Shown: positions 1 to 64,000 of the stretch, one piece after another
Position numbering within the stretch: position 1 is the first letter of the stretch
Layout of the letters: the number at the start of each line of letters is the position of its first letter
Assembly: GCF_000025285.1 (NCBI RefSeq)
Contig: NC_013741.1
Location: 1,116,001-1,180,000 of the forward strand
DNA from: Archaeoglobus profundus DSM 5631
GTDB taxonomy: Archaea; Halobacteriota; Archaeoglobi; Archaeoglobales; Archaeoglobaceae
Direction of reading: 5' to 3'
DNA: 64,000 nt
Notes under the pieces: model-generated
Seen by the model: only the letters and a program-made list of their open reading frames with translations
Database searches by the model: none
Told to the model about the DNA's origin: nothing
Program-made: the position numbers and the translations under genes

Positions 1-67
1 CTTCTAAATTTAATTGCAACTGTTTTGCAAAAAGGCTTTAAATCAACTCCCCTACTTTCGCTCAGTG

Positions 68-607
68 ATGGTTATGCAGTCCGACATACCAGTGAAGGAA
101 ATAATGACCAGAGAAGTTTGCACTGCTAGGAAGGACGATACATTACTCACAGCTTCGAAGAAGATGATAAAGTTCGGAGTAGGTAGCGTAGTCGTAATTG
201 AAGACGGAAGACCGATAGGAATTGTAACTGAGAAGGATATCCTCTACAAAGTCGTTTCCAAGAATAAGCTACCTTCAAAGGTTAAGCTCAAGGACATCAT
301 GAGCACACCGCTAATTACGATAAAGCCAACCACCAGTCTCAGAGAGGCTGCGGATATAATGAGAAAGAGAGGAATCAGAAGATTACCAGTTGTAGATGAT
401 AACGGCAACCTTATAGGGATTGTGACTGACAACGACATATTGAGTGTAGTAATAGATCTAGGTGAATTTGCAGAGCTCCTCAAAAATGAGTACTATGAAG
501 TTGAGGAAATGAGTGGCAAGTGCGAGAAGTGTGGAAGAATTTCCGATCGTCTCTATGATATAGAAGGTTTAAAGGTTTGTGAAGATTGTTATGAGGTGTT
601 GAGATGA
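68..607 (+). CDS. CBS-domain pair protein with C-terminal zinc ribbon
   Basis: This is a soluble protein of about 179 residues. Two CBS motifs fill its first 140 residues (repeats of the form IMTREV...GIVTEKDIL and IMSTPL...GIVTDNDIL), followed by a short zinc ribbon with two CxxC pairs (CEKC, CEDC). CBS pairs usually bind adenine nucleotides or SAM and act as sensors; the target here is unknown. The ATG at 68 (or 74) is chosen because a TATA-like stretch near 34-40 would place transcription start at about 62-68, and the residues before it do not resemble the family. The stop overlaps the next gene's ATG by 4 nt, so the two are probably co-transcribed and translationally coupled. Confidence 0.8.
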   Translation: MVMQSDIPVKEIMTREVCTARKDDTLLTASKKMIKFGVGSVVVIEDGRPIGIVTEKDILYKVVSKNKLPSKVKLKDIMSTPLITIKPTTSLREAADIMRKRGIRRLPVVDDNGNLIGIVTDNDILSVVIDLGEFAELLKNEYYEVEEMSGKCEKCGRISDRLYDIEGLKVCEDCYEVLR

Positions 608-1470
608 AGCTTGGAAGTGTCATGAATTTGGCAACCAGAGACGTCAAGACTATTCCTCCCCGTTCGACAATAATGAATGCCCTCAAAACGATGGTTAACG
701 CCGGGTTCAGAAGAATGCCAGTTGCAGATGCTGGAACAAAGAAGCTTATGGGTATAGTCTCTGCTACGGACATAATAAATTTCCTCGGTGGTGGAGAAAA
801 GCATAAGATCGTAGAAAACAGGTACGAGGGTAATCTGGCAAAGGCTATAAATGAGAGCATAGACGAGATCATGACTAGAGATGTTGTCTCCGTTAGATAC
901 ACGGATTCTTGGGAGGATGCAGTTGAACTGATGATAGAGAAAAACGTGGGCGGATGTCCAATAGTTGATAACGATGGCAAAGTCTTCGGGATTGTTACTG
1001 AGAGGGACATAGTGAAGTTTCTAGCCAGTCAGAGAAGGCTTGATGGAGTTGTAAGAGATTACATGACTCCTAGAGTTGTAACTGTAACTCCGAACACGAC
1101 CGTTAGAGAGGCTATGGAGATAATGATATCCAAGAGGATAAGGAGATTGCCAATAGTCAAGGACGGCATACTTTACGGAATTCTTGTATCAACAGATTTC
1201 CTTAGGTACTTCGCCAAAGATGCCTTCAAGATGCTCGAAACTGGAAATATAAAGGATGTGCTGAACAAGAGCATACATGAGATTGCCTCAAATTCAAACG
1301 TACTCAAGTATCGAGAACCCCTCGTTTTCGAAAGCAGGGACAAAATATCAGATGTTGTAAGAAGTATGGTTGAGAAGGGTGTTGGATGCGCTTTGATAGT
1401 TGAGAACGGCAAGTTGGAAGGAATAATAACTGAGAGAGACTTGATGAAATTCCTATACTCTAACATATGA
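604..1470 (+). CDS. Four-CBS-motif protein
   Basis: A 288-residue protein made of four consecutive CBS motifs (two Bateman modules). The recurring signatures are MxxxVxxI at motif starts and GIVxxxDxxxF at motif ends, around residues 10-60, 90-145, 155-205 and 235-288. No catalytic or DNA-binding domain is visible, so a nucleotide-sensing regulatory role is inferred rather than seen. It overlaps both the upstream CBS gene and the downstream RNA ligase gene by 4 nt (ATGA junctions), which implies one transcript and possibly a shared physiological role. A third CBS protein of similar size lies at 18.1-18.9 kb. Confidence 0.85.
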   Translation: MKLGSVMNLATRDVKTIPPRSTIMNALKTMVNAGFRRMPVADAGTKKLMGIVSATDIINFLGGGEKHKIVENRYEGNLAKAINESIDEIMTRDVVSVRYTDSWEDAVELMIEKNVGGCPIVDNDGKVFGIVTERDIVKFLASQRRLDGVVRDYMTPRVVTVTPNTTVREAMEIMISKRIRRLPIVKDGILYGILVSTDFLRYFAKDAFKMLETGNIKDVLNKSIHEIASNSNVLKYREPLVFESRDKISDVVRSMVEKGVGCALIVENGKLEGIITERDLMKFLYSNI

Positions 1471-2615
1471 AGGATATTGCTAGTGCCATTGGCGTTTCCG
1501 CTCCAGCTTTAAGGGAGCTCTTCAGAAGGGACATCTTGAGAAAAGCTTTCATAAGTCATCCCTTTTTTTCAGACGTTTTGGAGGCTTACAAGCTCGACAG
1601 AAAGTTTGGTGGTTTTGAAGAGGGAACGTTGATAGCTAAGACAGTTGAAGGTGTTGAGATCGTAAGGGGGTTTCCCAAGATAAAGAGGGCCTTAACGCTG
1701 TATCCAACCATTAAAAAGCACTTCAAAGGCGATGTTGCGATAGAGGAGAAGATGAACGGGTACAACGTAAGGATTGTCAAATTCGGAGAGAAACTTTATG
1801 CAATAACCAGAGGAGGCTTCATATGCCCCTACACTACCGAGAAAGTTAGGTTAATTTTTGATAAGTCCTTTTTTAAAGATCATCCGAATTTGATGCTCTG
1901 CTGTGAAGCTGTGGGGGAGGAATCACCGTACGTTCCAAGCTCAATTTACGGCGAAAGACTTGACTTTTACGTTTTCGATATAAGAGATAAGAGTACGAAC
2001 GAAGCCCTATCCATCAAAGAGAAGGAGAGGATTTGCGAGAATTACGGCTTTAATATGGCGACAATATTTGACGTTGTTAGTTCAAAGATCGCTCACGAAG
2101 TCGTTAGGGATGTAATAGAGAAGATAGGGAAGGAGGGTAGGGAGGGAGTAGTTATAAAGGACGTTGAGATGAAGGAACCTCCTATAAAGTATACTACGAG
2201 TCAAGCCAACTGTTCCGATCTCAGCTACGGCTTTAGATACTTTGGTGAGTACGGTAAGGATTTTCTGTTTTCGAGGTTGATAAGGGAGGGTTTTCAGAGT
2301 TGGGAGTTCTGCGAGAGTGAAGAGAATATGTACGAAAGGGCTTTGAGAATAGGAAAAGCAATTCTCTTTTCCATGGTTGAAAGTATAAGGAATGTTAAAG
2401 ATAGAGGAAAAGTGTACGAGAATATGAGGTTGAGATTTTACGATCTCGAAGTTTTCGAGCTCTTTAAGGAGCACGTGAGAAGGATGGGTGTATCTGCAAA
2501 GTTTTCAGATCCAATTCAAGATGAAGACGGTAGCTACGTCGTTCACTATTATAAGTACATGAAGTCCACTACGGACATCGTTAAACATATATTGGAAGGT
2601 AACCTCTGGTCGTAA
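1467..2615 (+). CDS. ATP-dependent RNA ligase, Rnl3 (MthRnl/Pab1020) type
   Basis: A 382-residue nucleotidyltransferase. Motif I is visible as EEKMNGYN, with the presumed AMP-accepting lysine at about residue 95 in a KxxG context. Further conserved elements are YVFDI (motif III-like) and EGVVIKD (motif IV-like, about residue 230), followed by a helical C-terminal domain. Archaeal Rnl3 enzymes join 5'-phosphate and 3'-OH RNA ends and can circularise RNAs. The size fits the family's usual 370-390 residues. The start ATG overlaps the stop of the preceding CBS gene, so expression is probably coupled to a CBS sensor. Family assignment is fairly sure; the natural substrate is unknown. Confidence 0.82.
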   Translation: MKDIASAIGVSAPALRELFRRDILRKAFISHPFFSDVLEAYKLDRKFGGFEEGTLIAKTVEGVEIVRGFPKIKRALTLYPTIKKHFKGDVAIEEKMNGYNVRIVKFGEKLYAITRGGFICPYTTEKVRLIFDKSFFKDHPNLMLCCEAVGEESPYVPSSIYGERLDFYVFDIRDKSTNEALSIKEKERICENYGFNMATIFDVVSSKIAHEVVRDVIEKIGKEGREGVVIKDVEMKEPPIKYTTSQANCSDLSYGFRYFGEYGKDFLFSRLIREGFQSWEFCESEENMYERALRIGKAILFSMVESIRNVKDRGKVYENMRLRFYDLEVFELFKEHVRRMGVSAKFSDPIQDEDGSYVVHYYKYMKSTTDIVKHILEGNLWS

Positions 2616-2653
2616 TCACAAAAACAGTTAATTGCCTCTCGAAAACTGTTGTC

Positions 2654-3541
2654 ATGTTGGTGCTGTTTACCTCGCACAGAGTCGAGATGCTTAAGCATTT
2701 TGAAGAGATTGCAAAAGATTACGACACCATAGTTATAGAAGAGCCGAAAGATTCGCTTTTCGAAAGAATGCTCAAAGGAGACATAACGATAGATTACTAC
2801 GTCGAAAACCTGAACACTTCTTTTCCCCTCTATTCAACTTACCAGTGTGAAGTTTTGAGAAGGCTGTATTCGATGGGGAAGAAGATATACCAAGTTGAAC
2901 CCTATCTCGAAATGCTTGAGAGATTTCACAGGGCTATCGAATCGAAGCAACCCCTTCCTTCCGATGAGTTAGCGATGAAGGTTAGAGTTGTTGAGAAAAA
3001 GGTCGGTGAAGCTTGGATAGACTATCAGGAAGCTTTCATGAGAAGAGATTTTGATGCTCTTGTAGATTCCGCTGTTAGATTCACCAAAGCTGATGCTGAA
3101 AGATTTATCGTTAGAGATGAAATGAGGGCCGAAGAGATTGCGAAGATAGGTGATTGTCTTGTTGAAGCTGGTCAAATTCACATTCTTTTGCCTGAAATTT
3201 TAAAAGAAAAGGGTTTCAACGTTGATGTTGTTGATCTACCGAGAGAGGTTGCTAACAAGCTTGGAATCGAGTTTTACTTGAATCCTGGAAACGAGTTGAC
3301 GATCAAGTACATGCTCGGTGAAGATGTTAGCGATGATGAAGCTAAGCTGATGTGTGCACAAAGCATCATCTACGTTTCGCTCATTCCAAAGGATGAGCTT
3401 TTGCCGAGCGATGAAGACCCCTATCCGCACCTAAAGAGAGAGTGCAGGATTGCGAAGAAGGTTAGAAAGCTGAGTTACGATGAGTGTAAGGAGTTGTTCC
3501 ACAGGATTTGGGGGCAGAAACTTTTTAATAGCGAAGTATAG
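2654..3541 (+). CDS. Conserved archaeal protein of unknown function
   Basis: A 295-residue soluble protein that I do not recognise with confidence. The N-terminus (MLVLFTSHRVEML...YDTIVIEEP) alternates short strands and helices. A TraB/ChaN-like fold is a weak possibility because of the early histidine followed by a strand ending in glutamates. The middle is helical and charged, and a cysteine occurs in CRIAKKVRKL near the end. There are no membrane segments. The gene begins 38 nt after the RNA ligase and could belong to that transcript. Its stop lies only 3 nt before the remnant tnpA reading frame, so the IS607 element abuts its 3' end; the length gives no sign that the tail was truncated. 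Confidence 0.55.
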   Translation: MLVLFTSHRVEMLKHFEEIAKDYDTIVIEEPKDSLFERMLKGDITIDYYVENLNTSFPLYSTYQCEVLRRLYSMGKKIYQVEPYLEMLERFHRAIESKQPLPSDELAMKVRVVEKKVGEAWIDYQEAFMRRDFDALVDSAVRFTKADAERFIVRDEMRAEEIAKIGDCLVEAGQIHILLPEILKEKGFNVDVVDLPREVANKLGIEFYLNPGNELTIKYMLGEDVSDDEAKLMCAQSIIYVSLIPKDELLPSDEDPYPHLKRECRIAKKVRKLSYDECKELFHRIWGQKLFNSEV

Positions 3542-3544
3542 CGT

Positions 3545-4178
3545 ATGAGTAAGAGACTGTTACGCCTAGGGAAGCTTGTAGGAGACTTGGGATTTACTTT
3601 GTTACTTTGAAGCGGTGGATTTATACCGGTAAGATTAGAGCGGTTAAAACTCCTACTGGTAGGTGGATGATTCCAGAGAGCGAAGTAGAGAGAATAATTA
3701 GCGGAAAAGAAGAAGTCAAAGAGGTGAGAGAGATAATTTATGCTCGTGTAAGTTCCTTGGACCAGAAATCGGACTTGGAAAGGCAGATATAGTACCTTAC
3801 TGAGTATTATATGGGAGAAAGAATATAGGGTCGTAGTCTAAGAGATATAGCCAGTGGTTTGAAAACTAATCGTAAAGGTTTATTGAACCTCTTTAACTAC
3901 GTGGTGAACAGGGAGGTAGACGTAATTGTCGTTACCTATATGGATAGTTACTAGATTCGGTTTCGAGTATCTCGAATATTTCTTCAAACAATTTGGTGTA
4001 AAGATAGAGGTTGCCCTATGGCGAAGAGCCTAAAGATGCTTATCAAGAATTAGTTGAAGACTTGATAGCCATAGTTACTAGTTTCGCTGGCAAGCTATAC
4101 GGTATGAGAAGTCACAAGAAAAAGAAGTTCGTTCAAGACTTTGAGAAGCTTTTAAAGGAGGTTGAAGAGAGTGGTTAA
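3545..4178 (+). pseudogene. tnpA: IS607 TnpA serine recombinase, broken
   Basis: The remnants are in family order. An N-terminal start MSKRLLRLGK lies in one frame. After a frameshift near 3590 comes the MerR-like helix-turn-helix (LKRWIYTGKIRAV) and the catalytic region IIYARVSSLDQ with the nucleophilic serine. Stops then occur from 3790 onward, with recognisable pieces such as DIASGLKTNRKGLL, DVIVVTYMD and FGFEYLEYFFKQFGVK, ending in LLKEVEES before a TAA at 4176-4178. At least one frameshift and several stops make it non-functional. An intact copy would be about 200 residues and would mediate transposition through a serine-recombinase dimer. Confidence 0.85.
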
Positions 4179-5603
4179 ACTTACGAGGACAGTAGTCGTT
4201 CCGAGTATCGTACTAACAAAGAGAAAGTGGGAAATTCTTAAAGAGTTGGAGAGCGTTTACGGAGAGTTAGTTAAAGAGTTAGTCACCTACGGTTTCGAGA
4301 ACGACGTGAAGTCGTTTACTGGATTGAAAAAGTGCAAGTATCACGAGTTGAGGAGGAAACATCCGCAATTGCCCAGTCATTACGTACACGTTGCCTGTCA
4401 AGACGCTTCGACGAGGATAAGGAGTTTCCTAAAACTTAAGAAGAAAAAGCTGGCGAAATCGGACAAGCCGTTGGTTAGTAAGACCTCTATTTGGTTGGAC
4501 GACCACTTGTGGAAACCGTTAGGTTACACGACGATTAAAGTAGCTACGCATAAGGGATGGATTACTATCGAACTCCAGCCACACAAACTGTATTGGAAGT
4601 ACGTAAATGGTGGATGGAAGCTGAGAACACAGCCCAAGTTAAAGTTAGATCGTAAGCAGAGGAGGATATACGTGTATTTCACTTTTGAGAAAGAGATTGA
4701 GGCTAACGGGGGTAACCTGACCTCCTCTTCCCGCTAAAGCGGGAAGGTTCCCCATAGGGGAACCGGCTCTTGCCCCGTCTCACGACGGAGTCATAGCCTT
4801 CGGTTTGTGTCATTGGGCCGGGTCAGAGCGACCCTCTGGGGGAGAAATAAGAGAGGAGGGAATAAAAATGTTTCGGGAGAAGGCGGGCTTTCCTCTTCGC
4901 TTTGAAAAAGCGAAGCTTCCAGCCCGCAAGGAGTGTGATTTCGGTTGACGTTAACGAGGGCAACGTTACGGTTAAGGTACTGAATATGGTTTATCTTCTT
5001 CAAACAGATATTAAGAGGTTAACTCTTGGATACTCTGGCTATCGAGAGGTAATGCAAAGTATTAAGGGTAATAGGCATGTCAAGAGGGTTATTCACAGTA
5101 GAGAGCGCAATAGGAAGAGGGATAGAAGATACAAAATTGCTAACGTTATCGCAAACACGGCTAAACAGTTAAATGCGGTTGTTGTCCTTGAAAACTTACC
5201 TAAACGATGCCCTAAGAACATGATAAGTAACGTAAACGACAAAAAATTGAGGCATAGGATTTATCAAGCTGGTTTTAGAAGTTTGATTAAGGTTATCGAG
5301 GAGAAATGTTTAGAGAGGGGTGTGAGCGTAGTTAAGGTTGATCCGAGAGGGACGTCATCTACGTGTCCGTTTTGTAATTCTAAGCTGATGAGGGGCGATG
5401 CCCCGAGGCAGTTAAAGTGTCCCAAATGCAACGTTGAGATGGGTAGAGATGTGGTAGCGGTTTTCAACTTGGAAAAGAGGGGTTTAACTTTGAAGGGGCA
5501 CGTGCCGTTTGTCCCGATGCCCGATGAATCCACTCCAGAGGTAGCCGTGCTACCGATGAAGGTGTGGATGAGGAGAAAGTTCCTACCGTCTCATTTTATT
5601 TAA
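4171..5603 (+). pseudogene. tnpB: TnpB (OrfB) RNA-guided nuclease, split by an insert
   Basis: The N-terminal half runs in frame to EKEIEA near 4707. The C-terminal half resumes at about 4920 in a different frame with SVISVDVNEGNV. Together they make a nearly complete TnpB: RuvC-I Asp (VDVNE), RuvC-II Glu (VVLENLP), a zinc ribbon with CPFC and CPKC, and RuvC-III Asp (GRDVVAVFNL). The frame change equals an insert of 3n+2 nt, which fits the roughly 213-nt foreign segment. Removing it would restore one frame. The start is the GTG at 4171 (TTG at 4162 is possible) behind an AAAGGAGG ribosome-binding site. Living TnpB proteins cleave DNA at sites specified by an omega RNA from the element's right end. 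Confidence 0.85.
4708..4920 (+). other. Hairpin-rich insert inside tnpB (possible MITE/PATE)
   Basis: About 213 nt with no coding capacity separate the two tnpB halves. It holds a dense series of inverted repeats: an 8-bp stem with a TAAA loop (4728-4747), an 8-bp stem with an ATA loop (4747/4748-4765), a GGCT/AGCC-bounded double stem with CCGTC/GACGG inside (4766-4798), a GGGTC/GACCC stem (about 4821-4835), and a long right-hand hairpin whose outer arms are GCGGGCT/AGCCCGC (4883-4927). Hairpins near both ends resemble non-autonomous IS200/IS605-type elements. Its exact borders are uncertain by several nt, and an RNA function is not excluded. Confidence 0.5.
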
Positions 5604-5677
5604 GACTATATCAAATTGTGTCGACGGTGGGGACAAACGGGCAGAAACGTTTTATGTAGACATTGGGAGGGTCTGAC

Positions 5678-5962
5678 ATGATAACCGAGGAGGAGGTTCT
5701 TCACGTTGCAAATCTTGCCAAGATCGAATTGAAACCTGAGGACGTGAAAAAGTTTAAAGAAGAGTTTTCAAAGATTTTGGAATACTTCAGCATACTCGAC
5801 GAAGTTGGTGAGGATGTTGAACCGACTTATCACGTCCTACCGCTCAAAAACGTTTTTAGAGAAGACGTTCCAAAGGAACCTCTACCGAGAGAACTCGTTT
5901 TGATGAATGCAAAGCATGTGGAGGATGGATACTTCAAAGGGCCGAAGATAATGGAGGATTGA
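5678..5962 (+). CDS. gatC: Asp/Glu-tRNA amidotransferase subunit C
   Basis: A 94-residue protein with the GatC pattern: an N-terminal helix (EEEVLHVANLAKIEL), a central helix with FSKILEYFSILDEV, and the conserved stretch VEPTYHVLPLKNVFREDV. GatC is a small belt subunit that stabilises GatA-GatB in converting Asp-tRNA(Asn) or Glu-tRNA(Gln) to the amide form. The start is the ATG at 5678, 6 nt after a GGGAGGGT Shine-Dalgarno sequence; a TATA-like TTTTATGT lies at 5650-5657. GatA follows 2 nt after the stop, so they form an operon with sepS. GatB is not in the window. Confidence 0.9.
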   Translation: MITEEEVLHVANLAKIELKPEDVKKFKEEFSKILEYFSILDEVGEDVEPTYHVLPLKNVFREDVPKEPLPRELVLMNAKHVEDGYFKGPKIMED

Positions 5963-5964
5963 TT

Positions 5965-7326
5965 ATGAAAGTGAGGGAGTGGAGGGAAAGGCTCGAGAGT
6001 GAGAGATGCTACGATCTCATTGCGGAACTCTTTGAGAGGATTGAGAGGAGTAAGCTCAACGCATTCATAACTTTAAACAAGGAGGAGGCCTTAAAAAAAG
6101 CTGAGGAGTTCGATAAAGGAAAGTTGAAGGGTAAGTTGGCCGGAATACCAGTTGCTGTTAAGGACAACATAAGCACTAAGGGGTTGAGAACTACTTGCGC
6201 ATCAAAGATGCTTGCAAACTACGTTCCTCCATTCGATGCCCATGTAGTGGAGAGGCTTAAGCAGGAGGGAGCTATAATAATCGGAAAGACGAACATGGAC
6301 GAATTCGCAATGGGTACTACCACGGAAACATCATACTTCGGTGTAGTCAGAAATCCATACGACTTGGAGAGAGTGGCTGGGGGAAGTAGTGGAGGAAGTG
6401 GAGCTTGCTTGCATAATGAAAGTGTTTTAGCCTTGGGAAGTGATACGGGTGGAAGTATAAGGTGTCCAGCTTCCTTCTGCGGAGTTTACGGTTTAAAGCC
6501 GACCTATGGATTGGTCTCACGTTACGGCTTGATTCCCTATGCCAATTCCTTAGAGCAAATCGGACCTATGGCAAACTGCGTTGAGGATTTGGCTCTACTT
6601 TTGGAGGTTATAGCTGGTAAGGATGAAAGAGACTCAACGAATGCTGGTGTAGATTTCAAATTCGAGCCTGAAGATAAAAGATACAGGGTTGGAATCATTA
6701 AGGAGATGAGTGCAAATGATGATGTAATGAAGGTTTTTGAGGAGGTCGTCGACATAGTTAGAGAGAGGCATGAAGTTGTTGAAGTTTCTCTAAGCTCTCT
6801 AAAATACGCTCTACCCGCTTACTACATCATAGCAATGAGCGAGGCCTCATCGAATCTCGCAAGATACGATGGAGTCAGATACGGCTACGCCTTGGAAAAG
6901 CTCGACACTTGGACGAGATACTTTGCTAAGGTTAGGGCTGAGGGATTTGGAGAGGAAGTTAAGAGGAGGATAATGCTCGGAACTTACGCTCTATCAGCTG
7001 GATATTACGGTAGATACTACCTCAAGGCTTTGAGAGTTAGGACTTTGGTGAGGAACGACTTTCAGAGAGCTTTCAAGCATTGCGACCTTCTAATAGCTCC
7101 AACGATGCCAACTCCAGCTTTCAAGATAGGAGAGATTCAAGACCCTCTAACGATGTATAAGATGGATGTAAACACAGTTCCAGCCAACTTAGCCGGAATT
7201 CCTGCATTGTCTATGCCGATGGGTTTCGTAAAAGGCTTGCCAGTTGGTTTACAGGTTATGGGCAACTACTTCGAAGAGAACAAAATCCTTAGCTTTGCAT
7301 TGGAGCTTGAAAAAGCGTTGGAGTGA
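5965..7326 (+). CDS. gatA: Asp/Glu-tRNA amidotransferase subunit A
   Basis: A 453-residue amidase-signature protein. The catalytic Ser-cisSer-Lys triad is visible as the lysine in GIPVAVKDN (about residue 66), the GGSSGGSGA loop (about 140) and GSDTGGSIR (about 165). GatA hydrolyses glutamine and feeds ammonia to GatB on misacylated tRNA. The length is a little below the bacterial 480-490 but normal for archaea. The ATG at 5965 has GGAGG 6 nt upstream; an in-frame TTG at 5959 is the only competitor. It overlaps or abuts gatC and sepS, which supports a tRNA-dependent amino-acid operon. Confidence 0.93.
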   Translation: MKVREWRERLESERCYDLIAELFERIERSKLNAFITLNKEEALKKAEEFDKGKLKGKLAGIPVAVKDNISTKGLRTTCASKMLANYVPPFDAHVVERLKQEGAIIIGKTNMDEFAMGTTTETSYFGVVRNPYDLERVAGGSSGGSGACLHNESVLALGSDTGGSIRCPASFCGVYGLKPTYGLVSRYGLIPYANSLEQIGPMANCVEDLALLLEVIAGKDERDSTNAGVDFKFEPEDKRYRVGIIKEMSANDDVMKVFEEVVDIVRERHEVVEVSLSSLKYALPAYYIIAMSEASSNLARYDGVRYGYALEKLDTWTRYFAKVRAEGFGEEVKRRIMLGTYALSAGYYGRYYLKALRVRTLVRNDFQRAFKHCDLLIAPTMPTPAFKIGEIQDPLTMYKMDVNTVPANLAGIPALSMPMGFVKGLPVGLQVMGNYFEENKILSFALELEKALE

Positions 7327-7331
7327 TATTT

Positions 7332-8927
7332 ATGAAGTTCGATTCAAGGGAGTGGTTGGAGCTTGTTGAAAAGGATTTTGAGTCAGCTTGGCTTAGGAGT
7401 GGAGATATTCTGACAGAGAGAAGTTTAAACGAAAGATACCCCCTTTATCAATACGATTACGGACAGGAGCATCCAGTTTTTAAGACCATTCAAGAGTTGA
7501 GGAAGGCTTACCTATCCTTAGGATTCAAGGAGGTCATAAATCCGATAATTGTCGAGGATATTCACGTGAAGAAGCAGTTCGGAAAGGAGGCTTTGGCAGT
7601 TTTGGATCGATGCTTTTACTTGGCTACACTTCCAAAACCTAACGTCGGCATCTCAGCTGAGAAAGTAAGAGATATAGAGAAAATACTGGGGAGAAAGCTT
7701 GAGAAAGATGAGATAGAAGAACTCAGGATGGTATTTCACAGCTACAAGAAGGGTAAGATTGATGGGGACGATCTTTCTTTTGAGATAGCAAAGGCTTTGA
7801 AAATCGACGATGCTAAAGCTGTTAAAATCATAGAACTCTTTCCAGAATTTAAGGAATTGAAGCCGATTCCAACGAGTTTAACGCTCAGAAGTCACATGAC
7901 GACTGGGTGGTTCATAACCTTAAGCAATGTAGCGGACAAAATGCCTCTACCGATAAAATTATTCAGCATAGACCGTTGCTTCAGAAGGGAGCAGGGGGAG
8001 AGTGCGGTAAGACTATACAGCTACTTCTCAGCGAGTTGCGTCTTGGTCGATGAGGATGTGAGCGTTGAGGATGGAAAGGCTATAGCTACAGCTTTGCTGA
8101 GACACTTCGGCTTCGAGAAGTTTAAGTTTAGGCTTGATGAGAAGAGGAGTAAGTACTACATTCCCGGGACTCAAACCGAAGTTTTTGCATTCCACCCCAA
8201 GCTTGTAGGTAGTAACACTAAATACAAAGACGGCTGGGTTGAGATAGCTACATTCGGAATATACTCCCCAACAGCCCTTTGCCACTACGGTATCGATTAT
8301 CCCGTCCTAAATCTTGGTTTAGGTGTTGAAAGGTTGGCTATGATTCTCTACGGCTATACGGACGTTAGAAAGATGGTTTACATGCAGGATGTAGTGTTGA
8401 GTGACTTGGACATAGCCAAAGCGATAAGGATAAAAGAAGTTCCTCAGACATCAGTTGGCTTTAAGGTTGCAAATGCCGTAATAAGGACAGCTGAGAAACA
8501 TGCAAATGAGAAAAGTCCATGCGAGTTCTTAGCCTTTGAAGGCGAGCTTTACGGCAAGGATTTCAGAGTTTACGTTTTTGAAGTTGAGGAAAATACCAAG
8601 CTCTGTGGTCCAGCCTATGCGAACGAGATAGTTGTCTACAAGAACAGCGTTTACGGAATTCCAAGGAATGAAAAATTCAAAGAGTACTTCGAGAACGGAA
8701 TTCCTACCGGGATTAGATACATAGACAGCTTCGCATACTACATCGGTAAAAAGGTTGAGGAGATGGTTGCAAGAGGAGAAGGTGGAGTCTTGAGGGTGAG
8801 GGTTGTTGAGAGCCCAAGTGATGTGAACGTAACAATTCAAGAGAATGTAATAAGATACATAGCTTCGAAAGGTGGTAAGATAGACATCAGAGGACCAATG
8901 TTCGTGAACGTTAAGGTTGAGCTTTGA
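7332..8927 (+). CDS. sepS: O-phosphoseryl-tRNA(Cys) synthetase (SepRS)
   Basis: A 531-residue class II synthetase. Motif 2 is visible as FSIDRCFRREQGE and motif 3 as GLGVERLAMILYG, with a TSLTLRSHMTTGWF core segment before them. SepRS charges tRNA(Cys) with O-phosphoserine, which SepCysS then converts to Cys-tRNA. It is known from methanogens and Archaeoglobus. The size fits the family (about 530-550). The ATG at 7332 lies 5 nt after the gatA stop. Next to gatCA it makes a cluster of two indirect aminoacylation routes. The 3' end overlaps the convergent DHH nuclease gene by 17 nt. SepCysS is not in this window. Confidence 0.92.
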   Translation: MKFDSREWLELVEKDFESAWLRSGDILTERSLNERYPLYQYDYGQEHPVFKTIQELRKAYLSLGFKEVINPIIVEDIHVKKQFGKEALAVLDRCFYLATLPKPNVGISAEKVRDIEKILGRKLEKDEIEELRMVFHSYKKGKIDGDDLSFEIAKALKIDDAKAVKIIELFPEFKELKPIPTSLTLRSHMTTGWFITLSNVADKMPLPIKLFSIDRCFRREQGESAVRLYSYFSASCVLVDEDVSVEDGKAIATALLRHFGFEKFKFRLDEKRSKYYIPGTQTEVFAFHPKLVGSNTKYKDGWVEIATFGIYSPTALCHYGIDYPVLNLGLGVERLAMILYGYTDVRKMVYMQDVVLSDLDIAKAIRIKEVPQTSVGFKVANAVIRTAEKHANEKSPCEFLAFEGELYGKDFRVYVFEVEENTKLCGPAYANEIVVYKNSVYGIPRNEKFKEYFENGIPTGIRYIDSFAYYIGKKVEEMVARGEGGVLRVRVVESPSDVNVTIQENVIRYIASKGGKIDIRGPMFVNVKVEL

Positions 8928-10290
8928 TCTGTCCTTCTACAACCCTGTTGAACTCTTCCAAGAATTCCCACTCCTTCCCCTTCGGTATTATAGCTCCAGC
9001 CGCTATCTTGTGACCCCCTCCATGCCCTCCCACCTTTCTGCAAGCGATTTCGATAGCTTTAGCCAAATTCAAGCCTTTTTCAACGAGTCTTTGTGTTGCC
9101 CTTGCAGAAACCTTAACTCCTTCATCGCAGTTTGCGAAGGCAACTATAGGCTTATCCAAATTTGCCTTACAATAGCACATGCCAGCCACTATTCCTACAA
9201 TCGTATCCAGTATATCATCCCTTGCATGGAAGAACTGAACGCTCTTAAACTCCCTCAACCTATCGAGAGCAATCTTTATTCCTTCAGATAGGTTTTTGCG
9301 GTGTTGTTGCAACAGCTTCCGAGCCTTCTTGAATGCCCATTCATCACATCCGTTCAAAATTCCCAAGCAAACCCTCAAACCTATGTCAGCTTTGCTATAC
9401 CTTGCAGTTGCATTCAGAAGCGTTGAAAACTCCATAGCATCTCTGAGCTCAGTTCCCTCAACCTGTTTGGTCAGTATGTAGCACTCCCCGACTATCCTCT
9501 TTATGTAGCTCAAAGGGTACCCATGCTTCATGCATATCCTCACAAGCTCGGAAACAACCGCTCTTTTCTCGCCCCTACTCAAATCTATCCATCTCCTCCA
9601 ATCCTCATCTTTTAAGGGGATTCCCAGCCTTCTCAAAAGTTCTATAGACCCCCTCTCACTCCCGCTAACGCCCGGTATATAGGGATCAAAGTTGTACTCA
9701 AGCATCTTAAAAACAGGTCTCGTCTGCTTGCCGAAAAACCTCAGATCTTTTTCAACTTTCAAAAATCCGTGCTTAACTCCCTCTTCAATCAGAAATTTGT
9801 TCAATCCAACGAGCTTGCAGTTCTTAGAGTCCTGCAGATCTCCTATAGCTCCAACGATCGCCAATTGAATTAAATCTACGTGGTTCATAGGATTTAAAAA
9901 CTTCGCAACCAGATAAGTCGCTCCAGAACCGCTCAAATCGTAACTCCCATCGTATCCGAAATCGTGTGGGTTTAGCTGGTATCTGTAGTAACCTTCAGGA
10001 ATGTGATGATCAGTTATAACGCAATCGAGCTTAAATCTCACTATGTCTTTTATACAACCGCTACCCAAATCCGTAAACCAGACGAACTCGTTTGAAAGTT
10101 CTTCAATTTTCTTAGAATCTAAGTTCTTGACAAACTTAATCTCACAATCAATTCCCGCCCTCCTAAGACTTTCAAAAGCTATCGCACCCGACGTAATTCC
10201 ATCTGCATCTATATGAGTAACGATTTTAACGTATTCCCTCTTTTTTATCTTGTCAGCTAGTTCTCTAGCCCTCTTCAAAATCTCTTTCAT
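8911..10290 (-). CDS. RecJ-like DHH/DHHA1 nuclease (archaeal GAN/RecJ type)
   Basis: A 459-residue DHH-superfamily phosphoesterase. Metal-binding motifs are in order: THIDADGITSG (about residue 28-38), WFTDLG (about 70), ITDHHIPEGY (DHH, about 95) and GAIGDLQDS (about 150). The C-terminal DHHA1 signature GGHGGGHKIAAGA is near 435. Archaeal relatives are single-strand exonucleases; some (GAN) associate with the GINS-MCM replisome as Cdc45-like partners, others act in RNA turnover. Which one this is cannot be told by eye. The start is the ATG at 10290 rather than the upstream TTG. It converges on sepS and diverges from the pilus ATPase gene. Confidence 0.85.
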   Translation of the reverse strand: MKEILKRARELADKIKKREYVKIVTHIDADGITSGAIAFESLRRAGIDCEIKFVKNLDSKKIEELSNEFVWFTDLGSGCIKDIVRFKLDCVITDHHIPEGYYRYQLNPHDFGYDGSYDLSGSGATYLVAKFLNPMNHVDLIQLAIVGAIGDLQDSKNCKLVGLNKFLIEEGVKHGFLKVEKDLRFFGKQTRPVFKMLEYNFDPYIPGVSGSERGSIELLRRLGIPLKDEDWRRWIDLSRGEKRAVVSELVRICMKHGYPLSYIKRIVGECYILTKQVEGTELRDAMEFSTLLNATARYSKADIGLRVCLGILNGCDEWAFKKARKLLQQHRKNLSEGIKIALDRLREFKSVQFFHARDDILDTIVGIVAGMCYCKANLDKPIVAFANCDEGVKVSARATQRLVEKGLNLAKAIEIACRKVGGHGGGHKIAAGAIIPKGKEWEFLEEFNRVVEGQIKAQP

Positions 10291-10361
10291 CGAAAAAAGA
10301 CTTTGCAATATCTAAAAAGGGTTTCGAAAGACTTTTGACTTTTAGAGGGGAATAGCCCCAA

Positions 10362-11894
10362 ATGATACCAATCTACTATCGAAAGCTCTTGGAGATTTAC
10401 GAAACGTTGAAGGTGCCGTTAGTTGACTCGTCGGTTCCTGAGGGCTATGAAGTTGTCGAGGAGTACTGGCTTGTACCCAACTTCACGCTAATTCAGATAA
10501 GAAGAAATGTCGATACTCTTGAAAAAGTGTACTGGATTATAGAGCCTCAGGTAACTAGAAACGAGCTCGAACTCTTGAGCATACTATTTGACGACCTAAG
10601 AAGGAAGGTAGTTCTTAAGGAGATTTTGCTGAGCGAGGAAGAAAAGATTAGAGTCGTTTTGTCTGCTTTAAAGGAGATATTAGATGACTACGGCCTTAAG
10701 CTGAAATCGGATTTAACCCTTAAAATTCTTTACTACTTAATGAGAGATTTCTTCGGATACGGAGCTATAGATCCCTTTTTGATCGATCCAAATTTGGAAG
10801 ACGTATCTTGCGACGGATATAACATACCGACCTACGTCTTCCATAGGAAGCACGGTAGCATGAAAACCAACGTATCCTTTACGCAGGAAGAGCTTGATAA
10901 CCTCGTCCTACTCCTAGGTCAAAAAGCTGGGAAGCATATATCCTACGCAAATCCATTGGTTGATGCAACACTTCCAGACGGTTCGAGAATTCAGATAACG
11001 TATGGAACCGATGTATCTACAAGGGGTTCGTCTTTTACCATAAGAAAGTTTAGAGTTGAGCCTTTCACACCAATCGATCTCATAGCGTACGGAACGTTTA
11101 ACGCTGGTCTCTTGGCTTATTACTGGCTACTCATAGAGAACAAGATGAACGTAATGGTGATAGGTGAAACAGCTGCTGGGAAAACTACAACACTTAACGC
11201 TTTACTCATGTTCATACCTCCCGAGGCAAAGGTTATCTCGATAGAGGACACGAGAGAAATTCAACTCTTTCACGAAAACTGGATTGCTGAGGTTACAAGA
11301 ACAGGAGTTGAGGGACAGGAGATTGATATGTACGATTTGCTCAGAGCAGCTTTAAGACAGAGGCCGGATTACATAGTTGTAGGAGAAGTTAGAGGCAGGG
11401 AGGCTATGACGTTATTTCAAGCAATGTCCACTGGACACGCTGGTTACGCAACGTTTCACGCTGGAGATGTAAATCAACTAATATACAGGCTTGAAAATCC
11501 TCCTTTGAACGTGCCTAGAGTGATGATACAGTTCTTAGACTCCATAATCGTACAGTTCATGTGGACATTCAGAGGTGTTAGAAAGAGAAGGGTCAAGGAG
11601 ATAGTTGAGGTTGTAGGGTTAGAACCCGAAAGCAAAGAGCTCTTGATAAGCAGAGTCTTTAAATGGGATCCAGCAAGCGACAGCTACATTCAGCTTGCAG
11701 ATTCGAAAAAGCTTGAAAAGATAGCAGTAATGCAGGGCATTGAGGTCATTGATGTCTTTGAAGAACTGAAGAGGAGAAAGGAGTTTTTAGAGATGTTATA
11801 TCAGAAAGGGATACGAGATTACAAGGAAGTGACTAAGCACATCCACATGTATTACAGAAATCCTGAAAAGGCTTTTGAGGTGTTGAAAGAATGA
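10362..11894 (+). CDS. Secretion/pilus ATPase of the ArlI/GspE family
   Basis: A 510-residue type II/IV secretion ATPase. It has the N-terminal domain of the archaeal ArlI/PilT-like group, then Walker A GETAAGKTTT (about residue 267), the Asp box SIEDTREIQL, Walker B DYIVVGEVRGREA and the His box ATFHAGD. It would drive assembly of a pilus, archaellum or related filament as a hexamer at the inner membrane face. The next gene overlaps by 4 nt and encodes its membrane platform. No pilin or other archaellum gene is adjacent, so a type IV pilus-like machine is at least as likely as the archaellum motor. A weak TATA-like stretch lies about 30 nt upstream. Confidence 0.85.
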   Translation: MIPIYYRKLLEIYETLKVPLVDSSVPEGYEVVEEYWLVPNFTLIQIRRNVDTLEKVYWIIEPQVTRNELELLSILFDDLRRKVVLKEILLSEEEKIRVVLSALKEILDDYGLKLKSDLTLKILYYLMRDFFGYGAIDPFLIDPNLEDVSCDGYNIPTYVFHRKHGSMKTNVSFTQEELDNLVLLLGQKAGKHISYANPLVDATLPDGSRIQITYGTDVSTRGSSFTIRKFRVEPFTPIDLIAYGTFNAGLLAYYWLLIENKMNVMVIGETAAGKTTTLNALLMFIPPEAKVISIEDTREIQLFHENWIAEVTRTGVEGQEIDMYDLLRAALRQRPDYIVVGEVRGREAMTLFQAMSTGHAGYATFHAGDVNQLIYRLENPPLNVPRVMIQFLDSIIVQFMWTFRGVRKRRVKEIVEVVGLEPESKELLISRVFKWDPASDSYIQLADSKKLEKIAVMQGIEVIDVFEELKRRKEFLEMLYQKGIRDYKEVTKHIHMYYRNPEKAFEVLKE

Positions 11895-13777
11895 GAGAAA
11901 CTGTTAAAGTTTACGTTCCAAAGTTTTTCATAAGGAGATGTACTAGAAGAGTTTTGAAAAATAGGGAAAAGTACAGAGATCTTGAGAAAGCGCTAGTTTC
12001 CGCCAGGTTACCTTTAAACGTTCAGGAGTTACTAGCGATCGCGAGTTTCTACTCTATAATCTCTTTTTTTATCGGGTTAATGTTGGGTATGATTATCGTT
12101 CTTACTACTTCACCTACACTTCTCCTATACATCGCAAGCTACACACCGTTCTACAACTACGTTTCGGAAAATTACTATCTCATAAGGAAGGTCTATCCAG
12201 CTATTGCAATCATTTTTGGGTTAATAGCGTACAAGCTTACTAGTTATTCAATTCTATCGTATCCCTTCTTTCTTGCAAAGAGGAGGAGAAATGAAATAGA
12301 ACTCTACTTGCCGCACGCCATAAGCATGATGTACAGCATGGCTACGGGAGGAATTCCAATTCACAACATGATCAGAACTGTGGCAGAATCAAAGCACATC
12401 TTCGGTGAGTTGAGCAGAGAGTTCATGATAATAGTTGAAATGGTTGATGTCTTTAAGAGGAACATTTACGATGGAATGAGGTTCGTTAGAGATACAACCC
12501 CCTCCCCTCAGCTTTCATCATTTCTGGACAACATGATATTCATTCTTGAAGGAGGAGGTAGGCTTTCAGAATTTTTGAGAAGAAAATCTGAGGAGCTTTC
12601 TGAAGAGAGAGAAAGAACTTTCGAATCCTTCATAGAGTTACTGGGTATGATGGCAGAAGTTTACATAGCACTGTTCGTAGTCCTCCCTCTATTCCTGCTC
12701 ATAGTTTTGTCCGTTACTAGAATATTGGGAACTCCATTCGAAATTTACAGGATCATCCTAATTGTTACGCTCCCCGTTGCCACTTTTATGTTCATGTATA
12801 TCATAAGATCGATAATTCCACTACCGAAAGTTAAGCTTGAAGAATTCGAAAGAAGGTACGAACTCGTTAAAGCTAATGTAGTCGAGGGATTCAGAGATTC
12901 TTTCACAATCGATAGAATTAAGAGGTTTAAAAAGAAAATCCTAAGACTGTTGTTACATCCGTTCAAGGAAAGAATCTACGATATTAATCTGAAGGTTGTT
13001 CTGTTTCACGTAACACTTGCATCAATCGTCGTCTTTCTTATATCCTTAAGATACCTCAGGCTTGAACACACACTACTTTTAGCTATTTCAGCATTCGTAA
13101 TTCCTCTGATAATCTTAGTTGAAATAAAGGAGAGAGTCATGAGAAAAACCGAAGAAAGAATTCCAGATGTTTTTTCCGAACTTGCAATGCTAAATGAGGC
13201 TGGTTTAACAGTACTTGAAGGTTTAAGAGTTTTGTCTCAAACCGAAATGGGGTTACTCACGAGGGAAATCGCCGTTATGAGAAGGGAAATAGAGTGGGGT
13301 GTTTTGATTCCAAGAGCCTTTATAAGATTGGGAATCAGAGTAAAGAGCGATATACTATCCAAAATAGTACCTGTCGTTGTAAAAGCTTTGGAAACAGCAC
13401 CGACTATTAAAGATGCCTTTAACGTGGTTGCGAGATATGCGGATACAGAAGTGGCGTTTAAAAAGAGAATGCGAAGCAGTACATTACTCTACGTGATCAT
13501 AATATACATGTGCATAGTGGTATTCTTGACGACAACATACATGATAATAACCAGCTTCTTCAAACCTTTTGTAGGACTTTCTGGAGTGAGTGTTGGAGGG
13601 TACGCTTTATCTTTTGACGTTGAATATATAAAGAACTCATTCTTACAAGTTGCTATGATGGTTGGTGTACTGTCCGGTCTTGTCGCTGGTCAAATAGGAG
13701 AGGGGAACGCACTCCTAGGGTTAAAGCACTCATACATCTTTACAATTATGACCTATATGGTCTTCAACCTCATGTAA
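11891..13777 (+). CDS. Pilus/archaellum membrane platform protein, tandem T2SSF (ArlJ/TadC-like)
   Basis: A 628-residue polytopic membrane protein. Two type II secretion F domains appear as cytoplasmic helical bundles (about residues 130-230 and 415-525), each flanked by hydrophobic segments: about 50-75, 98-120, 250-305 and 372-415, plus a final pair near 535-620. Archaeal platform proteins anchor the ATPase and help extrude pilin subunits. Overlap with the ATPase gene by 4 nt supports a two-gene operon. The 3' end overlaps the convergent kinase gene by 48 nt. At 628 residues it is longer than most ArlJ proteins (about 550), in line with a non-archaellum pilus system. Confidence 0.82.
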   Translation: MRETVKVYVPKFFIRRCTRRVLKNREKYRDLEKALVSARLPLNVQELLAIASFYSIISFFIGLMLGMIIVLTTSPTLLLYIASYTPFYNYVSENYYLIRKVYPAIAIIFGLIAYKLTSYSILSYPFFLAKRRRNEIELYLPHAISMMYSMATGGIPIHNMIRTVAESKHIFGELSREFMIIVEMVDVFKRNIYDGMRFVRDTTPSPQLSSFLDNMIFILEGGGRLSEFLRRKSEELSEERERTFESFIELLGMMAEVYIALFVVLPLFLLIVLSVTRILGTPFEIYRIILIVTLPVATFMFMYIIRSIIPLPKVKLEEFERRYELVKANVVEGFRDSFTIDRIKRFKKKILRLLLHPFKERIYDINLKVVLFHVTLASIVVFLISLRYLRLEHTLLLAISAFVIPLIILVEIKERVMRKTEERIPDVFSELAMLNEAGLTVLEGLRVLSQTEMGLLTREIAVMRREIEWGVLIPRAFIRLGIRVKSDILSKIVPVVVKALETAPTIKDAFNVVARYADTEVAFKKRMRSSTLLYVIIIYMCIVVFLTTTYMIITSFFKPFVGLSGVSVGGYALSFDVEYIKNSFLQVAMMVGVLSGLVAGQIGEGNALLGLKHSYIFTIMTYMVFNLM

Positions 13778-14617
13778 CGGTGGAAAGTTTCTTGCACCAT
13801 AACGCTGGATGTTGTAGCTTGCAACGAGGTTCCCAATCTTTAAGCATGTGTTCAAATCGTAGCCCTTAATATAGCAGTAGAAAAAGCCAACTGCAAAGGC
13901 ATCACCCGCACCAGTCGTATCTACAACCTTGACATCGTAAGCGGGATAATAGTAAACTCCATCTTGCGCTATTGCCTTCGCTCCTTCTTTCCCCATTGTA
14001 ATCACGAAGATATCGACAAACTTGAGAATATCTTCTTCATCTACACCTAGAAGATCAAACTCCGCTTTGGATGTTATAGCTATATCGATGTATTTGAGAA
14101 TTCCTTTCAGCTTCTCAAAACCCATGATCACATAGGGATAGCTCATGCTAAGAATTACAGTTTTTCCGAATTCCTTAGCCCTTTTAGCAATATCCGTGTG
14201 TACATCGAGACTTTTTTCAGATGGAAAGGGATCTAGATAGAAATAGTCATTCATCTTAAAGTCTTCATCATCCATTTCAAGCTTTAAGACTCCAGAAGCG
14301 TTCGGATGAACAAAGAATGTTCTCTCTCCATCTCTATCAACGTAAACGTTAACCTTTCCCGTTTTCTCATGGGTAACTGACAACTTGAGATAAACTCCTT
14401 TCATACTGTCTTTAAACAGTTCAGCATCCTCATCCTTTCCAATAGTGGAGTAAAATGAGCATTTGACACCGTATCTTGATAATCCATAAATTACGTTCGC
14501 TCCAGCCCCTCCAGCTGATTTAACTGTACTTTTGACGACAGCATGCCCCCCTCTTGGCGGATACTGGTCTATTGTGTGAATGTAATCTATTAAAGCTGGG
14601 CCTACTCCTGCAAACAT
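13730..14617 (-). CDS. PfkB/ribokinase-family sugar or nucleoside kinase
   Basis: A 295-residue PfkB-family kinase. Signature 1 is GGAGANVIYGLSRYG (about residue 36-50) and signature 2 is DTTGAGDAFAVGFF (about 235-248), which includes the catalytic Asp and the anion hole. Nearby, VITMGKEGA and the ATP-lid region are normal. The substrate (ribose, adenosine, fructose phosphate or another) cannot be inferred from sequence alone. The gene lies 18 nt downstream of the TAXI receptor gene on the same strand and may share its transcript. That would suit phosphorylation of an imported or scavenged compound, although this link is inference. Its end overlaps the convergent platform gene. Confidence 0.85.
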   Translation of the reverse strand: MFAGVGPALIDYIHTIDQYPPRGGHAVVKSTVKSAGGAGANVIYGLSRYGVKCSFYSTIGKDEDAELFKDSMKGVYLKLSVTHEKTGKVNVYVDRDGERTFFVHPNASGVLKLEMDDEDFKMNDYFYLDPFPSEKSLDVHTDIAKRAKEFGKTVILSMSYPYVIMGFEKLKGILKYIDIAITSKAEFDLLGVDEEDILKFVDIFVITMGKEGAKAIAQDGVYYYPAYDVKVVDTTGAGDAFAVGFFYCYIKGYDLNTCLKIGNLVASYNIQRYGARNFPPLHEVEDHIGHNCKDV

Positions 14618-14635
14618 AAAAAATAGAAGGAGAAT

Positions 14636-15634
14636 TTAGATAAGACCTTTTTCCTTGTAGAACTTCTCAGCACCAGGGTGTAATGGTATAGACATACCGT
14701 CTAGCGCAGTTTCAAGTGTTATGTCCTTAGCTCTCTGGTGTGCCTCTACAAGCTCATCCGTATGTTCAAATATTGCCTTGGTTACCTTGTAGATGATATC
14801 CTTGGGGATATCCTCTCTAGTAGCAAGCATTGCCATGACTGCAACGCTCTTTACATCCTTGTCAAGACCCTTGTAAGTTTCAGCTGGTATGATGTACTGC
14901 GTGTAGAATGGATACTTCTCCTTAAGCTTCTCGTAAATCTCGTCTGGCACTTCAACGATGTAAACATCTCTGACAGATGCCAGCTCCATGACAGCAGATG
15001 TAGGAACTCCAGCAACTATGAATCCAGCATCTATAGTTCCATCCTTCAAAGCGTCAGCAACCTCTTTAAAGTTCAAATACTCAAAATGCGTATTACTCTC
15101 ATTAATTCCGGCCGCTTCTAGGATTTGCAATGCGTCCACCGCAGTTCCACTTCCCGGTGCACCAACAGCAACCTTCTTACCCTTCAAATCGTATATCGTC
15201 CTGATTCCTTTGTCCTTCAGCGTTACGATTTGAATGACTTCTGGATAGAGTGTGGCAATTCCCCTTATGTTCTTAATCGGGTTGTCCTTGAACATTTCAA
15301 TGCCGTGATAAGCGTAGTAGGCTATGTCATTCTGGAGTAATGCCAATTCAGCTTCTCCCGAACCCAGTTTTCTGGCATTGGCAACAGATGCACCAGAAGT
15401 TACGGCTGTAGCCTCAACACCGTCAACGTAAACGTATTTGTTTATTATGTTAGCCATGGCTCCACCAATCGGATAGTACGTTCCAGCAGCACCACCAGTC
15501 AAAATTGTCAGATGATAAACTTCTGGAGTTGTTGCTACTGGCGTAGTTTCAGATGGTTTTTCTGGGGCCTGCTGAGCACATCCAAGAATTACAATTGCAC
15601 TAAGCAGAACAAAAAACACCAAACTTTTCCTCAT
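14636..15634 (-). CDS. TAXI-type TRAP transporter substrate-binding lipoprotein
   Basis: A 332-residue extracytoplasmic receptor. The first 19 residues are a lipoprotein signal ending in a VILGC lipobox, followed by a P/T/E-rich linker. The TAXI-family core begins HLTILTGGAAGTYYPIGGAMA and continues with the typical VGAPGSGTAVDALQILEA loop. TAXI receptors capture small organic acids or amino acids such as glutamate and hand them to the fused TRAP permease, driven by ion gradients. The permease gene is 3 nt upstream in transcription order and the PfkB kinase is downstream. The substrate is not decidable here. Confidence 0.92.
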   Translation of the reverse strand: MRKSLVFFVLLSAIVILGCAQQAPEKPSETTPVATTPEVYHLTILTGGAAGTYYPIGGAMANIINKYVYVDGVEATAVTSGASVANARKLGSGEAELALLQNDIAYYAYHGIEMFKDNPIKNIRGIATLYPEVIQIVTLKDKGIRTIYDLKGKKVAVGAPGSGTAVDALQILEAAGINESNTHFEYLNFKEVADALKDGTIDAGFIVAGVPTSAVMELASVRDVYIVEVPDEIYEKLKEKYPFYTQYIIPAETYKGLDKDVKSVAVMAMLATREDIPKDIIYKVTKAIFEHTDELVEAHQRAKDITLETALDGMSIPLHPGAEKFYKEKGLI

Positions 15635-15637
15635 ATT

Positions 15638-17650
15638 TTACTTAAGCTCACGATAATTTTTAAAGTTTTTTGAACTCTTGAGGTAAGCGGCAGTTATGAG
15701 GAAAAGGGTTAACCCTAAAATTCTAAATAAGTTGTCTGGAACGAGCATGAGAAATCCGTAAATAGTCAATGCAATTCTCAACGGTAAATTGCACTTCCTG
15801 AAGAGGTATCCTATAGTTGCACCATTTATACTTACTATCGCCAGTGCTGTGAACGCGAGAACCGTTATTAGCGTTAACACATCCGATAAAGAACCTGCGC
15901 CTATCAGAAGAAGTTGAGGTGTTAGTACAAAGACGTATGGGACGATGTATTTACCGATACCTATCTTGAATGCGTTTATTCCCGTCTTCCACGGATCGCT
16001 ACCAGCTATTGCCGAACCTGCGTAAGCTGCAAGCGCAACCGGTGGCGTAAGATCTGCAGCAACTCCAAAGTAAAAGACGAACATATGAGCTGGTAATATC
16101 AGTTCTGGATGGTTAACAAGCTCTCTTACACTCATTCCGTAAACATCAGCCAAGAAAGAAATTATCGCTGGTGCAGCGATTGTGCTGGTAATTATGTAGT
16201 TAGCTGTCGTCGGAACGCCCATTCCAAGTATCAAAGAGACAATCATTGTTAGGACGAGAACTATCATAAAGTTTCCCTGAGATAAATCCATTGCTATTCC
16301 GGCTATCTTAAATCCCAGTCCGGTTAGGGTAACTACTCCAACTATTATTCCGGCGGAGGCACATGCCATTGCAACTGCGACAACACCTCTACCGCCACTG
16401 CTCAAAGCATCGATTATGTTCTTTAAAATCCTCTTGAGAACAAGGCGCCAAGGCTCTTTAGCTTTTAGATTTTCGTAAATTGGTTTTATTACCATTATTG
16501 CGACAACTACAGCTATTGAATAGACCGCACTTAACACCGGTGTATATCCGCTTGCAAGCATGTATATCAAAACTGCAAGGGGTAAAAGGTAGTACCACCC
16601 TCTTTTCAAAACATCTCTAACTTTCGGAATCTCTTCATCCGAAAGTCCTCTAAGATTCTCCTTCCTAGCCTCTAAATCCACAGCAGTAAAAACGCCGAAG
16701 AAGTAAAGTATGGCCGGTATCAACGCGCACAGTGCAATTTTCGAATAGGGCATACCGACGAATTCAGCCATTATGAATGCGGCAGCACCCATTATGGGTG
16801 GCATTATTTGACCTCCAGTTGAAGCTGCGGGCTCTACTGCACCGGCGAACTCGGGCTTGTATCCAACTCTCTTCATCAGGGGTATTGTGAAAGAGCCAGT
16901 TGTTACGGTGTTAGCTACCGAACTACCAGAAACCATACCCATCAGGGCACTTGCGACAACGGCAGCCTTGGCGGGACCTCCTACAGCTCTACCAGTCAAG
17001 GCTATTGCCAAATCTATGAAGAACTTTCCAGCACCAGATTTTTCTAGGAATGCACCAAATATTACAAAGAGAACGACAAATGTTGCTGATACAGCTAAAG
17101 GCGTGCCAAAAACACCCTCTTTCGTCAGGTAAAGGTGCTCGAGTATTTCTTTCCAAGAGTAAGATGGATGGGAGAGAAAAGGAAGGCTGTCTCCAAATTT
17201 TGCATAAAGTATGAAAGCAACTGCCACGATTACCAAGGCGGGGTTTACAGCCCTCCTCGTAGCTTCGAGAACGAATATTATCCCAAGTAAGGCAATAATG
17301 TAGTCCGTGAGCGTGTAACCTATTGCCGCTCTCTTTAGGAGCTCTGTGTAGTTAAGAGCTATATAGGATGCCACGTAAAATCCAATAGCAGCTAAGATAA
17401 GATCGTAAATTGGAATTCCTTCTGATTCATCCCCCCTTCTCGCTGGAAACAGCAGGAAGGTTAAGGCTATTGCAAAAGCAAGATGTATTGATTTAACAAT
17501 ATCTAGCTGAAGTAACCCCGTGTAAGAGCCGTTTATGATGTGAAAGAGGGAAAATACGGATGATACCGCCAATACTAGGACTGCTTGCCATCCAGACAAT
17601 CTTCTTTCATGGGCAAACTTTCTTTTAATCTTTGAAAGATCCACTGCCAT
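15638..17650 (-). CDS. TRAP transporter fused 4TM/12TM permease (DctQM-like)
   Basis: A 670-residue integral membrane protein that fuses the small 4-TM (DctQ-like) and large 12-TM (DctM-like) TRAP subunits, as is usual for TAXI systems. The N-terminus is cytoplasmic and basic (KIKRKFAHERRLSGWQ). A DctM core follows with GSSVANTVTTGSFTIPLMKR and GMGVPTTANYIITSTIAAPA, the two repeated reentrant loop regions. It imports the solute delivered by the TAXI receptor encoded next. The gene start is inside the preceding DUF1850 gene (76-nt overlap), a tight translational coupling typical of this transporter group. Confidence 0.93.
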   Translation of the reverse strand: MAVDLSKIKRKFAHERRLSGWQAVLVLAVSSVFSLFHIINGSYTGLLQLDIVKSIHLAFAIALTFLLFPARRGDESEGIPIYDLILAAIGFYVASYIALNYTELLKRAAIGYTLTDYIIALLGIIFVLEATRRAVNPALVIVAVAFILYAKFGDSLPFLSHPSYSWKEILEHLYLTKEGVFGTPLAVSATFVVLFVIFGAFLEKSGAGKFFIDLAIALTGRAVGGPAKAAVVASALMGMVSGSSVANTVTTGSFTIPLMKRVGYKPEFAGAVEPAASTGGQIMPPIMGAAAFIMAEFVGMPYSKIALCALIPAILYFFGVFTAVDLEARKENLRGLSDEEIPKVRDVLKRGWYYLLPLAVLIYMLASGYTPVLSAVYSIAVVVAIMVIKPIYENLKAKEPWRLVLKRILKNIIDALSSGGRGVVAVAMACASAGIIVGVVTLTGLGFKIAGIAMDLSQGNFMIVLVLTMIVSLILGMGVPTTANYIITSTIAAPAIISFLADVYGMSVRELVNHPELILPAHMFVFYFGVAADLTPPVALAAYAGSAIAGSDPWKTGINAFKIGIGKYIVPYVFVLTPQLLLIGAGSLSDVLTLITVLAFTALAIVSINGATIGYLFRKCNLPLRIALTIYGFLMLVPDNLFRILGLTLFLITAAYLKSSKNFKNYRELK

Positions 17651-18078
17651 AGGTCATCAACCCTTAGCTTTACCAGAGTGCCGAAATTGTCGAGTTTAAG
17701 AGTTTTGTTATCTACGCGGAGTGTGTAGTTATTGAAGTCGTACGTTGATACATAAAAGCTTCTGAAACTCTTGTTAAATCTGTAAACTATGTAATAGTCT
17801 TCAAAAGTTAAGTTCCCGTAATAGGGCAAACCCCAACCGAAAGATTTGCTCATCGCCTTCTTAAGAATTAAATTTCCATCGTAAACTTCGTAAACTTCAA
17901 TGTAATCGAAGAGTTCGACGGAGTGAACGAACTTCAGTGTAACGATTGTGCCATCTTTAATTAACATTTGCTGAACGTTTCTGTCACCTTGAACAGTTAG
18001 GACGTTGTAGAGGGAGATGTAGTAAATCAGAATTAGGGTGGAGAAACAAAAAAGTATAAGTAAAAAAATTTTCTTCAT
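17575..18078 (-). CDS. DUF1850 protein linked to TAXI-TRAP transport
   Basis: A 167-residue protein with one N-terminal hydrophobic segment (about residues 4-25, a signal anchor), then a beta-rich domain with the DUF1850 hallmark of a conserved FVHSVE near residue 50 and the aromatic-rich FGWGLPYYG near 80. DUF1850 genes are commonly found beside TAXI-TRAP permeases, as here, and an accessory extracytoplasmic role is assumed. The start ATG overlaps the stop of the CBS gene (ATGA), and the coding end overlaps the TRAP permease by 76 nt. No biochemical function is established for the family that I know of. Confidence 0.8.
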   Translation of the reverse strand: MKKIFLLILFCFSTLILIYYISLYNVLTVQGDRNVQQMLIKDGTIVTLKFVHSVELFDYIEVYEVYDGNLILKKAMSKSFGWGLPYYGNLTFEDYYIVYRFNKSFRSFYVSTYDFNNYTLRVDNKTLKLDNFGTLVKLRVDDLWQWIFQRLKESLPMKEDCLDGKQS

Positions 18079-18914
18079 ATCTCAAGCAAGACCTTTATCA
18101 ATCCTTTATCCTTCACTATTCCACATATTCTGTCCATATGATCCAAAACGGGTATGTGATCTACATCATTCCTAATCATTTCCTTGGCACACTTTGAAAC
18201 GGTGGTCTGAGGATATACGTAAGCTGGTTTCTTCATGAAATTTTTAACGGGATCCTTCGGTAGTTTCAGAACGCTAACTTCAAAGAACTTGGTAACGTAA
18301 TCTCTCGTGCCCTCCCAACTCCACTCATCGTCAACATCACTTGATGAAGAGTACTGCGTTTTCTCAATAAACTCCTCTATCAAACTTTCAGTTAGCATGA
18401 TCTTCTCATCCACCAAACCAACAAGTTTAGCGTTGTCATCCAAAACGGGGCATAACTCCGAACCACTAAGCCTCATAACTTCTCCACACACATTTAAAGG
18501 CATACCGTCCCAAACGCACACAACTTCGTTACACATGTAGTCTTTAACTGGCTTCTCTATATTCATCTCAGCAATCTTCTTTATGATGTTTCTAACCGTT
18601 AGAAATCCAACGAGCTTACCCCTTTCAACAACTGGAAGTCTCCTAAATGGGTTTTTTAAGAATATTTCAACTACCTTCTTTATGCTGTCGTTAGGTTTGA
18701 CAGTAACCGGATTTTCGGTCATCAGTAAAGCTAGCTGATCCTCCTCTATCTTTCTCAGAAGATCCTTTATGGTGACGATTCCTACGAGCTTACCGCTTTT
18801 TAGAACTGGTGCTGCAGAGACGTTGTGCTTCTTCAGGATCTCGAGAACCTTATCTCTCGTGCTTGGAAGTTCCGCATAAATTACATTTTTAGTCATAACA
18901 TCCTTTACCTTCAT
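18075..18914 (-). CDS. Four-CBS-motif regulatory protein in the transporter cluster
   Basis: A 279-residue soluble protein with four CBS motifs, starting MKVKDVMTKNVIYAEL and repeating LVGIVTIKDLL, LVGFLTVRNII, LVGLVDEKIML and ICGIVKDKGLI. The region around residue 190-215 has a charged spacer (DVDDEWSWEG). The ATG at 18914 is preferred: an A/T box CTTTTTAAAT centred near 18946 would start transcription near 18920, and the family starts this way; the ATG at 18938 is possible. It lies between the Liv permease genes and the TRAP operon on the same strand, so a nucleotide-responsive control of uptake is an attractive but unproven idea. Confidence 0.82.
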   Translation of the reverse strand: MKVKDVMTKNVIYAELPSTRDKVLEILKKHNVSAAPVLKSGKLVGIVTIKDLLRKIEEDQLALLMTENPVTVKPNDSIKKVVEIFLKNPFRRLPVVERGKLVGFLTVRNIIKKIAEMNIEKPVKDYMCNEVVCVWDGMPLNVCGEVMRLSGSELCPVLDDNAKLVGLVDEKIMLTESLIEEFIEKTQYSSSSDVDDEWSWEGTRDYVTKFFEVSVLKLPKDPVKNFMKKPAYVYPQTTVSKCAKEMIRNDVDHIPVLDHMDRICGIVKDKGLIKVLLEI

Positions 18915-18949
18915 TATGTCGTCCTTTGGCAGCACCATTATTTAAAAAG

Positions 18950-19981
18950 CTAACCCTTCCTCATTCTCCCTTTGATAGGCTTAGTCGCTATAGGTTTCTC
19001 CTTTATGAGTCCTTCAGGTCTGTAGTATAATATCAACAGAGTTACCGCACCGAAGAGCATGTATCCCAGCCAAGTGGAAGAGAAGGGAATGTGCAAGAGA
19101 GTTTTTATCTCGAACTTATATGTTTCAAGTAGAACTTTTGTTGTAGCAAAGACAAATGCTCCTGCCAGAACTCCCCTGTTGTTACTCAGACCACCAAGTA
19201 TTATCATTAGGAACGGTAAGAATGTCCAGTAGAATCTACTGTAAAGGTTCAATATTCCCGCAACGTTTGCCGTATATAATGCGTAGAGTGCTCCGGCGAG
19301 AGCGGCAATTCCAGAACCTATTGCCACTATTTTAACTCTTAATACCATTATATCTCTTCCAAATGCTTTAACAACATTCTCGTTTTCTCTCATTGCCCTT
19401 AGAATTCTACCGTAGGGTGTATTCAGAAGCTTCTCAGCAAAGACGAAGACTAGAAACGCCACAACTAAGATAATACCTATAAAGACAACATCTCTACCAC
19501 TGGGAACAAAATTCAAAACGTCTGGTATTGAGACGCCGTAATAACCACCGGCAATGTCCGTGCTGTAGTAAAGTATCTGCAAAACTACTTCACTTATCGC
19601 TAAGAGTGTTATCGCAAGGTAATCCTCAGATAGCTTAGCGCTTGGGAGTATAAATATCGCACCGACCAGCATTCCGATTAGACAAGCAATGACGAGGGAA
19701 AGAATAAGCAACCCTATTCCAAAGAGCGGGTTGTGTGCAATTATATCGTTTGCAATTGAAGAGGCTTGACCACTCGCAACGAGAAACTGACCATTTACAT
19801 TGAACATGAACATGAGTAGCCTTACAACTACGCCACCAACAGCTACGGCCCCAACAACAACGGCCAAACATCTTCCAAAGTTAGGTATTCCAGCATATCC
19901 GTACTCCAAGTTTAAGCTTATTGCTACTATCGCGTAGAGTCCAAACCAAAACAATACTGTGGTTACTATCTCCCAAGCCAT
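18950..19981 (-). CDS. livM: Branched-chain amino-acid ABC transporter permease LivM
   Basis: A 343-residue polytopic permease. The LivM family signature is visible as SLNLEYGYAGIPNFG near the start, the EAA-like segment LRAMRENENVVKAFGRDIMVLRVK in the middle (about residues 205-228), and FLMIILGGLSNNRGVLAGA. It pairs with LivH to form the membrane channel of a branched-chain amino-acid or amide importer. The ATG at 19981 follows GGAGGAGGT by 7 nt and lies inside the end of livH (16-nt overlap). The ATPases and binding protein are encoded divergently at 21-23.8 kb. Confidence 0.92.
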   Translation of the reverse strand: MAWEIVTTVLFWFGLYAIVAISLNLEYGYAGIPNFGRCLAVVVGAVAVGGVVVRLLMFMFNVNGQFLVASGQASSIANDIIAHNPLFGIGLLILSLVIACLIGMLVGAIFILPSAKLSEDYLAITLLAISEVVLQILYYSTDIAGGYYGVSIPDVLNFVPSGRDVVFIGIILVVAFLVFVFAEKLLNTPYGRILRAMRENENVVKAFGRDIMVLRVKIVAIGSGIAALAGALYALYTANVAGILNLYSRFYWTFLPFLMIILGGLSNNRGVLAGAFVFATTKVLLETYKFEIKTLLHIPFSSTWLGYMLFGAVTLLILYYRPEGLIKEKPIATKPIKGRMRKG

Positions 19982-20880
19982 TTCAATAACCTCCTCCACC
20001 TTATACTAACGATTCCTTTTGGAGCTATCAGGAGAGTTGCGATTAGTATTGAAAGGGGTATGACTTTACTGTACGAAAGAATAGCTGGTCCGAAGTACAG
20101 TGAAAGTGCATAAGATGCAAGGCTCTCCGAAAGACCTACGATGTATCCGCCTATTACTGCACCTAACAGACTGCTTAAGCCACCTACGATGCTTGAAGCA
20201 AAGATTGAAACTATTAAGACATCACCCGTTACCGGGAATATCTGCTGTTTAAATGGCAAGATTCCTCCCGCCAATCCAGCCAATGCACCTGATAAAAACC
20301 AAGAGAAAAGGCGAGTATATTCCACGTTTATTCCCATTATCTCAGCTAGGGCAGGATTTTCCATCGATGCTCTAAGAGCTATACCAAACTTTGTCTTATA
20401 TAGCAAGAAAGTCAGAAATACGATTGTAAGCAATATAACCAAGCTTGAAACTACAAGTCTGCCGTGAAGTCCTACAACGGGAAAGTCTAAGGGTGTAAAT
20501 AAGAAATTGGTCGTGCTTTTCTTTGTTATGGAGGATAAAAATCCAGAGTAAGCCCCTATAACTCCCAAGAGAAGAATATCCCAAGCGAGTGTTGCGATCA
20601 TAAGCGTTACGACAGAAGCCCCCCTGCCTATAAGGGGTCTTAGAGCGATTAAGTACGTTGCCAATCCGAGCAAACCACCGAAGAGAAAACACAGTGGTAG
20701 GGAGTGATAAGGATGTATGTTACAGATTTGCAGGAAAGTTAGAGCTACATATGAGCCAAAAACTGCGAACGAACCTTGAGCAAAGTTGGGAACAGACGTA
20801 GTTATGTATGTGATTGTGAGACCTAATGCTAGAAGAACCATGAGATTTGCGTAAATTAAGGCACCTTCTATGAGAGCCAT
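19966..20880 (-). CDS. livH: Branched-chain amino-acid ABC transporter permease LivH
   Basis: A 304-residue permease with about eight hydrophobic segments. The family pattern is ALGLTITYITTSVPNFAQGSF near the N-terminus, the cytoplasmic loop GIALRASMENPALAEIMGINVEYTR (about residues 170-195) that contacts the ATPase, and SIVGGLSSLLGAVIGGYIVG. It forms the transmembrane pathway with LivM. The ATG at 20880 sits about 25 nt from a TATA-like GTTTATAAC on the minus strand, so the transcript is probably leaderless. Divergent from livK. Confidence 0.92.
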   Translation of the reverse strand: MALIEGALIYANLMVLLALGLTITYITTSVPNFAQGSFAVFGSYVALTFLQICNIHPYHSLPLCFLFGGLLGLATYLIALRPLIGRGASVVTLMIATLAWDILLLGVIGAYSGFLSSITKKSTTNFLFTPLDFPVVGLHGRLVVSSLVILLTIVFLTFLLYKTKFGIALRASMENPALAEIMGINVEYTRLFSWFLSGALAGLAGGILPFKQQIFPVTGDVLIVSIFASSIVGGLSSLLGAVIGGYIVGLSESLASYALSLYFGPAILSYSKVIPLSILIATLLIAPKGIVSIRWRRLLKWLGR

Positions 20881-20979
20881 GAATTTTCGCCGCTATAACG
20901 TTATAAACATTTTTCGATTATAAACGTTTTTCGATTTCAAATGAAAAGGTTTTAATTCTAAATGATTGTTCATGAAGTC
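20881..20979. promoter_or_regulatory. Divergent livHM / livKGF promoter with tandem 17-bp repeat
   Basis: The region carries two adjacent 17-bp copies of ATAAAC(A/G)TTTTTCGATT at 20903-20919 and 20920-20936, differing at one base. Read on the minus strand these contain TATA-like GTTTATAA boxes, the nearer one about 25 nt from the livH ATG. A separate TTTTAATT box at about 20950-20956 is about 27 nt from the livK ATG at 20980. A nearby ATAACGTTAT palindrome (20895-20904) adds symmetry. The repeats could be a shared operator controlling both transcription units; that function is inferred. Confidence 0.5.
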
Positions 20980-22362
20980 ATGAGGAAAGTTTGGGTCTTG
21001 TTAGCAATTGTGACAGCCCTCTTGTTAAGTCCCACCGCCTTGGCAGAAAAGCAGACTATAAAGATCGGAGTGCTAGTTGACCTCTCTGGAGACCTCTCAA
21101 CCTATGGTAATGACATAAAAGACACGTTATCCATAGCTAAGGACAAGATAAACGAGTATTTTGAAGAAAAAGGATTGCCGTATCAAGTTGAATTCGTTGT
21201 CGAAGACACTCAGATAAACCCCACAAGAGCGCTTGAACTCACACAGGAACTCTATAGTAAGGGTATAAAGCTGATAGTAGGGCCAATGGGTAGTGGAGAA
21301 GTTGCAAACATAAAAGGCTTTGTTACAAACAACAAAATTATAATAATTTCGCCATCATCAACTGCACTGCCTCAGATAATTGGATTTGCTAAGCCCGAAG
21401 ATAAGAAGTACATCTTCAGATTCGTTGGAACCGACGATCTGCAGACCGATGCAATTACGGGTGAGCTTAAGGATCTTGGAATAAAGGCAGTTGTAATAGT
21501 GTATAGAGACAACGCTTGGGGTAGAGGACTTTACGAGTGCATAAAGCCGAAACTCGAAAATGAAGGAATAGAAATTGGTGAAGTTATTCCTTATCCAGAT
21601 CAGATTCCAACAGACTGGTCAACCCACATAGCGAGCGCTGAGAATGCCGTTAACGATTTGCTAAAGAAATACAACACCAAAGAAGTAGCCATAGTCGCGT
21701 TCAGCTACGAAGAAATCTTCACAATGATGGCTCAGGCCGATCAGAATTCCGTGCTGTTCAAAGTCCTATGGTTTGGATGTGATGGTACAGCAAAGAGTGA
21801 CAAAATAAGTGATGTGTGTGGCAAGGTTGAAAAGGTCGGAATGTATTCAACGCTGTTCAGCTCCAAGGGTAAGGCTTACGAAGAGCTTGTTGAGGAGTAT
21901 CAAAAGAGAGGATTTGGCGAACATCCGTATCAATACGCATTGAACGCATACGACGCTGCATGGGTTCTTGCATTGAGCTATGTCGAGGTTATAAACAAGA
22001 CTGGTAGTTACGATCCAGACGTAATGGCTGAAACAATTCCAGTAGTTACGGAGAAGTACAGCAACGGTGAATACGGCGTTTACCCGGTCAGCGGTTACAT
22101 AAAGCTAAATGAGTGGAATGACAGAGCAAGTGGTGACTACGCAATATGGTACGTAAACGACCAGTGCGAGTGGGATCTCGCTGGAATCTGGAAGTTCGAA
22201 ACAAAGACGATTGAGTGGATGCATAAGCCAAGCGCACCAGTTGTAACAGAAGAGACCACGACGGCAACGGTTGCAACAACAGAGAAGACGCCCGGATTTG
22301 AAGGAGTCCTTGCAGTAGCGGGATTATTGGCAGTTGTTTACGCAATAAGAAGGAGAGCATGA
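20980..22362 (+). CDS. livK: Branched-chain amino-acid-type ABC substrate-binding protein with PGF-CTERM-like tail
   Basis: A 460-residue exported protein. A signal peptide (residues 1-22, MRKVWVLLAIVTALLL...ALA) is followed by a periplasmic-binding fold type I domain (IGVLVDLSGDLSTYGND at the start, GPMGSGEVANI, YRDNAWGRGL, ALNAYDAAW). A Thr-rich linker leads to a C-terminal tail PGFEGVLAVAGLLAVVYAIRRR, which matches the PGF-CTERM pattern cut by archaeosortase for lipid anchoring to the cell surface. The start at 20980 fits a leaderless transcript from a TATA box near 20953; an ATG at 20962 is possible. The stop overlaps livG (ATGA). The ligand is likely a branched-chain or related amino acid. 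Confidence 0.9.
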   Translation: MRKVWVLLAIVTALLLSPTALAEKQTIKIGVLVDLSGDLSTYGNDIKDTLSIAKDKINEYFEEKGLPYQVEFVVEDTQINPTRALELTQELYSKGIKLIVGPMGSGEVANIKGFVTNNKIIIISPSSTALPQIIGFAKPEDKKYIFRFVGTDDLQTDAITGELKDLGIKAVVIVYRDNAWGRGLYECIKPKLENEGIEIGEVIPYPDQIPTDWSTHIASAENAVNDLLKKYNTKEVAIVAFSYEEIFTMMAQADQNSVLFKVLWFGCDGTAKSDKISDVCGKVEKVGMYSTLFSSKGKAYEELVEEYQKRGFGEHPYQYALNAYDAAWVLALSYVEVINKTGSYDPDVMAETIPVVTEKYSNGEYGVYPVSGYIKLNEWNDRASGDYAIWYVNDQCEWDLAGIWKFETKTIEWMHKPSAPVVTEETTTATVATTEKTPGFEGVLAVAGLLAVVYAIRRRA

Positions 22363-23111
22363 AGATTCTGAAAACAGTTTCTCTTTCCAAATTTTTTGAC
22401 GGTTTAAAGGCTCTTAACAAAGTCAACATCGAAGTCGATAGGCAAACATTAACACTCATAATAGGACCAAACGGTTCTGGCAAGTCAACCTTCATAAACA
22501 CGATCTGTGGATTCTACAAGCCAGATGAGGGAAAAGTCTACTTTGAGGGCAAAGATATAACGGGCTTACCACCGAACAAGATATACGAGCATGGAATAGT
22601 TAGAACTTTCCAAACCCCACAACCACTTAAGAAGCTTACAGTTCTTGAGAATCTCATCATCGCAGAAAGACACGTTGGAGAAAATGTCTTAAAGGCTTTA
22701 AGATATTCGAGCTGGCTTAAGCAGGAGGAGGAACTTGTCGAAAGAGCCTTTAAAACGTTGGAGTTTCTGAAGATAGACCACTTGTGGGACAGAGAGGCTT
22801 ACAAGCTGAGTGGAGGTCAGTTGAAGCTCGTAGAAGTTGGGAGAGCTTTGATGACTAATCCCAAGATGATCGTTACAGATGAACCTATAGCCGGAGTAGC
22901 TCCAGCTTTAGCTCATGAGATCTTTGATAGGTTTGTCGAGCTCAAGAAGAAGGGGATAACTTTCTTGATAGTCGAGCACAGACTTGATATAGTCATGAGT
23001 TATGTCGATTACGTCTACGTCATGGCGAGCGGTCAAGTCATATCGCAGGGCAAGCCAGAGGATGTAATGAACGATCCAAGGGTTATTGAAGTTTACCTAG
23101 GAGGTGATTGA
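22359..23111 (+). CDS. livG: Branched-chain amino-acid ABC transporter ATPase LivG
   Basis: A 250-residue ABC ATPase. Walker A is GPNGSGKST, the Q-loop lies in [15 protein letters not shown], the ABC signature is [15 protein letters not shown], Walker B is [13 protein letters not shown], and the H-loop is VEHRLD. The GVAP after Walker B is typical of LivG. It binds the LivHM permease with LivF. The start codon overlaps the end of livK by 4 nt and livF follows with a 1-nt gap, so livKGF is one operon. Confidence 0.93.
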
Positions 23112-23112
23112 T

Positions 23113-23820
23113 TTGATAAAGATAGAAAACTTGAACGCTGGATACAGGGAGTTGCACATACTCTTCGATATTAACGCTGAAATGCCTAAGAACAAGATAA
23201 CTACAATAGTGGGACCGAACGGCTCTGGCAAATCTACACTCCTCAAAGCCATTTACGGGCTAGCAACTATATATTCGGGAAGCGTTAAGCTAGACGGGAA
23301 AGATATAACCCATGTACCCCCTCACGACAAGGCTAGATTGGGATTAGCCTATCTACCTCAAATAGAGAATGTGTTCGTAAATTTGACTGTGATGGAGAAC
23401 CTGAAGATAGCGGGATACATCCTCGAAAAAAACGAGCTTGAAGAGAGAATAAAAATGGCCCTTGACTTCTTCCCGGAGCTGAAATACTACACCAATAGAA
23501 AAGCAGGAACGCTAAGTGGTGGTGAGAGGCAGTTCTTAGCAATCGCAATGGCTCTCGTAAAGAACGCCAAAGTTATAATGCTCGACGAGCCTACAGCCCA
23601 ACTCTCGCCAAAGTTAGCCGAGACGGTTTTTCAGAAGATCGTAGAGCTAAGAGATGAACTTGGATTAACAGTTGTTTTGGTCGAACAGAATGCCAAGAGA
23701 GCCTTAGAGATCAGCGATAAGGCTTACATGCTAATAAGTGGAAGAGTAGTATTTGAAGGAAGTGCAAGAGATTTGCTCGAGCACGAGAAGTTTGAAAGAT
23801 ATTGTATGGGCTTAACCTAA
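23113..23820 (+). CDS. livF: Branched-chain amino-acid ABC transporter ATPase LivF
   Basis: A 235-residue ABC ATPase. Walker [10 protein letters not shown], signature [15 protein letters not shown], Walker [14 protein letters not shown] and H-loop VEQNAK are intact; the Q-loop is in YLPQIENVF. The start is probably the TTG at 23113, because GGAGGTGAT lies 5 nt upstream and the protein then begins [10 protein letters not shown] as the family does; a GTG at 23104 would overlap livG. The C-terminus overlaps the convergent rnz gene by 4 nt. Confidence 0.9.
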
Positions 23821-24734
23821 TCTCTATACTTCACTTCTATACTCATAAAGTCTTCAGCAACCACAACGTTTTCAAAGATTTCTTTAGCTTCTTCAAGAAG
23901 GGGCGTAGCATCTTTCGAATACCTCGCACTTATGTGAGTCAATATCAGTTGCCTAACGTTCGCTCTCTTGGCAATTTCAGCTGCTTCTCTTGCGGTAGAA
24001 TGCTTTGTCTGGATTGCCCAATCCTGTAAATCGCTTGTGAAGGATGCATCGTGTATAAGCAGGTCAGCATCTCTAGCCACTTCAATCGTTCTCTCTGTTG
24101 GTCTTGTATCTCCTGTGTAAACGACTTTTCTACCCCTCCTTTTCGGCCCAACAACCATGTCTGGCGTTATTATTCTGCCGTTGATCTCTATCGCTTCACC
24201 CCTCACAAGCTTAGAGTACAGTGGGCCGGGCGGTATTCCCAAAGCCTCAGCTTTAGCCCTATCGAACTTACCGGGTCTATCCCTCTCTATTAAGGCGTAT
24301 CCCAAGCTTGGGACGATGTGATCAGTCTTAAATGCCAGAATCTTAAACTTGCCAAAATCGACTTCGTCCCCATCTTTTAATCCGTAAACCTCTATCGGGT
24401 AATTCAGGTTGTGATAACCAAACATTCTGAAAAGAGTTTTCATAAAATCGACATTCTCTTTTGGAACGAAAACTCTCAATCTCTCGGTTCTCTCATTCAA
24501 AGACATCGTTTCGATTAAGCCAAAAATTCCGATGAAGTGATCTGTGTGAAGATGAGTTATGAACACACTGTGTATTTTAAAACCCGTTTTTGCAATCATC
24601 ATCTGTCTCTGCGTCCCCTCTCCACAATCGAATAGTAATCTTATTCCTTCAAATTGAATGAGAATTGCCGAAGGATTTCTATTTGGTGCTGGAACCGTTC
24701 CAGAAGTTCCCAAGAATGTGACTTTGAGAAGCAT
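23817..24734 (-). CDS. rnz: Ribonuclease Z (tRNA 3' endonuclease)
   Basis: A 305-residue metallo-beta-lactamase enzyme that trims the 3' trailer of tRNA precursors. The zinc motif HLHTDH (about residue 61-66) is intact, along with the substrate-gripping flexible arm in the [16 protein letters not shown] segment, GDTRPT (about 212), and [11 protein letters not shown] and LTHISARY near the end. The length is typical of the short form RNase Z-S. The ATG at 24734 starts directly at the first beta strand ([11 protein letters not shown]). The gene ends against livF and lies just downstream of the uS10 gene on the same strand. Confidence 0.95.
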
Positions 24735-24770
24735 GGAGGAATTTATCGTTAAGAATTTAAAATTTTAAAA

Positions 24771-25091
24771 TTAGCTCTCCAAGACGATTTCAATGTTTAC
24801 ATCTTTAGGAACCTGAATTCTCATTATCTGCCTCAGAGCTCTCTCATCTGCTGCTATATCTATCAACCTCTTGTGTATTCTCATCTCCCAGTGGTCGTAT
24901 GTTTCACTGCCCTCTCCATCCGGAGCCTTTCTCACTGGAATGACCAACCTTCTAGTGAGTAACGGAATCGGTCCGCTTATGGCAACTCCAGTTTTGTTAG
25001 CTATCTCTTTGATCTGCTGGCAGATTCTGTCCAAATCCTTTGGATTTAGGCCAGAGAGTCTTATTCTCGCCTTTGGACCTTTAATCGGCAT
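24771..25091 (-). CDS. rps10: Ribosomal protein uS10
   Basis: A 106-residue small-subunit protein with the uS10 fold pattern: [18 protein letters not shown] at the start, [19 protein letters not shown] in the middle (the loop reaching into the head of the 30S), and [15 protein letters not shown]. The ATG at 25091 ([10 protein letters not shown]) is chosen over an in-frame start 12 nt upstream. It lies directly after the EF-1A gene, as is usual in archaeal str-like operons, and is likely transcribed with it from the TATA box upstream of tuf. Confidence 0.95.
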
Positions 25092-25118
25092 GACTATCAC
25101 CAAAAATAAAAAAGAAAG

Positions 25119-26390
25119 TTACTTCCTTGGAGTCACATCAATTACCATTCCAGCTGCGATGGTCATACCCATGTCTCTCACTGCAAATCTGCCAAGTGGT
25201 GGGATGTCCTTGACTCTTTCGATTACCATTGGTCTCGTTGGCTCTAGCTTGACAATTGCAGCGTCACCAGTCTTGAGGAACTGTGGGTTCTCCTCTTTGA
25301 CGGCACCGGTCCTTGGGTCAATCTTCTTCTGCAACTCAACAAATCTGCATGCAACCTGTGCTGTGTGCGCGTGAACTACTGGTGTGTAACCGACTGTGAT
25401 AGCTGTTGGGTGCTGTAGTACGATTATCTGAGCGGTGAAGTCCTTTGCGACTGTTGGCGGGTTGTCCAAGTGTCCAGTTACGTCTCCTCTCCTGATGTCC
25501 TTCTTGCTAACACCTCTGACGTTGAAACCTATGTTGTCTCCCGGCTTTGCTTCCTGCAATGGTTCGTGGTGCATTTCAATGCTCTTAACTTCTCCAACGA
25601 CACCTGGTGGCTCGAAGATTACCTTGTCTCCAACCCTCAATACTCCACTCTCAACTCTTCCAACTGGAACAGTTCCAACACCCTTGATTGAGTAGACGTC
25701 CTGTATTGGTATTCTCAACGGCTTGTCGATCAATTTAACTGGTGGCTTGAGCATGTCGAAAGCCTCGAATATCGTTGGTCCGTTGTACCACGGCATCTTG
25801 TCACTCCTCTTGTAGACGTTGTCACCGTAGTAAGCTGAAACAGGTATGAATGGCACTTCCTCAATCTTGTAACCTACGAGCTTGAGCAACTTTGCAACCT
25901 TCTCCTTACACTCCTCAAACTTCTTCTGGTCGTAGTTTACTCTGTCCATCTTGTTCATTGCAACGATTATCTGGTTTATACCGAGAGTTCTTGCAAGGAA
26001 TACATGCTCCTTAGTCTGTGGCTGTACACACTCAGCTACATCTACGACGAGTATAGCTGCATCAGCCTGAGATGTACCGGTGATCATGTTCTTGATGAAG
26101 TCTCTGTGACCTGGGCAATCGATAATCGTTACAATGTACTTGTTAGTCTCTATTTTCCTGTGAGCTACGTCAATCGTAACACCTCTTTCTCTCTCTTCCT
26201 TCAACCTGTCCATTACCCAAGCGAACTCGAAAGTCGCTTTACCTTTCTGCTCAGCCTCCTTTCTGTACTGCTCGATTATGTGTGGTGGTATCTGCCCCGC
26301 CTCATACAGCAATCTACCAATCAGTGTGCTCTTTCCATGGTCTACGTGTCCAATTATAGCCACGTTTATGTGCTCCTTCTCCTTTGCCAT
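25119..26390 (-). CDS. tuf: Translation elongation factor EF-1 alpha (aEF1A)
   Basis: A 423-residue GTPase that delivers aminoacyl-tRNA to the ribosome. G1 is GHVDHGKST (about residue 14), switch I ends with [10 protein letters not shown]3 is DCPGHRDF, and G4 is NKMD. Domains 2 and 3 follow with the archaeal/eukaryal pattern (VETGVLRVG-like [23 protein letters not shown] near the end). A strong TATA-like TTTTATATAC on the minus strand centred near 26416 places the transcript start at the ATG, so it is leaderless. uS10 follows within about 28 nt. Confidence 0.97.
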
Positions 26391-26473
26391 ATCGCAAGGT
26401 TTGAGAATGGGTATATAAAACTTTCAACCACACAAAAGTAAACTATTTGACCCACATAGATGCTATCAAAACT
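26391..26473. promoter_or_regulatory. Divergent promoter for EF-1A and UspA genes
   Basis: On the minus strand TTTTATATAC (26411-26420) is a clear archaeal TATA box about 26 nt before the tuf ATG. On the plus strand an A/T-rich GTAAACTATTTG (about 26438-26449) is a weaker candidate for the UspA gene whose ATG is at 26474. Function is inferred from spacing alone. Confidence 0.5.
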
Positions 26474-26866
26474 ATGAGCATAGTTGTGGGTTTGGATGGT
26501 TCTGATCGAAGCTTTAGAGCTCTTAGGTTTGCTTTGGAAGAGGGAAAGCTAAGAGGAGTTAAAGTTTACGCAGTGCACTCTCTATTCGGTGGAGATCGAA
26601 CCGATATGGGAGATATTGAAAGGGGAGAGAAAATACTCGAAGAAGCCAGAAAGATTGCTGAAGAGTACGGTGTGGAGTTCGAGGCCAAGATGTTAATTAG
26701 AGGAAAGAGCCCGGGTGAAGACATAGTCGAATTTGCGGAGGAAGTGAATGCAATAATGATAGTTCTGGGAATGAAAAGGAGGTCGTTGATGGAAGAGGTC
26801 ATACTTGGAAAGGCTGCGAAGTACGTTGTGGTTAAGGCCAAACAACCGGTTGTTCTGGTCAAGTAA
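26474..26866 (+). CDS. Universal stress protein (UspA family)
   Basis: A 130-residue single-domain Usp protein. It opens with SIVVGLDGSDRSFRALRFAL, and the ATP-type loop near the end shows GMKRRSLMEEVILGKAAKYVV, close to the nucleotide-binding G-2x-G-9x-G(S/T) pattern though not a perfect match. The ATG at 26474 is chosen because the residues before it (MTHIDAIKT) do not fit the fold and the spacing to an A/T-rich element is about 26 nt. It probably acts as a nucleotide-binding stress-associated dimer. CutA follows 31 nt downstream and may be co-transcribed. Confidence 0.85.
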   Translation: MSIVVGLDGSDRSFRALRFALEEGKLRGVKVYAVHSLFGGDRTDMGDIERGEKILEEARKIAEEYGVEFEAKMLIRGKSPGEDIVEFAEEVNAIMIVLGMKRRSLMEEVILGKAAKYVVVKAKQPVVLVK

Positions 26867-26897
26867 AACTTTAAAACACTCGAATAGAACGGCAAAT

Positions 26898-27206
26898 ATG
26901 TTCGTGTTCATATACATAACCGCAAGAGATTTTGAAGAGGCTAGAAAGATCGCAAGACATCTTTTGGAGAAAAAGCTCATAGCTTGCGCAAACATATTTC
27001 CAGTGAGATCGATGTTCTGGTGGGAAGGAAATATTGAGGACTGCATTGAGTTTGTCGTTATTTGTAAGACAAAAGCTGAAAAGTTCAAGGAGATAAAGGA
27101 GGAAGTCAAGAAGATACACAGCTACGAAGTGCCTTGTATATGCAGTTTCGTCGTAGAGGAGGGGTTGAGAGAGTTTCTAGACTGGATAGAAAAGACGGTA
27201 CAATGA
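26898..27206 (+). CDS. cutA: CutA1-family protein
   Basis: A 102-residue protein of the trimeric ferredoxin-like CutA1 family. Hallmarks are VFIYITARDFEEARKIARHLLEKKLIACANIFP, the SMFWWEGNIED hairpin, the EFVVICKTK strand and the closing HSYEVPCI. CutA1 proteins are highly thermostable and have been linked to divalent metal tolerance; the real cellular role is unsettled. The ATG is at 26898; the longer upstream frame lies in uspA coding sequence. The stop overlaps the start of the nucleotidyltransferase gene (ATGA). Confidence 0.92.
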   Translation: MFVFIYITARDFEEARKIARHLLEKKLIACANIFPVRSMFWWEGNIEDCIEFVVICKTKAEKFKEIKEEVKKIHSYEVPCICSFVVEEGLREFLDWIEKTVQ

Positions 27207-27898
27207 AAGTTGCGACTTATAGAGGAAGAGGAGAGGTAGTGTACACAAAGGAGCACTGGAAAATTTTGAAGGAAAAGAGAAAGAGGGCAAAAGAAGTCAT
27301 GGAGAGATTGAAGAGCTTTGGAATAGAATCCATAGTTTATGGATCCGTTGCAAGGGGAGACGTTAACAAGAACAGCGATGTCGATATATTCATTCCACAC
27401 CAAGTGCCCTCTTACAAGATAGAGCTCGCATTGGAAGGTTTTGAAATTCTTGAGAGGAGAATAGTTCAAGCAACTCCGAACTACGCTATAAAGGGTGAGT
27501 TCGTTCTGACTGATAACACAACTGTAAGCTTTCCACTCGTCAAGATGAGAGAAAATGAACTCGATTTTTATAGATTCGGAGGTTGCCTAGATTATCAAGA
27601 AATCTTACAGGATAAGAGGATAGCTGGTGTCGATAAGAGACTAGTTCTGATAATTCCAACTAAGAACGGACACATAGAAATACCCGTAAGCGATGTTCAG
27701 CCAAGCTACGTTGCAAAAGTGCTTGGCGTGAGCTTAGAGATAGTTGAAGAGAGAATACGAGTTTTGGAGAAGAGAAGAGAAATTGGAAGGACAGGAATAT
27801 TTCTGTGTGAATCTGTTCCATCCTTTACGAGCTTTGAAGCACATTTGATGGAAATAGCTAAGAGCAACCCGATGGTGAGGAAGAGGCTGTTTTCATGA
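27203..27898 (+). CDS. Predicted nucleotidyltransferase (COG1665-like)
   Basis: A 231-residue protein. The DNA polymerase beta-like nucleotidyltransferase motif YGSVARGDVNKNSDVDIFI (about residues 46-64) gives the GS and DxD catalytic residues. A third acidic position is likely near FVLTDN, and the C-terminal half (PSYVAKVLGVSLEIVEERIRVL) looks like a helical domain with a wHTH-like turn. The nucleic acid or small-molecule acceptor is unknown. The ATG at 27203 overlaps the cutA stop. The end overlaps the convergent transporter gene by 41 nt. COG1665 is my recollection, not a search result. Confidence 0.75.
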   Translation: MKVATYRGRGEVVYTKEHWKILKEKRKRAKEVMERLKSFGIESIVYGSVARGDVNKNSDVDIFIPHQVPSYKIELALEGFEILERRIVQATPNYAIKGEFVLTDNTTVSFPLVKMRENELDFYRFGGCLDYQEILQDKRIAGVDKRLVLIIPTKNGHIEIPVSDVQPSYVAKVLGVSLEIVEERIRVLEKRREIGRTGIFLCESVPSFTSFEAHLMEIAKSNPMVRKRLFS

Positions 27899-28559
27899 AG
27901 CTGCTTGCGATGTAGATAAATGGAGTGTCCAGCAAGGCTATAATCACTTTAACTATGTACTGCCCGAATATCATGCCCGCAATAGTCTGAAGGGGGAAAG
28001 TTCCGTAAAATGCAAGTGTTATAAAGATTGTCGTGTCTATGGCTTGGGAAACTACAGTTGATGCGTTGTTTCTAAGCCAAAGGTATTTACCTTTTGTAAC
28101 TTTCTTCCAGAAGTGGAAGGCGTAGACATCGTGCATCTGAGATACGATATATGCTATGAGGGAGGCAATGATTATTCTGGGAGTTTGAGAAAGAGCTTTT
28201 GAGAAAGCTTCAGAAACTTCAATTGCGAATGGAGCAGGCTCCCAAATTAAAACGAGGTTTAAGGACATTAAAGCTATTAGATTTGCAAGAAATCCGCATA
28301 TAACCGCCTTCTTCGCCACTTCCTTTCCATAAACCTCGCTTATTACGTCTGTGACGAGAAAAGTTGTCGAATAGACTATAACTCCAGCAGGGACAATGAA
28401 ACTGCCAACTGCGACTATCTTGTTAGCTAGAATGTTCGCCAAAACTGTTAGGGTTGAAAATATTCCTACCGCTATCTCGATACCATACCTCCTAGAGGTT
28501 ATGACCGTTAAAGTTACCGCAGCTAAAGTTACTACAGCCCAAAGTACGAAGTTGAGCAT
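27858..28559 (-). CDS. Queuosine/archaeosine precursor transporter (YhhQ/VUT family)
   Basis: A 233-residue membrane protein with about six hydrophobic segments. It shows the family core VTDVISEVYGKEVAKKAV (about residue 70-87), AYIVSQMHDVYAFHFWKK and NNASTVVSQAIDTTIFITLAFYG. YhhQ-type proteins carry 7-deazaguanine precursors (preQ0/preQ1); in archaea the likely cargo is preQ0 for archaeosine in tRNA. The C-terminus overlaps the plus-strand nucleotidyltransferase gene end by 41 nt. The gene is separated from aor on the same strand by 32 nt. Confidence 0.88.
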   Translation of the reverse strand: MLNFVLWAVVTLAAVTLTVITSRRYGIEIAVGIFSTLTVLANILANKIVAVGSFIVPAGVIVYSTTFLVTDVISEVYGKEVAKKAVICGFLANLIALMSLNLVLIWEPAPFAIEVSEAFSKALSQTPRIIIASLIAYIVSQMHDVYAFHFWKKVTKGKYLWLRNNASTVVSQAIDTTIFITLAFYGTFPLQTIAGMIFGQYIVKVIIALLDTPFIYIASSFMKTASSSPSGCS

Positions 28560-28591
28560 GAAAAAACTGGGACAAAAGTGTATTAAAAAAT

Positions 28592-30427
28592 TTATGGGAT
28601 ATCAAGCTCCTTTAGCTTCTCCGGTGTTGGCTTTCCATCAACCCATCCTCTGAGCTTGTAGTATTCTTCCTTCATCTTGTCAAGCTCAACAACATGTCCC
28701 TTAGCTGGACCCTCGGGCATGGGTTCTTGCAGAAGCCTCTTGGGCAGTGTATCATCCTTTCCATTGAATCCGTACTCGTTGATTATAAGCCTCTCTAGGT
28801 TGTATATTCTCTCTCCGATCTTCATTACCTCTTCAGTTGTTAAATTCCAGCCAGTTACAGCCGATAGTAGCTTTGCGTAATCTTCAGCGCCTAATGCAAA
28901 CGTTGAGAAGAGACAGTTTACAGTTGAATTAACCACGCACGTGAAGTCTTGGAATGTCTTAACCCACTGCGCCTTTCCTTCTATCGTGAGAGAATCTATC
29001 TTCTCTGGCAATCCAAGTATCTCTGGAGATATAGTGTATCCGGTTACATGGCACCCTCCCCTGTTCGCAGTTGCGTACGTCAAACCGATACCCTTAGCTC
29101 CTCTCGGATCGTAAGCTGGTAGTTCCAATCCCTTAACGCTCATAGATAGTTCTGGAGCTCCAAACATCTCAGCCAACCTCTTGCTACCCAAAGCAAGGTA
29201 CTTTCCAAATCCAGACTTGTAAGCAGTTCTCCAGATCATCTCAACCATAGCAGCAGCGTTTCCAAATCTCAGATCAACACCTTCAAGCAGTTCTTCTGGA
29301 ATGTATCCTTTTTCAACCAGCTCCATTGCACATGCAATCGTTGAACCCATCGAAATCGTATCTAAGCCCAGTTCATCACAAAGGTGGTTTGCCTTTATGA
29401 CTGCATCCAACTGCATAACACCAGTTGAATTGCCCAAAGCCCATATAGACTCGTATTCAGGCCCTTCGCTGTACAAAATCTGGAAGCATCCTTGCTTAAC
29501 AGCTGTAACCCTTCCACAACCAATTGCGCAACCCCAGCATGATTTGTTCTTTATAAGATACTTCTCAGCCAGAGTTTCACCGCTTATTTTATCAGCCTCA
29601 GGATTCACTCCAGTCTGCCAGTTCTTGAATGGTAGAATTCCAGCATTGTTTATTACGTTGACAAGGATAGCCGTTCCGTACTTTGGCAAACCTTCACCGG
29701 TAACAGGGTTCTTCTTTATCTTGTTCATAGCCTCCTTTGAAACCTCATCGAACTCATCTGGCTTTGCTGGCTGTGGTCTTTCATTACCACCTACTACAAT
29801 CGCTTTAAGCTTCTTAGAACCCATTACAGCACCAACACCAGTCCTACCAGCTGCTCTGTGCTCGTCATTCATTATGTTTGCAAAGTATACGAGGTTTTCT
29901 CCAGCAGGGCCTATGCAGGCTACGCTACACCTCTCACCCACTCTTTCCTTGAGTGTTCTCTCAGTATCAAATACGTTCATACCCCATATGCTCTTCGCAC
30001 ACTTTATCTCCGCATGACCATCCAAAACTTCAAGATAGACAGGCTCTTCAGACTTTCCTTCGATAACAATCATGTCGAATCCAGCAAACTTTAGGAAGGG
30101 TCCCCATCTCCCACCTGAATTGGCACTTGCAATTGAGCCAGTTAAGGGCGATCTCAAAGCCATCACGTGATATCTTCCAGATTTGGGAAATCCAACTATT
30201 CCAGTTGCAGGGCCTGTAGCAAATATCAGAACGTTTTCCTCTCCAAACGGGTTTATATCTCTTGGAGAAATTCCCTCTTTTTTATACCTCTGCAGGTAGT
30301 CGTAGAAGATTCTAACGGCGTAACCCTTTCCGCCCAAATACTTTCTGGCAATATCCATATCTATTTTTTCGGTTTTAACTGTGCCATCACTAAGGTTTAC
30401 TTTCAGAATTTTACCCATATATCCCAT
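28592..30427 (-). CDS. aor: Tungsten-containing aldehyde:ferredoxin oxidoreductase
   Basis: A 611-residue AOR-family enzyme that oxidises aldehydes to acids with ferredoxin as acceptor. The N-terminal domain (GKILKVNLSDGT, KYLGGKGYAVRIF) and the tungstopterin-binding region are typical. The [4Fe-4S] cysteines appear as CWGCAIGC (about residue 294) with a further Cys in FQDFTCVVN (about 505). ATG codons at 30427 and 30418 are both possible; a TATA-like GTTAAACA near 30440 slightly favours the second as a leaderless start. In archaeal peptide fermentation, AOR converts aldehydes from 2-keto acids, which would suit the neighbouring amino-acid uptake genes. Confidence 0.93.
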   Translation of the reverse strand: MGYMGKILKVNLSDGTVKTEKIDMDIARKYLGGKGYAVRIFYDYLQRYKKEGISPRDINPFGEENVLIFATGPATGIVGFPKSGRYHVMALRSPLTGSIASANSGGRWGPFLKFAGFDMIVIEGKSEEPVYLEVLDGHAEIKCAKSIWGMNVFDTERTLKERVGERCSVACIGPAGENLVYFANIMNDEHRAAGRTGVGAVMGSKKLKAIVVGGNERPQPAKPDEFDEVSKEAMNKIKKNPVTGEGLPKYGTAILVNVINNAGILPFKNWQTGVNPEADKISGETLAEKYLIKNKSCWGCAIGCGRVTAVKQGCFQILYSEGPEYESIWALGNSTGVMQLDAVIKANHLCDELGLDTISMGSTIACAMELVEKGYIPEELLEGVDLRFGNAAAMVEMIWRTAYKSGFGKYLALGSKRLAEMFGAPELSMSVKGLELPAYDPRGAKGIGLTYATANRGGCHVTGYTISPEILGLPEKIDSLTIEGKAQWVKTFQDFTCVVNSTVNCLFSTFALGAEDYAKLLSAVTGWNLTTEEVMKIGERIYNLERLIINEYGFNGKDDTLPKRLLQEPMPEGPAKGHVVELDKMKEEYYKLRGWVDGKPTPEKLKELDIP

Positions 30428-30473
30428 ACAAAATGTTTAACTCGAATAGACAAAAACCTTCCCAAATAACCGG

Positions 30474-31232
30474 TCATGCATATCGCCTAAGGTAATCGAT
30501 CTCAAACCTTACAGGATCTTTTCTAAATTCGTTCACAATACTTTCAGCTTTTCTTTTAAGATCACCTAAGGATTCTACAAACGAGTGCACAACCTCTCCA
30601 AAATATGTTTTTGGATGTTTGAAGCTTTTGTAGACTTCGAAGACTGGCACTAAGAGATTCAGGACATTCAGAACGATCTTGTAGCGATACTTCGGATTGT
30701 ACTCAACAAGCATCCTCCCCACATTCAGCGCTCTTTTACAGTCAAGTTTGCAAGGATAAAAGTTCATGGTGAATAGGGAGTATGATTTTTCAGGTAAGTT
30801 AGGTTCTGGGAAGTTTTCCAGAACTTCTACAAAGACTCCTTGATCGATACAGTCTAATATGACATCCTTTTCAGGAGACTTTCCTCCAATCTTCTTTTGC
30901 GAAAAAGACTTAGTACAGCACTTAGGATAGCCCAAGAGCTTACCTTCTAGCATGATCATTTTTTTAACGTTGTTTGAAGTTGGATCCTTTTCAAGAGATT
31001 CAATCCTTTTAAGGATGTCTAAGGCCTTCGTTCTTTCTTTGCATATGTAAAAGGACAATCTATTGGTTAGAGAAAGAGTTATGGGATCAAACAACCATCT
31101 GTACGTTATTACAGAATAGCCCATCCTCCTCAAATGATCCAAGTCGTCTCTACTCAAAAGAACTGCCTGAATACAGTTGGATACTCCAGCCTCTATCCTT
31201 ACCAACTCTAATGAAACTGACGGATTGAGCAT
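30474..31232 (-). CDS. DUF483-like archaeal protein with conserved cysteines
   Basis: A 252-residue protein that resembles the uncharacterised DUF483 family. Its most telling motifs are LLGYPKCCTKSF (about residue 118) and FYPCKLDCKRAL (about 175), whose cysteines could hold metal or an iron-sulfur centre. No membrane segment is seen. The ATG at 31232 is chosen over the earlier GTG at 31280 because a TTTTAAAG box centred near 31257 gives a leaderless start there. It is divergent from adk with an overlapping promoter. No function can be assigned from the sequence. Confidence 0.65.
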   Translation of the reverse strand: MLNPSVSLELVRIEAGVSNCIQAVLLSRDDLDHLRRMGYSVITYRWLFDPITLSLTNRLSFYICKERTKALDILKRIESLEKDPTSNNVKKMIMLEGKLLGYPKCCTKSFSQKKIGGKSPEKDVILDCIDQGVFVEVLENFPEPNLPEKSYSLFTMNFYPCKLDCKRALNVGRMLVEYNPKYRYKIVLNVLNLLVPVFEVYKSFKHPKTYFGEVVHSFVESLGDLKRKAESIVNEFRKDPVRFEIDYLRRYA

Positions 31233-31282
31233 CAAATCGTTTAAAATCAAAAGCTTTAAAACATTTTTAACAAGTTGCACCT
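31233..31282. promoter_or_regulatory. Overlapping divergent TATA element, DUF483-like gene / adk
   Basis: The nearly symmetric AGCTTTAAAACATT stretch (about 31250-31264) can serve as TATA box in both directions: it lies about 25 nt from the adk ATG at 31283 on the plus strand and about 25 nt from the ATG at 31232 on the minus strand. With one TBP-binding site the two genes may compete for transcription. Confidence 0.45.
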
Positions 31283-31936
31283 ATGAACATCATTCTGTTA
31301 GGTCCCCCAGGGGGAGGTAAGGGAACGCAGGCAAAGAAAATTGTTGAAAAGTACGGAATTCCGCATATAGCAACTGGAGATATTTTAAGAGAGGCTGTTG
31401 CTAAAGGAACAGAGCTCGGTAAGAAAGCTAAAGAGTATATGGATAGGGGAGAACTTGTACCAGATGAAATAGTGATAGGCATAGTCAGGGAGAGGTTAAA
31501 ACAGCCAGATTGTGAGAAGGGATTTCTCCTCGATGGATTTCCACGAACACTCAAGCAGGCTGAAGCTTTGGATGAAATGCTCAAAGAATTGGGCAAGAGC
31601 ATAGATGCGGTGATATACATAGATGTCCCGGAGGAGGAGGTTGTTAAGAGAATAACTTACAGAAGGACATGCAGGAACTGTGGAGCTGTGTATCATCTAA
31701 TATATGCTCCGCCCAAGGAGGACAACAAGTGTGACAAGTGTGGAGGAGAACTTTACCAGAGAGACGACGATAAAGAGGATGTTGTCAGACAGAGGTTTAA
31801 GGTCTATATGGAGAACACGGCTCCACTAATCGAATACTATGAAAAGAAGGGGATACTCTACAGGGTCGATGGAACTAAGAGCATAGACGAAGTCTTTGCC
31901 CAAATAGATGAAATCTTGCAAAAGATTGCAAAATAA
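31283..31936 (+). CDS. adk: Adenylate kinase with zinc-binding lid
   Basis: A 217-residue bacterial-type long adenylate kinase (AMP + ATP to 2 ADP). The P-loop is GPPGGGKGTQ (residues 7-16), AMP-binding DGFPRTL is near 85, and the lid carries a zinc knuckle with CRNC and CDKC (about residues 130-153). Most euryarchaea have a short Adk; this longer zinc-lid form is found in Archaeoglobales and bacteria. The gene sits alone on the plus strand; in many archaea adk lies between secY and the DUF106 gene, where it is missing here. An A/T- and T-rich tract just after the stop may end transcription. Confidence 0.96.
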   Translation: MNIILLGPPGGGKGTQAKKIVEKYGIPHIATGDILREAVAKGTELGKKAKEYMDRGELVPDEIVIGIVRERLKQPDCEKGFLLDGFPRTLKQAEALDEMLKELGKSIDAVIYIDVPEEEVVKRITYRRTCRNCGAVYHLIYAPPKEDNKCDKCGGELYQRDDDKEDVVRQRFKVYMENTAPLIEYYEKKGILYRVDGTKSIDEVFAQIDEILQKIAK

Positions 31937-31965
31937 TTTTTTAATTTTATATATTTCAAAACAGC
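31937..31965 (+). terminator. T-rich probable terminator after adk
   Basis: Immediately after the adk stop the sequence is strongly T-rich (ATTTTTTAATTTTATATATTT). Archaeal RNA polymerase terminates at oligo-T runs without needing a hairpin. No stem-loop is visible. Confidence 0.35.
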
Positions 31966-32051
31966 CAAAACTATTTCTAAGAACTTTTCTATTGAGAATT
32001 TAAGAAGGGATCGAGAAGCAAAATTTAAAAAGGATTTGATGGACTGACATT

Positions 32052-32243
32052 ATGCCCGGTATCGTTCCTCACAGGCACTGCATAGTTTGTGGTAAGGCTA
32101 TAGAACCAGATCAAACCTTCTGCAGCGATGATTGTAAGCAGGTTTGGGAGAAGGAGAGAAAAAAGCAAAGAAACTTCTCGTTGATAATGCTAGTCTTACT
32201 GTTTCTGCTCCTGTTTATGATAATCTTCACGACGCCTCACTAG
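32052..32243 (+). CDS. Small DUF2116-like zinc-ribbon membrane protein
   Basis: A 63-residue protein with an N-terminal zinc ribbon (CIVCGKAIEPDQTFCSDDC, four cysteines) and a single C-terminal transmembrane helix (about residues 43-60). It matches the pattern of archaeal DUF2116 proteins; function unknown. A TTTAAAAAG box about 25 nt before the ATG supports it as a real, leaderless gene. The C-terminal coding region overlaps the convergent cmk gene by 48 nt. Confidence 0.75.
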   Translation: MPGIVPHRHCIVCGKAIEPDQTFCSDDCKQVWEKERKKQRNFSLIMLVLLFLLLFMIIFTTPH

Positions 32244-32753
32244 CTCAAAAGCCTTTAAAATTATTTCAACAATCTCCTCCGGCTTAAATAACCCAGAGTT
32301 TATTGCAATGTGATAGACGCTTATATCGTCGATGTCTATGCTGTAAAACTTCTTGTATCTTCTCTTTTCAAGCTCCTCTCTCCTCTTGGTCTCAACCCTA
32401 GCTCTGCTAAGCTCTATACCTTCTCTTTTAGCTATTCTTTCATACCTAATCTCTGGATCGGCGTAGATCCAAACTTTAAATGCATCCTTTATCATCCATC
32501 CCGAAAGCCTACCCTCAACAACTACATTTTCCTCTTTTTCAGCCAACTCTCTCTGCATTCTATCTATGTATATGTCGATATCTGGATTTTCCTCCGCGTA
32601 TCGACTGAACTCCTCTAAAGACATACCTCTCTCCATTGCAAGCCTTCTGAAAACTTCTCCGGCAGATATAAGCTTCCAACCTAGCCTTTCAGCTAAAAGT
32701 TTTGCAACCGTTGTAGTTCCACTTCCAGGCAATCCAGATATCGTTATTTTCAT
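32196..32753 (-). CDS. cmk: Archaeal cytidylate (CMP) kinase
   Basis: A 185-residue P-loop kinase. P-loop GLPGSGTTT (residues 7-15) has Thr in place of the usual Lys, a trait of the archaeal Cmk family. Conserved VVEGRLSGWM (about 75-84) and a C-terminal arginine-rich lid (RAKREGIELSRARVETKRR-like) follow. It phosphorylates CMP and dCMP. It is the last gene of the ribosomal-protein/secY run, 4 nt after the DUF106 gene, and overlaps the small plus-strand zinc-ribbon gene at its 3' end. Confidence 0.93.
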   Translation of the reverse strand: MKITISGLPGSGTTTVAKLLAERLGWKLISAGEVFRRLAMERGMSLEEFSRYAEENPDIDIYIDRMQRELAEKEENVVVEGRLSGWMIKDAFKVWIYADPEIRYERIAKREGIELSRARVETKRREELEKRRYKKFYSIDIDDISVYHIAINSGLFKPEEIVEIILKAFELVRRREDYHKQEQKQ

Positions 32754-32757
32754 ACTA

Positions 32758-33375
32758 TCACTCCTGAAGAATTCTTCTAAATATCTGGCCTACAGCAATT
32801 GAGCAGAGTATGTACCAGAACAACCACCAAGGAAGTATGAACGCATCGCTAACGTGAATATCCCCTGCGAAGGGAACTGTAACGATGAAATGACTAACGA
32901 TATTTGGATAACTTCCAACGTTTGATAAATCAAGATGAGCTATGTCGTAAATCACGTACCAGAGCCAAACCCAAATTGGTATAGTTACGACTACCGTGTA
33001 AAACATCGTTCTGAAGTTCATGTTCATCAATTCTGCTTGAATCTTGTTTATCTCAGCTTTTTCCTTCTCCAGTTGCCTAAGAAGAAACTGATTGTTTTCT
33101 TTGACTGCCTTTAGATACTTCTTCTGGAATTCAGCGATTCTCTTTTGAGCTTCTATCATAAACTTGTGATCGACTGTAAATCTCTGAATTATAGAAGAGT
33201 AGAGAGCAGTGAGAGTAGCCAGAACGAATATGACAATATGTATCTTACCCAAACTCAAGAGGGGATGCAGTATTGGATCTACTAGCTGGGCTAGGCTTAT
33301 TCTAAAAGCTGGGAAAAATATGCCTACCATGAATGCAATTCCAATGAACATTACGATGTTTTTAACTATCTTCAT
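32758..33375 (-). CDS. DUF106 / EMC3-TMCO1-like membrane insertase subunit (YidC superfamily)
   Basis: A 205-residue membrane protein with three or four hydrophobic segments (N-terminal about 10-30, about 42-60, and C-terminal pairs at 120-145 and 165-195) and a long charged coiled-coil loop (about residues 65-115, rich in KENNQFLLRQLEKEKAEINK). DUF106 proteins are archaeal members of the Oxa1/YidC/Get1/EMC3 superfamily that help insert membrane proteins. The location directly after secY matches the family's usual neighbourhood. The ATG at 33375 overlaps the secY stop. Confidence 0.9.
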   Translation of the reverse strand: MKIVKNIVMFIGIAFMVGIFFPAFRISLAQLVDPILHPLLSLGKIHIVIFVLATLTALYSSIIQRFTVDHKFMIEAQKRIAEFQKKYLKAVKENNQFLLRQLEKEKAEINKIQAELMNMNFRTMFYTVVVTIPIWVWLWYVIYDIAHLDLSNVGSYPNIVSHFIVTVPFAGDIHVSDAFILPWWLFWYILCSIAVGQIFRRILQE

Positions 33376-34877
33376 CACTCCTCACCCAAGAACTTCCTAA
33401 GCATGGGGTGCATCTCTGTAAGTTGTTCTCTCGTCAGATCCTCGTAGAACCTGTAGGCTATACTAACTGCTAAGAGTAAACCAGTTCCACTAACGTTTCC
33501 AACCGTACCGAGCATGTTCGCTATCAAGGTAAGTACACCGATTATTGCACCGCCCAATATTGTTACCTTAGGTATGTACCTGCTTAAAATTCTCTCGAGA
33601 ACCTGTGGTGACTTTCTAAATCCGGGGATCTGAAGACCTGATCTAGCAATCTGGTTTGCAACAGTTTTGGCATCCATTCCACTCGTTTCAACCCAGAACT
33701 TCGCGAAGAGTATACCACCTACAATCAGTATGGTTGCATCGATTATAAGGTGAAGTATTATCATCCAATCTGGCATGTCCGCAAAGTAAGGGGCGAGGCT
33801 GTTTCTGCTGGGATCCTTAACAAATGCTGGAACCCAGTCGTAGGGGCTATTAACCGGAGAAAGTAAGTACATTATCCCGGATATTGGTGTTGCCGTTCCT
33901 GGAGCATACTCGCCCAAGAACTTTACACCGTTGTTGTACAGCATGAAACCGACAGAAACTATGAGCGCCTGCAAAGCTCTTACAAATATCATTGGCAAAA
34001 CGCTCGCATATATCAGCTTTATGGGGAATCTACCTCTTGCGCCCCTAACCAAATGATGTGCTAGAGGAATTTCGACTCTCGTTCCTTCAGCAAAAACAAC
34101 TAATAATATTATAATTATTGTTGTTATTAATGCAAGTATTCCTCCATCTACAAACAAAGTGATTAAGCCGTCTGTGGACAGCAGATATTCCAAGGGATAA
34201 TTCTGGAACATCCATACGAGCCTTGGAAATACGCCGGGAGGCATTCCTCCCTGCGGATTGAACCAGTTGAATAATCCTACAACTATGGCCTGAGATATGC
34301 TCGCTAGAATGAACAGACTGACTCCACTACCTATACCCCATTTCGAAACAACCTCATCCATGTAAACTATCAGAACTCCGCCTATGAACAGCTGAAGGAA
34401 TATGAGGAATGATAATACACTGGGAGGAACTCCAAGAGCATTTGCAACATCAAGATTGGGCTTGAGCAAACCTCCGACAACTTGAGGAAAGGCCTCTAAG
34501 GCTATCATCACAAATACCAAAAACCTCTGAAAGTCTTGATAGGTTGCTCTATCCTCCGGATTGGTCAAATCCAAACTTATGATACCAGCACCAACCAAAA
34601 GCTGTAAGACTATTGAAGCCGTAACAATTGGTCCAATACCTAATGCCAAAATTGAACCTGTTGCACCGGCAAAAAATGCCCTGTACTGGGCAAAGATGTC
34701 TATTGAAGAAGGATCCAAACCAAAAACGGGGACGTTTACAAGAATGAAGTAGAGGAGGAGAATAGCAACCGTCCAACCGAATTTCTCTTTAAATGGAACG
34801 TGGCCCTTTGGTCTCTCTACACTCGGTATTCTTTCGAAGTAGGGTTGCAATCTCCTCAGGACATCGTTGATGTCCAT
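33375..34877 (-). CDS. secY: Preprotein translocase subunit SecY
   Basis: A 500-residue channel protein with ten predicted transmembrane helices. Conserved elements include the N-terminal GHVPFKEKFGWT, the plug region after TM1 (DIFAQYRAFFAGATGSI), KWGIGSGVSLFI in the TM4-5 area, and the cytoplasmic loop near VEIPLAHHLVRGARGRFPIK, the ribosome-contact site. It forms the SecYEbeta protein-conducting channel. It follows uL15 by 2 nt as in most archaeal spc operons. Confidence 0.96.
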   Translation of the reverse strand: MDINDVLRRLQPYFERIPSVERPKGHVPFKEKFGWTVAILLLYFILVNVPVFGLDPSSIDIFAQYRAFFAGATGSILALGIGPIVTASIVLQLLVGAGIISLDLTNPEDRATYQDFQRFLVFVMIALEAFPQVVGGLLKPNLDVANALGVPPSVLSFLIFLQLFIGGVLIVYMDEVVSKWGIGSGVSLFILASISQAIVVGLFNWFNPQGGMPPGVFPRLVWMFQNYPLEYLLSTDGLITLFVDGGILALITTIIIILLVVFAEGTRVEIPLAHHLVRGARGRFPIKLIYASVLPMIFVRALQALIVSVGFMLYNNGVKFLGEYAPGTATPISGIMYLLSPVNSPYDWVPAFVKDPSRNSLAPYFADMPDWMIILHLIIDATILIVGGILFAKFWVETSGMDAKTVANQIARSGLQIPGFRKSPQVLERILSRYIPKVTILGGAIIGVLTLIANMLGTVGNVSGTGLLLAVSIAYRFYEDLTREQLTEMHPMLRKFLGEE

Positions 34878-34879
34878 AC

Positions 34880-35413
34880 CTACCCCTCTGTGATAACCCT
34901 GCCCCCAACACTCTCGATCTTCTCCACAGCTTTGGGTGTAGCGCTCTCAACCTTTACCTCTATCTTCTTTGTAACTATTCCACTTCCAAGCAATTTAGTG
35001 TATCCGAGCTGTGTTAAATCAACAAAGTATTTGTCGTCCTTCTTTTCGGCCAATCCAAGCTCTACAAGTCTATCGATTATTTCATCAAGATCGGATACGT
35101 TCAGATCAGGTCGTGAATAGAGGAACTTGTAGGTGTAATCGTCTAATTTACCTTCAGCCTTCAAGGCTCTCAGAGTTCTCTTTAAGTGGTTGATCATCCT
35201 GTACCTCTGTGTAACCTCTACTGGCCTTGTAAATCCGTACTTACCGAACTGATACAAACCCATTTTAGCCAACTTAATGAACTTGATGTACTTGTGCTTG
35301 TGCCTTCCAGCGTTACCTCTACCACCCCTGCATCCTGCCCCCCTGTTTCTGTCGTTCTGACCTTTACCGTGTGTCCTCGATCCCCTAAACTTCTTGACCT
35401 TCTTCTTTGGCAT
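34880..35413 (-). CDS. rpl15: Ribosomal protein uL15
   Basis: A 177-residue large-subunit protein. The basic Gly-rich N-terminus (SRTHGKGQNDRNRGAG) that threads into 23S rRNA and the C-terminal domain typical of archaeal uL15 are present (KLLGSGIVTKKIEVKVE and KIESVGGRVI). It is placed between uL30 and SecY in the same order as other archaea. Five nt separate it from uL30. Confidence 0.95.
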   Translation of the reverse strand: MPKKKVKKFRGSRTHGKGQNDRNRGAGCRGGRGNAGRHKHKYIKFIKLAKMGLYQFGKYGFTRPVEVTQRYRMINHLKRTLRALKAEGKLDDYTYKFLYSRPDLNVSDLDEIIDRLVELGLAEKKDDKYFVDLTQLGYTKLLGSGIVTKKIEVKVESATPKAVEKIESVGGRVITEG

Positions 35414-35418
35414 TCACA

Positions 35419-35895
35419 TCACCTCATCTTGTAGAGGAGTTTGCAGATATCCTTACCGTGATAACCCAAACTTCCCATCGGGTAGTGCCACTTTATGTTC
35501 TTAAGACCTCCTCTTGGAGGATGCAACCTGAATACTGGTTTCAATCCCGGTACATCTTTCAAACTCGCTTTACCCTCAATAACGGCTTTAGCAAACTCTT
35601 CGATGGAGTTGTAACCCGTCTTTTCCTTTATGTACTCATCGGTTAGAGGTTTGTTTCCGACCAACCTACCTCTATTTCTCAGAAGCATTGCCAAGGTTTC
35701 GGCATCTATTTCACCGAATGCAACGTAATCCTTTACAACCTGAAGCATTCCCCTGTAGGAAGGAGTATCTGGAACTATTACACAGTGATACCTCTTGTGC
35801 AACCTGAGCATTGCCAGCGTGTCCTTGATCTTCCTAGCAACGCCCACCTGCCCTCTTAACCTAACCACAGCTATGAGCTTGTTGCCGTTGTTCAT
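35419..35895 (-). CDS. rpl30: Ribosomal protein uL30
   Basis: A 158-residue protein of the archaeal/eukaryal uL30 form: [24 protein letters not shown] at the start, HYCVIV-like [10 protein letters not shown] strand, then a long C-terminal extension absent from bacterial L30 ([15 protein letters not shown]). It packs on the surface of 23S rRNA domain II/V. Translation likely coupled to the neighbouring uS5 gene, 6 nt upstream. Confidence 0.95.
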
Positions 35896-35901
35896 ACCTT
35901 A

Positions 35902-36510
35902 TCACCTCTTTATAAACATGGTCTTCTTCAGAGCATCAAACGTTGCTTGAGCAAAGTTTATTGTTGTTTTCGTCTGACCCCTTGTGAATGTCCAGACGTC
36001 CTTAACACCAGCAAGCTCAAGAACCTTCTTAGCAACTTCTCCAGCTACAATTCCCAAGCCCTTCGGTCCCGGCATCAGTGTAATCCTTACACTTCCACAC
36101 GATCCCGTAACCTTACATGGAATTGAATGCGGTTCTCCGCATCCACACTCCCAAGAACCACATCCTCTCTGAACCTTGAATATGTTGAGCTTTGCATCGT
36201 TTATAGCCTTTTGAATAGCTGGTGCTACTTGAGAAGCTTTACCCACGCCAACTCCAACGAATCCGTCCCTGTTTCCTACGACTACAGTAACCCTGAACTT
36301 CGTCCTCCTACCACTGTCAGTCATCCTCTGTACCATTGAAATTTCAAGCACTTCATCCTGCAAATCTGGTAGTAAAGCATCAACTATCTCAGGCTCCTTC
36401 AAAGGTAACCCACTGGCTAAAGCCTCATCCATCGTCTTGATCTTACCCTCGTAGACAAGTTTACCCAACCTCGTTTTTGGAGTCCAACCCTCAGGAATCT
36501 GAACCTCCAT
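35902..36510 (-). CDS. rps5: Ribosomal protein uS5
   Basis: A 202-residue small-subunit protein. The S5 N-terminal double-stranded RNA-binding domain begins at [21 protein letters not shown] and holds [15 protein letters not shown] Cys-rich segment near the centre ([18 protein letters not shown]) is a known archaeal/eukaryal feature that can bind zinc. The C-terminal S5 domain has [21 protein letters not shown]. The ATG at 36510 is chosen after GGTGGT; upstream residues are inside uL18 coding space. Confidence 0.95.
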
Positions 36511-36511
36511 A

Positions 36512-37072
36512 TCAACCACCCAATATTCTTTCTTTAACTTCTTCAACGTGCTGAGGCAATTCCGTTGGCTTCAAACCTCTCCTCTCATAATCGCCAAACA
36601 GTTCGGGCCTCATCTCATAATACTGAGCGATGTGCTCTCCTTTTATACGTGAATCGTCGGGCAAAATTTCGGGATCGTGAGGAACATTCAACCCGGCTTC
36701 AACTGCACCTCTAAGCACTGCAAATACTCTTCCACCTCTCGTCGGCGTATGCAATCCTATGTCAAGAATTGCCTCCTTAATACCCTTTTCAAGAGCCTTC
36801 TTAGCGACGAGCAGTCCGGTTAGGTAGCAGGCGGGTGTGTTGTTAAGGTCTCCCTTCCAACCGTATTTTGTAAGCATGGAGGAATCGACACCCACCAAGA
36901 CCCTATCTCCCTCAGGATGATACTCTACGATCTGGGCAATAACTCTCCTGTTGGTTATCCTAACCACTAGCCTTGGCTTTCTTGAGAGGAGTAACTTGAG
37001 CCTCTTCCTGTAGTTTGTCTTCCCTTCTCTCCTCCTCCTGTAAGGAACCTTATACCTCGGACCTTTGGCCAT
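36512..37072 (-). CDS. rpl18: Ribosomal protein uL18
   Basis: A 186-residue protein of the archaeal uL18 type (5S rRNA binding). It has a basic N-terminus ([20 protein letters not shown]), the [11 protein letters not shown] strand, [33 protein letters not shown] and the C-terminal extension found in archaea. It is separated from uS5 by 1 nt and from eL19 by 4 nt. Confidence 0.95.
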
Positions 37073-37076
37073 GTGA

Positions 37077-37520
37077 TCACCTCGATAGCAACTGCTCTAT
37101 ATAAGCGTTTAGGTGCGATACGCTCCTGAACTCTCCTCCCTTCGCCTTCAAATACAGCATTCTATAGGTTCTTCTATCAATAACGCCCTTATCTCTGAGC
37201 TCCCTCAACCTCTTTCTCAAAGCCCTTATCCTCATAATCCAAGCATCTTTCCTTGACAACCTAGCGGTCTTCTTACCTTTTCTACTACCGTGTCCTCTCC
37301 TCCTTCCCTTTCTCTTTTGCATCTTTCTGTAGTTGATCCTAACCCTGCAGACGCCCTTTACGGGCTTCCTTTTTATCAATCCCCTTTCAATGAGCTCCCT
37401 TATATCATCTTTAGTTGCAGCTGATGCAATTTCATCAAGGGCGGTAGGATCGAACCAAACCCTGTTCATCCCACACTCCAAAACCTCAGCTGCCAACCTT
37501 CTCTGCAATCTCAGGTCCAT
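37077..37520 (-). CDS. rpl19e: Ribosomal protein eL19
   Basis: A 147-residue protein found only in archaea and eukaryotes. The start is [17 protein letters not shown], followed by the conserved [16 protein letters not shown] and a very basic helical region ([18 protein letters not shown]). The ATG at 37520 is chosen because it begins with the family's N-terminus; an earlier in-frame start at 37529 adds only three residues. Confidence 0.95.
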
Positions 37521-37525
37521 GATGA

Positions 37526-37921
37526 TCACCTCTGCATTGGATTCAAAACTTTAATCCCGAGCTCTTTCGCTTTCTCCTCAATGGCAAGCCTCTTCTTCAT
37601 TCCAACGCATGAAGCTATCCTAATTGCTTGCCTCTCTCTATCGACTTTTTCCAAGTCTTTAACGTTGTAAACTAGGACTTCCTCGTATCCAGACGGATGC
37701 AGACCTCTAACAGCTTTAGGAGAGCCAAATCCTACGTTAACGAGAATCCTACCGCTCCACTTACCTCCATACCTCTCTCTCCATTTGCTGTGCAGCCCTT
37801 TTGGTCTTCTCCAGCCTTTATCCCTCAACCTAAGTTTTGTATGAGCGTAAGGGTGCCTGAAGTCTGGTTTTCTTGCCTTTTGTCTCATCCTGACCTTCAA
37901 CAACCTCTTAATCTCCTCCAT
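37526..37921 (-). CDS. rpl32e: Ribosomal protein eL32
   Basis: A 131-residue archaeal/eukaryal large-subunit protein. Diagnostic blocks are LRDKGWRRPKGLHSKWR, NVGFGSPKAVRGLHPSGYEEVLVYNV and IRIASCVGMKKRLAIEEKAKELGIKVLNP. The N-terminal KARKPDFRH is basic. It lies in the usual uL6-eL32-eL19 order, with a 9-nt gap to uL6. Confidence 0.95.
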   Translation of the reverse strand: MEEIKRLLKVRMRQKARKPDFRHPYAHTKLRLRDKGWRRPKGLHSKWRERYGGKWSGRILVNVGFGSPKAVRGLHPSGYEEVLVYNVKDLEKVDRERQAIRIASCVGMKKRLAIEEKAKELGIKVLNPMQR

Positions 37922-37930
37922 GATATCACC

Positions 37931-38470
37931 TCACTTAGGCTTCTCAACTATGTAGATGCCATCTTGGAAGACCCTCGGATCTTTATCTTTTATCTTGGTG
38001 GCTTGCTCCAAGTTCGCTGCAGTCTGTCCGCATTCCTCCTTATCAATCCCTTTGACTATTATTTCCTGCCCCCTTATTTCCACTTGAGCTCTTCCAACTA
38101 TCTTAGCCCTTCTCGGATGCTTTTCACCCAAGAAGTTCTCTATGATAACTTCGTTACCCTCAACTCTCAACTTTATGGGGAAGTGAGCGTAAACGACCTT
38201 GAGCTTATACTCGTAACCGTCCTTAACACCCTTAATCAAATTCCTGATATGCGCGGCAAACGTTCCAACCATAGCTTTAAACCTTCTCCTATCCTCGTTA
38301 GCGTATACTCTTACTTTTCCGTCGTCCTTTTCTATGTAAACTCCTCTGAATTTCAGAAATCGTGAGTTTTCACCCAAAGGACCTCTAGCTGTGATGACGT
38401 AACCCTTAGCCGTATCACCCTCAATTGAGAGTTCAACGCCTTCTGGTATCTCTACTACCCTCTCTATCAT
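37931..38470 (-). CDS. rpl6: Ribosomal protein uL6
   Basis: A 179-residue protein with the double uL6 domain. It starts [18 protein letters not shown] and has [21 protein letters not shown] in the middle and the second-domain motif [30 protein letters not shown] near the end. The ATG at 38470 is used; an upstream frame extension overlaps the uS8 gene and does not resemble the family. Confidence 0.95.
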
Positions 38471-38480
38471 GGCAATCACC

Positions 38481-38870
38481 TCAGTAGACGTAAGCAAGCA
38501 AAACCCCTCCAAGTCCCTTCTCTATAGCTTCCTTCTGAGACATTACTCCCTGCGTCGTGGAGACAATAAGTATTCCAAAGTCCCTCGCTGGCAGAAATCT
38601 CTTCTCAAATTTCTCGTACTCTGTCTTTTTAACTGAGTAGCGAGGCCTTATTGCACCGCAGTCGTTTATCTTACCACTCAATTCAACGACATATATTCCA
38701 CCTTTATGATCTTCTATATATTCAAATCCTTTAATGTAACCGTGCTCCTTCATAACTCTAAGGACGTTTCCGATTAGCTTTGAAGCTGGCTTTATCTCGC
38801 ACTTGCTTTTACCTACTCTCTCCGCATTCTTTATTGCCGACATGGCATTTGAAAGTGTGTCTACACTCAT
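38481..38870 (-). CDS. rps8: Ribosomal protein uS8
   Basis: A 129-residue small-subunit protein. The N-terminal [17 protein letters not shown] and C-terminal [26 protein letters not shown] blocks are typical; the STTQGV/MS core binds 16S rRNA helix 21. It is in the canonical archaeal order uS14-uS8-uL6 and its stop lies 10 nt before uL6. Confidence 0.95.
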
Positions 38871-38876
38871 AGGCCA

Positions 38877-39035
38877 TCACCAGAGCTTCTTAAATCCCAA
38901 TTCACTTGCAACTTCCCTAAAGCACTGTCTACAGAGGTAAATACCGTACTTTCTAATCAATCCCCTCTTCCTTCCGCATCTTCTGCATTGATTGGCTCCT
39001 CTTCCAAATATCTTGTTCTTTGGCTTGCTCGCCAT
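38877..39035 (-). CDS. rps14: Ribosomal protein uS14 (zinc-binding)
   Basis: This short gene encodes 52 residues. It begins [16 protein letters not shown] and contains four zinc-liganding cysteines as CRRC and CRQC. It ends [12 protein letters not shown] before a TGA at 38877-38879. It fits exactly between uL5 and uS8, where archaeal spc clusters place uS14. The ATG at 39035 is preceded by GGTGG 5 nt upstream. The zinc form is the usual archaeal one. Confidence 0.93.
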
Positions 39036-39036
39036 A

Positions 39037-39579
39037 TCACACCACCTCCACACCCAGAGATCTCAACCATTCAATCGTTTCCTCCTTGGTTATTCTGTGC
39101 TTACTACCAACCTTAGACCTGCATCTTCTCCTCCTAGCAACCCTGTAACCTCTTCTCTTCAAAACTACGCAGACATCCATACCGAATATACCTATATCAG
39201 GATCGTAATCTACACCGGGCAAATCGATGTGCTCCTGAATACCGAATGAGAAGTTGCCAGCATTGATTGATCTTCTGCTGAGTTTGAACTCCTTAACCTT
39301 TAGAGCCTTCATGAGGAAGTCCATAGCCTTTTCTCCTCTCAATGTAACCTTAACACCTATAGCCTCTCCCCTCCTTATCCCGAAGTTCCTGATAGTTTGA
39401 GTTGCGTAAGTTGGAACGGGCTTCTGCCCGGTCAACTGTTCGAGTAGAATCATAGCCTTCTTGTGCCTCTCTCCGCTCTCTCCAACACCTATGTTTATCA
39501 CTACCTTGTCTAGGATAATCTCCCTCATTGGATTCTCTTTCTTCTCCTCAGATTTGGCCTCAGCTTTAGCCTCTATCAT
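39037..39579 (-). CDS. rpl5: Ribosomal protein uL5
   Basis: A 180-residue 5S rRNA-binding protein. After a charged N-terminal leader ([12 protein letters not shown]) comes the conserved [25 protein letters not shown]. The later blocks [19 protein letters not shown] and [25 protein letters not shown] are diagnostic. The ATG at 39579 has GGGGGTG upstream; the internal ATG 51 nt later is a less likely start. The gene ends 1 nt before uS14. Confidence 0.95.
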
Positions 39580-39582
39580 TCA

Positions 39583-40281
39583 CTACACCCCCAGATCTAT
39601 CACAGGTTTCTCATCATCCTTCTTTCCGATGACGAAGACGTAATCCTCTATGGTCGTAAGCTCCCTACCCTCGACCTCAACAGTCACTAGATTTGGCGAA
39701 GAGCTTCTAACGATCTTGTAATCCTTTATTCTACCTATCTCACCAGCGTGAGTTCCACCCGTTATCATGACGAGAGCACCAATCTCGAACGGCAGATAAT
39801 CTACTATCTTCTTTTCCGGAATCTCCATCAGAATGCTGTCTTTAGTCTTAAAACTGTTGTCTCCTAAGACGTTTGTTCCATCAAACAGGTTTAGCTGAAT
39901 TCTTCCGCCTTTAATCGTCGTCTTGTTTACAATCTTGTAGAGCTTCAGGTTGTCGTCTTCAATCTCTATCGGCACATACCTACCCTTCTCATCAAAGACC
40001 ATTCTGTAACTCTTGTTCAGCTTGGGTATCTTTATGACGTCAAATAATCCTACAGGGAACTTGTAATCCTTCCTTGGAACTCCATCAACAAGTATCTCAC
40101 CACTTGCTATTATCCTCCTAGCCTCTCTTGCCGTATCAGCTAGCTGGAGGTAATCTCTAACGACTATGAGTAGAGGCACGGCTTCCTTGTTATGTGGACC
40201 GGGCGAAGGCTTTACAGTCCATTTGAAGATCTTTCTCGGGATCTTGTATGTTTTAGGGGCGGATAACCTCTTCTGGTGCAT
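39583..40281 (-). CDS. rps4e: Ribosomal protein eS4
   Basis: A 232-residue archaeal/eukaryal small-subunit protein. It contains an S4-type RNA-binding domain (about residues 40-95: LQLADTAREARRIIASGEILVDG), a central domain, and a KOW-like segment near ALVMITGGTHAGEIGRIKDYK. The ATG at 40281 (MHQKRLSAPKTYKI) follows GAGGTGA by about 6 nt; a GTG at 40290 is weaker. It lies between uL24 and uL5 as usual in archaea. Confidence 0.95.
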   Translation of the reverse strand: MHQKRLSAPKTYKIPRKIFKWTVKPSPGPHNKEAVPLLIVVRDYLQLADTAREARRIIASGEILVDGVPRKDYKFPVGLFDVIKIPKLNKSYRMVFDEKGRYVPIEIEDDNLKLYKIVNKTTIKGGRIQLNLFDGTNVLGDNSFKTKDSILMEIPEKKIVDYLPFEIGALVMITGGTHAGEIGRIKDYKIVRSSSPNLVTVEVEGRELTTIEDYVFVIGKKDDEKPVIDLGV

Positions 40282-40286
40282 ATTAC

Positions 40287-40649
40287 TCACCTCTCAAGGA
40301 TTTTCTTCCTAACCTCATCAATCTCACCCAAATCGATTATCATGACATTTGACGGATGAATTGGAACGTAAACTTCAGTTCCATCTGCCTTTTTCCTCGT
40401 AACTCCATCAACGTAAATTCTGATCTTTTTCATATCTACTTCAACAACCTTTCCTTCGTGTCCCGCAAATTCTCCTCTCATTATTCTGACCTTGTCTCCC
40501 TTCCTGATCCTGATAGCTCTCTTTCCGTACTTCTTTCTAAGCTCCTTTGATAACGTAGCATGGAGTAATCTGTGCCTCTCATGGAGCTTGGATGTCTTGT
40601 AAAGCCACCTTCTCCACTTTCTTGGCTGTTTAGACTTCGGAATTGGCAT
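40287..40649 (-). CDS. rpl24: Ribosomal protein uL24
   Basis: A 120-residue protein with an archaeal N-terminal extension ([21 protein letters not shown]) and the KOW motif [25 protein letters not shown] (about residues 48-72). It initiates 50S assembly by binding the 5' part of 23S rRNA. Position between uL14 and eS4 is canonical. Confidence 0.95.
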
Positions 40650-40659
40650 TTACACCACC

Positions 40660-41058
40660 TCACACAACTATCGTCGCTATCGATCCTATCTTTGGAAATC
40701 TTTCAGCAGCTTCCCTCGCAACTGGCCCTCTTATCTCAGTTCCCTTTGGATTGCCCTTCGGATCGACTATCACAGCAGCGTTGTCTTCAAATTTCACGCG
40801 AGTTCCATCTGGCCTTCTGAACTCCTTTCTCTGTCTTATTATCACAGCGTAGTGTACCTGCTTTCTTATATCGGGTGTTCCCTTCTTAACTGTAACAACG
40901 ACCATGTCTCCAACACCAGCCGCTGGATACCTCCTCCTAACACCCTTGTATCCTATCACGGCTATGATCTCAAGCTCCCTTGCACCTGTGTTATCCGCAC
41001 ATACCAACCTTGCCCCAGTAGGTAAGGCTCGAGGAACGCAAGACTTTATCGCCTTCAT
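40660..41058 (-). CDS. rpl14: Ribosomal protein uL14
   Basis: A 132-residue small beta-barrel protein. The core [22 protein letters not shown] near the start, and [30 protein letters not shown] and [30 protein letters not shown], are diagnostic. The start overlaps the uS17 stop by 4 nt, in line with translational coupling. Confidence 0.96.
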
Positions 41059-41375
41059 CTTACCACCTCCACTATGACGAAGCTCTTAGTCTTGCTAATT
41101 GGTCTGCATTCCGCTATGACAACGGTATCTCCCGGCTTTGCGTTTATGCACGGTGGGTTGTGAGCGTGAATTTTCGACCTTCTCTTGAGATATCTCTCGT
41201 ACTTCGGCACGTATCGTATGAGCTCTCTCTCAATCACAGCAGTTTTTTCGTAAGTCTTAACAACTTTTCCAGTGAGGATCTGCCCTCTAACTCTAAGATC
41301 ACCGTGGAACGGGCAATTCTTATCGTTACATTCCCTCTCAGGAGGCTTCACGTCAATACCTATATCCTTCACCAT
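41055..41375 (-). CDS. rps17: Ribosomal protein uS17
   Basis: A 106-residue OB-fold protein. Archaeal features include the [21 protein letters not shown] segment; the core continues [32 protein letters not shown]. The ATG at 41375 is preferred over a GTG two codons earlier. It overlaps the Rnp1 gene end by 7 nt and uL14 by 4 nt. Confidence 0.94.
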
Positions 41376-41668
41376 ATCCACACACCCTTCGCTCTTTTTA
41401 ACAACATCAAACCTCTCTTTATCCTCTCCTCAGGTCTGAAGTTGATCAAATCACCGCTCACGTCCAACACCTTTCCAGCGAACTTGACCCTAAAGGTTCT
41501 ACCTCTCTTAATCACGGTTTTTAAACCTTTTTCCGTGGAAATCTTGAGCGTGTTCTTCGTCTCATCAACCACTTTACCCCTTATTCCTACCTCGCAGGGG
41601 TTTGGAGATCTCACAACTTCAACTTCCAAACCAATCCACTCGTGAGCGATGACAAATTCTGGTCTCAT
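41369..41668 (-). CDS. rnp1: RNase P protein Rnp1 (p29/Pop4)
   Basis: A 99-residue beta-barrel subunit of archaeal RNase P. The sequence [36 protein letters not shown] is the Sm-like core; a basic [17 protein letters not shown] ends it. It binds RNase P RNA and is normally encoded between uL29 and uS17, as here. It assists 5' maturation of tRNAs and overlaps uL29 by 4 nt at its start. Confidence 0.93.
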
Positions 41669-41862
41669 ACCCTGTAACCCTCTTCTCTCAAAGCCAGCTT
41701 TATCCTCGCAATGTCCTTCCTTATGTTCCTGATAGCCATCGGATTTTCAAGCCCAGCACCGCTCCTCTTCTTAGTTCTAAGCTTTAGAAGTTCAAGTTCG
41801 AGCTCCTTAAGCTTCTTCAGCTTCTCCTCCCTGCTCATCTTTCTTATTTCATCCATTTTCAT
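41665..41862 (-). CDS. rpl29: Ribosomal protein uL29
   Basis: A 65-residue helical protein that forms part of the nascent-chain exit site. Motifs DEIRKMSREEKLKKLKELELELLKLRTKKR and NIRKDIARIKLALREE are typical. Overlaps both uS3 and Rnp1 by 4 nt (ATGA junctions). Confidence 0.94.
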   Translation of the reverse strand: MKMDEIRKMSREEKLKKLKELELELLKLRTKKRSGAGLENPMAIRNIRKDIARIKLALREEGYRV

Positions 41863-42518
41863 TGTGCAACCCCTCCCTCAGCCTCCTCCATAACTTTCTT
41901 CTTTATCTCTTCAAGCTCCTCTTTGCCGACTTCCTTGATCTTGAATTCGTCTGGCAATTCGACGTCTGGTGGAATTATTTTGACACTGACACCGTAAACT
42001 CCCAACTTTTTGATAGCAATGTCAAATCCCTTGTCAACCAACTCATAAGCTGGGTCACCGGTGTGAACTATCGTTCCAGCCGTAAACTTCTCAGTTCTTG
42101 CCCTCTCACTGACGAGCTTACCGCTTATTTCAATCTGGCAACCTTTAGCTCCAGCCTCCATTATTCTGTAGAGGAATCTGTATCCAGCTCTCCTGAAGTA
42201 CCATCCCCTCTCCAAAGCTCTCGCCAGAAGTGTGGCCATAAGCTGTGCGTTGAATTCTGGCCTCTTAACTTCATCAACACTCAACTGTGGATTGTCCAAA
42301 CCGAACTCCTTTAGCTTCTCCTGAAGGATCTTTATTCTTCTTCCTCCTCTACCAATGACCAATCCTGGCCTTTCTACAAACAAGCTAACCTGCGTTCCGA
42401 GAGGAGTTCTGACTATATCGACTCCTCCAAATCCAGCGTTCTTTACTTCCTCCTTGAGCCACTCTTTAACCTTGAGCTTGATCAGCCTGTCCCTTATGAA
42501 CTTCCTCTCAACCGCCAT
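41859..42518 (-). CDS. rps3: Ribosomal protein uS3
   Basis: A 219-residue protein. The KH domain with GRGGRRIKILQEKL (about residues 54-67) and the second domain with GWYFRRAGYRFLYRIMEAGAKGCQIEISGKL are visible. It lies at the mRNA entry of the 30S subunit. The C-terminal tail is acidic (KEELEEIKKKVMEEAEGG), as in many archaea. The gene overlaps uL29 and follows uL22 by 1 nt. Confidence 0.95.
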   Translation of the reverse strand: MAVERKFIRDRLIKLKVKEWLKEEVKNAGFGGVDIVRTPLGTQVSLFVERPGLVIGRGGRRIKILQEKLKEFGLDNPQLSVDEVKRPEFNAQLMATLLARALERGWYFRRAGYRFLYRIMEAGAKGCQIEISGKLVSERARTEKFTAGTIVHTGDPAYELVDKGFDIAIKKLGVYGVSVKIIPPDVELPDEFKIKEVGKEELEEIKKKVMEEAEGGVAQ

Positions 42519-42519
42519 A

Positions 42520-42984
42520 TCACTCCACCTCCTCAGCTACGAATTCCACCGTAGTTAACTGCTGGAACCAAGGCGTAGCCCTTCCAAAGGCTCTTGGAAC
42601 GTATTTCTTAATCTTTCTACCCATCTTTGCCTGTGCGTGGACTATTACGAGCTTATCAACATCCAAACCCTTGTATTCGGCATTAGCCTCCAAGTTCTTC
42701 AAAATCTTGAGGATGTATCTGCAAGCCTTTTGCGGATACCTCCCAGCGTACCACTTCTCCAGCCCGCTCTTGTGAGCGACCTTCTTCTTGTACCTCTTGA
42801 AAGGAATCGGCCTCTTCAAAGCTATCACTTCTTCCAAGAGCTTCTTAGCCTCAGCGATCTTCCTGCCTTTGATGAATCTGCAGATCTCAACGGCATGCTT
42901 GAAGCTTATTGGCATCTCGTAGCCCATTGCTTTCACAGCCTTTGTTTCATCCGCAGGCTGGTAAGAGTATTTGATCCTCGCCAT
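42520..42984 (-). CDS. rpl22: Ribosomal protein uL22
   Basis: A 154-residue protein with the archaeal uL22 pattern: AMGYEMPISFKHAVEICRFIKGRKI at the N-terminus, PIPFKRYKKKVAHKSGLEKWYAGRYPQKACRYI and, near the end, KKYVPRAFGRATPWFQQLTTVEF. A long loop reaches into the peptide tunnel. The stop abuts uS3 and the start follows uS19 by 6 nt. Confidence 0.95.
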   Translation of the reverse strand: MARIKYSYQPADETKAVKAMGYEMPISFKHAVEICRFIKGRKIAEAKKLLEEVIALKRPIPFKRYKKKVAHKSGLEKWYAGRYPQKACRYILKILKNLEANAEYKGLDVDKLVIVHAQAKMGRKIKKYVPRAFGRATPWFQQLTTVEFVAEEVE

Positions 42985-42990
42985 AGGGCA

Positions 42991-43392
42991 TCACTTCAGT
43001 GGCACGAATTTACTACTCCTCGTAGCTCCAACTCCTGGACCTGAGTGCTTCTCGAACCTCCTTGTCAACGCGAATTCACCCAGTCTGTGCCCTATCATCT
43101 CTGGTTTGATCTCGACTCTGACAAACTCCTTTCCGTTGTGGACGAAGATTACCTTGCCGACCATCTCTGGTAAAACAATCATATCCCTGCAGTGAGTTCT
43201 AGCAGTTCCCTTCTTTCTCAACTTTCTCAAAAGCTTTAGCTCCTGCTCTGTAAATCCTCTCTTTATCTTCCTTCTCTCTCTTGCTGGTAAAAGCTCGGCT
43301 AACTGCTCAAGACTCATCTTCTGCAATTCTTCTAACGTGTAACCGCGATACCTGAACTCCTTCGGTCTTGTTACCTTACTCTTCAGCGCCAT
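42991..43392 (-). CDS. rps19: Ribosomal protein uS19
   Basis: A 133-residue head protein of the 30S subunit. It starts [19 protein letters not shown] and has the core [58 protein letters not shown]-type sequence, ending [18 protein letters not shown]. The ATG at 43392 follows GAGGTG; a GTG at 43401 is less likely. Confidence 0.94.
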
Positions 43393-43422
43393 ACCCAACA
43401 CCTCATGAAATGGATATAAAAG

Positions 43423-44139
43423 TCATTTCCTGATACCAGTCCTTCTCGCAGCAATGCTACCAACCTTCCTTCCTGGAGGAGCCCTCCTACTGACCGTCTT
43501 AGGTCTTCCTACGTGCTGATGCTTACCTCCACCGAACGGGTGATCAACAGCATTCATTGCAACTCCTCTAACCCTCGGCCATTTAGCCGCTTTACTCTTC
43601 ATCTTGTGATATTTCTTTCCAGCCTTAACGAAGGGCTTATCCGTTCTACCTCCACCAGCAACTATTCCGATTGTAGCTCTGCATTTGGGATCGAACCACT
43701 TGAGCTTTCCAGACGGCATTTGGACTAGAACTCTGTCCTCTTCATGTGCAACAACAATTGCGTAAGTACCACTGGCCCTTGCAAACTTACCTCCATCTCC
43801 GGGCTGATTCTCAATGTTACAGACGTAAGTTCCCTCTGGAATGTTCTTGAGGTAAGTTGTGTTACCGGGCCTGATTTCTACGTTATCTCCAGCTTGAATC
43901 ACGTCTCCGATACCAATGCCCTCGACAGCCAAAACGTATTCTTTTCTGCCATCTGGCAACTTCACCAGAGCTACTGGCCCATTTCTTGCAGGATCGTGCT
44001 GAATGTCTACAACCTCAGCTGTGATAGTTTCACCTGGCCTGAACCTGAGATGTTTTATCTCAGCCCTGTACTTGTGTGAAGGAGCAGTATATGTGGGGGT
44101 TCCCTTTCCTCTATTCTGTGAAATTATACGCTTACCCAT
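43423..44139 (-). CDS. rpl2: Ribosomal protein uL2
   Basis: A 238-residue primary 23S rRNA-binding protein. Typical blocks are [27 protein letters not shown] at the start, [18 protein letters not shown], and the C-terminal [25 protein letters not shown] with the histidine implicated in peptidyl-transferase centre assembly. It lies between uL23 and uS19 as usual; 10 nt separate it from uL23. Confidence 0.96.
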
Positions 44140-44149
44140 TTACACCACC

Positions 44150-44392
44150 TCAGAACACACCCAACTTCGAAAGGATCTCTTCAGCTGAGCCCGTCTTCAG
44201 CTTGATGTAAGCCTTCTTTTCGCCCTTTGGAGTTATCAATGTGTTTACCTTCTCAACCTCAACACCAAACAGCCTTTCAATTTCCCTCTTAATGTCCGGC
44301 TTTCTGGCTCTGATATCGACTATAGCTGTGAGTATGTTCTTGTCCAGCAGGCTTACAGCCTTTTCCGTAACCAAGAAGCATTTGATCAGCAT
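44150..44392 (-). CDS. rpl23: Ribosomal protein uL23
   Basis: An 80-residue protein. It begins [19 protein letters not shown] and has [41 protein letters not shown]. It anchors SRP and other factors at the tunnel exit. The ATG at 44392 is picked since GAGGGGAT lies a few nt upstream; the start overlaps the end of uL4 by 7 nt, and a second ATG two codons earlier is possible. Confidence 0.93.
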
Positions 44393-45144
44393 AACCATCC
44401 CCTCAGATATTCTATTGCTGATTTGGTCCAAACAGTAAGTCTTCCAGCAACGCAACCCGGTGCGAGTAATTCGACGTTCAAATCTTTAACCAAAACAGCA
44501 TCGACACCCGGCAGGTTTTTAGCAGCCTTGATAACTCCATCATCTTTACCAACGACTAGCAGTACACTCCTCTTCATTACGTACCTTCTTCCTCTCATCT
44601 TACCCTTTCCAGCCCTAACCCTCTTAGTCTCTTTAGCCCTCTCTACATCCGCGTAGACTCCGATTGCCTTGAAGATCTCAGCAACCTCCTTAGTCTTCTT
44701 AATCGATTCTATGTCGTCAACCACTATCTTCGGCAACTCTCCCTCGAATACGTGATTTCTAGCCTTAACCAATTCAGGGTTTGCTGTTGCAGCAATTGCA
44801 GACATCAAAGCCTTCCTTTTCTCCTTCTTGTTTATCTTCTCGGCCCACTTCTTCTGAACCTTCGGTGGATGCGCCCTTCTACCTCCAACAGCCTGAGGGA
44901 CAACTACAGCCCTGCTACCTATCTTCCATCTTGGAACTCTTGCATAGCCGTATCCGGGTCCCCAGTTTTCCCATGCGTAATCAACTCCAGCCAAAGGATT
45001 CGTTCCGTAAGGCTGTCTCCTGTGAGATTGAATTGCTAGGACTGCCCTCTTGATTATGTCTGGCCTGAACTCAGTCTCAAATACCTTAGGAAGCTCTATT
45101 TCCTCAACGATTTCTCCCTTGAGGTTCAAAACCTTACCAATCAT
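44386..45144 (-). CDS. rpl4: Ribosomal protein uL4
   Basis: A 252-residue protein of the archaeal/eukaryal form. It starts [38 protein letters not shown] and includes the tunnel-reaching loop [45 protein letters not shown]-type sequence. The ATG at 45144 is chosen; a GTG at 45153 lies inside the ribosome-binding site. It overlaps uL23 at its end and follows uL3 by 5 nt. Confidence 0.95.
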
Positions 45145-45149
45145 CGCGA

Positions 45150-46148
45150 TCACCTACCCTGCTTTGATTTCGTGCTGATATACACGACATTTATTCCCTC
45201 ATAGGTGTATCTCGGAGGTCTTATTGCATCTCTCATCCTTATAAGCCTCTTAACTGGCCCGGGAACACTACCTGAAACTAAAACATAGTCGCTTCTAATG
45301 ACACCATAATGGACGAAACCACCCTCAGGAGTTATCTCCTCGCCGTTCTCTCCTATCTTAATTATCCTCTTATTGTATTCCGTTCTCTGGTGGAATCCCA
45401 TCTGTCCCGCTTGAGGAACAGTCCATCTTACTCTATGCGGAGTCCATGGGCCAAGTGTTCCAACTCTCCTGTGCTTACTGCTTCTTGCATGCTTTGCATC
45501 CAGAGTGATTACTCCCCACCTCTTTACTGGTCCCTGGAATCCCTTACCCTTCGTTATGGCAATGACATCGATGAATGCTCCCTCCTGAAATACTTCGGAA
45601 ACTCTTATTTCCTTTCCAAGCTTTGATATGGCGTAATCCAGAACTGCGTTAATGTCTGAGCCTCCAACTTTATATTCCATAACATCTGGTGTCTTTGAAG
45701 GAACTCCCGTTATCAAATAGGGCTGTGTGTAAGTAATCAGCCTGACTTCGGCAATGTTTTCAACATTCTTAAGGGATTCAACATCTGTGTTTATCTTCTT
45801 TGGCAAGGGCAATCTTCTGCTTAGATGTTCGTCAAGCTCGGTCGTCCATACTTCTTTTGCAATCTGCAGACCGTACATTGTGTTCTTGTAGACTCTTATC
45901 CCAGCAACTTTCATGGGAGGACACTCTAGTACTGTAACTGGGACAACTATCTCCTCTCCATATGTTGGAGAGTTCTTCCTGTCGTCAATCATTATTACGT
46001 GAGTCATTCCAGCCTTGTATCCTGCAAATCCAAGTAGCTTGGGCTCTCCCTCGTAGTCCGGCCAGCTCCTTATTCTTGGGATTACGTCCTTCGCCCTCTT
46101 TCTCGGGCTAAATGCCAAAGAACCTCTTCTCGGTCTGCTATACTTCAT
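45150..46148 (-). CDS. rpl3: Ribosomal protein uL3
   Basis: A 332-residue archaeal uL3. The N-terminus RPRRGSLAFSPRKRAKDVIPRIR is typical of the archaeal/eukaryal type; the core has ITKGKGFQGPVKRWGV and the loop RVGTLGPWTPHRVRWTVPQAGQMGFHQRTEYNKR reaching toward the peptidyl-transferase centre. It is the first ribosomal protein of the run and overlaps the upstream SPOUT methyltransferase gene by 4 nt. Confidence 0.95.
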   Translation of the reverse strand: MKYSRPRRGSLAFSPRKRAKDVIPRIRSWPDYEGEPKLLGFAGYKAGMTHVIMIDDRKNSPTYGEEIVVPVTVLECPPMKVAGIRVYKNTMYGLQIAKEVWTTELDEHLSRRLPLPKKINTDVESLKNVENIAEVRLITYTQPYLITGVPSKTPDVMEYKVGGSDINAVLDYAISKLGKEIRVSEVFQEGAFIDVIAITKGKGFQGPVKRWGVITLDAKHARSSKHRRVGTLGPWTPHRVRWTVPQAGQMGFHQRTEYNKRIIKIGENGEEITPEGGFVHYGVIRSDYVLVSGSVPGPVKRLIRMRDAIRPPRYTYEGINVVYISTKSKQGR

Positions 46149-46909
46149 TCAACCCACCTCACGTAATTAACTATTGCTAGAGTAGCGTAGATAGCCTCCT
46201 CTAACCTTACAGTCTCAACACCCTGCATGGGTATCGTGTTCCAACATCTCGCATCCGTATCGATTCCCAACCTCCTCATTATCTCGAACACCCCTTCTTC
46301 AGGACTTCCAAACACGAGTGTTACATCCTTTAGGGACTTTATCTCCTCTATTTTTGGCACCTTACATTTCCTCGAAGTTAGTACCACATTTTCCTTGCTG
46401 AGCACGTCCTTTAGCTCAGCTATCCTTACCTTGTATCCCCAATATTCCTCAGGCTTAGCCTCTTCAACTACCAACGGATTCGTCGAACAGACCCTGACGG
46501 TGACACGGGCACCCCTCTTGGCCTTGCTCTTAAGGGGTGCCAGGGCCTTTACACCTATATCGACCCACCGTGTCCCGTCAGGACCAACCCTTACTACGAC
46601 CCCTTCCCTCACCTCACCGACTTTTAAGCGTTTCGGCTTATGAGAGGGAATTTTAAGGGGTGGCAAAACTCCAGCGTATTTCAGCGTTTCCTTTATAGGA
46701 ATGTACTTTCGAAGGTATTGCGGAGTTTCTGCATACTCCAAAACATCCTTTATGAACTGGGACTCGTTGAGCTTAGGATCTCGGTAAATTATTATTTCCC
46801 CGACTCTAAAAATTGCACAGGCTCTCGCAATTAACCCTACTTTAAAAGTCTTTATCTTCGGGTCGTTCTCGTTTATTAAAGCTGATGATGGGATTGCCAC
46901 AGAGATCAT
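46145..46909 (-). CDS. SPOUT-class RNA methyltransferase (COG2106, upstream of uL3)
   Basis: A 254-residue protein with the start MISVAIPSSALINENDPKIKTFKVGLIARACAIFRVGEIIIYRD and the C-terminal knot region LTLVFGSPEEGVFEIM and IPMQGVETVRLEEAIYATLAIVNYV, the pattern of the SPOUT family encoded next to uL3 in many archaea. An internal OB-like domain (RLKVGEVREGVVVRVG, about residue 95) is present. Eukaryal relatives methylate 28S rRNA at N3 of uridine; the archaeal substrate is likely 23S rRNA. Start at 46909 fits a TATA-like TTTTAACA box about 25 nt upstream (near 46934). Confidence 0.85.
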   Translation of the reverse strand: MISVAIPSSALINENDPKIKTFKVGLIARACAIFRVGEIIIYRDPKLNESQFIKDVLEYAETPQYLRKYIPIKETLKYAGVLPPLKIPSHKPKRLKVGEVREGVVVRVGPDGTRWVDIGVKALAPLKSKAKRGARVTVRVCSTNPLVVEEAKPEEYWGYKVRIAELKDVLSKENVVLTSRKCKVPKIEEIKSLKDVTLVFGSPEEGVFEIMRRLGIDTDARCWNTIPMQGVETVRLEEAIYATLAIVNYVRWVE

Positions 46910-46941
46910 TCGTAGTGTGTAGATAGAGCTGTTAAAATCAT

Positions 46942-47592
46942 TCACTCCCCATACCAAACTATCTCATTTTCAACAATATCGTAATACCACTTTTTGAGGT
47001 TGTATTCGGGGAATATCGATCTTATAATCGTCGCACATCTTCTCAGTCTGGTGTCCACTTTCTCGACGTTTAACCTGATTATATTTAACGAGAACGTGTA
47101 CATCATCTGATTTACTTGAGGGGAGAATATCGCCCCGTTAAACACGGAAACTATTTTCAGGTTATTATTATATTTCATGAGGTTTGCAACCCTCGGGAAG
47201 AGATCCAAAAGAAATTTCTCTGAGAACACTATTGCGTAGAAATCCAGACCAAGAACTACGGCCAGTGTTTTCTTCGTAATATCGCTTAAAGTTTTGCTGA
47301 GTCTTCCAGCTATAAGCGGAGCGGATCCGCCAGGATCTCTAGTATTTTTAGATAAAATTTGCACGACATCTACATCTTTTAAGAGTTCCGTATCTCTTAA
47401 AACTCTCTCTAAATAATCGATGAAAGTTAGATGAGCATCCATGAAAGAAACGAGAACAACTCTATCGAACTCTGGCTTAACCTCTTGGAGATACCTGTAC
47501 ACAAACATTTCAACTTCGCTACCTACCTCGTATTCTACAAGCGATGGTGATAATCTCTTCGAAGACTCGATAAATATCTGAAGAGGGTTCAT
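46942..47592 (-). CDS. Unknown protein, possibly a KaiC/RecA-like fold without P-loop
   Basis: A 216-residue soluble protein that I do not recognise as a named family. Its strand order resembles the second half of KaiC/RecA-like ATPases: FDRVVLVSFMDAH, a Walker B-like strand TLAVVLGLDFYAIVF, an edge strand LKIVSVFNGAIF, and an end YNLKKWYYDIVENEIVW that recalls the KaiC tail Y-F-I-x-G-I-V. No GxxGxGKT loop is present, so it should not bind ATP in the usual way. It follows a 97-residue helical protein and a double-KaiC gene on the same strand, which suggests a partner or regulator of that ATPase. The ATG at 47592 is used. Confidence 0.5.
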   Translation of the reverse strand: MNPLQIFIESSKRLSPSLVEYEVGSEVEMFVYRYLQEVKPEFDRVVLVSFMDAHLTFIDYLERVLRDTELLKDVDVVQILSKNTRDPGGSAPLIAGRLSKTLSDITKKTLAVVLGLDFYAIVFSEKFLLDLFPRVANLMKYNNNLKIVSVFNGAIFSPQVNQMMYTFSLNIIRLNVEKVDTRLRRCATIIRSIFPEYNLKKWYYDIVENEIVWYGE

Positions 47593-47600
47593 AACCCCAC

Positions 47601-47894
47601 TCAAAGCAGTCTTAGGATCTCTACTGCCTTTTCAAGAATATCTATATCCTCTTCTACTTCCAGTAACTTCTTCACTTCATCAACTATGAGCATTTCGAGT
47701 AGTCTACCGCTGTACTCCCCAAAGAGCCTGTTCACCAGCTCCTTAAATCTCTTTGGATCTCTATAGGCGAGTTCAAATCCCGCATTCGCTTGCATTTTCA
47801 AGTGAATTTCGAGTATTTTCTCTAAAGCTGGATTCGCTCTCCTCGTAGCGTTTCTGACCGCTCTAATCATCACTTCTTCAGGATTGCTAATCAC
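47601..47894 (-). CDS. Small all-helical protein in the KaiC operon
   Basis: A 97-residue protein made of amphipathic helices, with a NPALEKILEIHLKMQANAGFELAYRDPKRFKELVNRLFGEYSG core. The DPKRF...LFG pattern weakly recalls small archaeal sensor-associated helical domains (NitrOD5-like), but I cannot confirm this. It overlaps the KaiC gene by 8 nt and is followed 8 nt later by the P-loop-less protein, so the three are clearly one operon. A role as an adaptor to KaiC signalling is an inference from position only. Confidence 0.5.
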   Translation of the reverse strand: MISNPEEVMIRAVRNATRRANPALEKILEIHLKMQANAGFELAYRDPKRFKELVNRLFGEYSGRLLEMLIVDEVKKLLEVEEDIDILEKAVEILRLL

Positions 47895-49221
47895 TTATTT
47901 CCACCCCCTTCGAAGTTATGTCAAATTTGTAAATCTTCCTCGCGTGATTTGAAGCTCTCGACTTAAGTATGAGCATCTTTTTGACCATTCTACCATCCTC
48001 AAAATCGTATCCGAGGAGTATGATGTTATCGGCAAGTGTACTCAATCCCGTTGGAGGTAAACATTCAATTCCTCCCTCCATATTCATCGTAAGAATAGTT
48101 GCAATTTGATTATTTTTGACGGCCAGCTGAAGATATCTCACCATTTTCGATAGCTCTACCCTGTCCATGTGCTCCTCGAGAGCAGTATAGCTGTCTATGA
48201 CAAGGGCAACTGGTTTCTCATTCTCGATTATCTCCTTCAGCTTGACGAATATACTTACGGGACTTTCAGATTCTGGAACTATCGATATTATATTCAACCT
48301 ATCTTTCACCGATTCGTACTTCATACCGTAGTTGTTCATACTTCTAAGTATATCCCCAACAGATTCCTCAAGGGTTACAAAAACTGCTCTGTGCCCTCTT
48401 AGGGCGTTTGTATACACAAAGTGAAGTCCAAAAGTTGTCTTTCCAGTTCCAGTCTGCCCGGCAATAACTGTTATTGAACCCTTGTAAAAACCACCATCTG
48501 TTAACACGTCCAACTTTGCAATGCCAGTCGTAACCCTCTCCCTAGTTACAACTTCGGTTCTTTCAAGCTCTGGCACTTCGAAAAGCTCTATACCTTTGTC
48601 AGTTATCGCATACTCGTACTGTGGTTTCTCTATTTTTCTCCTTCTCATCTTGGGAATTTCCATTACCCTTCTATAGTGTTCACCGTACTTGATGTATCTG
48701 AGGATTATGACACCATCAACTACGAATTCCTCAACACCAAATCCTAACTCCTCTTTACCCATCGGCTTCTCAGCTACAAGTAGTGCAACTGCACCTATGC
48801 TCTTTACTAAGGTTCCTAAAGATGCATGAAGGAAAGACCTAACAGCATCCGGACTCATTAGAGATGTCAGAGCTGTTATGGAATCAATTACTATCAAATC
48901 AGGCTTAAAATTGAATATTTCCTCTGTTATCAGCTTTAGCTGAGCCTCTAAAGCTTCTCTACCAACCGTAAACAAATCTACGAACTTAAACTTAGATTCA
49001 TCTATTTCCCAACCGAATCCTTCGATTGTTCCAAAGTAATCTTCCTTGGGTTCGTTAAGTGATACAAACAACACTTTTTTACCCTTCTTGATTTCGTTTA
49101 TCGCGATTGCAGAAACAAGCGTGGTCTTTCCCGTTCCCGGTTCTCCTGCGATGAGAATCATCGAACCTCTTGGGAATCCGCCGGGAATTATTCTTGTGAG
49201 AAGGTAATCTGTTGAGGGCAT
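47887..49221 (-). CDS. Double-domain KaiC-family ATPase
   Basis: A 444-residue protein of two RecA-like KaiC domains. The first has Walker A GEPGTGKTT (about residues 26-34), FVSLNEPKEDY and Walker B DLIVIDSITAL; the second has GQTGTGKTT (about 254), FVTLEESVGD and VALVIDSYTAL. The EE/NE after the third strand is the catalytic pair in KaiC. Archaeal KaiC homologues act as signalling ATPases and switch partners, not necessarily as clocks. It starts at an ATG about 25 nt after a TTTAAATATT box, so it is probably leaderless. It heads a three-gene operon lying between ribosomal and chemotaxis genes. Confidence 0.9.
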   Translation of the reverse strand: MPSTDYLLTRIIPGGFPRGSMILIAGEPGTGKTTLVSAIAINEIKKGKKVLFVSLNEPKEDYFGTIEGFGWEIDESKFKFVDLFTVGREALEAQLKLITEEIFNFKPDLIVIDSITALTSLMSPDAVRSFLHASLGTLVKSIGAVALLVAEKPMGKEELGFGVEEFVVDGVIILRYIKYGEHYRRVMEIPKMRRRKIEKPQYEYAITDKGIELFEVPELERTEVVTRERVTTGIAKLDVLTDGGFYKGSITVIAGQTGTGKTTFGLHFVYTNALRGHRAVFVTLEESVGDILRSMNNYGMKYESVKDRLNIISIVPESESPVSIFVKLKEIIENEKPVALVIDSYTALEEHMDRVELSKMVRYLQLAVKNNQIATILTMNMEGGIECLPPTGLSTLADNIILLGYDFEDGRMVKKMLILKSRASNHARKIYKFDITSKGVEISD

Positions 49222-49256
49222 AGCAACACTTCGCTCTAAAATATTTAAATGTATCT
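49222..49256 (-). promoter_or_regulatory. TATA box of the KaiC operon
   Basis: On the minus strand the A/T-rich ACATTTAAATATTTTAG (about 49236-49252) has its centre about 23 nt before the KaiC ATG at 49221. The spacing matches leaderless archaeal promoters. It lies immediately after the candidate guide RNA, so the kaiC operon seems to have its own promoter. Confidence 0.45.
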
Positions 49257-49257
49257 T

Positions 49258-49320
49258 AATGTGCGGGCCGTCCGTATCGGGCTCTCATTCAATCGAACCC
49301 GACCCCTAACGACCCTACTG
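49258..49320 (-). ncRNA. Candidate H/ACA-like pseudouridylation guide RNA
   Basis: Read on the minus strand, this gene-free stretch folds as one H/ACA-type hairpin. The outer stem is GGGUCG/CGGCCC (49315-49310 with 49270-49265). An internal loop follows, with UUAGGG on the 5' side and ACGGA on the 3' side. The inner stem is GUCGGGU/GCCCGAU (49303-49297 with 49282-49276). The terminal loop contains GA and UGA elements compatible with a K-loop. An ACA box lies at 49262-49260, 13-14 nt below the inner stem, close to the canonical spacing. A TATA-like AAACTTTTTATC at 49348-49337 would start transcription near 49317. The local sequence is GC-rich against an A/T-rich background. Confidence 0.5.
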
Positions 49321-49350
49321 GAATAGTTTAAAAAGTGATAAAAAGTTTAC

Positions 49351-49632
49351 TCAACAATATTTAACAGCTAAAATAGATACGAGTCTTCTACCAGTTTCTG
49401 TTAACGTGTACTTGTCCTCATTCTTCTCAACAACATTGAGTTGCATTAAAGCTTTCAAATGCCTGTCAAGAATTCCGGGATTCAACTTCGTTTTAAACAT
49501 CAATTGGGAGAATCTCATAGGATTTTTTTCCAAGCTAAACAGAATGGAGCTGACGCCATTTCTTGAAACAACCTTAAGCAGCTTCTGTTGCTTATCGTTG
49601 ACGACGCTTTTAGCCATAACGCCCGCCAACAT
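49351..49632 (-). CDS. Winged-helix transcriptional regulator
   Basis: A 93-residue protein with a winged-helix pattern: ILFSLEKNPMRFSQLMFKTKLNPGILDRHLKALMQLNVVEKNEDKYTLTETGRRLV. The first helix and recognition helix (residues about 30-60) and the wing (KYTLTETGR) are visible; no ligand domain is present. It resembles the 91-residue regulator at 51.3 kb, so they are paralogues. The ATG at 49632 follows the strong ribosome-binding site AAGGAGGAGGT. A perfect palindromic operator (49655-49675) lies in its promoter, which suggests autoregulation. It is upstream, on the same strand, of the KaiC genes and downstream of a chemoreceptor gene. Confidence 0.78.
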   Translation of the reverse strand: MLAGVMAKSVVNDKQQKLLKVVSRNGVSSILFSLEKNPMRFSQLMFKTKLNPGILDRHLKALMQLNVVEKNEDKYTLTETGRRLVSILAVKYC

Positions 49633-49654
49633 AACGACCTCCTCCTTAGAATTG

Positions 49655-49675
49655 TTACTATAATTATCATAGTAA
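49655..49675. promoter_or_regulatory. Palindromic operator candidate upstream of wHTH regulator
   Basis: Perfect inverted repeat TTACTAT-7 nt-ATAGTAA, centred about 33 nt upstream of the regulator ATG. The same TTACTAT heptamer occurs at 51143 in front of the soluble chemoreceptor gene. A dimeric wHTH would bind such a 21-bp site. Confidence 0.5.
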
Positions 49676-49724
49676 TGCGCTATTTATAGGTTTCGATTTA
49701 AAAATGTATAGAGTCATAAATATT

Positions 49725-51125
<1,401 letters not shown>

Positions 51126-51142
51126 CTAACACCTCGTCATTA

Positions 51143-51209
51143 TTACTATTACAATTTGCTATTACAATTTCGTAAAACAGAAAATAACATTTTCGTTTAA
51201 CATTGTAAT
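51143..51209. promoter_or_regulatory. Repeated ATTACAATTT and inverted ATTGTAAT motifs before the chemoreceptor gene
   Basis: The A/T-rich 178-nt gap between the receptor gene and the next regulator gene carries TTACTAT (51143-51149), two direct ATTACAATTT copies (51148-51157 and 51161-51170, spaced 13 nt) and a reverse ATTGTAAT (51202-51209). These are candidate operator sites for one or both of the small wHTH proteins. Nothing coding is seen in the gap. Confidence 0.4.
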
Positions 51210-51300
51210 TTGAATTTAGAAATCAATATGAGAAATAAAAATAATAAAAGCAGAAAATAGTAAAGCAATTAGTAAAACAATAATGAACCGATTGGAAACA

Positions 51301-51573
51301 TCATTCATCTAAGACTTCAAATACCTTCTCAATTCTGCTGAAGAGCTCTACCCCCTTCTCTGTTACTACATACCTACCATCATACTTCTTGACGGCACCA
51401 ATCTCCATGAGATGTCTTATGTACCTGCTCAGAACACTTGGATTCATTCTCAGACTTAACATAAGTTCAGTAAAGCATAATCCCTCTCGAAACTTCTTCA
51501 GAATAAGGAGGATCTTCACCGTATTGGGATGAAACACAATCTTACATCTCTTCAGCTTATGCTCTAATTCCAT
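51301..51573 (-). CDS. Winged-helix transcriptional regulator (paralogue)
   Basis: A 90-residue protein with the same layout as the regulator at 49.4 kb: VKILLILKKFREGLCFTELMLSLRMNPSVLSRYIRHLMEIGAVKKYDGRYVVTEKGVELF. The helix-turn-helix is at about residues 28-55 and the wing at GRYVVTEKG. The ATG at 51573 is used because it begins the first helix. It is divergent from vapBC across about 90 A/T-rich nt and lies upstream of the chemoreceptor gene. Likely a local regulator of receptor and/or chemotaxis genes; the ligand is unknown. Confidence 0.75.
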   Translation of the reverse strand: MELEHKLKRCKIVFHPNTVKILLILKKFREGLCFTELMLSLRMNPSVLSRYIRHLMEIGAVKKYDGRYVVTEKGVELFSRIEKVFEVLDE

Positions 51574-51681
51574 ACAATATCGTAGTGTGCTTATAGATAT
51601 AAACATATCGGTTTTACGAATATAGTTTTACAAAAAGGCTTTACAAAGAGTTAAATATTGCTTATGGCAAATATAAGTCTA

Positions 51682-51870
51682 ATGAAAAGCGAAAGAAAAG
51701 ATGCAATTGTGTGTATACGAATTCCGAGGTCTTTAAAGACTGAGATGAATAAGTTGGATATAAACTGGAGTGAATACTTGAGAGGTGTTATTGAAAGCAA
51801 GGTTAGAATGGAAAAGATCAAGAAGACTTGGAAGGAGATAGAGAAAATCAGAGAATCTCTTACACTTTAA
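51682..51870 (+). CDS. vapB: VapB-type antitoxin
   Basis: A 62-residue protein. The N-terminal DAIVCIRIPRSLKTEMNKLDINWSEYLRGVIESKV looks like a ribbon-helix-helix DNA-binding domain; the charged helical tail (EKIKKTWKEIEKIRESL) would wrap the toxin. An ATG at 51664 is a possible alternative start; box spacing from TTAAATATT (about 51650) favours 51682. The PIN toxin gene follows within 33 nt. Small archaeal RHH-PIN pairs are usually autoregulated toxin-antitoxin modules. Confidence 0.75.
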   Translation: MKSERKDAIVCIRIPRSLKTEMNKLDINWSEYLRGVIESKVRMEKIKKTWKEIEKIRESLTL

Positions 51871-51902
51871 ACTGTTTTGGAAGTGATAATCTAAACCTAA
51901 AC

Positions 51903-52343
51903 ATGAGTGGTGAAAAATTCATGATTGCAGACTTAAACTTGGTTAGAAGTTGGATATTTGATAAAAATAAAAAAGCTTCTATATTAAAAGAAATGATGGA
52001 GAATGGTGAAATACCTCTTATGATACCCGAAACTATCAAGTTTGAAATTTGTAGAGCAATATTAGGATTAAAAGCACCCGTAGACGTTCTAAAAAGGTTA
52101 GTTGAGCTTGTAACAGAATATATTGAGTTTTTCACAATCAAAGTCGACGGACAAGTGTTATCCGAAGCTGTAGAAATCTACAAGAACTTAAAGAATGTCG
52201 ATTTTGCAACTGCCGTTTGCCTTGCAACTGCAAAAAATCTTAGAAAAGCTTGCATCACTACAGACCACAAACTGGCTGATTACTTGAGAGAGAACGGATA
52301 CAACGTATTAACTGTGGATGAGGTAATCCATACTCTTAAGTGA
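51903..52343 (+). CDS. vapC: VapC-type PIN-domain toxin
   Basis: A 146-residue PIN protein. Acidic catalytic residues can be placed as Asp in MIADLNLVRSWIF (residue about 9), Glu in IKFEICRAILG (about 48), Asp in NVDFATAVCLATAK (about 103) and Asp in ITTDHKLADYL (about 121). PIN toxins cut RNA, often tRNA or rRNA, and are neutralised by VapB. The ATG at 51903 is used; the longer upstream frame overlaps vapB. The pair lies on the opposite strand between two chemotaxis gene blocks, and the 3' end overlaps cheR by 36 nt. Confidence 0.82.
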   Translation: MSGEKFMIADLNLVRSWIFDKNKKASILKEMMENGEIPLMIPETIKFEICRAILGLKAPVDVLKRLVELVTEYIEFFTIKVDGQVLSEAVEIYKNLKNVDFATAVCLATAKNLRKACITTDHKLADYLRENGYNVLTVDEVIHTLK

Positions 52344-53144
52344 GATTTTCCTGTAAACTTTTTCCTTCAGACTGACGCATTCAAATTTATCTTTAAATCC
52401 CATTGGTAGTGTTTCGCTTTTCCCTATTATGAGGTATCCTCCATCCACCAACGCATCGTAGAAGTCTTGCACAACCTTAACCTTCTGCTTCTCACTGAAG
52501 TATATCATAACGTTTCTGCAGAATATTACATCAAAATACCTTGATACAGGTTTCTCGGTAGTTAGATCGTGCTTCTTGAATCTGATATACCTCTTTAGGA
52601 ATCTCTTAACCCTGTATCCATCTTCCTCCTTATCAAAATACTTCCTTACGATATCGGCTCTCAAGTTTTTGAGCTGACTCGCTCTGTAAAATCCCTCCTT
52701 GGCAATCTCTAAGCATTTTTCATCTATATCAGTTGCATATATTGACAGGTTCCACCCCCTCCCAAGAGCTTCCAACGTACATATGGCGATGCTGTAGGGT
52801 TCCTCACCGCAAGAACATCCGGCACTCCAGAAACGTAGAATGTTGCTGCCCACCTTTCTCTTTTTCTCCGCTATTGTCGGTAGTATGACTTTCATGAAGT
52901 ATTCAAAGGGTGTTTTGTCTCTCATGAACTCAGTAACGTTTATCGTTATCGTATCTATCAGTCTTTTCACCTCATCGTGACCGTTGAGTCTCAAATACCT
53001 CAAGTACTGCTCGAAGGTCTGAAATCCAAGTATCTTCATTCGAAGTTCTACCCTTCTCTTTAGGTAACTCTCCCTGTACCTACTCAAATCTACTCCCGAT
53101 AGCCTGCTTACGTAGTTCATCAAAGCCTTGAAAGTTAGATCCAT
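52308..53144 (-). CDS. cheR: Chemotaxis receptor methyltransferase CheR
   Basis: A 278-residue SAM-dependent methyltransferase. The helical N-terminal domain (LSGVDLSRYRESYLKRRVELRMKILGF) is followed by the SAM motif ILRFWSAGCSCGEEPYSIAI (about residue 98-118) and IYATDIDEKCLEIAKEG, then FDVIFCRNVMIYFSEK. It methylates receptor glutamates using SAM. Last gene of the che block on the minus strand; overlaps cheD by 10 nt and the convergent vapC gene by 36 nt. Confidence 0.95.
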   Translation of the reverse strand: MDLTFKALMNYVSRLSGVDLSRYRESYLKRRVELRMKILGFQTFEQYLRYLRLNGHDEVKRLIDTITINVTEFMRDKTPFEYFMKVILPTIAEKKRKVGSNILRFWSAGCSCGEEPYSIAICTLEALGRGWNLSIYATDIDEKCLEIAKEGFYRASQLKNLRADIVRKYFDKEEDGYRVKRFLKRYIRFKKHDLTTEKPVSRYFDVIFCRNVMIYFSEKQKVKVVQDFYDALVDGGYLIIGKSETLPMGFKDKFECVSLKEKVYRKISLKSMDYLIHS

Positions 53145-53605
53145 ATACTGACACCGTTGCTATACCTTACCAACATCTTGCCATCGATTACGTAGAAGTA
53201 GACACTCCTACCAATCGAACCTCCGACATCTTCCGAAACCAGTCTTATCCCAAAATTCTCCAACTGCTTCTTTACAACATCTACATTCCTATCTCCTATT
53301 CTCAGGTTCTCGTGTGTCATATGCTTAAATATCTGTGCTCCTCCGGCCATCTTTGCAATTAAGTTCCTCCTCCTAGCACCCAATCGTTCCATAGACTCGA
53401 CCATAATCTCTATAGCCTGATCAGCGTATTTGGCAGATCTTTTCAAGCCGTTAGATTGGGGTAGCACAACATGAGCTAAGCCACCTACCTTTGCAATGGG
53501 ATCGTAGAGGGCCACACCCACACAAGAGCCCAATCCTATTGTCTTCAAGATGAAATTCCCCTTCGCCACCCTGAACTCACCTATCCCTACCAGAAGCTCT
53601 GACAT
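53135..53605 (-). CDS. cheD: Chemoreceptor glutamine deamidase CheD
   Basis: A 156-residue protein with the CheD core: TIGLGSCVGVALYDPIAKVGGLAHVVLPQS with catalytic Cys (about residue 27) and His (about 43). CheD deamidates receptor glutamines and is controlled by CheC. The start at 53605 overlaps the cheC stop, and the end overlaps cheR by 10 nt. Confidence 0.95.
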   Translation of the reverse strand: MSELLVGIGEFRVAKGNFILKTIGLGSCVGVALYDPIAKVGGLAHVVLPQSNGLKRSAKYADQAIEIMVESMERLGARRRNLIAKMAGGAQIFKHMTHENLRIGDRNVDVVKKQLENFGIRLVSEDVGGSIGRSVYFYVIDGKMLVRYSNGVSIWI

Positions 53606-54201
53606 CATTCCACCATGCTAATCATTCTCGCGATGTATCCCATGAAATTCTCACTTGGTAAGAGTAGAATCTCTATGTTGACAACCCCATCCTCATCTTT
53701 GAGTTCAGTGTCGAATATAACAACGTGGTCACCTTTTGTAGCCAGTTGAGCAAGTAAGGCATCGAGTATTGCTACGGAATAATCTTTTGCAAAGCTGGGT
53801 GGAGTTGGAATTAACATTGTTCCCAGCATCTCTGCCATGGCATCGCAGAAAGATGATGATAAAATGTTTCCTATCTCCATCAGTGCGGATTCTATCATAT
53901 CCCCATCAAGCATCATCATTTCAGCTATCCTCTTTTCCGTTTCCTCTGGAAAGACTACGTAAAGATAACCAGTTTCACCGTTTTCCAAATCGTTTAAACC
54001 CGTAACTACTCCAGAAACAATCTTGCTTACATCGATCACTTCGTGTATTTTCGAAATTTCTACAACTCTAACCATTGGTACACTCATTTCTACAGTCTTT
54101 CCGAGCATTTGAGATAGGGATGTGGCCGCATGCCCAGCACCAATATTACCCAATTCTCTTAAAGCTTCAAGCTCCAAGTCACTCAAACTACCTAAATCCA
54201 T
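53605..54201 (-). CDS. cheC: CheY-P phosphatase CheC
   Basis: A 198-residue protein with two CheC motifs: LEALRELGNIGAGHAATSLSQML (residues about 9-31) and ESALMEIGNILSSSFCDAMAEML (about 100-122), both with the conserved E..N pair that removes phosphate from CheY. It also binds CheD. The ATG at 54201 begins MDLGSLSDLELEAL; upstream residues are read from the cheA end and are not family-like. Confidence 0.94.
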   Translation of the reverse strand: MDLGSLSDLELEALRELGNIGAGHAATSLSQMLGKTVEMSVPMVRVVEISKIHEVIDVSKIVSGVVTGLNDLENGETGYLYVVFPEETEKRIAEMMMLDGDMIESALMEIGNILSSSFCDAMAEMLGTMLIPTPPSFAKDYSVAILDALLAQLATKGDHVVIFDTELKDEDGVVNIEILLLPSENFMGYIARMISMVE

Positions 54202-54205
54202 GTTT

Positions 54206-56086
54206 TCACCTCCCGAGAAGGGTCGAAACATCTATAATTGGCACAACTCTACCATCCCCAAGTATTGTGATACCACTAAACCCCCTAACCTTGGACAAGA
54301 AACTCGTCAGAGGCTTTATAACTATCTCTAGCTGATCGGTTATGGCATCCGCTATCAGAGCGATTCTATCTCCCTCTCTTTCAACTATTATGCCTACTTC
54401 CCTCTCAGCCTTTCCGTTCTTAATATTGAATAGTTCTCTAAGCCTGAATGCCGGTATGAGGTTGTTTCTAACATACAAGAAAGGTGTTCCATGAAGCACC
54501 TTGTAGTTTTCCTCCGTAACATAGATAGCTTCGACAACACTTGATAGAGGTATAGCAAAGTCTTCATTCCCAACCCTTATGAGTAATGCCTTCGTAATTG
54601 CTACAGTAGGAGGAAGCGTTATTACAATTTTAGTTCCCTTACCCTTTTCGGAGTAGATTTTAACATTTCCACCGAGCTTTTCAACTCTAGTCTTCACGAC
54701 ATCCATTCCAACTCCTCTTCCAGAAACTTCGGTAGCTTTGTCCTTCGTAGAGAATCCTGGAGCAAATATCAACATCTTTATTTCATCTTCACTCATACTC
54801 TCCGCTTCTGCCGGAGTTATCAAGCCTTTTTCTATCGCTTTTTTCTTGACCTTTTCAACGTCTATCCCTCTTCCGTCATCCTCAATCTCTATGACCACGT
54901 TGTTCTTCTCTCTCCTAGCGCTCAAAACAATCTTACCAACTTCGCTCTTTCCAGCCTTCTTTCTCTCCTCTGGAGTTTCTATACCGTGATCGACAGCGTT
55001 TCTTATGATGTGTATCAGTGGATCCGTTATCTCATCCAAAACTGTTCTATCAAGCTCGGTGTCCTGACCCTCAATTATTAATTCTACCTTCTTACCCAGT
55101 TTCCTCGCAAGATCTCTAACCATTCTTGGGAACTTACTAAATACTCTTTCAACTTTAACCATTCTTATACGCATTATCTCGTCCTGCAGGCTCGTGATTG
55201 CTTTGTCCATTACAGAAACTGCTTCTTTAAGCTCCGGAATGTCGTAATCTTGGGCAATCTGAATTAATCTACCCTTACCTATAACAAGCTCACCAACAAG
55301 GTTCATTATCGTGTCCAACTGCTCTATGTTCACTCTGATGCTCTCATTCTTTCTCAGTTTCTCTTCTTTCATTTGCTCTTTCACCACTGGTTTTTCGACT
55401 TTCTTTTCGATTCTCTGCTGTTTAATTTCGACGATGTCAAAACGTTCTACCTCACCGACTTTGCTCATTACATCCTCAACTGCCTTCCTATCTCCTTTAA
55501 CGTAAATGCTGAATGTACCGTCAAAATCGTCACTGTCCATAGCATCCTCGTCTGGATCTACTCCAATAACCTCACACACATCTTTTAGGGATTCAAGAAT
55601 AAGCGTAGCTCTAACACTCTTCATCACGCAGTCATCCGCAAGCTTAACATCTACCCTTAAATTAGCATTATCGAACGGTTTTGATTCTTTTTTCTCACAT
55701 TTACTACTTCTAACTTCGCCTATTATACTTTCCAGTGAAGAAATAACTTCATCGATATCAACATCATCGTTATCTTCACTCTCTATCTTCTCAACAATTT
55801 CTTCGATTTTATCGACCGCTTTGAGCATTACATCTATCAAATCTTCAGTAACATTCACAACGCCGTCTCTAACCTTTCCCATTGCACTCTCAAGCCTGTG
55901 ACAGAGCAACTCAAGTTTCTTATAACCCATGAAACCCGCCATGCCTTTAATCGTGTGGGCAACTCTGAAGATCTCGTTTAAGGCTTCTAAATCACCCTTT
56001 TCAACTTTTATGAAGTTCTGATTCATGACATCTATGTACTCCTTAACCTCTTGCAGGAATTCCTGCTTGTACTCACTAAGATCCAT
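54206..56086 (-). CDS. cheA: Chemotaxis histidine kinase CheA
   Basis: A 626-residue multi-domain kinase. HPt domain with the phosphorylated His in RVAHTIKGMAGFMGYKKLELLCHRLE (about residue 44), a P2-like CheY-binding region (about 150-225), dimerisation helices (IMNLVGELVIGKGRL), the catalytic domain with N-box LIHIIRNAVDHGIETPEERK and G-boxes DDGRGID and FAPGFSTKDKATEVSGRGVGMDVV, and a C-terminal CheW-like regulatory domain. It autophosphorylates under receptor control and phosphorylates CheY and CheB. It overlaps cheB by 11 nt. Confidence 0.96.
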   Translation of the reverse strand: MDLSEYKQEFLQEVKEYIDVMNQNFIKVEKGDLEALNEIFRVAHTIKGMAGFMGYKKLELLCHRLESAMGKVRDGVVNVTEDLIDVMLKAVDKIEEIVEKIESEDNDDVDIDEVISSLESIIGEVRSSKCEKKESKPFDNANLRVDVKLADDCVMKSVRATLILESLKDVCEVIGVDPDEDAMDSDDFDGTFSIYVKGDRKAVEDVMSKVGEVERFDIVEIKQQRIEKKVEKPVVKEQMKEEKLRKNESIRVNIEQLDTIMNLVGELVIGKGRLIQIAQDYDIPELKEAVSVMDKAITSLQDEIMRIRMVKVERVFSKFPRMVRDLARKLGKKVELIIEGQDTELDRTVLDEITDPLIHIIRNAVDHGIETPEERKKAGKSEVGKIVLSARREKNNVVIEIEDDGRGIDVEKVKKKAIEKGLITPAEAESMSEDEIKMLIFAPGFSTKDKATEVSGRGVGMDVVKTRVEKLGGNVKIYSEKGKGTKIVITLPPTVAITKALLIRVGNEDFAIPLSSVVEAIYVTEENYKVLHGTPFLYVRNNLIPAFRLRELFNIKNGKAEREVGIIVEREGDRIALIADAITDQLEIVIKPLTSFLSKVRGFSGITILGDGRVVPIIDVSTLLGR

Positions 56087-57131
56087 TGCATATCACCTCC
56101 ACAAACTTAACAATCTGCTCCGCAATCTCATAGAGTGGTTTTACTACATCTACAGCTCCGAGGTCTATCGCAGCCTTTGGCATCCCAAAAACGACACAAG
56201 TGTCTTCACTGCAGGCAATAGTCATCCCACCAGCACTTTTTATCAGTTTCATGCCCATTGCTCCATCGTTCCCCATCCCGGTCAGAATTACACCGACAAC
56301 GTTCGATCCATAAGCTTCGACAACAGATTCAGCTGTAACGTCTACAGAAGGTTTCACAGCGTTAACCGGCTCACCATCGAAGACCTTTATCCTTACAATA
56401 CCTAAAGCCCTTCTTACCTTCATGTGTCTGCCACCGGGAGCTATGTAAACTACGCCTTTCCTAACTCTCTCGTTGTTTTCAGCCTCCTTGACCTCAAGTT
56501 CCGAAATGGAGTTCAGTCTTTCTGCAAGCTGTTGCGTGAAGTTTGGTGGCATATGCTGAACGACAAAGATCGGTGCAGGAATGTCTGAAGGTAAACGAGG
56601 TATTATCTGCTCGAGTGCTGAAGGTCCGCCAGTTGATGAACCTATCAGAACACACAGCTCAACGTTACAACCTCTCCAATTTCCCTTAACAACACCACCC
56701 CTGAACTTCTTAAGGTTCTGCAACCTCAATACGTTTGAAGGAACAGTTGCTACAGCCCTAACCTTTTTTATCAGTTCATCTGCCACCTTAGAAATGTCTA
56801 TCAGAACACCATCAGGCTTTGGAACAAAATCTACAGCACCAAGCTTCAAAGCTTCAAAAGTTTCCTTGGCATCTTCCTTTGTATAGGAGCTAAACATGAG
56901 GACTGGTGTAGGCTTCTTCTCCATTATGTGTTTTAAAGCAGTTAAACCATCCATTACTGGCATTTTAACATCTAAGATTACGACATCCGGCTCGAGCTCA
57001 AGTGTCTTCTCCACAGCCTCCTTTCCATTTTTTGCAGTTCCAACTACCTCTATATCTCCAGCTTCTCTAAGTATTTCGGTAACCGCCAACCTTACAAATG
57101 CAGAATCGTCTACAACCAATACCCTTGTCAT
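56076..57131 (-). CDS. cheB: Chemotaxis methylesterase CheB
   Basis: A 351-residue protein. The receiver domain has DVVILDVKMPVMDGL (phosphoacceptor Asp about 54) and MFSSYTKEDAKET; the esterase domain has the catalytic Ser in LIGSSTGGPSALEQI (about 164), His in VVQHMPPNFTQQL, and Asp in VGVILTGMGNDGAMG. It removes methyl groups from receptor glutamates once phosphorylated by CheA. Genes cheA and cheY flank it closely. Confidence 0.96.
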   Translation of the reverse strand: MTRVLVVDDSAFVRLAVTEILREAGDIEVVGTAKNGKEAVEKTLELEPDVVILDVKMPVMDGLTALKHIMEKKPTPVLMFSSYTKEDAKETFEALKLGAVDFVPKPDGVLIDISKVADELIKKVRAVATVPSNVLRLQNLKKFRGGVVKGNWRGCNVELCVLIGSSTGGPSALEQIIPRLPSDIPAPIFVVQHMPPNFTQQLAERLNSISELEVKEAENNERVRKGVVYIAPGGRHMKVRRALGIVRIKVFDGEPVNAVKPSVDVTAESVVEAYGSNVVGVILTGMGNDGAMGMKLIKSAGGMTIACSEDTCVVFGMPKAAIDLGAVDVVKPLYEIAEQIVKFVEVICNGS

Positions 57132-57132
57132 A

Positions 57133-57498
57133 CTAGCTCATACCTAAAACCCTCTTAGCCTCCTCAATGACCTTCTGAGCTTGGAAGGGCTTGACTATAT
57201 ATCCCTTAGCTCCAAGCTTTATCGCAGCCTTTACTATCTTCTCCTGCCCCACGGCTGTACACATTATAACCTTAGCATTTGGATCTATCTGCTTTATAGC
57301 CTTCAAAGCCTCTATTCCGTTCATCTCAGGCATTACTATGTCGAGCATAACTAAATCCGGCTTTAGCTGTTTATACATCTCTACCGCTTGCTTCCCGTTC
57401 TCAGCTTCACCTACTATATCAAAACCTCCAGAGAACAGGATATTCCTAAGTAGTTTTCTCATGAAAGCTGTATCATCCACTATCAAAACTCTCGGCAA
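57133..57498 (-). CDS. cheY: Chemotaxis response regulator CheY
   Basis: A 121-residue single receiver domain. Acidic pair in VLIVDDTAFMRK, phosphoacceptor Asp in DLVMLDIVMPEMNGIEAL (about residue 53), Thr in MCTAVGQE and Lys in YIVKPFQAQKV are all present. In archaea CheY-P contacts CheF and the archaellum switch. It is 1 nt from cheB and 6 nt from cheF. Confidence 0.96.
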   Translation of the reverse strand: MPRVLIVDDTAFMRKLLRNILFSGGFDIVGEAENGKQAVEMYKQLKPDLVMLDIVMPEMNGIEALKAIKQIDPNAKVIMCTAVGQEKIVKAAIKLGAKGYIVKPFQAQKVIEEAKRVLGMS

Positions 57499-57504
57499 AA
57501 CTCA

Positions 57505-58311
57505 TCACCTCCCCTTCTTCATCAACTCATTAACTAACGCAACTCCTTTTGGAGTAAGCTGAAGCTCCTTCCTAACCTTAACAACCTTAGCCAAACCCAA
57601 ATTTACCAGTCTGTCAAAGTAGTTGTTCAGTTCTTCGGTCGTTATACCTAGTATAGACTCAATATCTACGGAACTAAGTCCGGAGTACAGCATCATTGCA
57701 ATCTGCTCTTCAACCTCGGATAACTTCGCCTTCGGCTTGGCCTTATCTATCAACCTGTTAAGATAGTTCTCGAGCATTTCAAGTGTCGTTTCTGGGCAGA
57801 GTATGTAGCTTGTAACCACCTCTCCATTTTCAACGTGTCCTACAACGAGGACTACTCTTTCCTTTCCACCTACAGTTCTAATATCCTTGCCGACACTACC
57901 CAAGTTGCTGAAAGGAATTCTGATCTGCTTTTTTGGAGATAAAAACCATATCGCCTCATCCGTTATACTCAGATACCCTTTCTCCCACTTTGCATCCTTA
58001 ACAACGACTCCTCCAACCGTAGCTGGTGAAAGAAAGTAGACTGCAAACCTGTCGGATTTTAGGTTGAAGGCCAAGTACTTGAATATCTGGTCGACTATCT
58101 TCTCTGGAAAGCTGATTATGATGTCTCTATCTTTCTTGATCCTTATAGCCTTCTTACCTTCAACTACCACCCTTTCCAAGTCCTCGATTTCCCTAAGATT
58201 TACTCTTGAATTTCCAAATGAAATACTCCGATCTGTAATGACTACTTCAACAGTTCTCCAACCATCCTCAAAAAGCTCTGCCGGTGTTTTTAACAGTACT
58301 TTCTCCGCCAT
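57505..58311 (-). CDS. cheF: Archaeal chemotaxis adaptor CheF
   Basis: A 268-residue protein of the archaea-specific CheF family, which links CheY-P to the ArlC/D/E components of the archaellum. Features include the beta-rich N-terminal part (RTVEVVITDRSISFGNSRVNLREIEDLER), VGGKERVVLVVGHVENGEVVTSYILCP, and a C-terminal winged-helix-like section (EQIAMMLYSGLSSVDIESILGITTEELNNYFDRLVNLGLAKV). The gene lies between cheY and cheW, its usual place in archaeal clusters. Confidence 0.9.
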   Translation of the reverse strand: MAEKVLLKTPAELFEDGWRTVEVVITDRSISFGNSRVNLREIEDLERVVVEGKKAIRIKKDRDIIISFPEKIVDQIFKYLAFNLKSDRFAVYFLSPATVGGVVVKDAKWEKGYLSITDEAIWFLSPKKQIRIPFSNLGSVGKDIRTVGGKERVVLVVGHVENGEVVTSYILCPETTLEMLENYLNRLIDKAKPKAKLSEVEEQIAMMLYSGLSSVDIESILGITTEELNNYFDRLVNLGLAKVVKVRKELQLTPKGVALVNELMKKGR

Positions 58312-58313
58312 AC

Positions 58314-58790
58314 CTACACCTTAATACCCTCTATTTCTTCCTCGCTCAGAACCTTGTTGAGGTCTATCAGTATTAGAAGTCCATCCGGCAGCTTCCCAAC
58401 ACCTTTGAGAAACTTAGCTTCACTTCTAGATGTAACAATGCTTGGCAGAGGCTCTATGTCGTCTGAAGTGAGGTATTTTACCTCGTTAACAGTGTCAACC
58501 ATCATACCTATGACTGCATCGTTGTACTCGACAACTATTATCCTCGTATCGTTGTCAATTTCCTTCGGTGGCAAGCCGAACCTCTTTCTAAGGTTTATTA
58601 TCGTCGTGATTTGTCCTCTAAGATTTATCACACCCTCAACGAAATCTGGGGCGTTTGGAATTCTCGTTATTTTTGTCGGTCTTATGATCTCTCTAACTTG
58701 GGTTATATCAACACCGTACCTTTCCTCCCCCAAAGAGAAGACTATTACCTGTATAGTTTCACCACCCTTCAAAGCCTGCACATCAACCAC
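58314..58790 (-). CDS. cheW: Chemotaxis coupling protein CheW
   Basis: A 158-residue SH3-like adaptor. Typical motifs are EERYGVDITQVREIIRPTKITRIPNAPDFVEGVINLRGQITTIINLRKRFGLP and IIVVEYNDAVIGMMVDTVNEV. It joins receptors to CheA. Immediately follows the large receptor gene in transcription order after a 38-nt A/T-rich gap and overlaps nothing. Confidence 0.96.
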   Translation of the reverse strand: MVDVQALKGGETIQVIVFSLGEERYGVDITQVREIIRPTKITRIPNAPDFVEGVINLRGQITTIINLRKRFGLPPKEIDNDTRIIVVEYNDAVIGMMVDTVNEVKYLTSDDIEPLPSIVTSRSEAKFLKGVGKLPDGLLILIDLNKVLSEEEIEGIKV

Positions 58791-58828
58791 CCCCTTTCGC
58801 CATAATTATATTATATGAAAATATAAAA

Positions 58829-61606
58829 TCAATTTTTGTTATCTCTGCTTAACTTTCCTCCGTTGGTCATTGTTTCAGCAGGCTTTAGATTTAGTTCATT
58901 TTCAAGGTGTAACTCGAAGCTTTCGAGAATTGAGTTCATTACGTCTCTAGCTATCTCGTTGACTTTCTTCATAGCCATACTAACCTGCTGGACCGCAGCA
59001 GTCTGTTCTTCGATGGCAGCAGAAGTCTCCTCGCTACTTGCAGCGTTCTCTTCTGCGGTTGCTGCTACATCTTCAAAGTTCTTGGCAATCTGTTCTATCT
59101 TCTTGAGACCCTCTTCAGCTTTCTCAGAAACTTCCTTAAGCATCTCGCTTATCCTGTTAACAGCCACAGCAATTTCTTCTGCCTTATTCAATGCATTCTC
59201 TATATCCTTACTACCATCCGTAGCACTCGTTCTAACCCTGTTTATAGCGTCAATAACCTTCTTTGTCTCTTCTTGCACCCTTGTTACTATTTCATTTATT
59301 TCCTCAGTACTCTTTCTAGATTCTTCTGCCAGTTTTCTGATTTCATCTGCCACTACTGCAAATCCCCTTCCGTACTCCCCAGCCCTAGCAGCTTCTATAG
59401 CAGCATTCAACGCTAACAAATTAGTCTGATCCGCTATCGACTTTATCCTTTCCGTTACTTTCCCTATGTTCCTTACCGCTTGCCCAAGAGACTCAACTAT
59501 TGAAACGGCCTTTCCTATTTCGTCCATGACATGTCCTAACATCTCTAAAGCCCTGCTTCCGAGTTCTCTCGACTCCTCCGCACTCTGTGAAGCTTTAACA
59601 GCAAATTCGGAAGATGACTTTGCTGCTTCGTCTAAGCTTCTAAATATCTCTTCAGCAGACTTTATTTCAACCATCGACGTATTTGCCAGTTTACTTAGAT
59701 TCTCACTGCCAGTTGCAATCTGCTGCGATGCTGAACTTATCTGCTCCATCCCAGCATTTATTTGATTCACAGCATCACTGGCTTCCTTAATCTGATCTAT
59801 CGTAGCCTTCATTCCATCTGCAAGATTATATACTACTTCTCTCAACCTTTCAGCGAATCTGTTGAAGATATCAACAGTCTCTTCAAATCTCTCCGCTATC
59901 TCAACTCCCTCAATCCTTTCTGGCTTCTCAAGTCTTACATCTACATTTCCAGCTTCAAGCTCTCTTATTCCATAGGTGAGTAGCTCAAGGGCGTTGTTTG
60001 TATAGCTGAGAATCTTCTGAAGCTCCTCCTCCTTTTTCTTAGTCTCTGTTATATCTGTGAAAATATCTACGACACCGACGATCTTTCCATTATCGTAGAT
60101 AGGTACACAGGATACGAGCACAGGAATTTCCCTACCATCCTTTGTCTCCGTCGTGGCAAACTTGTTTAAGATGGGTTTACCCGTCTCAAGAACTTCATCT
60201 ATCAGAGTTCTCCTCCTTCTAGTCTCAAATATTTCATTAAGCTTTAACCCGATCACGTCATCTACACGCTCAAATCCCGCAAGTTTGGCTACTTCTTCGT
60301 TTGCATACTTAATCCTTCCATTCTCATCCGCATAGAGGATGTATGCCGGGAATGGTATACTCTCAAAGATCCTTTTAATGAAGTTCTCCCTCTTCTTAAC
60401 TTCTGTAACGTCCGTGAATACAACTATAGACCCGATGTACTCTCCATCCACATAGACGGGAGATACTGAGAACCTTACAGGAATCTCTCTATCTTCCAAT
60501 TTCAATGTTGCTTCAACATCTCTTAGCTCCAATTTTCCTTCAACAGCTCTGCCTATGACTGTTTTGGCCGTTCCTTCGATTTCGAGATCGCACTCAATGT
60601 CTACAAGTTCGCTCATTCTCTTGCCAACCAATCTCGTTGGAGATTCGAATCCAAACAGCTTAGCGGTATCTCTGTTTGCATATGTAATCCTCCTATCTAT
60701 ATCGAGAACGAGGATGTACGTCGGATGGGGTATAGATTCGAATAATGCGTTTACGGTTTTGAACAGTTCTCTTATCTGTTCTTCCCTTTCCTTTATCTCC
60801 GAAATGTCTACAAACGTTTCAACGTGAGATCCAGTAAAGTTACCATCCAAGTCCAAGATTGGTAGTGCATCTATAAGCACATCGAGCTCTCCATCTTTGA
60901 CCTTAGATTCAACTTGTTCTATTTTCTCCATTGTCCTTCTAAGGACGTTCTTCCTACAGTTTTTGGACTTACAAACATCACTCCTGACAACGTCGTAGCA
61001 CTTCTTACCTAGCACATCATCAACCTTCTCAAATCCGAACATTTTGACGAACTTCTCGTTTGCAAATACAATGTTGAATTTCTTGTCGGATATCATTATA
61101 GGCACTGGCACCGATTTCAAAGTCTCTTCAAGCTCCCAAACCTTTTCAGATAGGTTGTGATAGTCTGTTATGTCTTTAATCGCTAGAATTACCAAATCTT
61201 TGGCGGGTTGTGCAGAGACCTCTACATGTTTCAACGCGCCATTGAACTCCAAAACCTTTTTGGCACCTTTAACTGTTTTTCCCGCTCTCGCGTCTCTAAC
61301 TATATCTTCCAATTCCTTTAAGATGTCTGCATATCCATCTCCAATTGTTTCTCTGGCCTTCTCGTTTAGATCGACAACCCTTCTTTCCTTATCGACAATT
61401 AAAACTGGATCGGGAACAACGTTCAAAACAGCTTTGAGCTCATCTTTTAGGTAACTTACTTCATTCTGGATTTTCTCAATCTTCTCATTCAAACCATTAA
61501 GCTCCGATCGCAATTTCACCACCTCTTCACCTTTCTCAATCAGTTCTTTCAAGCGTTCGAATTCTTCATCACCAAAAACATCCGGAAGCTCGTCAAAACC
61601 CTTCAT
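58829..61606 (-). CDS. Soluble PAS-domain chemoreceptor (four PAS domains)
   Basis: A 925-residue cytoplasmic receptor. After a coiled coil (residues 25-60), four PAS-type domains are seen, with starts near [12 protein letters not shown] (65), [14 protein letters not shown] (190), [16 protein letters not shown] (303) and [17 protein letters not shown] (428). The second carries a Cys cluster ([15 protein letters not shown]). A coiled coil and the signalling tip follow ([38 protein letters not shown]). There are no membrane segments. PAS domains may sense redox state or small ligands. The ATG at 61606 overlaps the 3' end of the unknown upstream gene by 14 nt. Confidence 0.93.
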
Positions 61607-62210
61607 CGTAGCCCACCCTCCTATCCAATACAAAAGTGTTCGATATTACCGCCACACCTCCCTTAATTGAAAATTTCAGTGATGCCTTGTACATTCTGTA
61701 AGAAATATAGGTATCCTTGCTCTCTGAAATCTCTACGTAAAAGTCGTGAAAGGGCTGGAGTTTATCTGCCAGTTCCCTTGTAAAAAGAGTTGTTATGAAC
61801 AGGTTGTCCCCGCTAAAGCCTATTAAAGCTTCGATAGCCTTGTTCACATCGTAACCGTAGATTTTTAAAAAATCCATGCCAAAAGAGATCACAATCTTCT
61901 TGTCAACATTTAAAGCACGCATAAACGCAGATACGTCACTTTGAGTGTTCAAATGGTCCACAACGTTAATGTATTCGCATTTCTTCGTAGTGAACAAAGC
62001 AATTGCATCGCCCGAGATTGGAAAGCCATACTTTTTGCCGAAATGATTGATCCTTTCAACTGCAGCGTCTGTCCAAAGTATCCAGAAAAGGTCACCGTAA
62101 TTCTCTGATATCCATCGGGCAATTCCGAGAAAGCTGTACATATCTGGGAATAGCATTAGTATTCTATCCCCTCCCTCCGCTAGTTTGAACACTGTCTTTA
62201 TTATATCCAC
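61593..62210 (-). CDS. Unknown KaiC-like protein lacking a P-loop, in the chemotaxis cluster
   Basis: A 205-residue soluble protein. The start [27 protein letters not shown] sits where a KaiC/ArlH-like domain has its P-loop, but no GKT is present. Strands [15 protein letters not shown] and [11 protein letters not shown] and the tail [17 protein letters not shown] follow the KaiC-like order. It should be a non-ATPase member of the fold, like the 46.9-kb protein. It begins the che block and overlaps the large receptor gene by 14 nt, so it is probably part of the signalling machinery. A distant ArlH relationship is possible. Confidence 0.5.
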
Positions 62211-62366
62211 TATTCAACACCCCCAACAATCATGAGTATTATGCTTATTTGATGACTACTTAAGATAAGATTTTCGTTGAAGAATAGAATTACAAGAAAG
62301 TGAATGCAAAACTGTAATTATACTAAGATCGGAAAATCCTTAAATCGCCAGAATCTAACAGTTCTC

Positions 62367-62531
62367 ATGGATATGATGGACGTAAGCCTTACAGCGTTAA
62401 CCGTATTCTCTGCTGTGATGCTTGTTTATGAATGGATGTCCTTGTACAACAACGTCGATTACGGAGTCATGTTCTTTGCGGGATTGCTAGCAGGAACTCT
62501 GTCAGCACTCATAATAAAGGGAAGAAGTTAA
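62367..62531 (+). CDS. Small two-helix membrane protein
   Basis: A 54-residue protein with two hydrophobic helices (about residues 6-24 and 34-49) joined by a short polar loop (EWMSLYNNVDYG). A TATA-like CCTTAAATCG near 62338-62347 lies about 25 nt before the ATG at 62367, supporting a leaderless gene. It lies alone on the plus strand, divergent from the che block across a roughly 150-nt gene-free gap. The 3' end overlaps the next minus-strand gene by 4 nt. No family is recognised. Confidence 0.5.
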   Translation: MDMMDVSLTALTVFSAVMLVYEWMSLYNNVDYGVMFFAGLLAGTLSALIIKGRS

Positions 62532-63169
62532 CTCCTCTTCTTAATGCTCTTCAACCTCTCTAAAACCTCCACTAACTCGGATTGCAACTCGTTTACGTCA
62601 AATTTCTGACCCTTCAAGTCCCTTAGTAGATCTATTTCCTCCTCTTCCTCAACCGCAACCTCCTTTGCGAGAGACTCTATCAAGTCGTCCTTTTCATCGA
62701 ACTCTACACCCTCCACATCATCTCCGGATTCTTCATTTTCCTCTTCCCCAAGCTTGAATTCGGAGTCTATATCTTCAGTATCTATTTCAAGATCGGAGTT
62801 TACGCTTAGATCGGGTAGCTCAGGAATTTCTGGTTTAGATTCCTCTTCGTTTTCAGTTTCTTCACTACTCTTTAAACTACTTGCAGTCTCCATCTCCTCC
62901 AAAAGATCTTCTTCAACTTTCACCTTCTCGGACGACTCTTCCACTACCTTCTCGACATTCTTATCTACACCAGAAGACACTACCTCCTCAAGCTTCTCAT
63001 CTATCTCCTTCATCTTCTCCTCAACCCCCTTTCTCCTAATGAATGAAAACTTCAAGGATGGCAACGATGGCAACTTCAAATGGCCTTGTCCCTTCAATTT
63101 GTTAAAAAACATGGGAATCCCCAACGCAACAGCCGTAAACGCCACCCCCAAAGCTATTGTGCCCTCCAT
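62528..63169 (-). CDS. Acidic membrane-anchored protein with coiled coil, unknown
   Basis: A 213-residue protein with one N-terminal hydrophobic helix (about residues 4-22), then a basic patch (KLKGQGHLKLPSLPSLKF) and a highly acidic central region rich in Glu, Asp and Ser (about residues 50-185), and a short helical end FDVNELQSELVEVLERLKSIKK. It is not recognised as a named family. Placement beside chemotaxis genes on the same strand as neighbours further right suggests a link to the archaellum, but I see no diagnostic ArlC/D/E domain. The ATG follows GGTGATGTGG. Confidence 0.55.
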   Translation of the reverse strand: MEGTIALGVAFTAVALGIPMFFNKLKGQGHLKLPSLPSLKFSFIRRKGVEEKMKEIDEKLEEVVSSGVDKNVEKVVEESSEKVKVEEDLLEEMETASSLKSSEETENEEESKPEIPELPDLSVNSDLEIDTEDIDSEFKLGEEENEESGDDVEGVEFDEKDDLIESLAKEVAVEEEEEIDLLRDLKGQKFDVNELQSELVEVLERLKSIKKRS

Positions 63170-63175
63170 ACCACA

Positions 63176-63808
63176 TCACCCCACAACCCAAACAGCCCAT
63201 TTATTTCTAAACAGGTTAAAGAAGGAACGGAAATCTGCCAAGGACTCAAAGCAGTAGGCTATCTTAAATTTCGTCTCATTCTCTGGGACTGTAAAAACTA
63301 TTACTCCTTCGACCTTTTCCCCTTTCTTAAGCTCCTTTAAGTCGAGAGCGTTCTGGAAAGAGTGAGTGAGTACGCTGTAGGAGTATACGTTTTTGTGCGA
63401 ATCTACAACGATGAAGTCGTGCGCTGTTGGATAAATTGTCTTGTTCCCATTGTTTGCTATTCTCACATAAACTACCATGAATTTGGCGCCCTCGCTGGCC
63501 ACACCGTAATATCTATCGATGGGATTGAATTCTCTAAATTCTTTCAGATCTTTTGAAAATTTTACATTTACGACTGTAACATTCACTCCCTCATACTCTG
63601 CAGATTCTCCTACATTCAAAACGATCTCAGCATTAGAATAACCTTCATTTCCACCTATATTGATGCCTGTAAGATTTGCAAGTTCGTTTAAATTACTAAT
63701 ATTAAAATCACTAATGTTGGCTATACTGAGGTTGGGAATGTTTGGTACGTCAATTTTTCCAACGCATCCGCACATGATCAAAGCTAAGATAATAACAATC
63801 CTCCTCAC
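63176..63808 (-). CDS. Putative lipoprotein with DUF4352-like domain
   Basis: A 210-residue protein. The first 13 residues are a short lipoprotein-like signal (RRIVIILALIMCGC, Cys about 14), then a low-complexity Asn/Ile/Leu-rich region (NIPNLSIANISDFNISNL) and a beta-rich domain (VGESAEYEGVNVTVVNVKFS ... KFMVVYVRIANNG ... GVIVFTVPENETKFKIAYC) in the style of DUF4352. The GTG at 63808 is chosen: GGTGG lies 5-6 nt upstream and the longer frame at 63868 runs through the preceding gene. It is probably surface-exposed. Substrate or role unknown. Confidence 0.55.
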   Translation of the reverse strand: MRRIVIILALIMCGCVGKIDVPNIPNLSIANISDFNISNLNELANLTGINIGGNEGYSNAEIVLNVGESAEYEGVNVTVVNVKFSKDLKEFREFNPIDRYYGVASEGAKFMVVYVRIANNGNKTIYPTAHDFIVVDSHKNVYSYSVLTHSFQNALDLKELKKGEKVEGVIVFTVPENETKFKIAYCFESLADFRSFFNLFRNKWAVWVVG

Positions 63809-63809
63809 C

Positions 63810-64000
63810 TCAACCACCCTCCAAGAAGGATGGTATCGAGAATATCCAATCAACCATTGGAGGCACAACTATCATGAGTAATCCAGATGTAATCATTAAA
63901 ATACTACCGTAGAAGTACAGGAAGTAGTTTGCACCACCCTTGACAACTTTCATGGCAAGTGTATTTGCTAGGATTAGAATCAATGAGATTATAAGGGAAT
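63810..64000 (-). CDS. Partial membrane protein running off the window
   Basis: Only the C-terminal 63 residues or so are inside the window, read up to a TGA at 63810-63812. Two hydrophobic stretches are present (SLIISLILILANTLA and GSILMITSGLLMIVV), followed by PPMVDWIFSIPSF. The stop lies 1 nt from the GTG of the lipoprotein gene, so the three minus-strand genes from 62.5 kb to here and beyond are likely one operon. The family cannot be named from this fragment. Confidence 0.5.
   Translation of the reverse strand, partial: SLIISLILILANTLAMKVVKGGANYFLYFYGSILMITSGLLMIVVPPMVDWIFSIPSFLEGG

Follow-up and report, generated by a model that had tools for sequence, protein, structure and literature searches.

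The window, a 64,000-nt stretch of the Archaeoglobus profundus genome, contains a tnpB gene whose two halves lie in different frames on either side of a structured segment, which raises the question of what this segment is and whether the split gene can still be expressed. The first-pass annotation regarded it as a single insertion into an otherwise intact gene. Both halves are indeed open, and a related tnpB of the same genome (L166; 56% identity over the N-terminal half and 38% over the C-terminal half) reads straight through the position. The insert itself was confirmed as structured, non-coding and frame-changing; on either strand it folds better than all 200 dinucleotide-shuffled sequences (z of -3.3 for the plus and -4.3 for the minus strand). 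The host consists of three parts:

3544..4180, plus: decayed serine-recombinase gene tnpA of the host IS607-type element, interrupted by stop codons and frame changes in each of the three frames
4162..4716, plus: N-terminal half of the host tnpB, IS607-type element, by comparison with the relative
4935..5603, plus: C-terminal half of the host tnpB with the TNB/zinc-ribbon domain (Pfam PF07282, 63 bits)

The C-terminal half carries a Cas12f1-like TNB domain, and a weak HTH_17 match just below the cut-off was found for tnpA. Since tnpA had already decayed, the host element was not necessarily healthy when it was interrupted.

Limits and composition of the inserted element

The frame change had been attributed to an insert length of 3n+2, and this explanation holds, but for other limits than those first proposed. 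A segment from 4708 to 4920 comprises 213 nt, a multiple of three, and would leave the frame unchanged; its limits do not coincide with conserved ends either and were dropped. The limits 4717 to 4934 were set by the family boundaries, derived from 25 nonredundant elements and from 20 empty-site alignments representing 11 other insertions. The resulting element of 218 nt (3x72+2) restores the frame EANGGN|VISVDVN upon excision, with a linker of six residues at the junction compared to seven in L166. No empty site was found for the window insertion itself, for which L166 is the nearest sequence and too distant to fix the boundary to the base, and the ends were therefore taken from the family rule and the reading frame. 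As a short transposon that lacks protein genes, the insert consists of a left-end hairpin, a promoter-like box, an HgcC scaffold and the right end GGTCAG:

4717..4934, minus: entire insert of 218 nt, running from the left end at 4934 to the right end (..GGTCAG) at 4717
4935..4938, minus: TCAC tetranucleotide in the left flank, part of the target; predicted TAM and left cleavage site
4883..4927, minus: left-end hairpin GCGGGC...GCCCGC, shared with full-length and solo elements
4861..4876, minus: archaeal promoter-like box (BRE CCGAAA and TATA-like TTTTTATT), with its centre about 29 nt ahead of the RNA
4717..4836, minus: HgcC / omegaRNA (reRNA) scaffold, 120 nt, by cmscan with RF00062
4815..4834, minus: stem 1 with the apical loop CUCUGACC; pseudoknot partner UGACC at 4825-4821
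4728..4745, minus: 3' terminal hairpin UUCCCGC-UUUA-GCGGGAA, with compensatory differences to the autonomous element L033
4717..4722, minus: right end GGTCAG, of which GGUCA pairs with the stem-1 loop and TCAG forms the predicted right cleavage site
4701..4716, minus: predicted 16-nt guide GTTACCCCCGTTAGCC, derived from the host tnpB

HgcC was the sole RNA found by cmscan at the insert (RF00062, minus strand, 4836-4704, E 1e-20), and with 88 bits against a gathering cut-off of 50 bits and a match over the full length of the model (positions 1-130), the window copy is a full-length member of this family. The guide-like RNA that the first-pass annotation had considered thereby received an identity. 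Self-splicing, its other suggestion, was rejected: a self-splicing intron, or another cis element that allows the host TnpB to be made, would fit an insert that changes the frame of an otherwise open gene, but group I and group II covariance models gave no match at E<=1 within 4500-5100, the RNA lies on the strand opposite to tnpB, related elements are inserted after TCAC at intergenic and other unrelated sites, and the host tnpA is decayed, all of which makes this reading extremely improbable.

HgcC RNAs have been reported near transposase genes in Thermococcus and Pyrococcus, with T. kodakarensis copies lying inside transposase genes (PMC4247193), and high HgcC expression has been reported for at least one archaeon (PMC5496347); the function of HgcC was called unresolved (PMC5732400). 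Non-coding RNAs within tnpB elements are known, and a study on TnpB (PMC8612924) refers to the T. kodakarensis transcriptome with regard to RNAs associated with tnpB. In the literature searched, whose coverage was partial and does not permit a claim of priority, HgcC and TnpB were not found together in one paper.

Fold of the RNA and comparison with omegaRNAs

The known omegaRNAs or reRNAs of TnpB (ISDra2; the haloarchaeal sotRNAs RF02656 and RF02657; IS605-orfB-I in Rfam) have a scaffold of about 120 nt, which extends to the right end and contains a 3' hairpin, a pseudoknot between the bases that precede the guide and the loop of stem 1, a guide located in the flank, and a TAM at the other end of the element (PMC10097598, PMC10711439). 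The same arrangement is seen here. In the group, the 3' end of the scaffold is the right end of the element (4717 in the window) and is followed by variable flanks, relatives are linked to tnpB, and the TAM is present in their empty alleles. The five-base stretch GGUCA ahead of the guide is complementary to UGACC in the stem-1 apical loop, the position at which the pseudoknot of the ISDra2 omegaRNA is found (PMC10097598); the pseudoknot is required for the activity of one IS607 TnpB (PMC10711439). Among 52 distinct scaffolds, whose stems were chosen blind to this pairing and compared with shuffled loops, all five bases pair in 19 (1.9% in shuffles) and at least four in 37 (21% in shuffles). 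A clade with the tail UGUCA has the loop UGGCA or UGACA, which is a compensatory change, and stem 1 and the 3' hairpin show two-sided changes. The related sequences are not independent, so these pseudoknot and covariation values are counts rather than probabilities; pairs were counted on separately found hairpins because a MAFFT alignment of all scaffolds had placed stem 1 of the group with TTAC/TCAA ends wrongly.

Judged by this anatomy, HgcC is a guide RNA of TnpB, a DNA-cutting enzyme related to the CRISPR nucleases, and the insert is very probably a non-autonomous element of the TnpB world (IS200/605-like, tnpB-only) with an HgcC-family guide RNA as its only cargo. Unlike the omegaRNAs, HgcC is a separate Rfam family, the window copy overlaps no tnpB of its own and has its own promoter-like box, and the tnpB of its full-length relatives is divergent from HgcC and does not lie upstream on the same strand. 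The canonical overlap with the 3' end of a same-strand tnpB was found at 30 loci of the wider group and is absent from the divergent clade and the window copy, and for this reason the claim is limited to a variant that works like an omegaRNA.

Relatives, target sites and linkage to tnpB

Eight HgcC-like matches are present in the genome of the window. Two of them, L033 and L034, belong to complete elements with HgcC at one end, a 379-codon tnpB in head-to-head orientation and, as in the window, a GCGGGC hairpin beyond the 3' end of tnpB; both ends are common with the window copy, and the window scaffold is 91.7% identical to that of L033, with differences mainly in the 3' hairpin. L035 has HgcC and tnpB in the same orientation, with HgcC at the tnpB 3' end, and adjoins the only Y1 tnpA of the genome. 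L036, L037 and L038 are near-identical short HgcC-like elements of about 300 nt with the left flank TTAC and the right end TCAA, ends which we take to resemble the IS608 rule, and they likely depend on the TTAC/TCAA-type tnpA+tnpB element at L035. The eighth match (1540718-1540819, 24.8 bits), which falls on the left-end hairpin of L034, was left out of the RNA count. The sister genome G016 contains more short elements of the window type (L042-L046); the left-end hairpin recurs in the solo elements L042, L043, L045 and L046, and the promoter-like box CCGAAA(C/T)(A/G)TTTTTATT is conserved in six sister copies of G016.

The copies sit at unrelated sites including intergenic DNA, and L166 lacks the insert; conservation of the stretch inside most intact tnpB genes of the family was thus not seen. 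The left flank is TCAC in 21 of the 25 nonredundant elements, two more have it with a shift of 1 nt, and nothing is conserved further out; at the other end, conservation stops after GGTCAG and the flanks vary between elements. Searches of related genomes with the joined flanks of the elements yielded the 20 empty-site alignments, in which the relatives are continuous and no target duplication is seen. In 14 of them TCAC lies exactly at the junction and there is no other change, and the rest show small indels (L134, L045) or TTAC (L139). In these empty alleles, TCAC is directly followed by the sequence that the RNA would carry as its guide. Another type of element (L051) has the left flank TCAC, the right end GGTCAA and a different scaffold. 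At L054, L102, L105, L112, L113 and L118, elements often inserted at a GTGA that belongs to a ribosome-binding site directly ahead of a start codon; the left end of the element (AAAGGAG on that strand) rebuilds GGAGGTGA at such sites, so that the gene behind it could be spared.

Subterminal hairpins, insertion 3' of a fixed tetranucleotide and the lack of a target duplication are traits shared with the MITEs of IS200/605 and with tnpB-only (IS1341-type) elements, and the family ends, the HgcC match and the empty sites of relatives bear out the earlier suggestion of a non-autonomous element, one with IS200/605-type ends. The window element differs from these in that it keeps a complete guide-RNA gene with a promoter-like box. 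The insert could also be a plain MITE, in which the ends of a tnpB element were joined by an internal deletion and HgcC was kept only as the overlap with the right end, with no functional guide. The 3' hairpin and the right end do double as a transposon end, and neither G016 nor nine of ten further host genomes, mostly Thermococcus, contain a Y1 TnpA. A plain MITE is nevertheless unlikely: the scaffold is kept and covaries throughout, even in stem 1, which lies far from the end; the promoter-like box upstream of the RNA is retained by solo copies of two archaeal lineages; and HgcC transcripts have been reported from T. kodakarensis copies without associated transposase genes (PMC4247193).

The linkage to tnpB was surveyed for 78 HgcC matches with flanks from Archaeoglobi and Thermococcaceae, a sample that favoured high scores. 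tnpB is touched by 39 of them in two layouts. At 30 loci, HgcC occupies the known place of omega/reRNAs, at the tnpB 3' end and in the same orientation, and in most cases the two overlap by 20-85 nt; nine loci are head-to-head, a raw count of ten including the window copy inside the host tnpB. A further 37 matches had no tnpB in reach, some of them on short contigs, and one was classified as other. The canonical Thermococcus RNAs fit the HgcC model mainly in its 3' part. G045 and G046, which belong to the same family, have 13 and 28 HgcC-like matches and many tnpB fragments, corresponding to a burst of such elements in one genus.

The divergent TnpBs form one clade (support 100/99), which spans Archaeoglobus and Thermococcus; the RuvC D/E/D and zinc-ribbon residues are preserved, and the proteins match TnpB/Cas12f chains of known structure in the PDB. 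A contig search with these proteins returned only six relatives, one of which is a Thermococcus element of the same layout, and one distant relative was found on the viral contigs searched. On a more tentative reading, tnpB and the guide RNA of the full-length clade would form a stable divergent pair, and the guide RNA would then be an independent transcript and not a product of the tnpB mRNA. In the intergenic regions of L033, L034 and L044, tnpB and HgcC appear to share an AT-rich promoter region with a single TATA-like box, which is possibly bidirectional. The layouts also bear on the idea that HgcC is an antisense regulator of tnpB and not its guide RNA. One P. furiosus HgcC was reported to be antisense to a transposase gene (PMC4247193), and the window HgcC is antisense to the host tnpB; this overlap, however, was caused by the insertion, HgcC of the divergent elements lies upstream, head-to-head and outside the tnpB coding region, and it is in sense orientation at the 30 same-strand loci. 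A regulator of this kind is therefore highly improbable. In the literature searched in part, neither the divergent layout and solo TCAC guide-RNA elements nor a precedent for a TnpB that loads an HgcC encoded on the opposite strand was found.

Proposed function of the element

Read as a guide RNA, HgcC suggests the following course of events. The element would have entered 3' of TCAC on the strand opposite to the decaying IS607-type tnpB, splitting the gene without target duplication. The HgcC RNA would be transcribed from its own promoter, fold as a TnpB omegaRNA scaffold closed by the pseudoknot and continue beyond the right end into host sequence, and approximately the first 16 flanking bases would thereby become the guide. 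This RNA could be loaded in trans into TnpB from the full-length relatives L033 and L034, which is plausible for the L033 protein because of the 91.7% identity of the two scaffolds, and the loaded TnpB would cut the uninterrupted site (TCAC followed by the guide), whereby the element would be kept or restored. For the window copy, we infer transcription, trans loading, cleavage and the mobilising transposase from these comparisons. No intact target of TCAC and GTTACCCCCGTTAGCC was found elsewhere in the genome within three mismatches; self-cutting would thus be avoided, yet this is also expected by chance.

By anatomy, the window copy is a guide-RNA-only element which knocked out a decaying IS607-type tnpB. 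More tentatively, and with somewhat less than even confidence, elements that carry only HgcC might be regarded as RNA-only selfish elements, which consist of ends, a promoter and a guide RNA, borrow TnpB from full-length relatives and program it to cut element-free alleles. If this is true, the RNA of the window copy would guide the destruction of the nuclease gene of a rival transposon wherever this gene is intact. The guide-RNA reading gives HgcC, to which no role has been assigned, a testable function, the divergent clade of guide RNA and tnpB in Archaeoglobus and Thermococcus departs from the stated rule that an omegaRNA overlaps the 3' end of tnpB, and compact mobile elements with only a guide RNA and the TAM TCAC could be tested in Thermococcus.

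Elsewhere in the window, an L4-Archaeoglobi ribosomal protein leader (RF03135) was detected above the gathering score at 46494-46581 on the minus strand.
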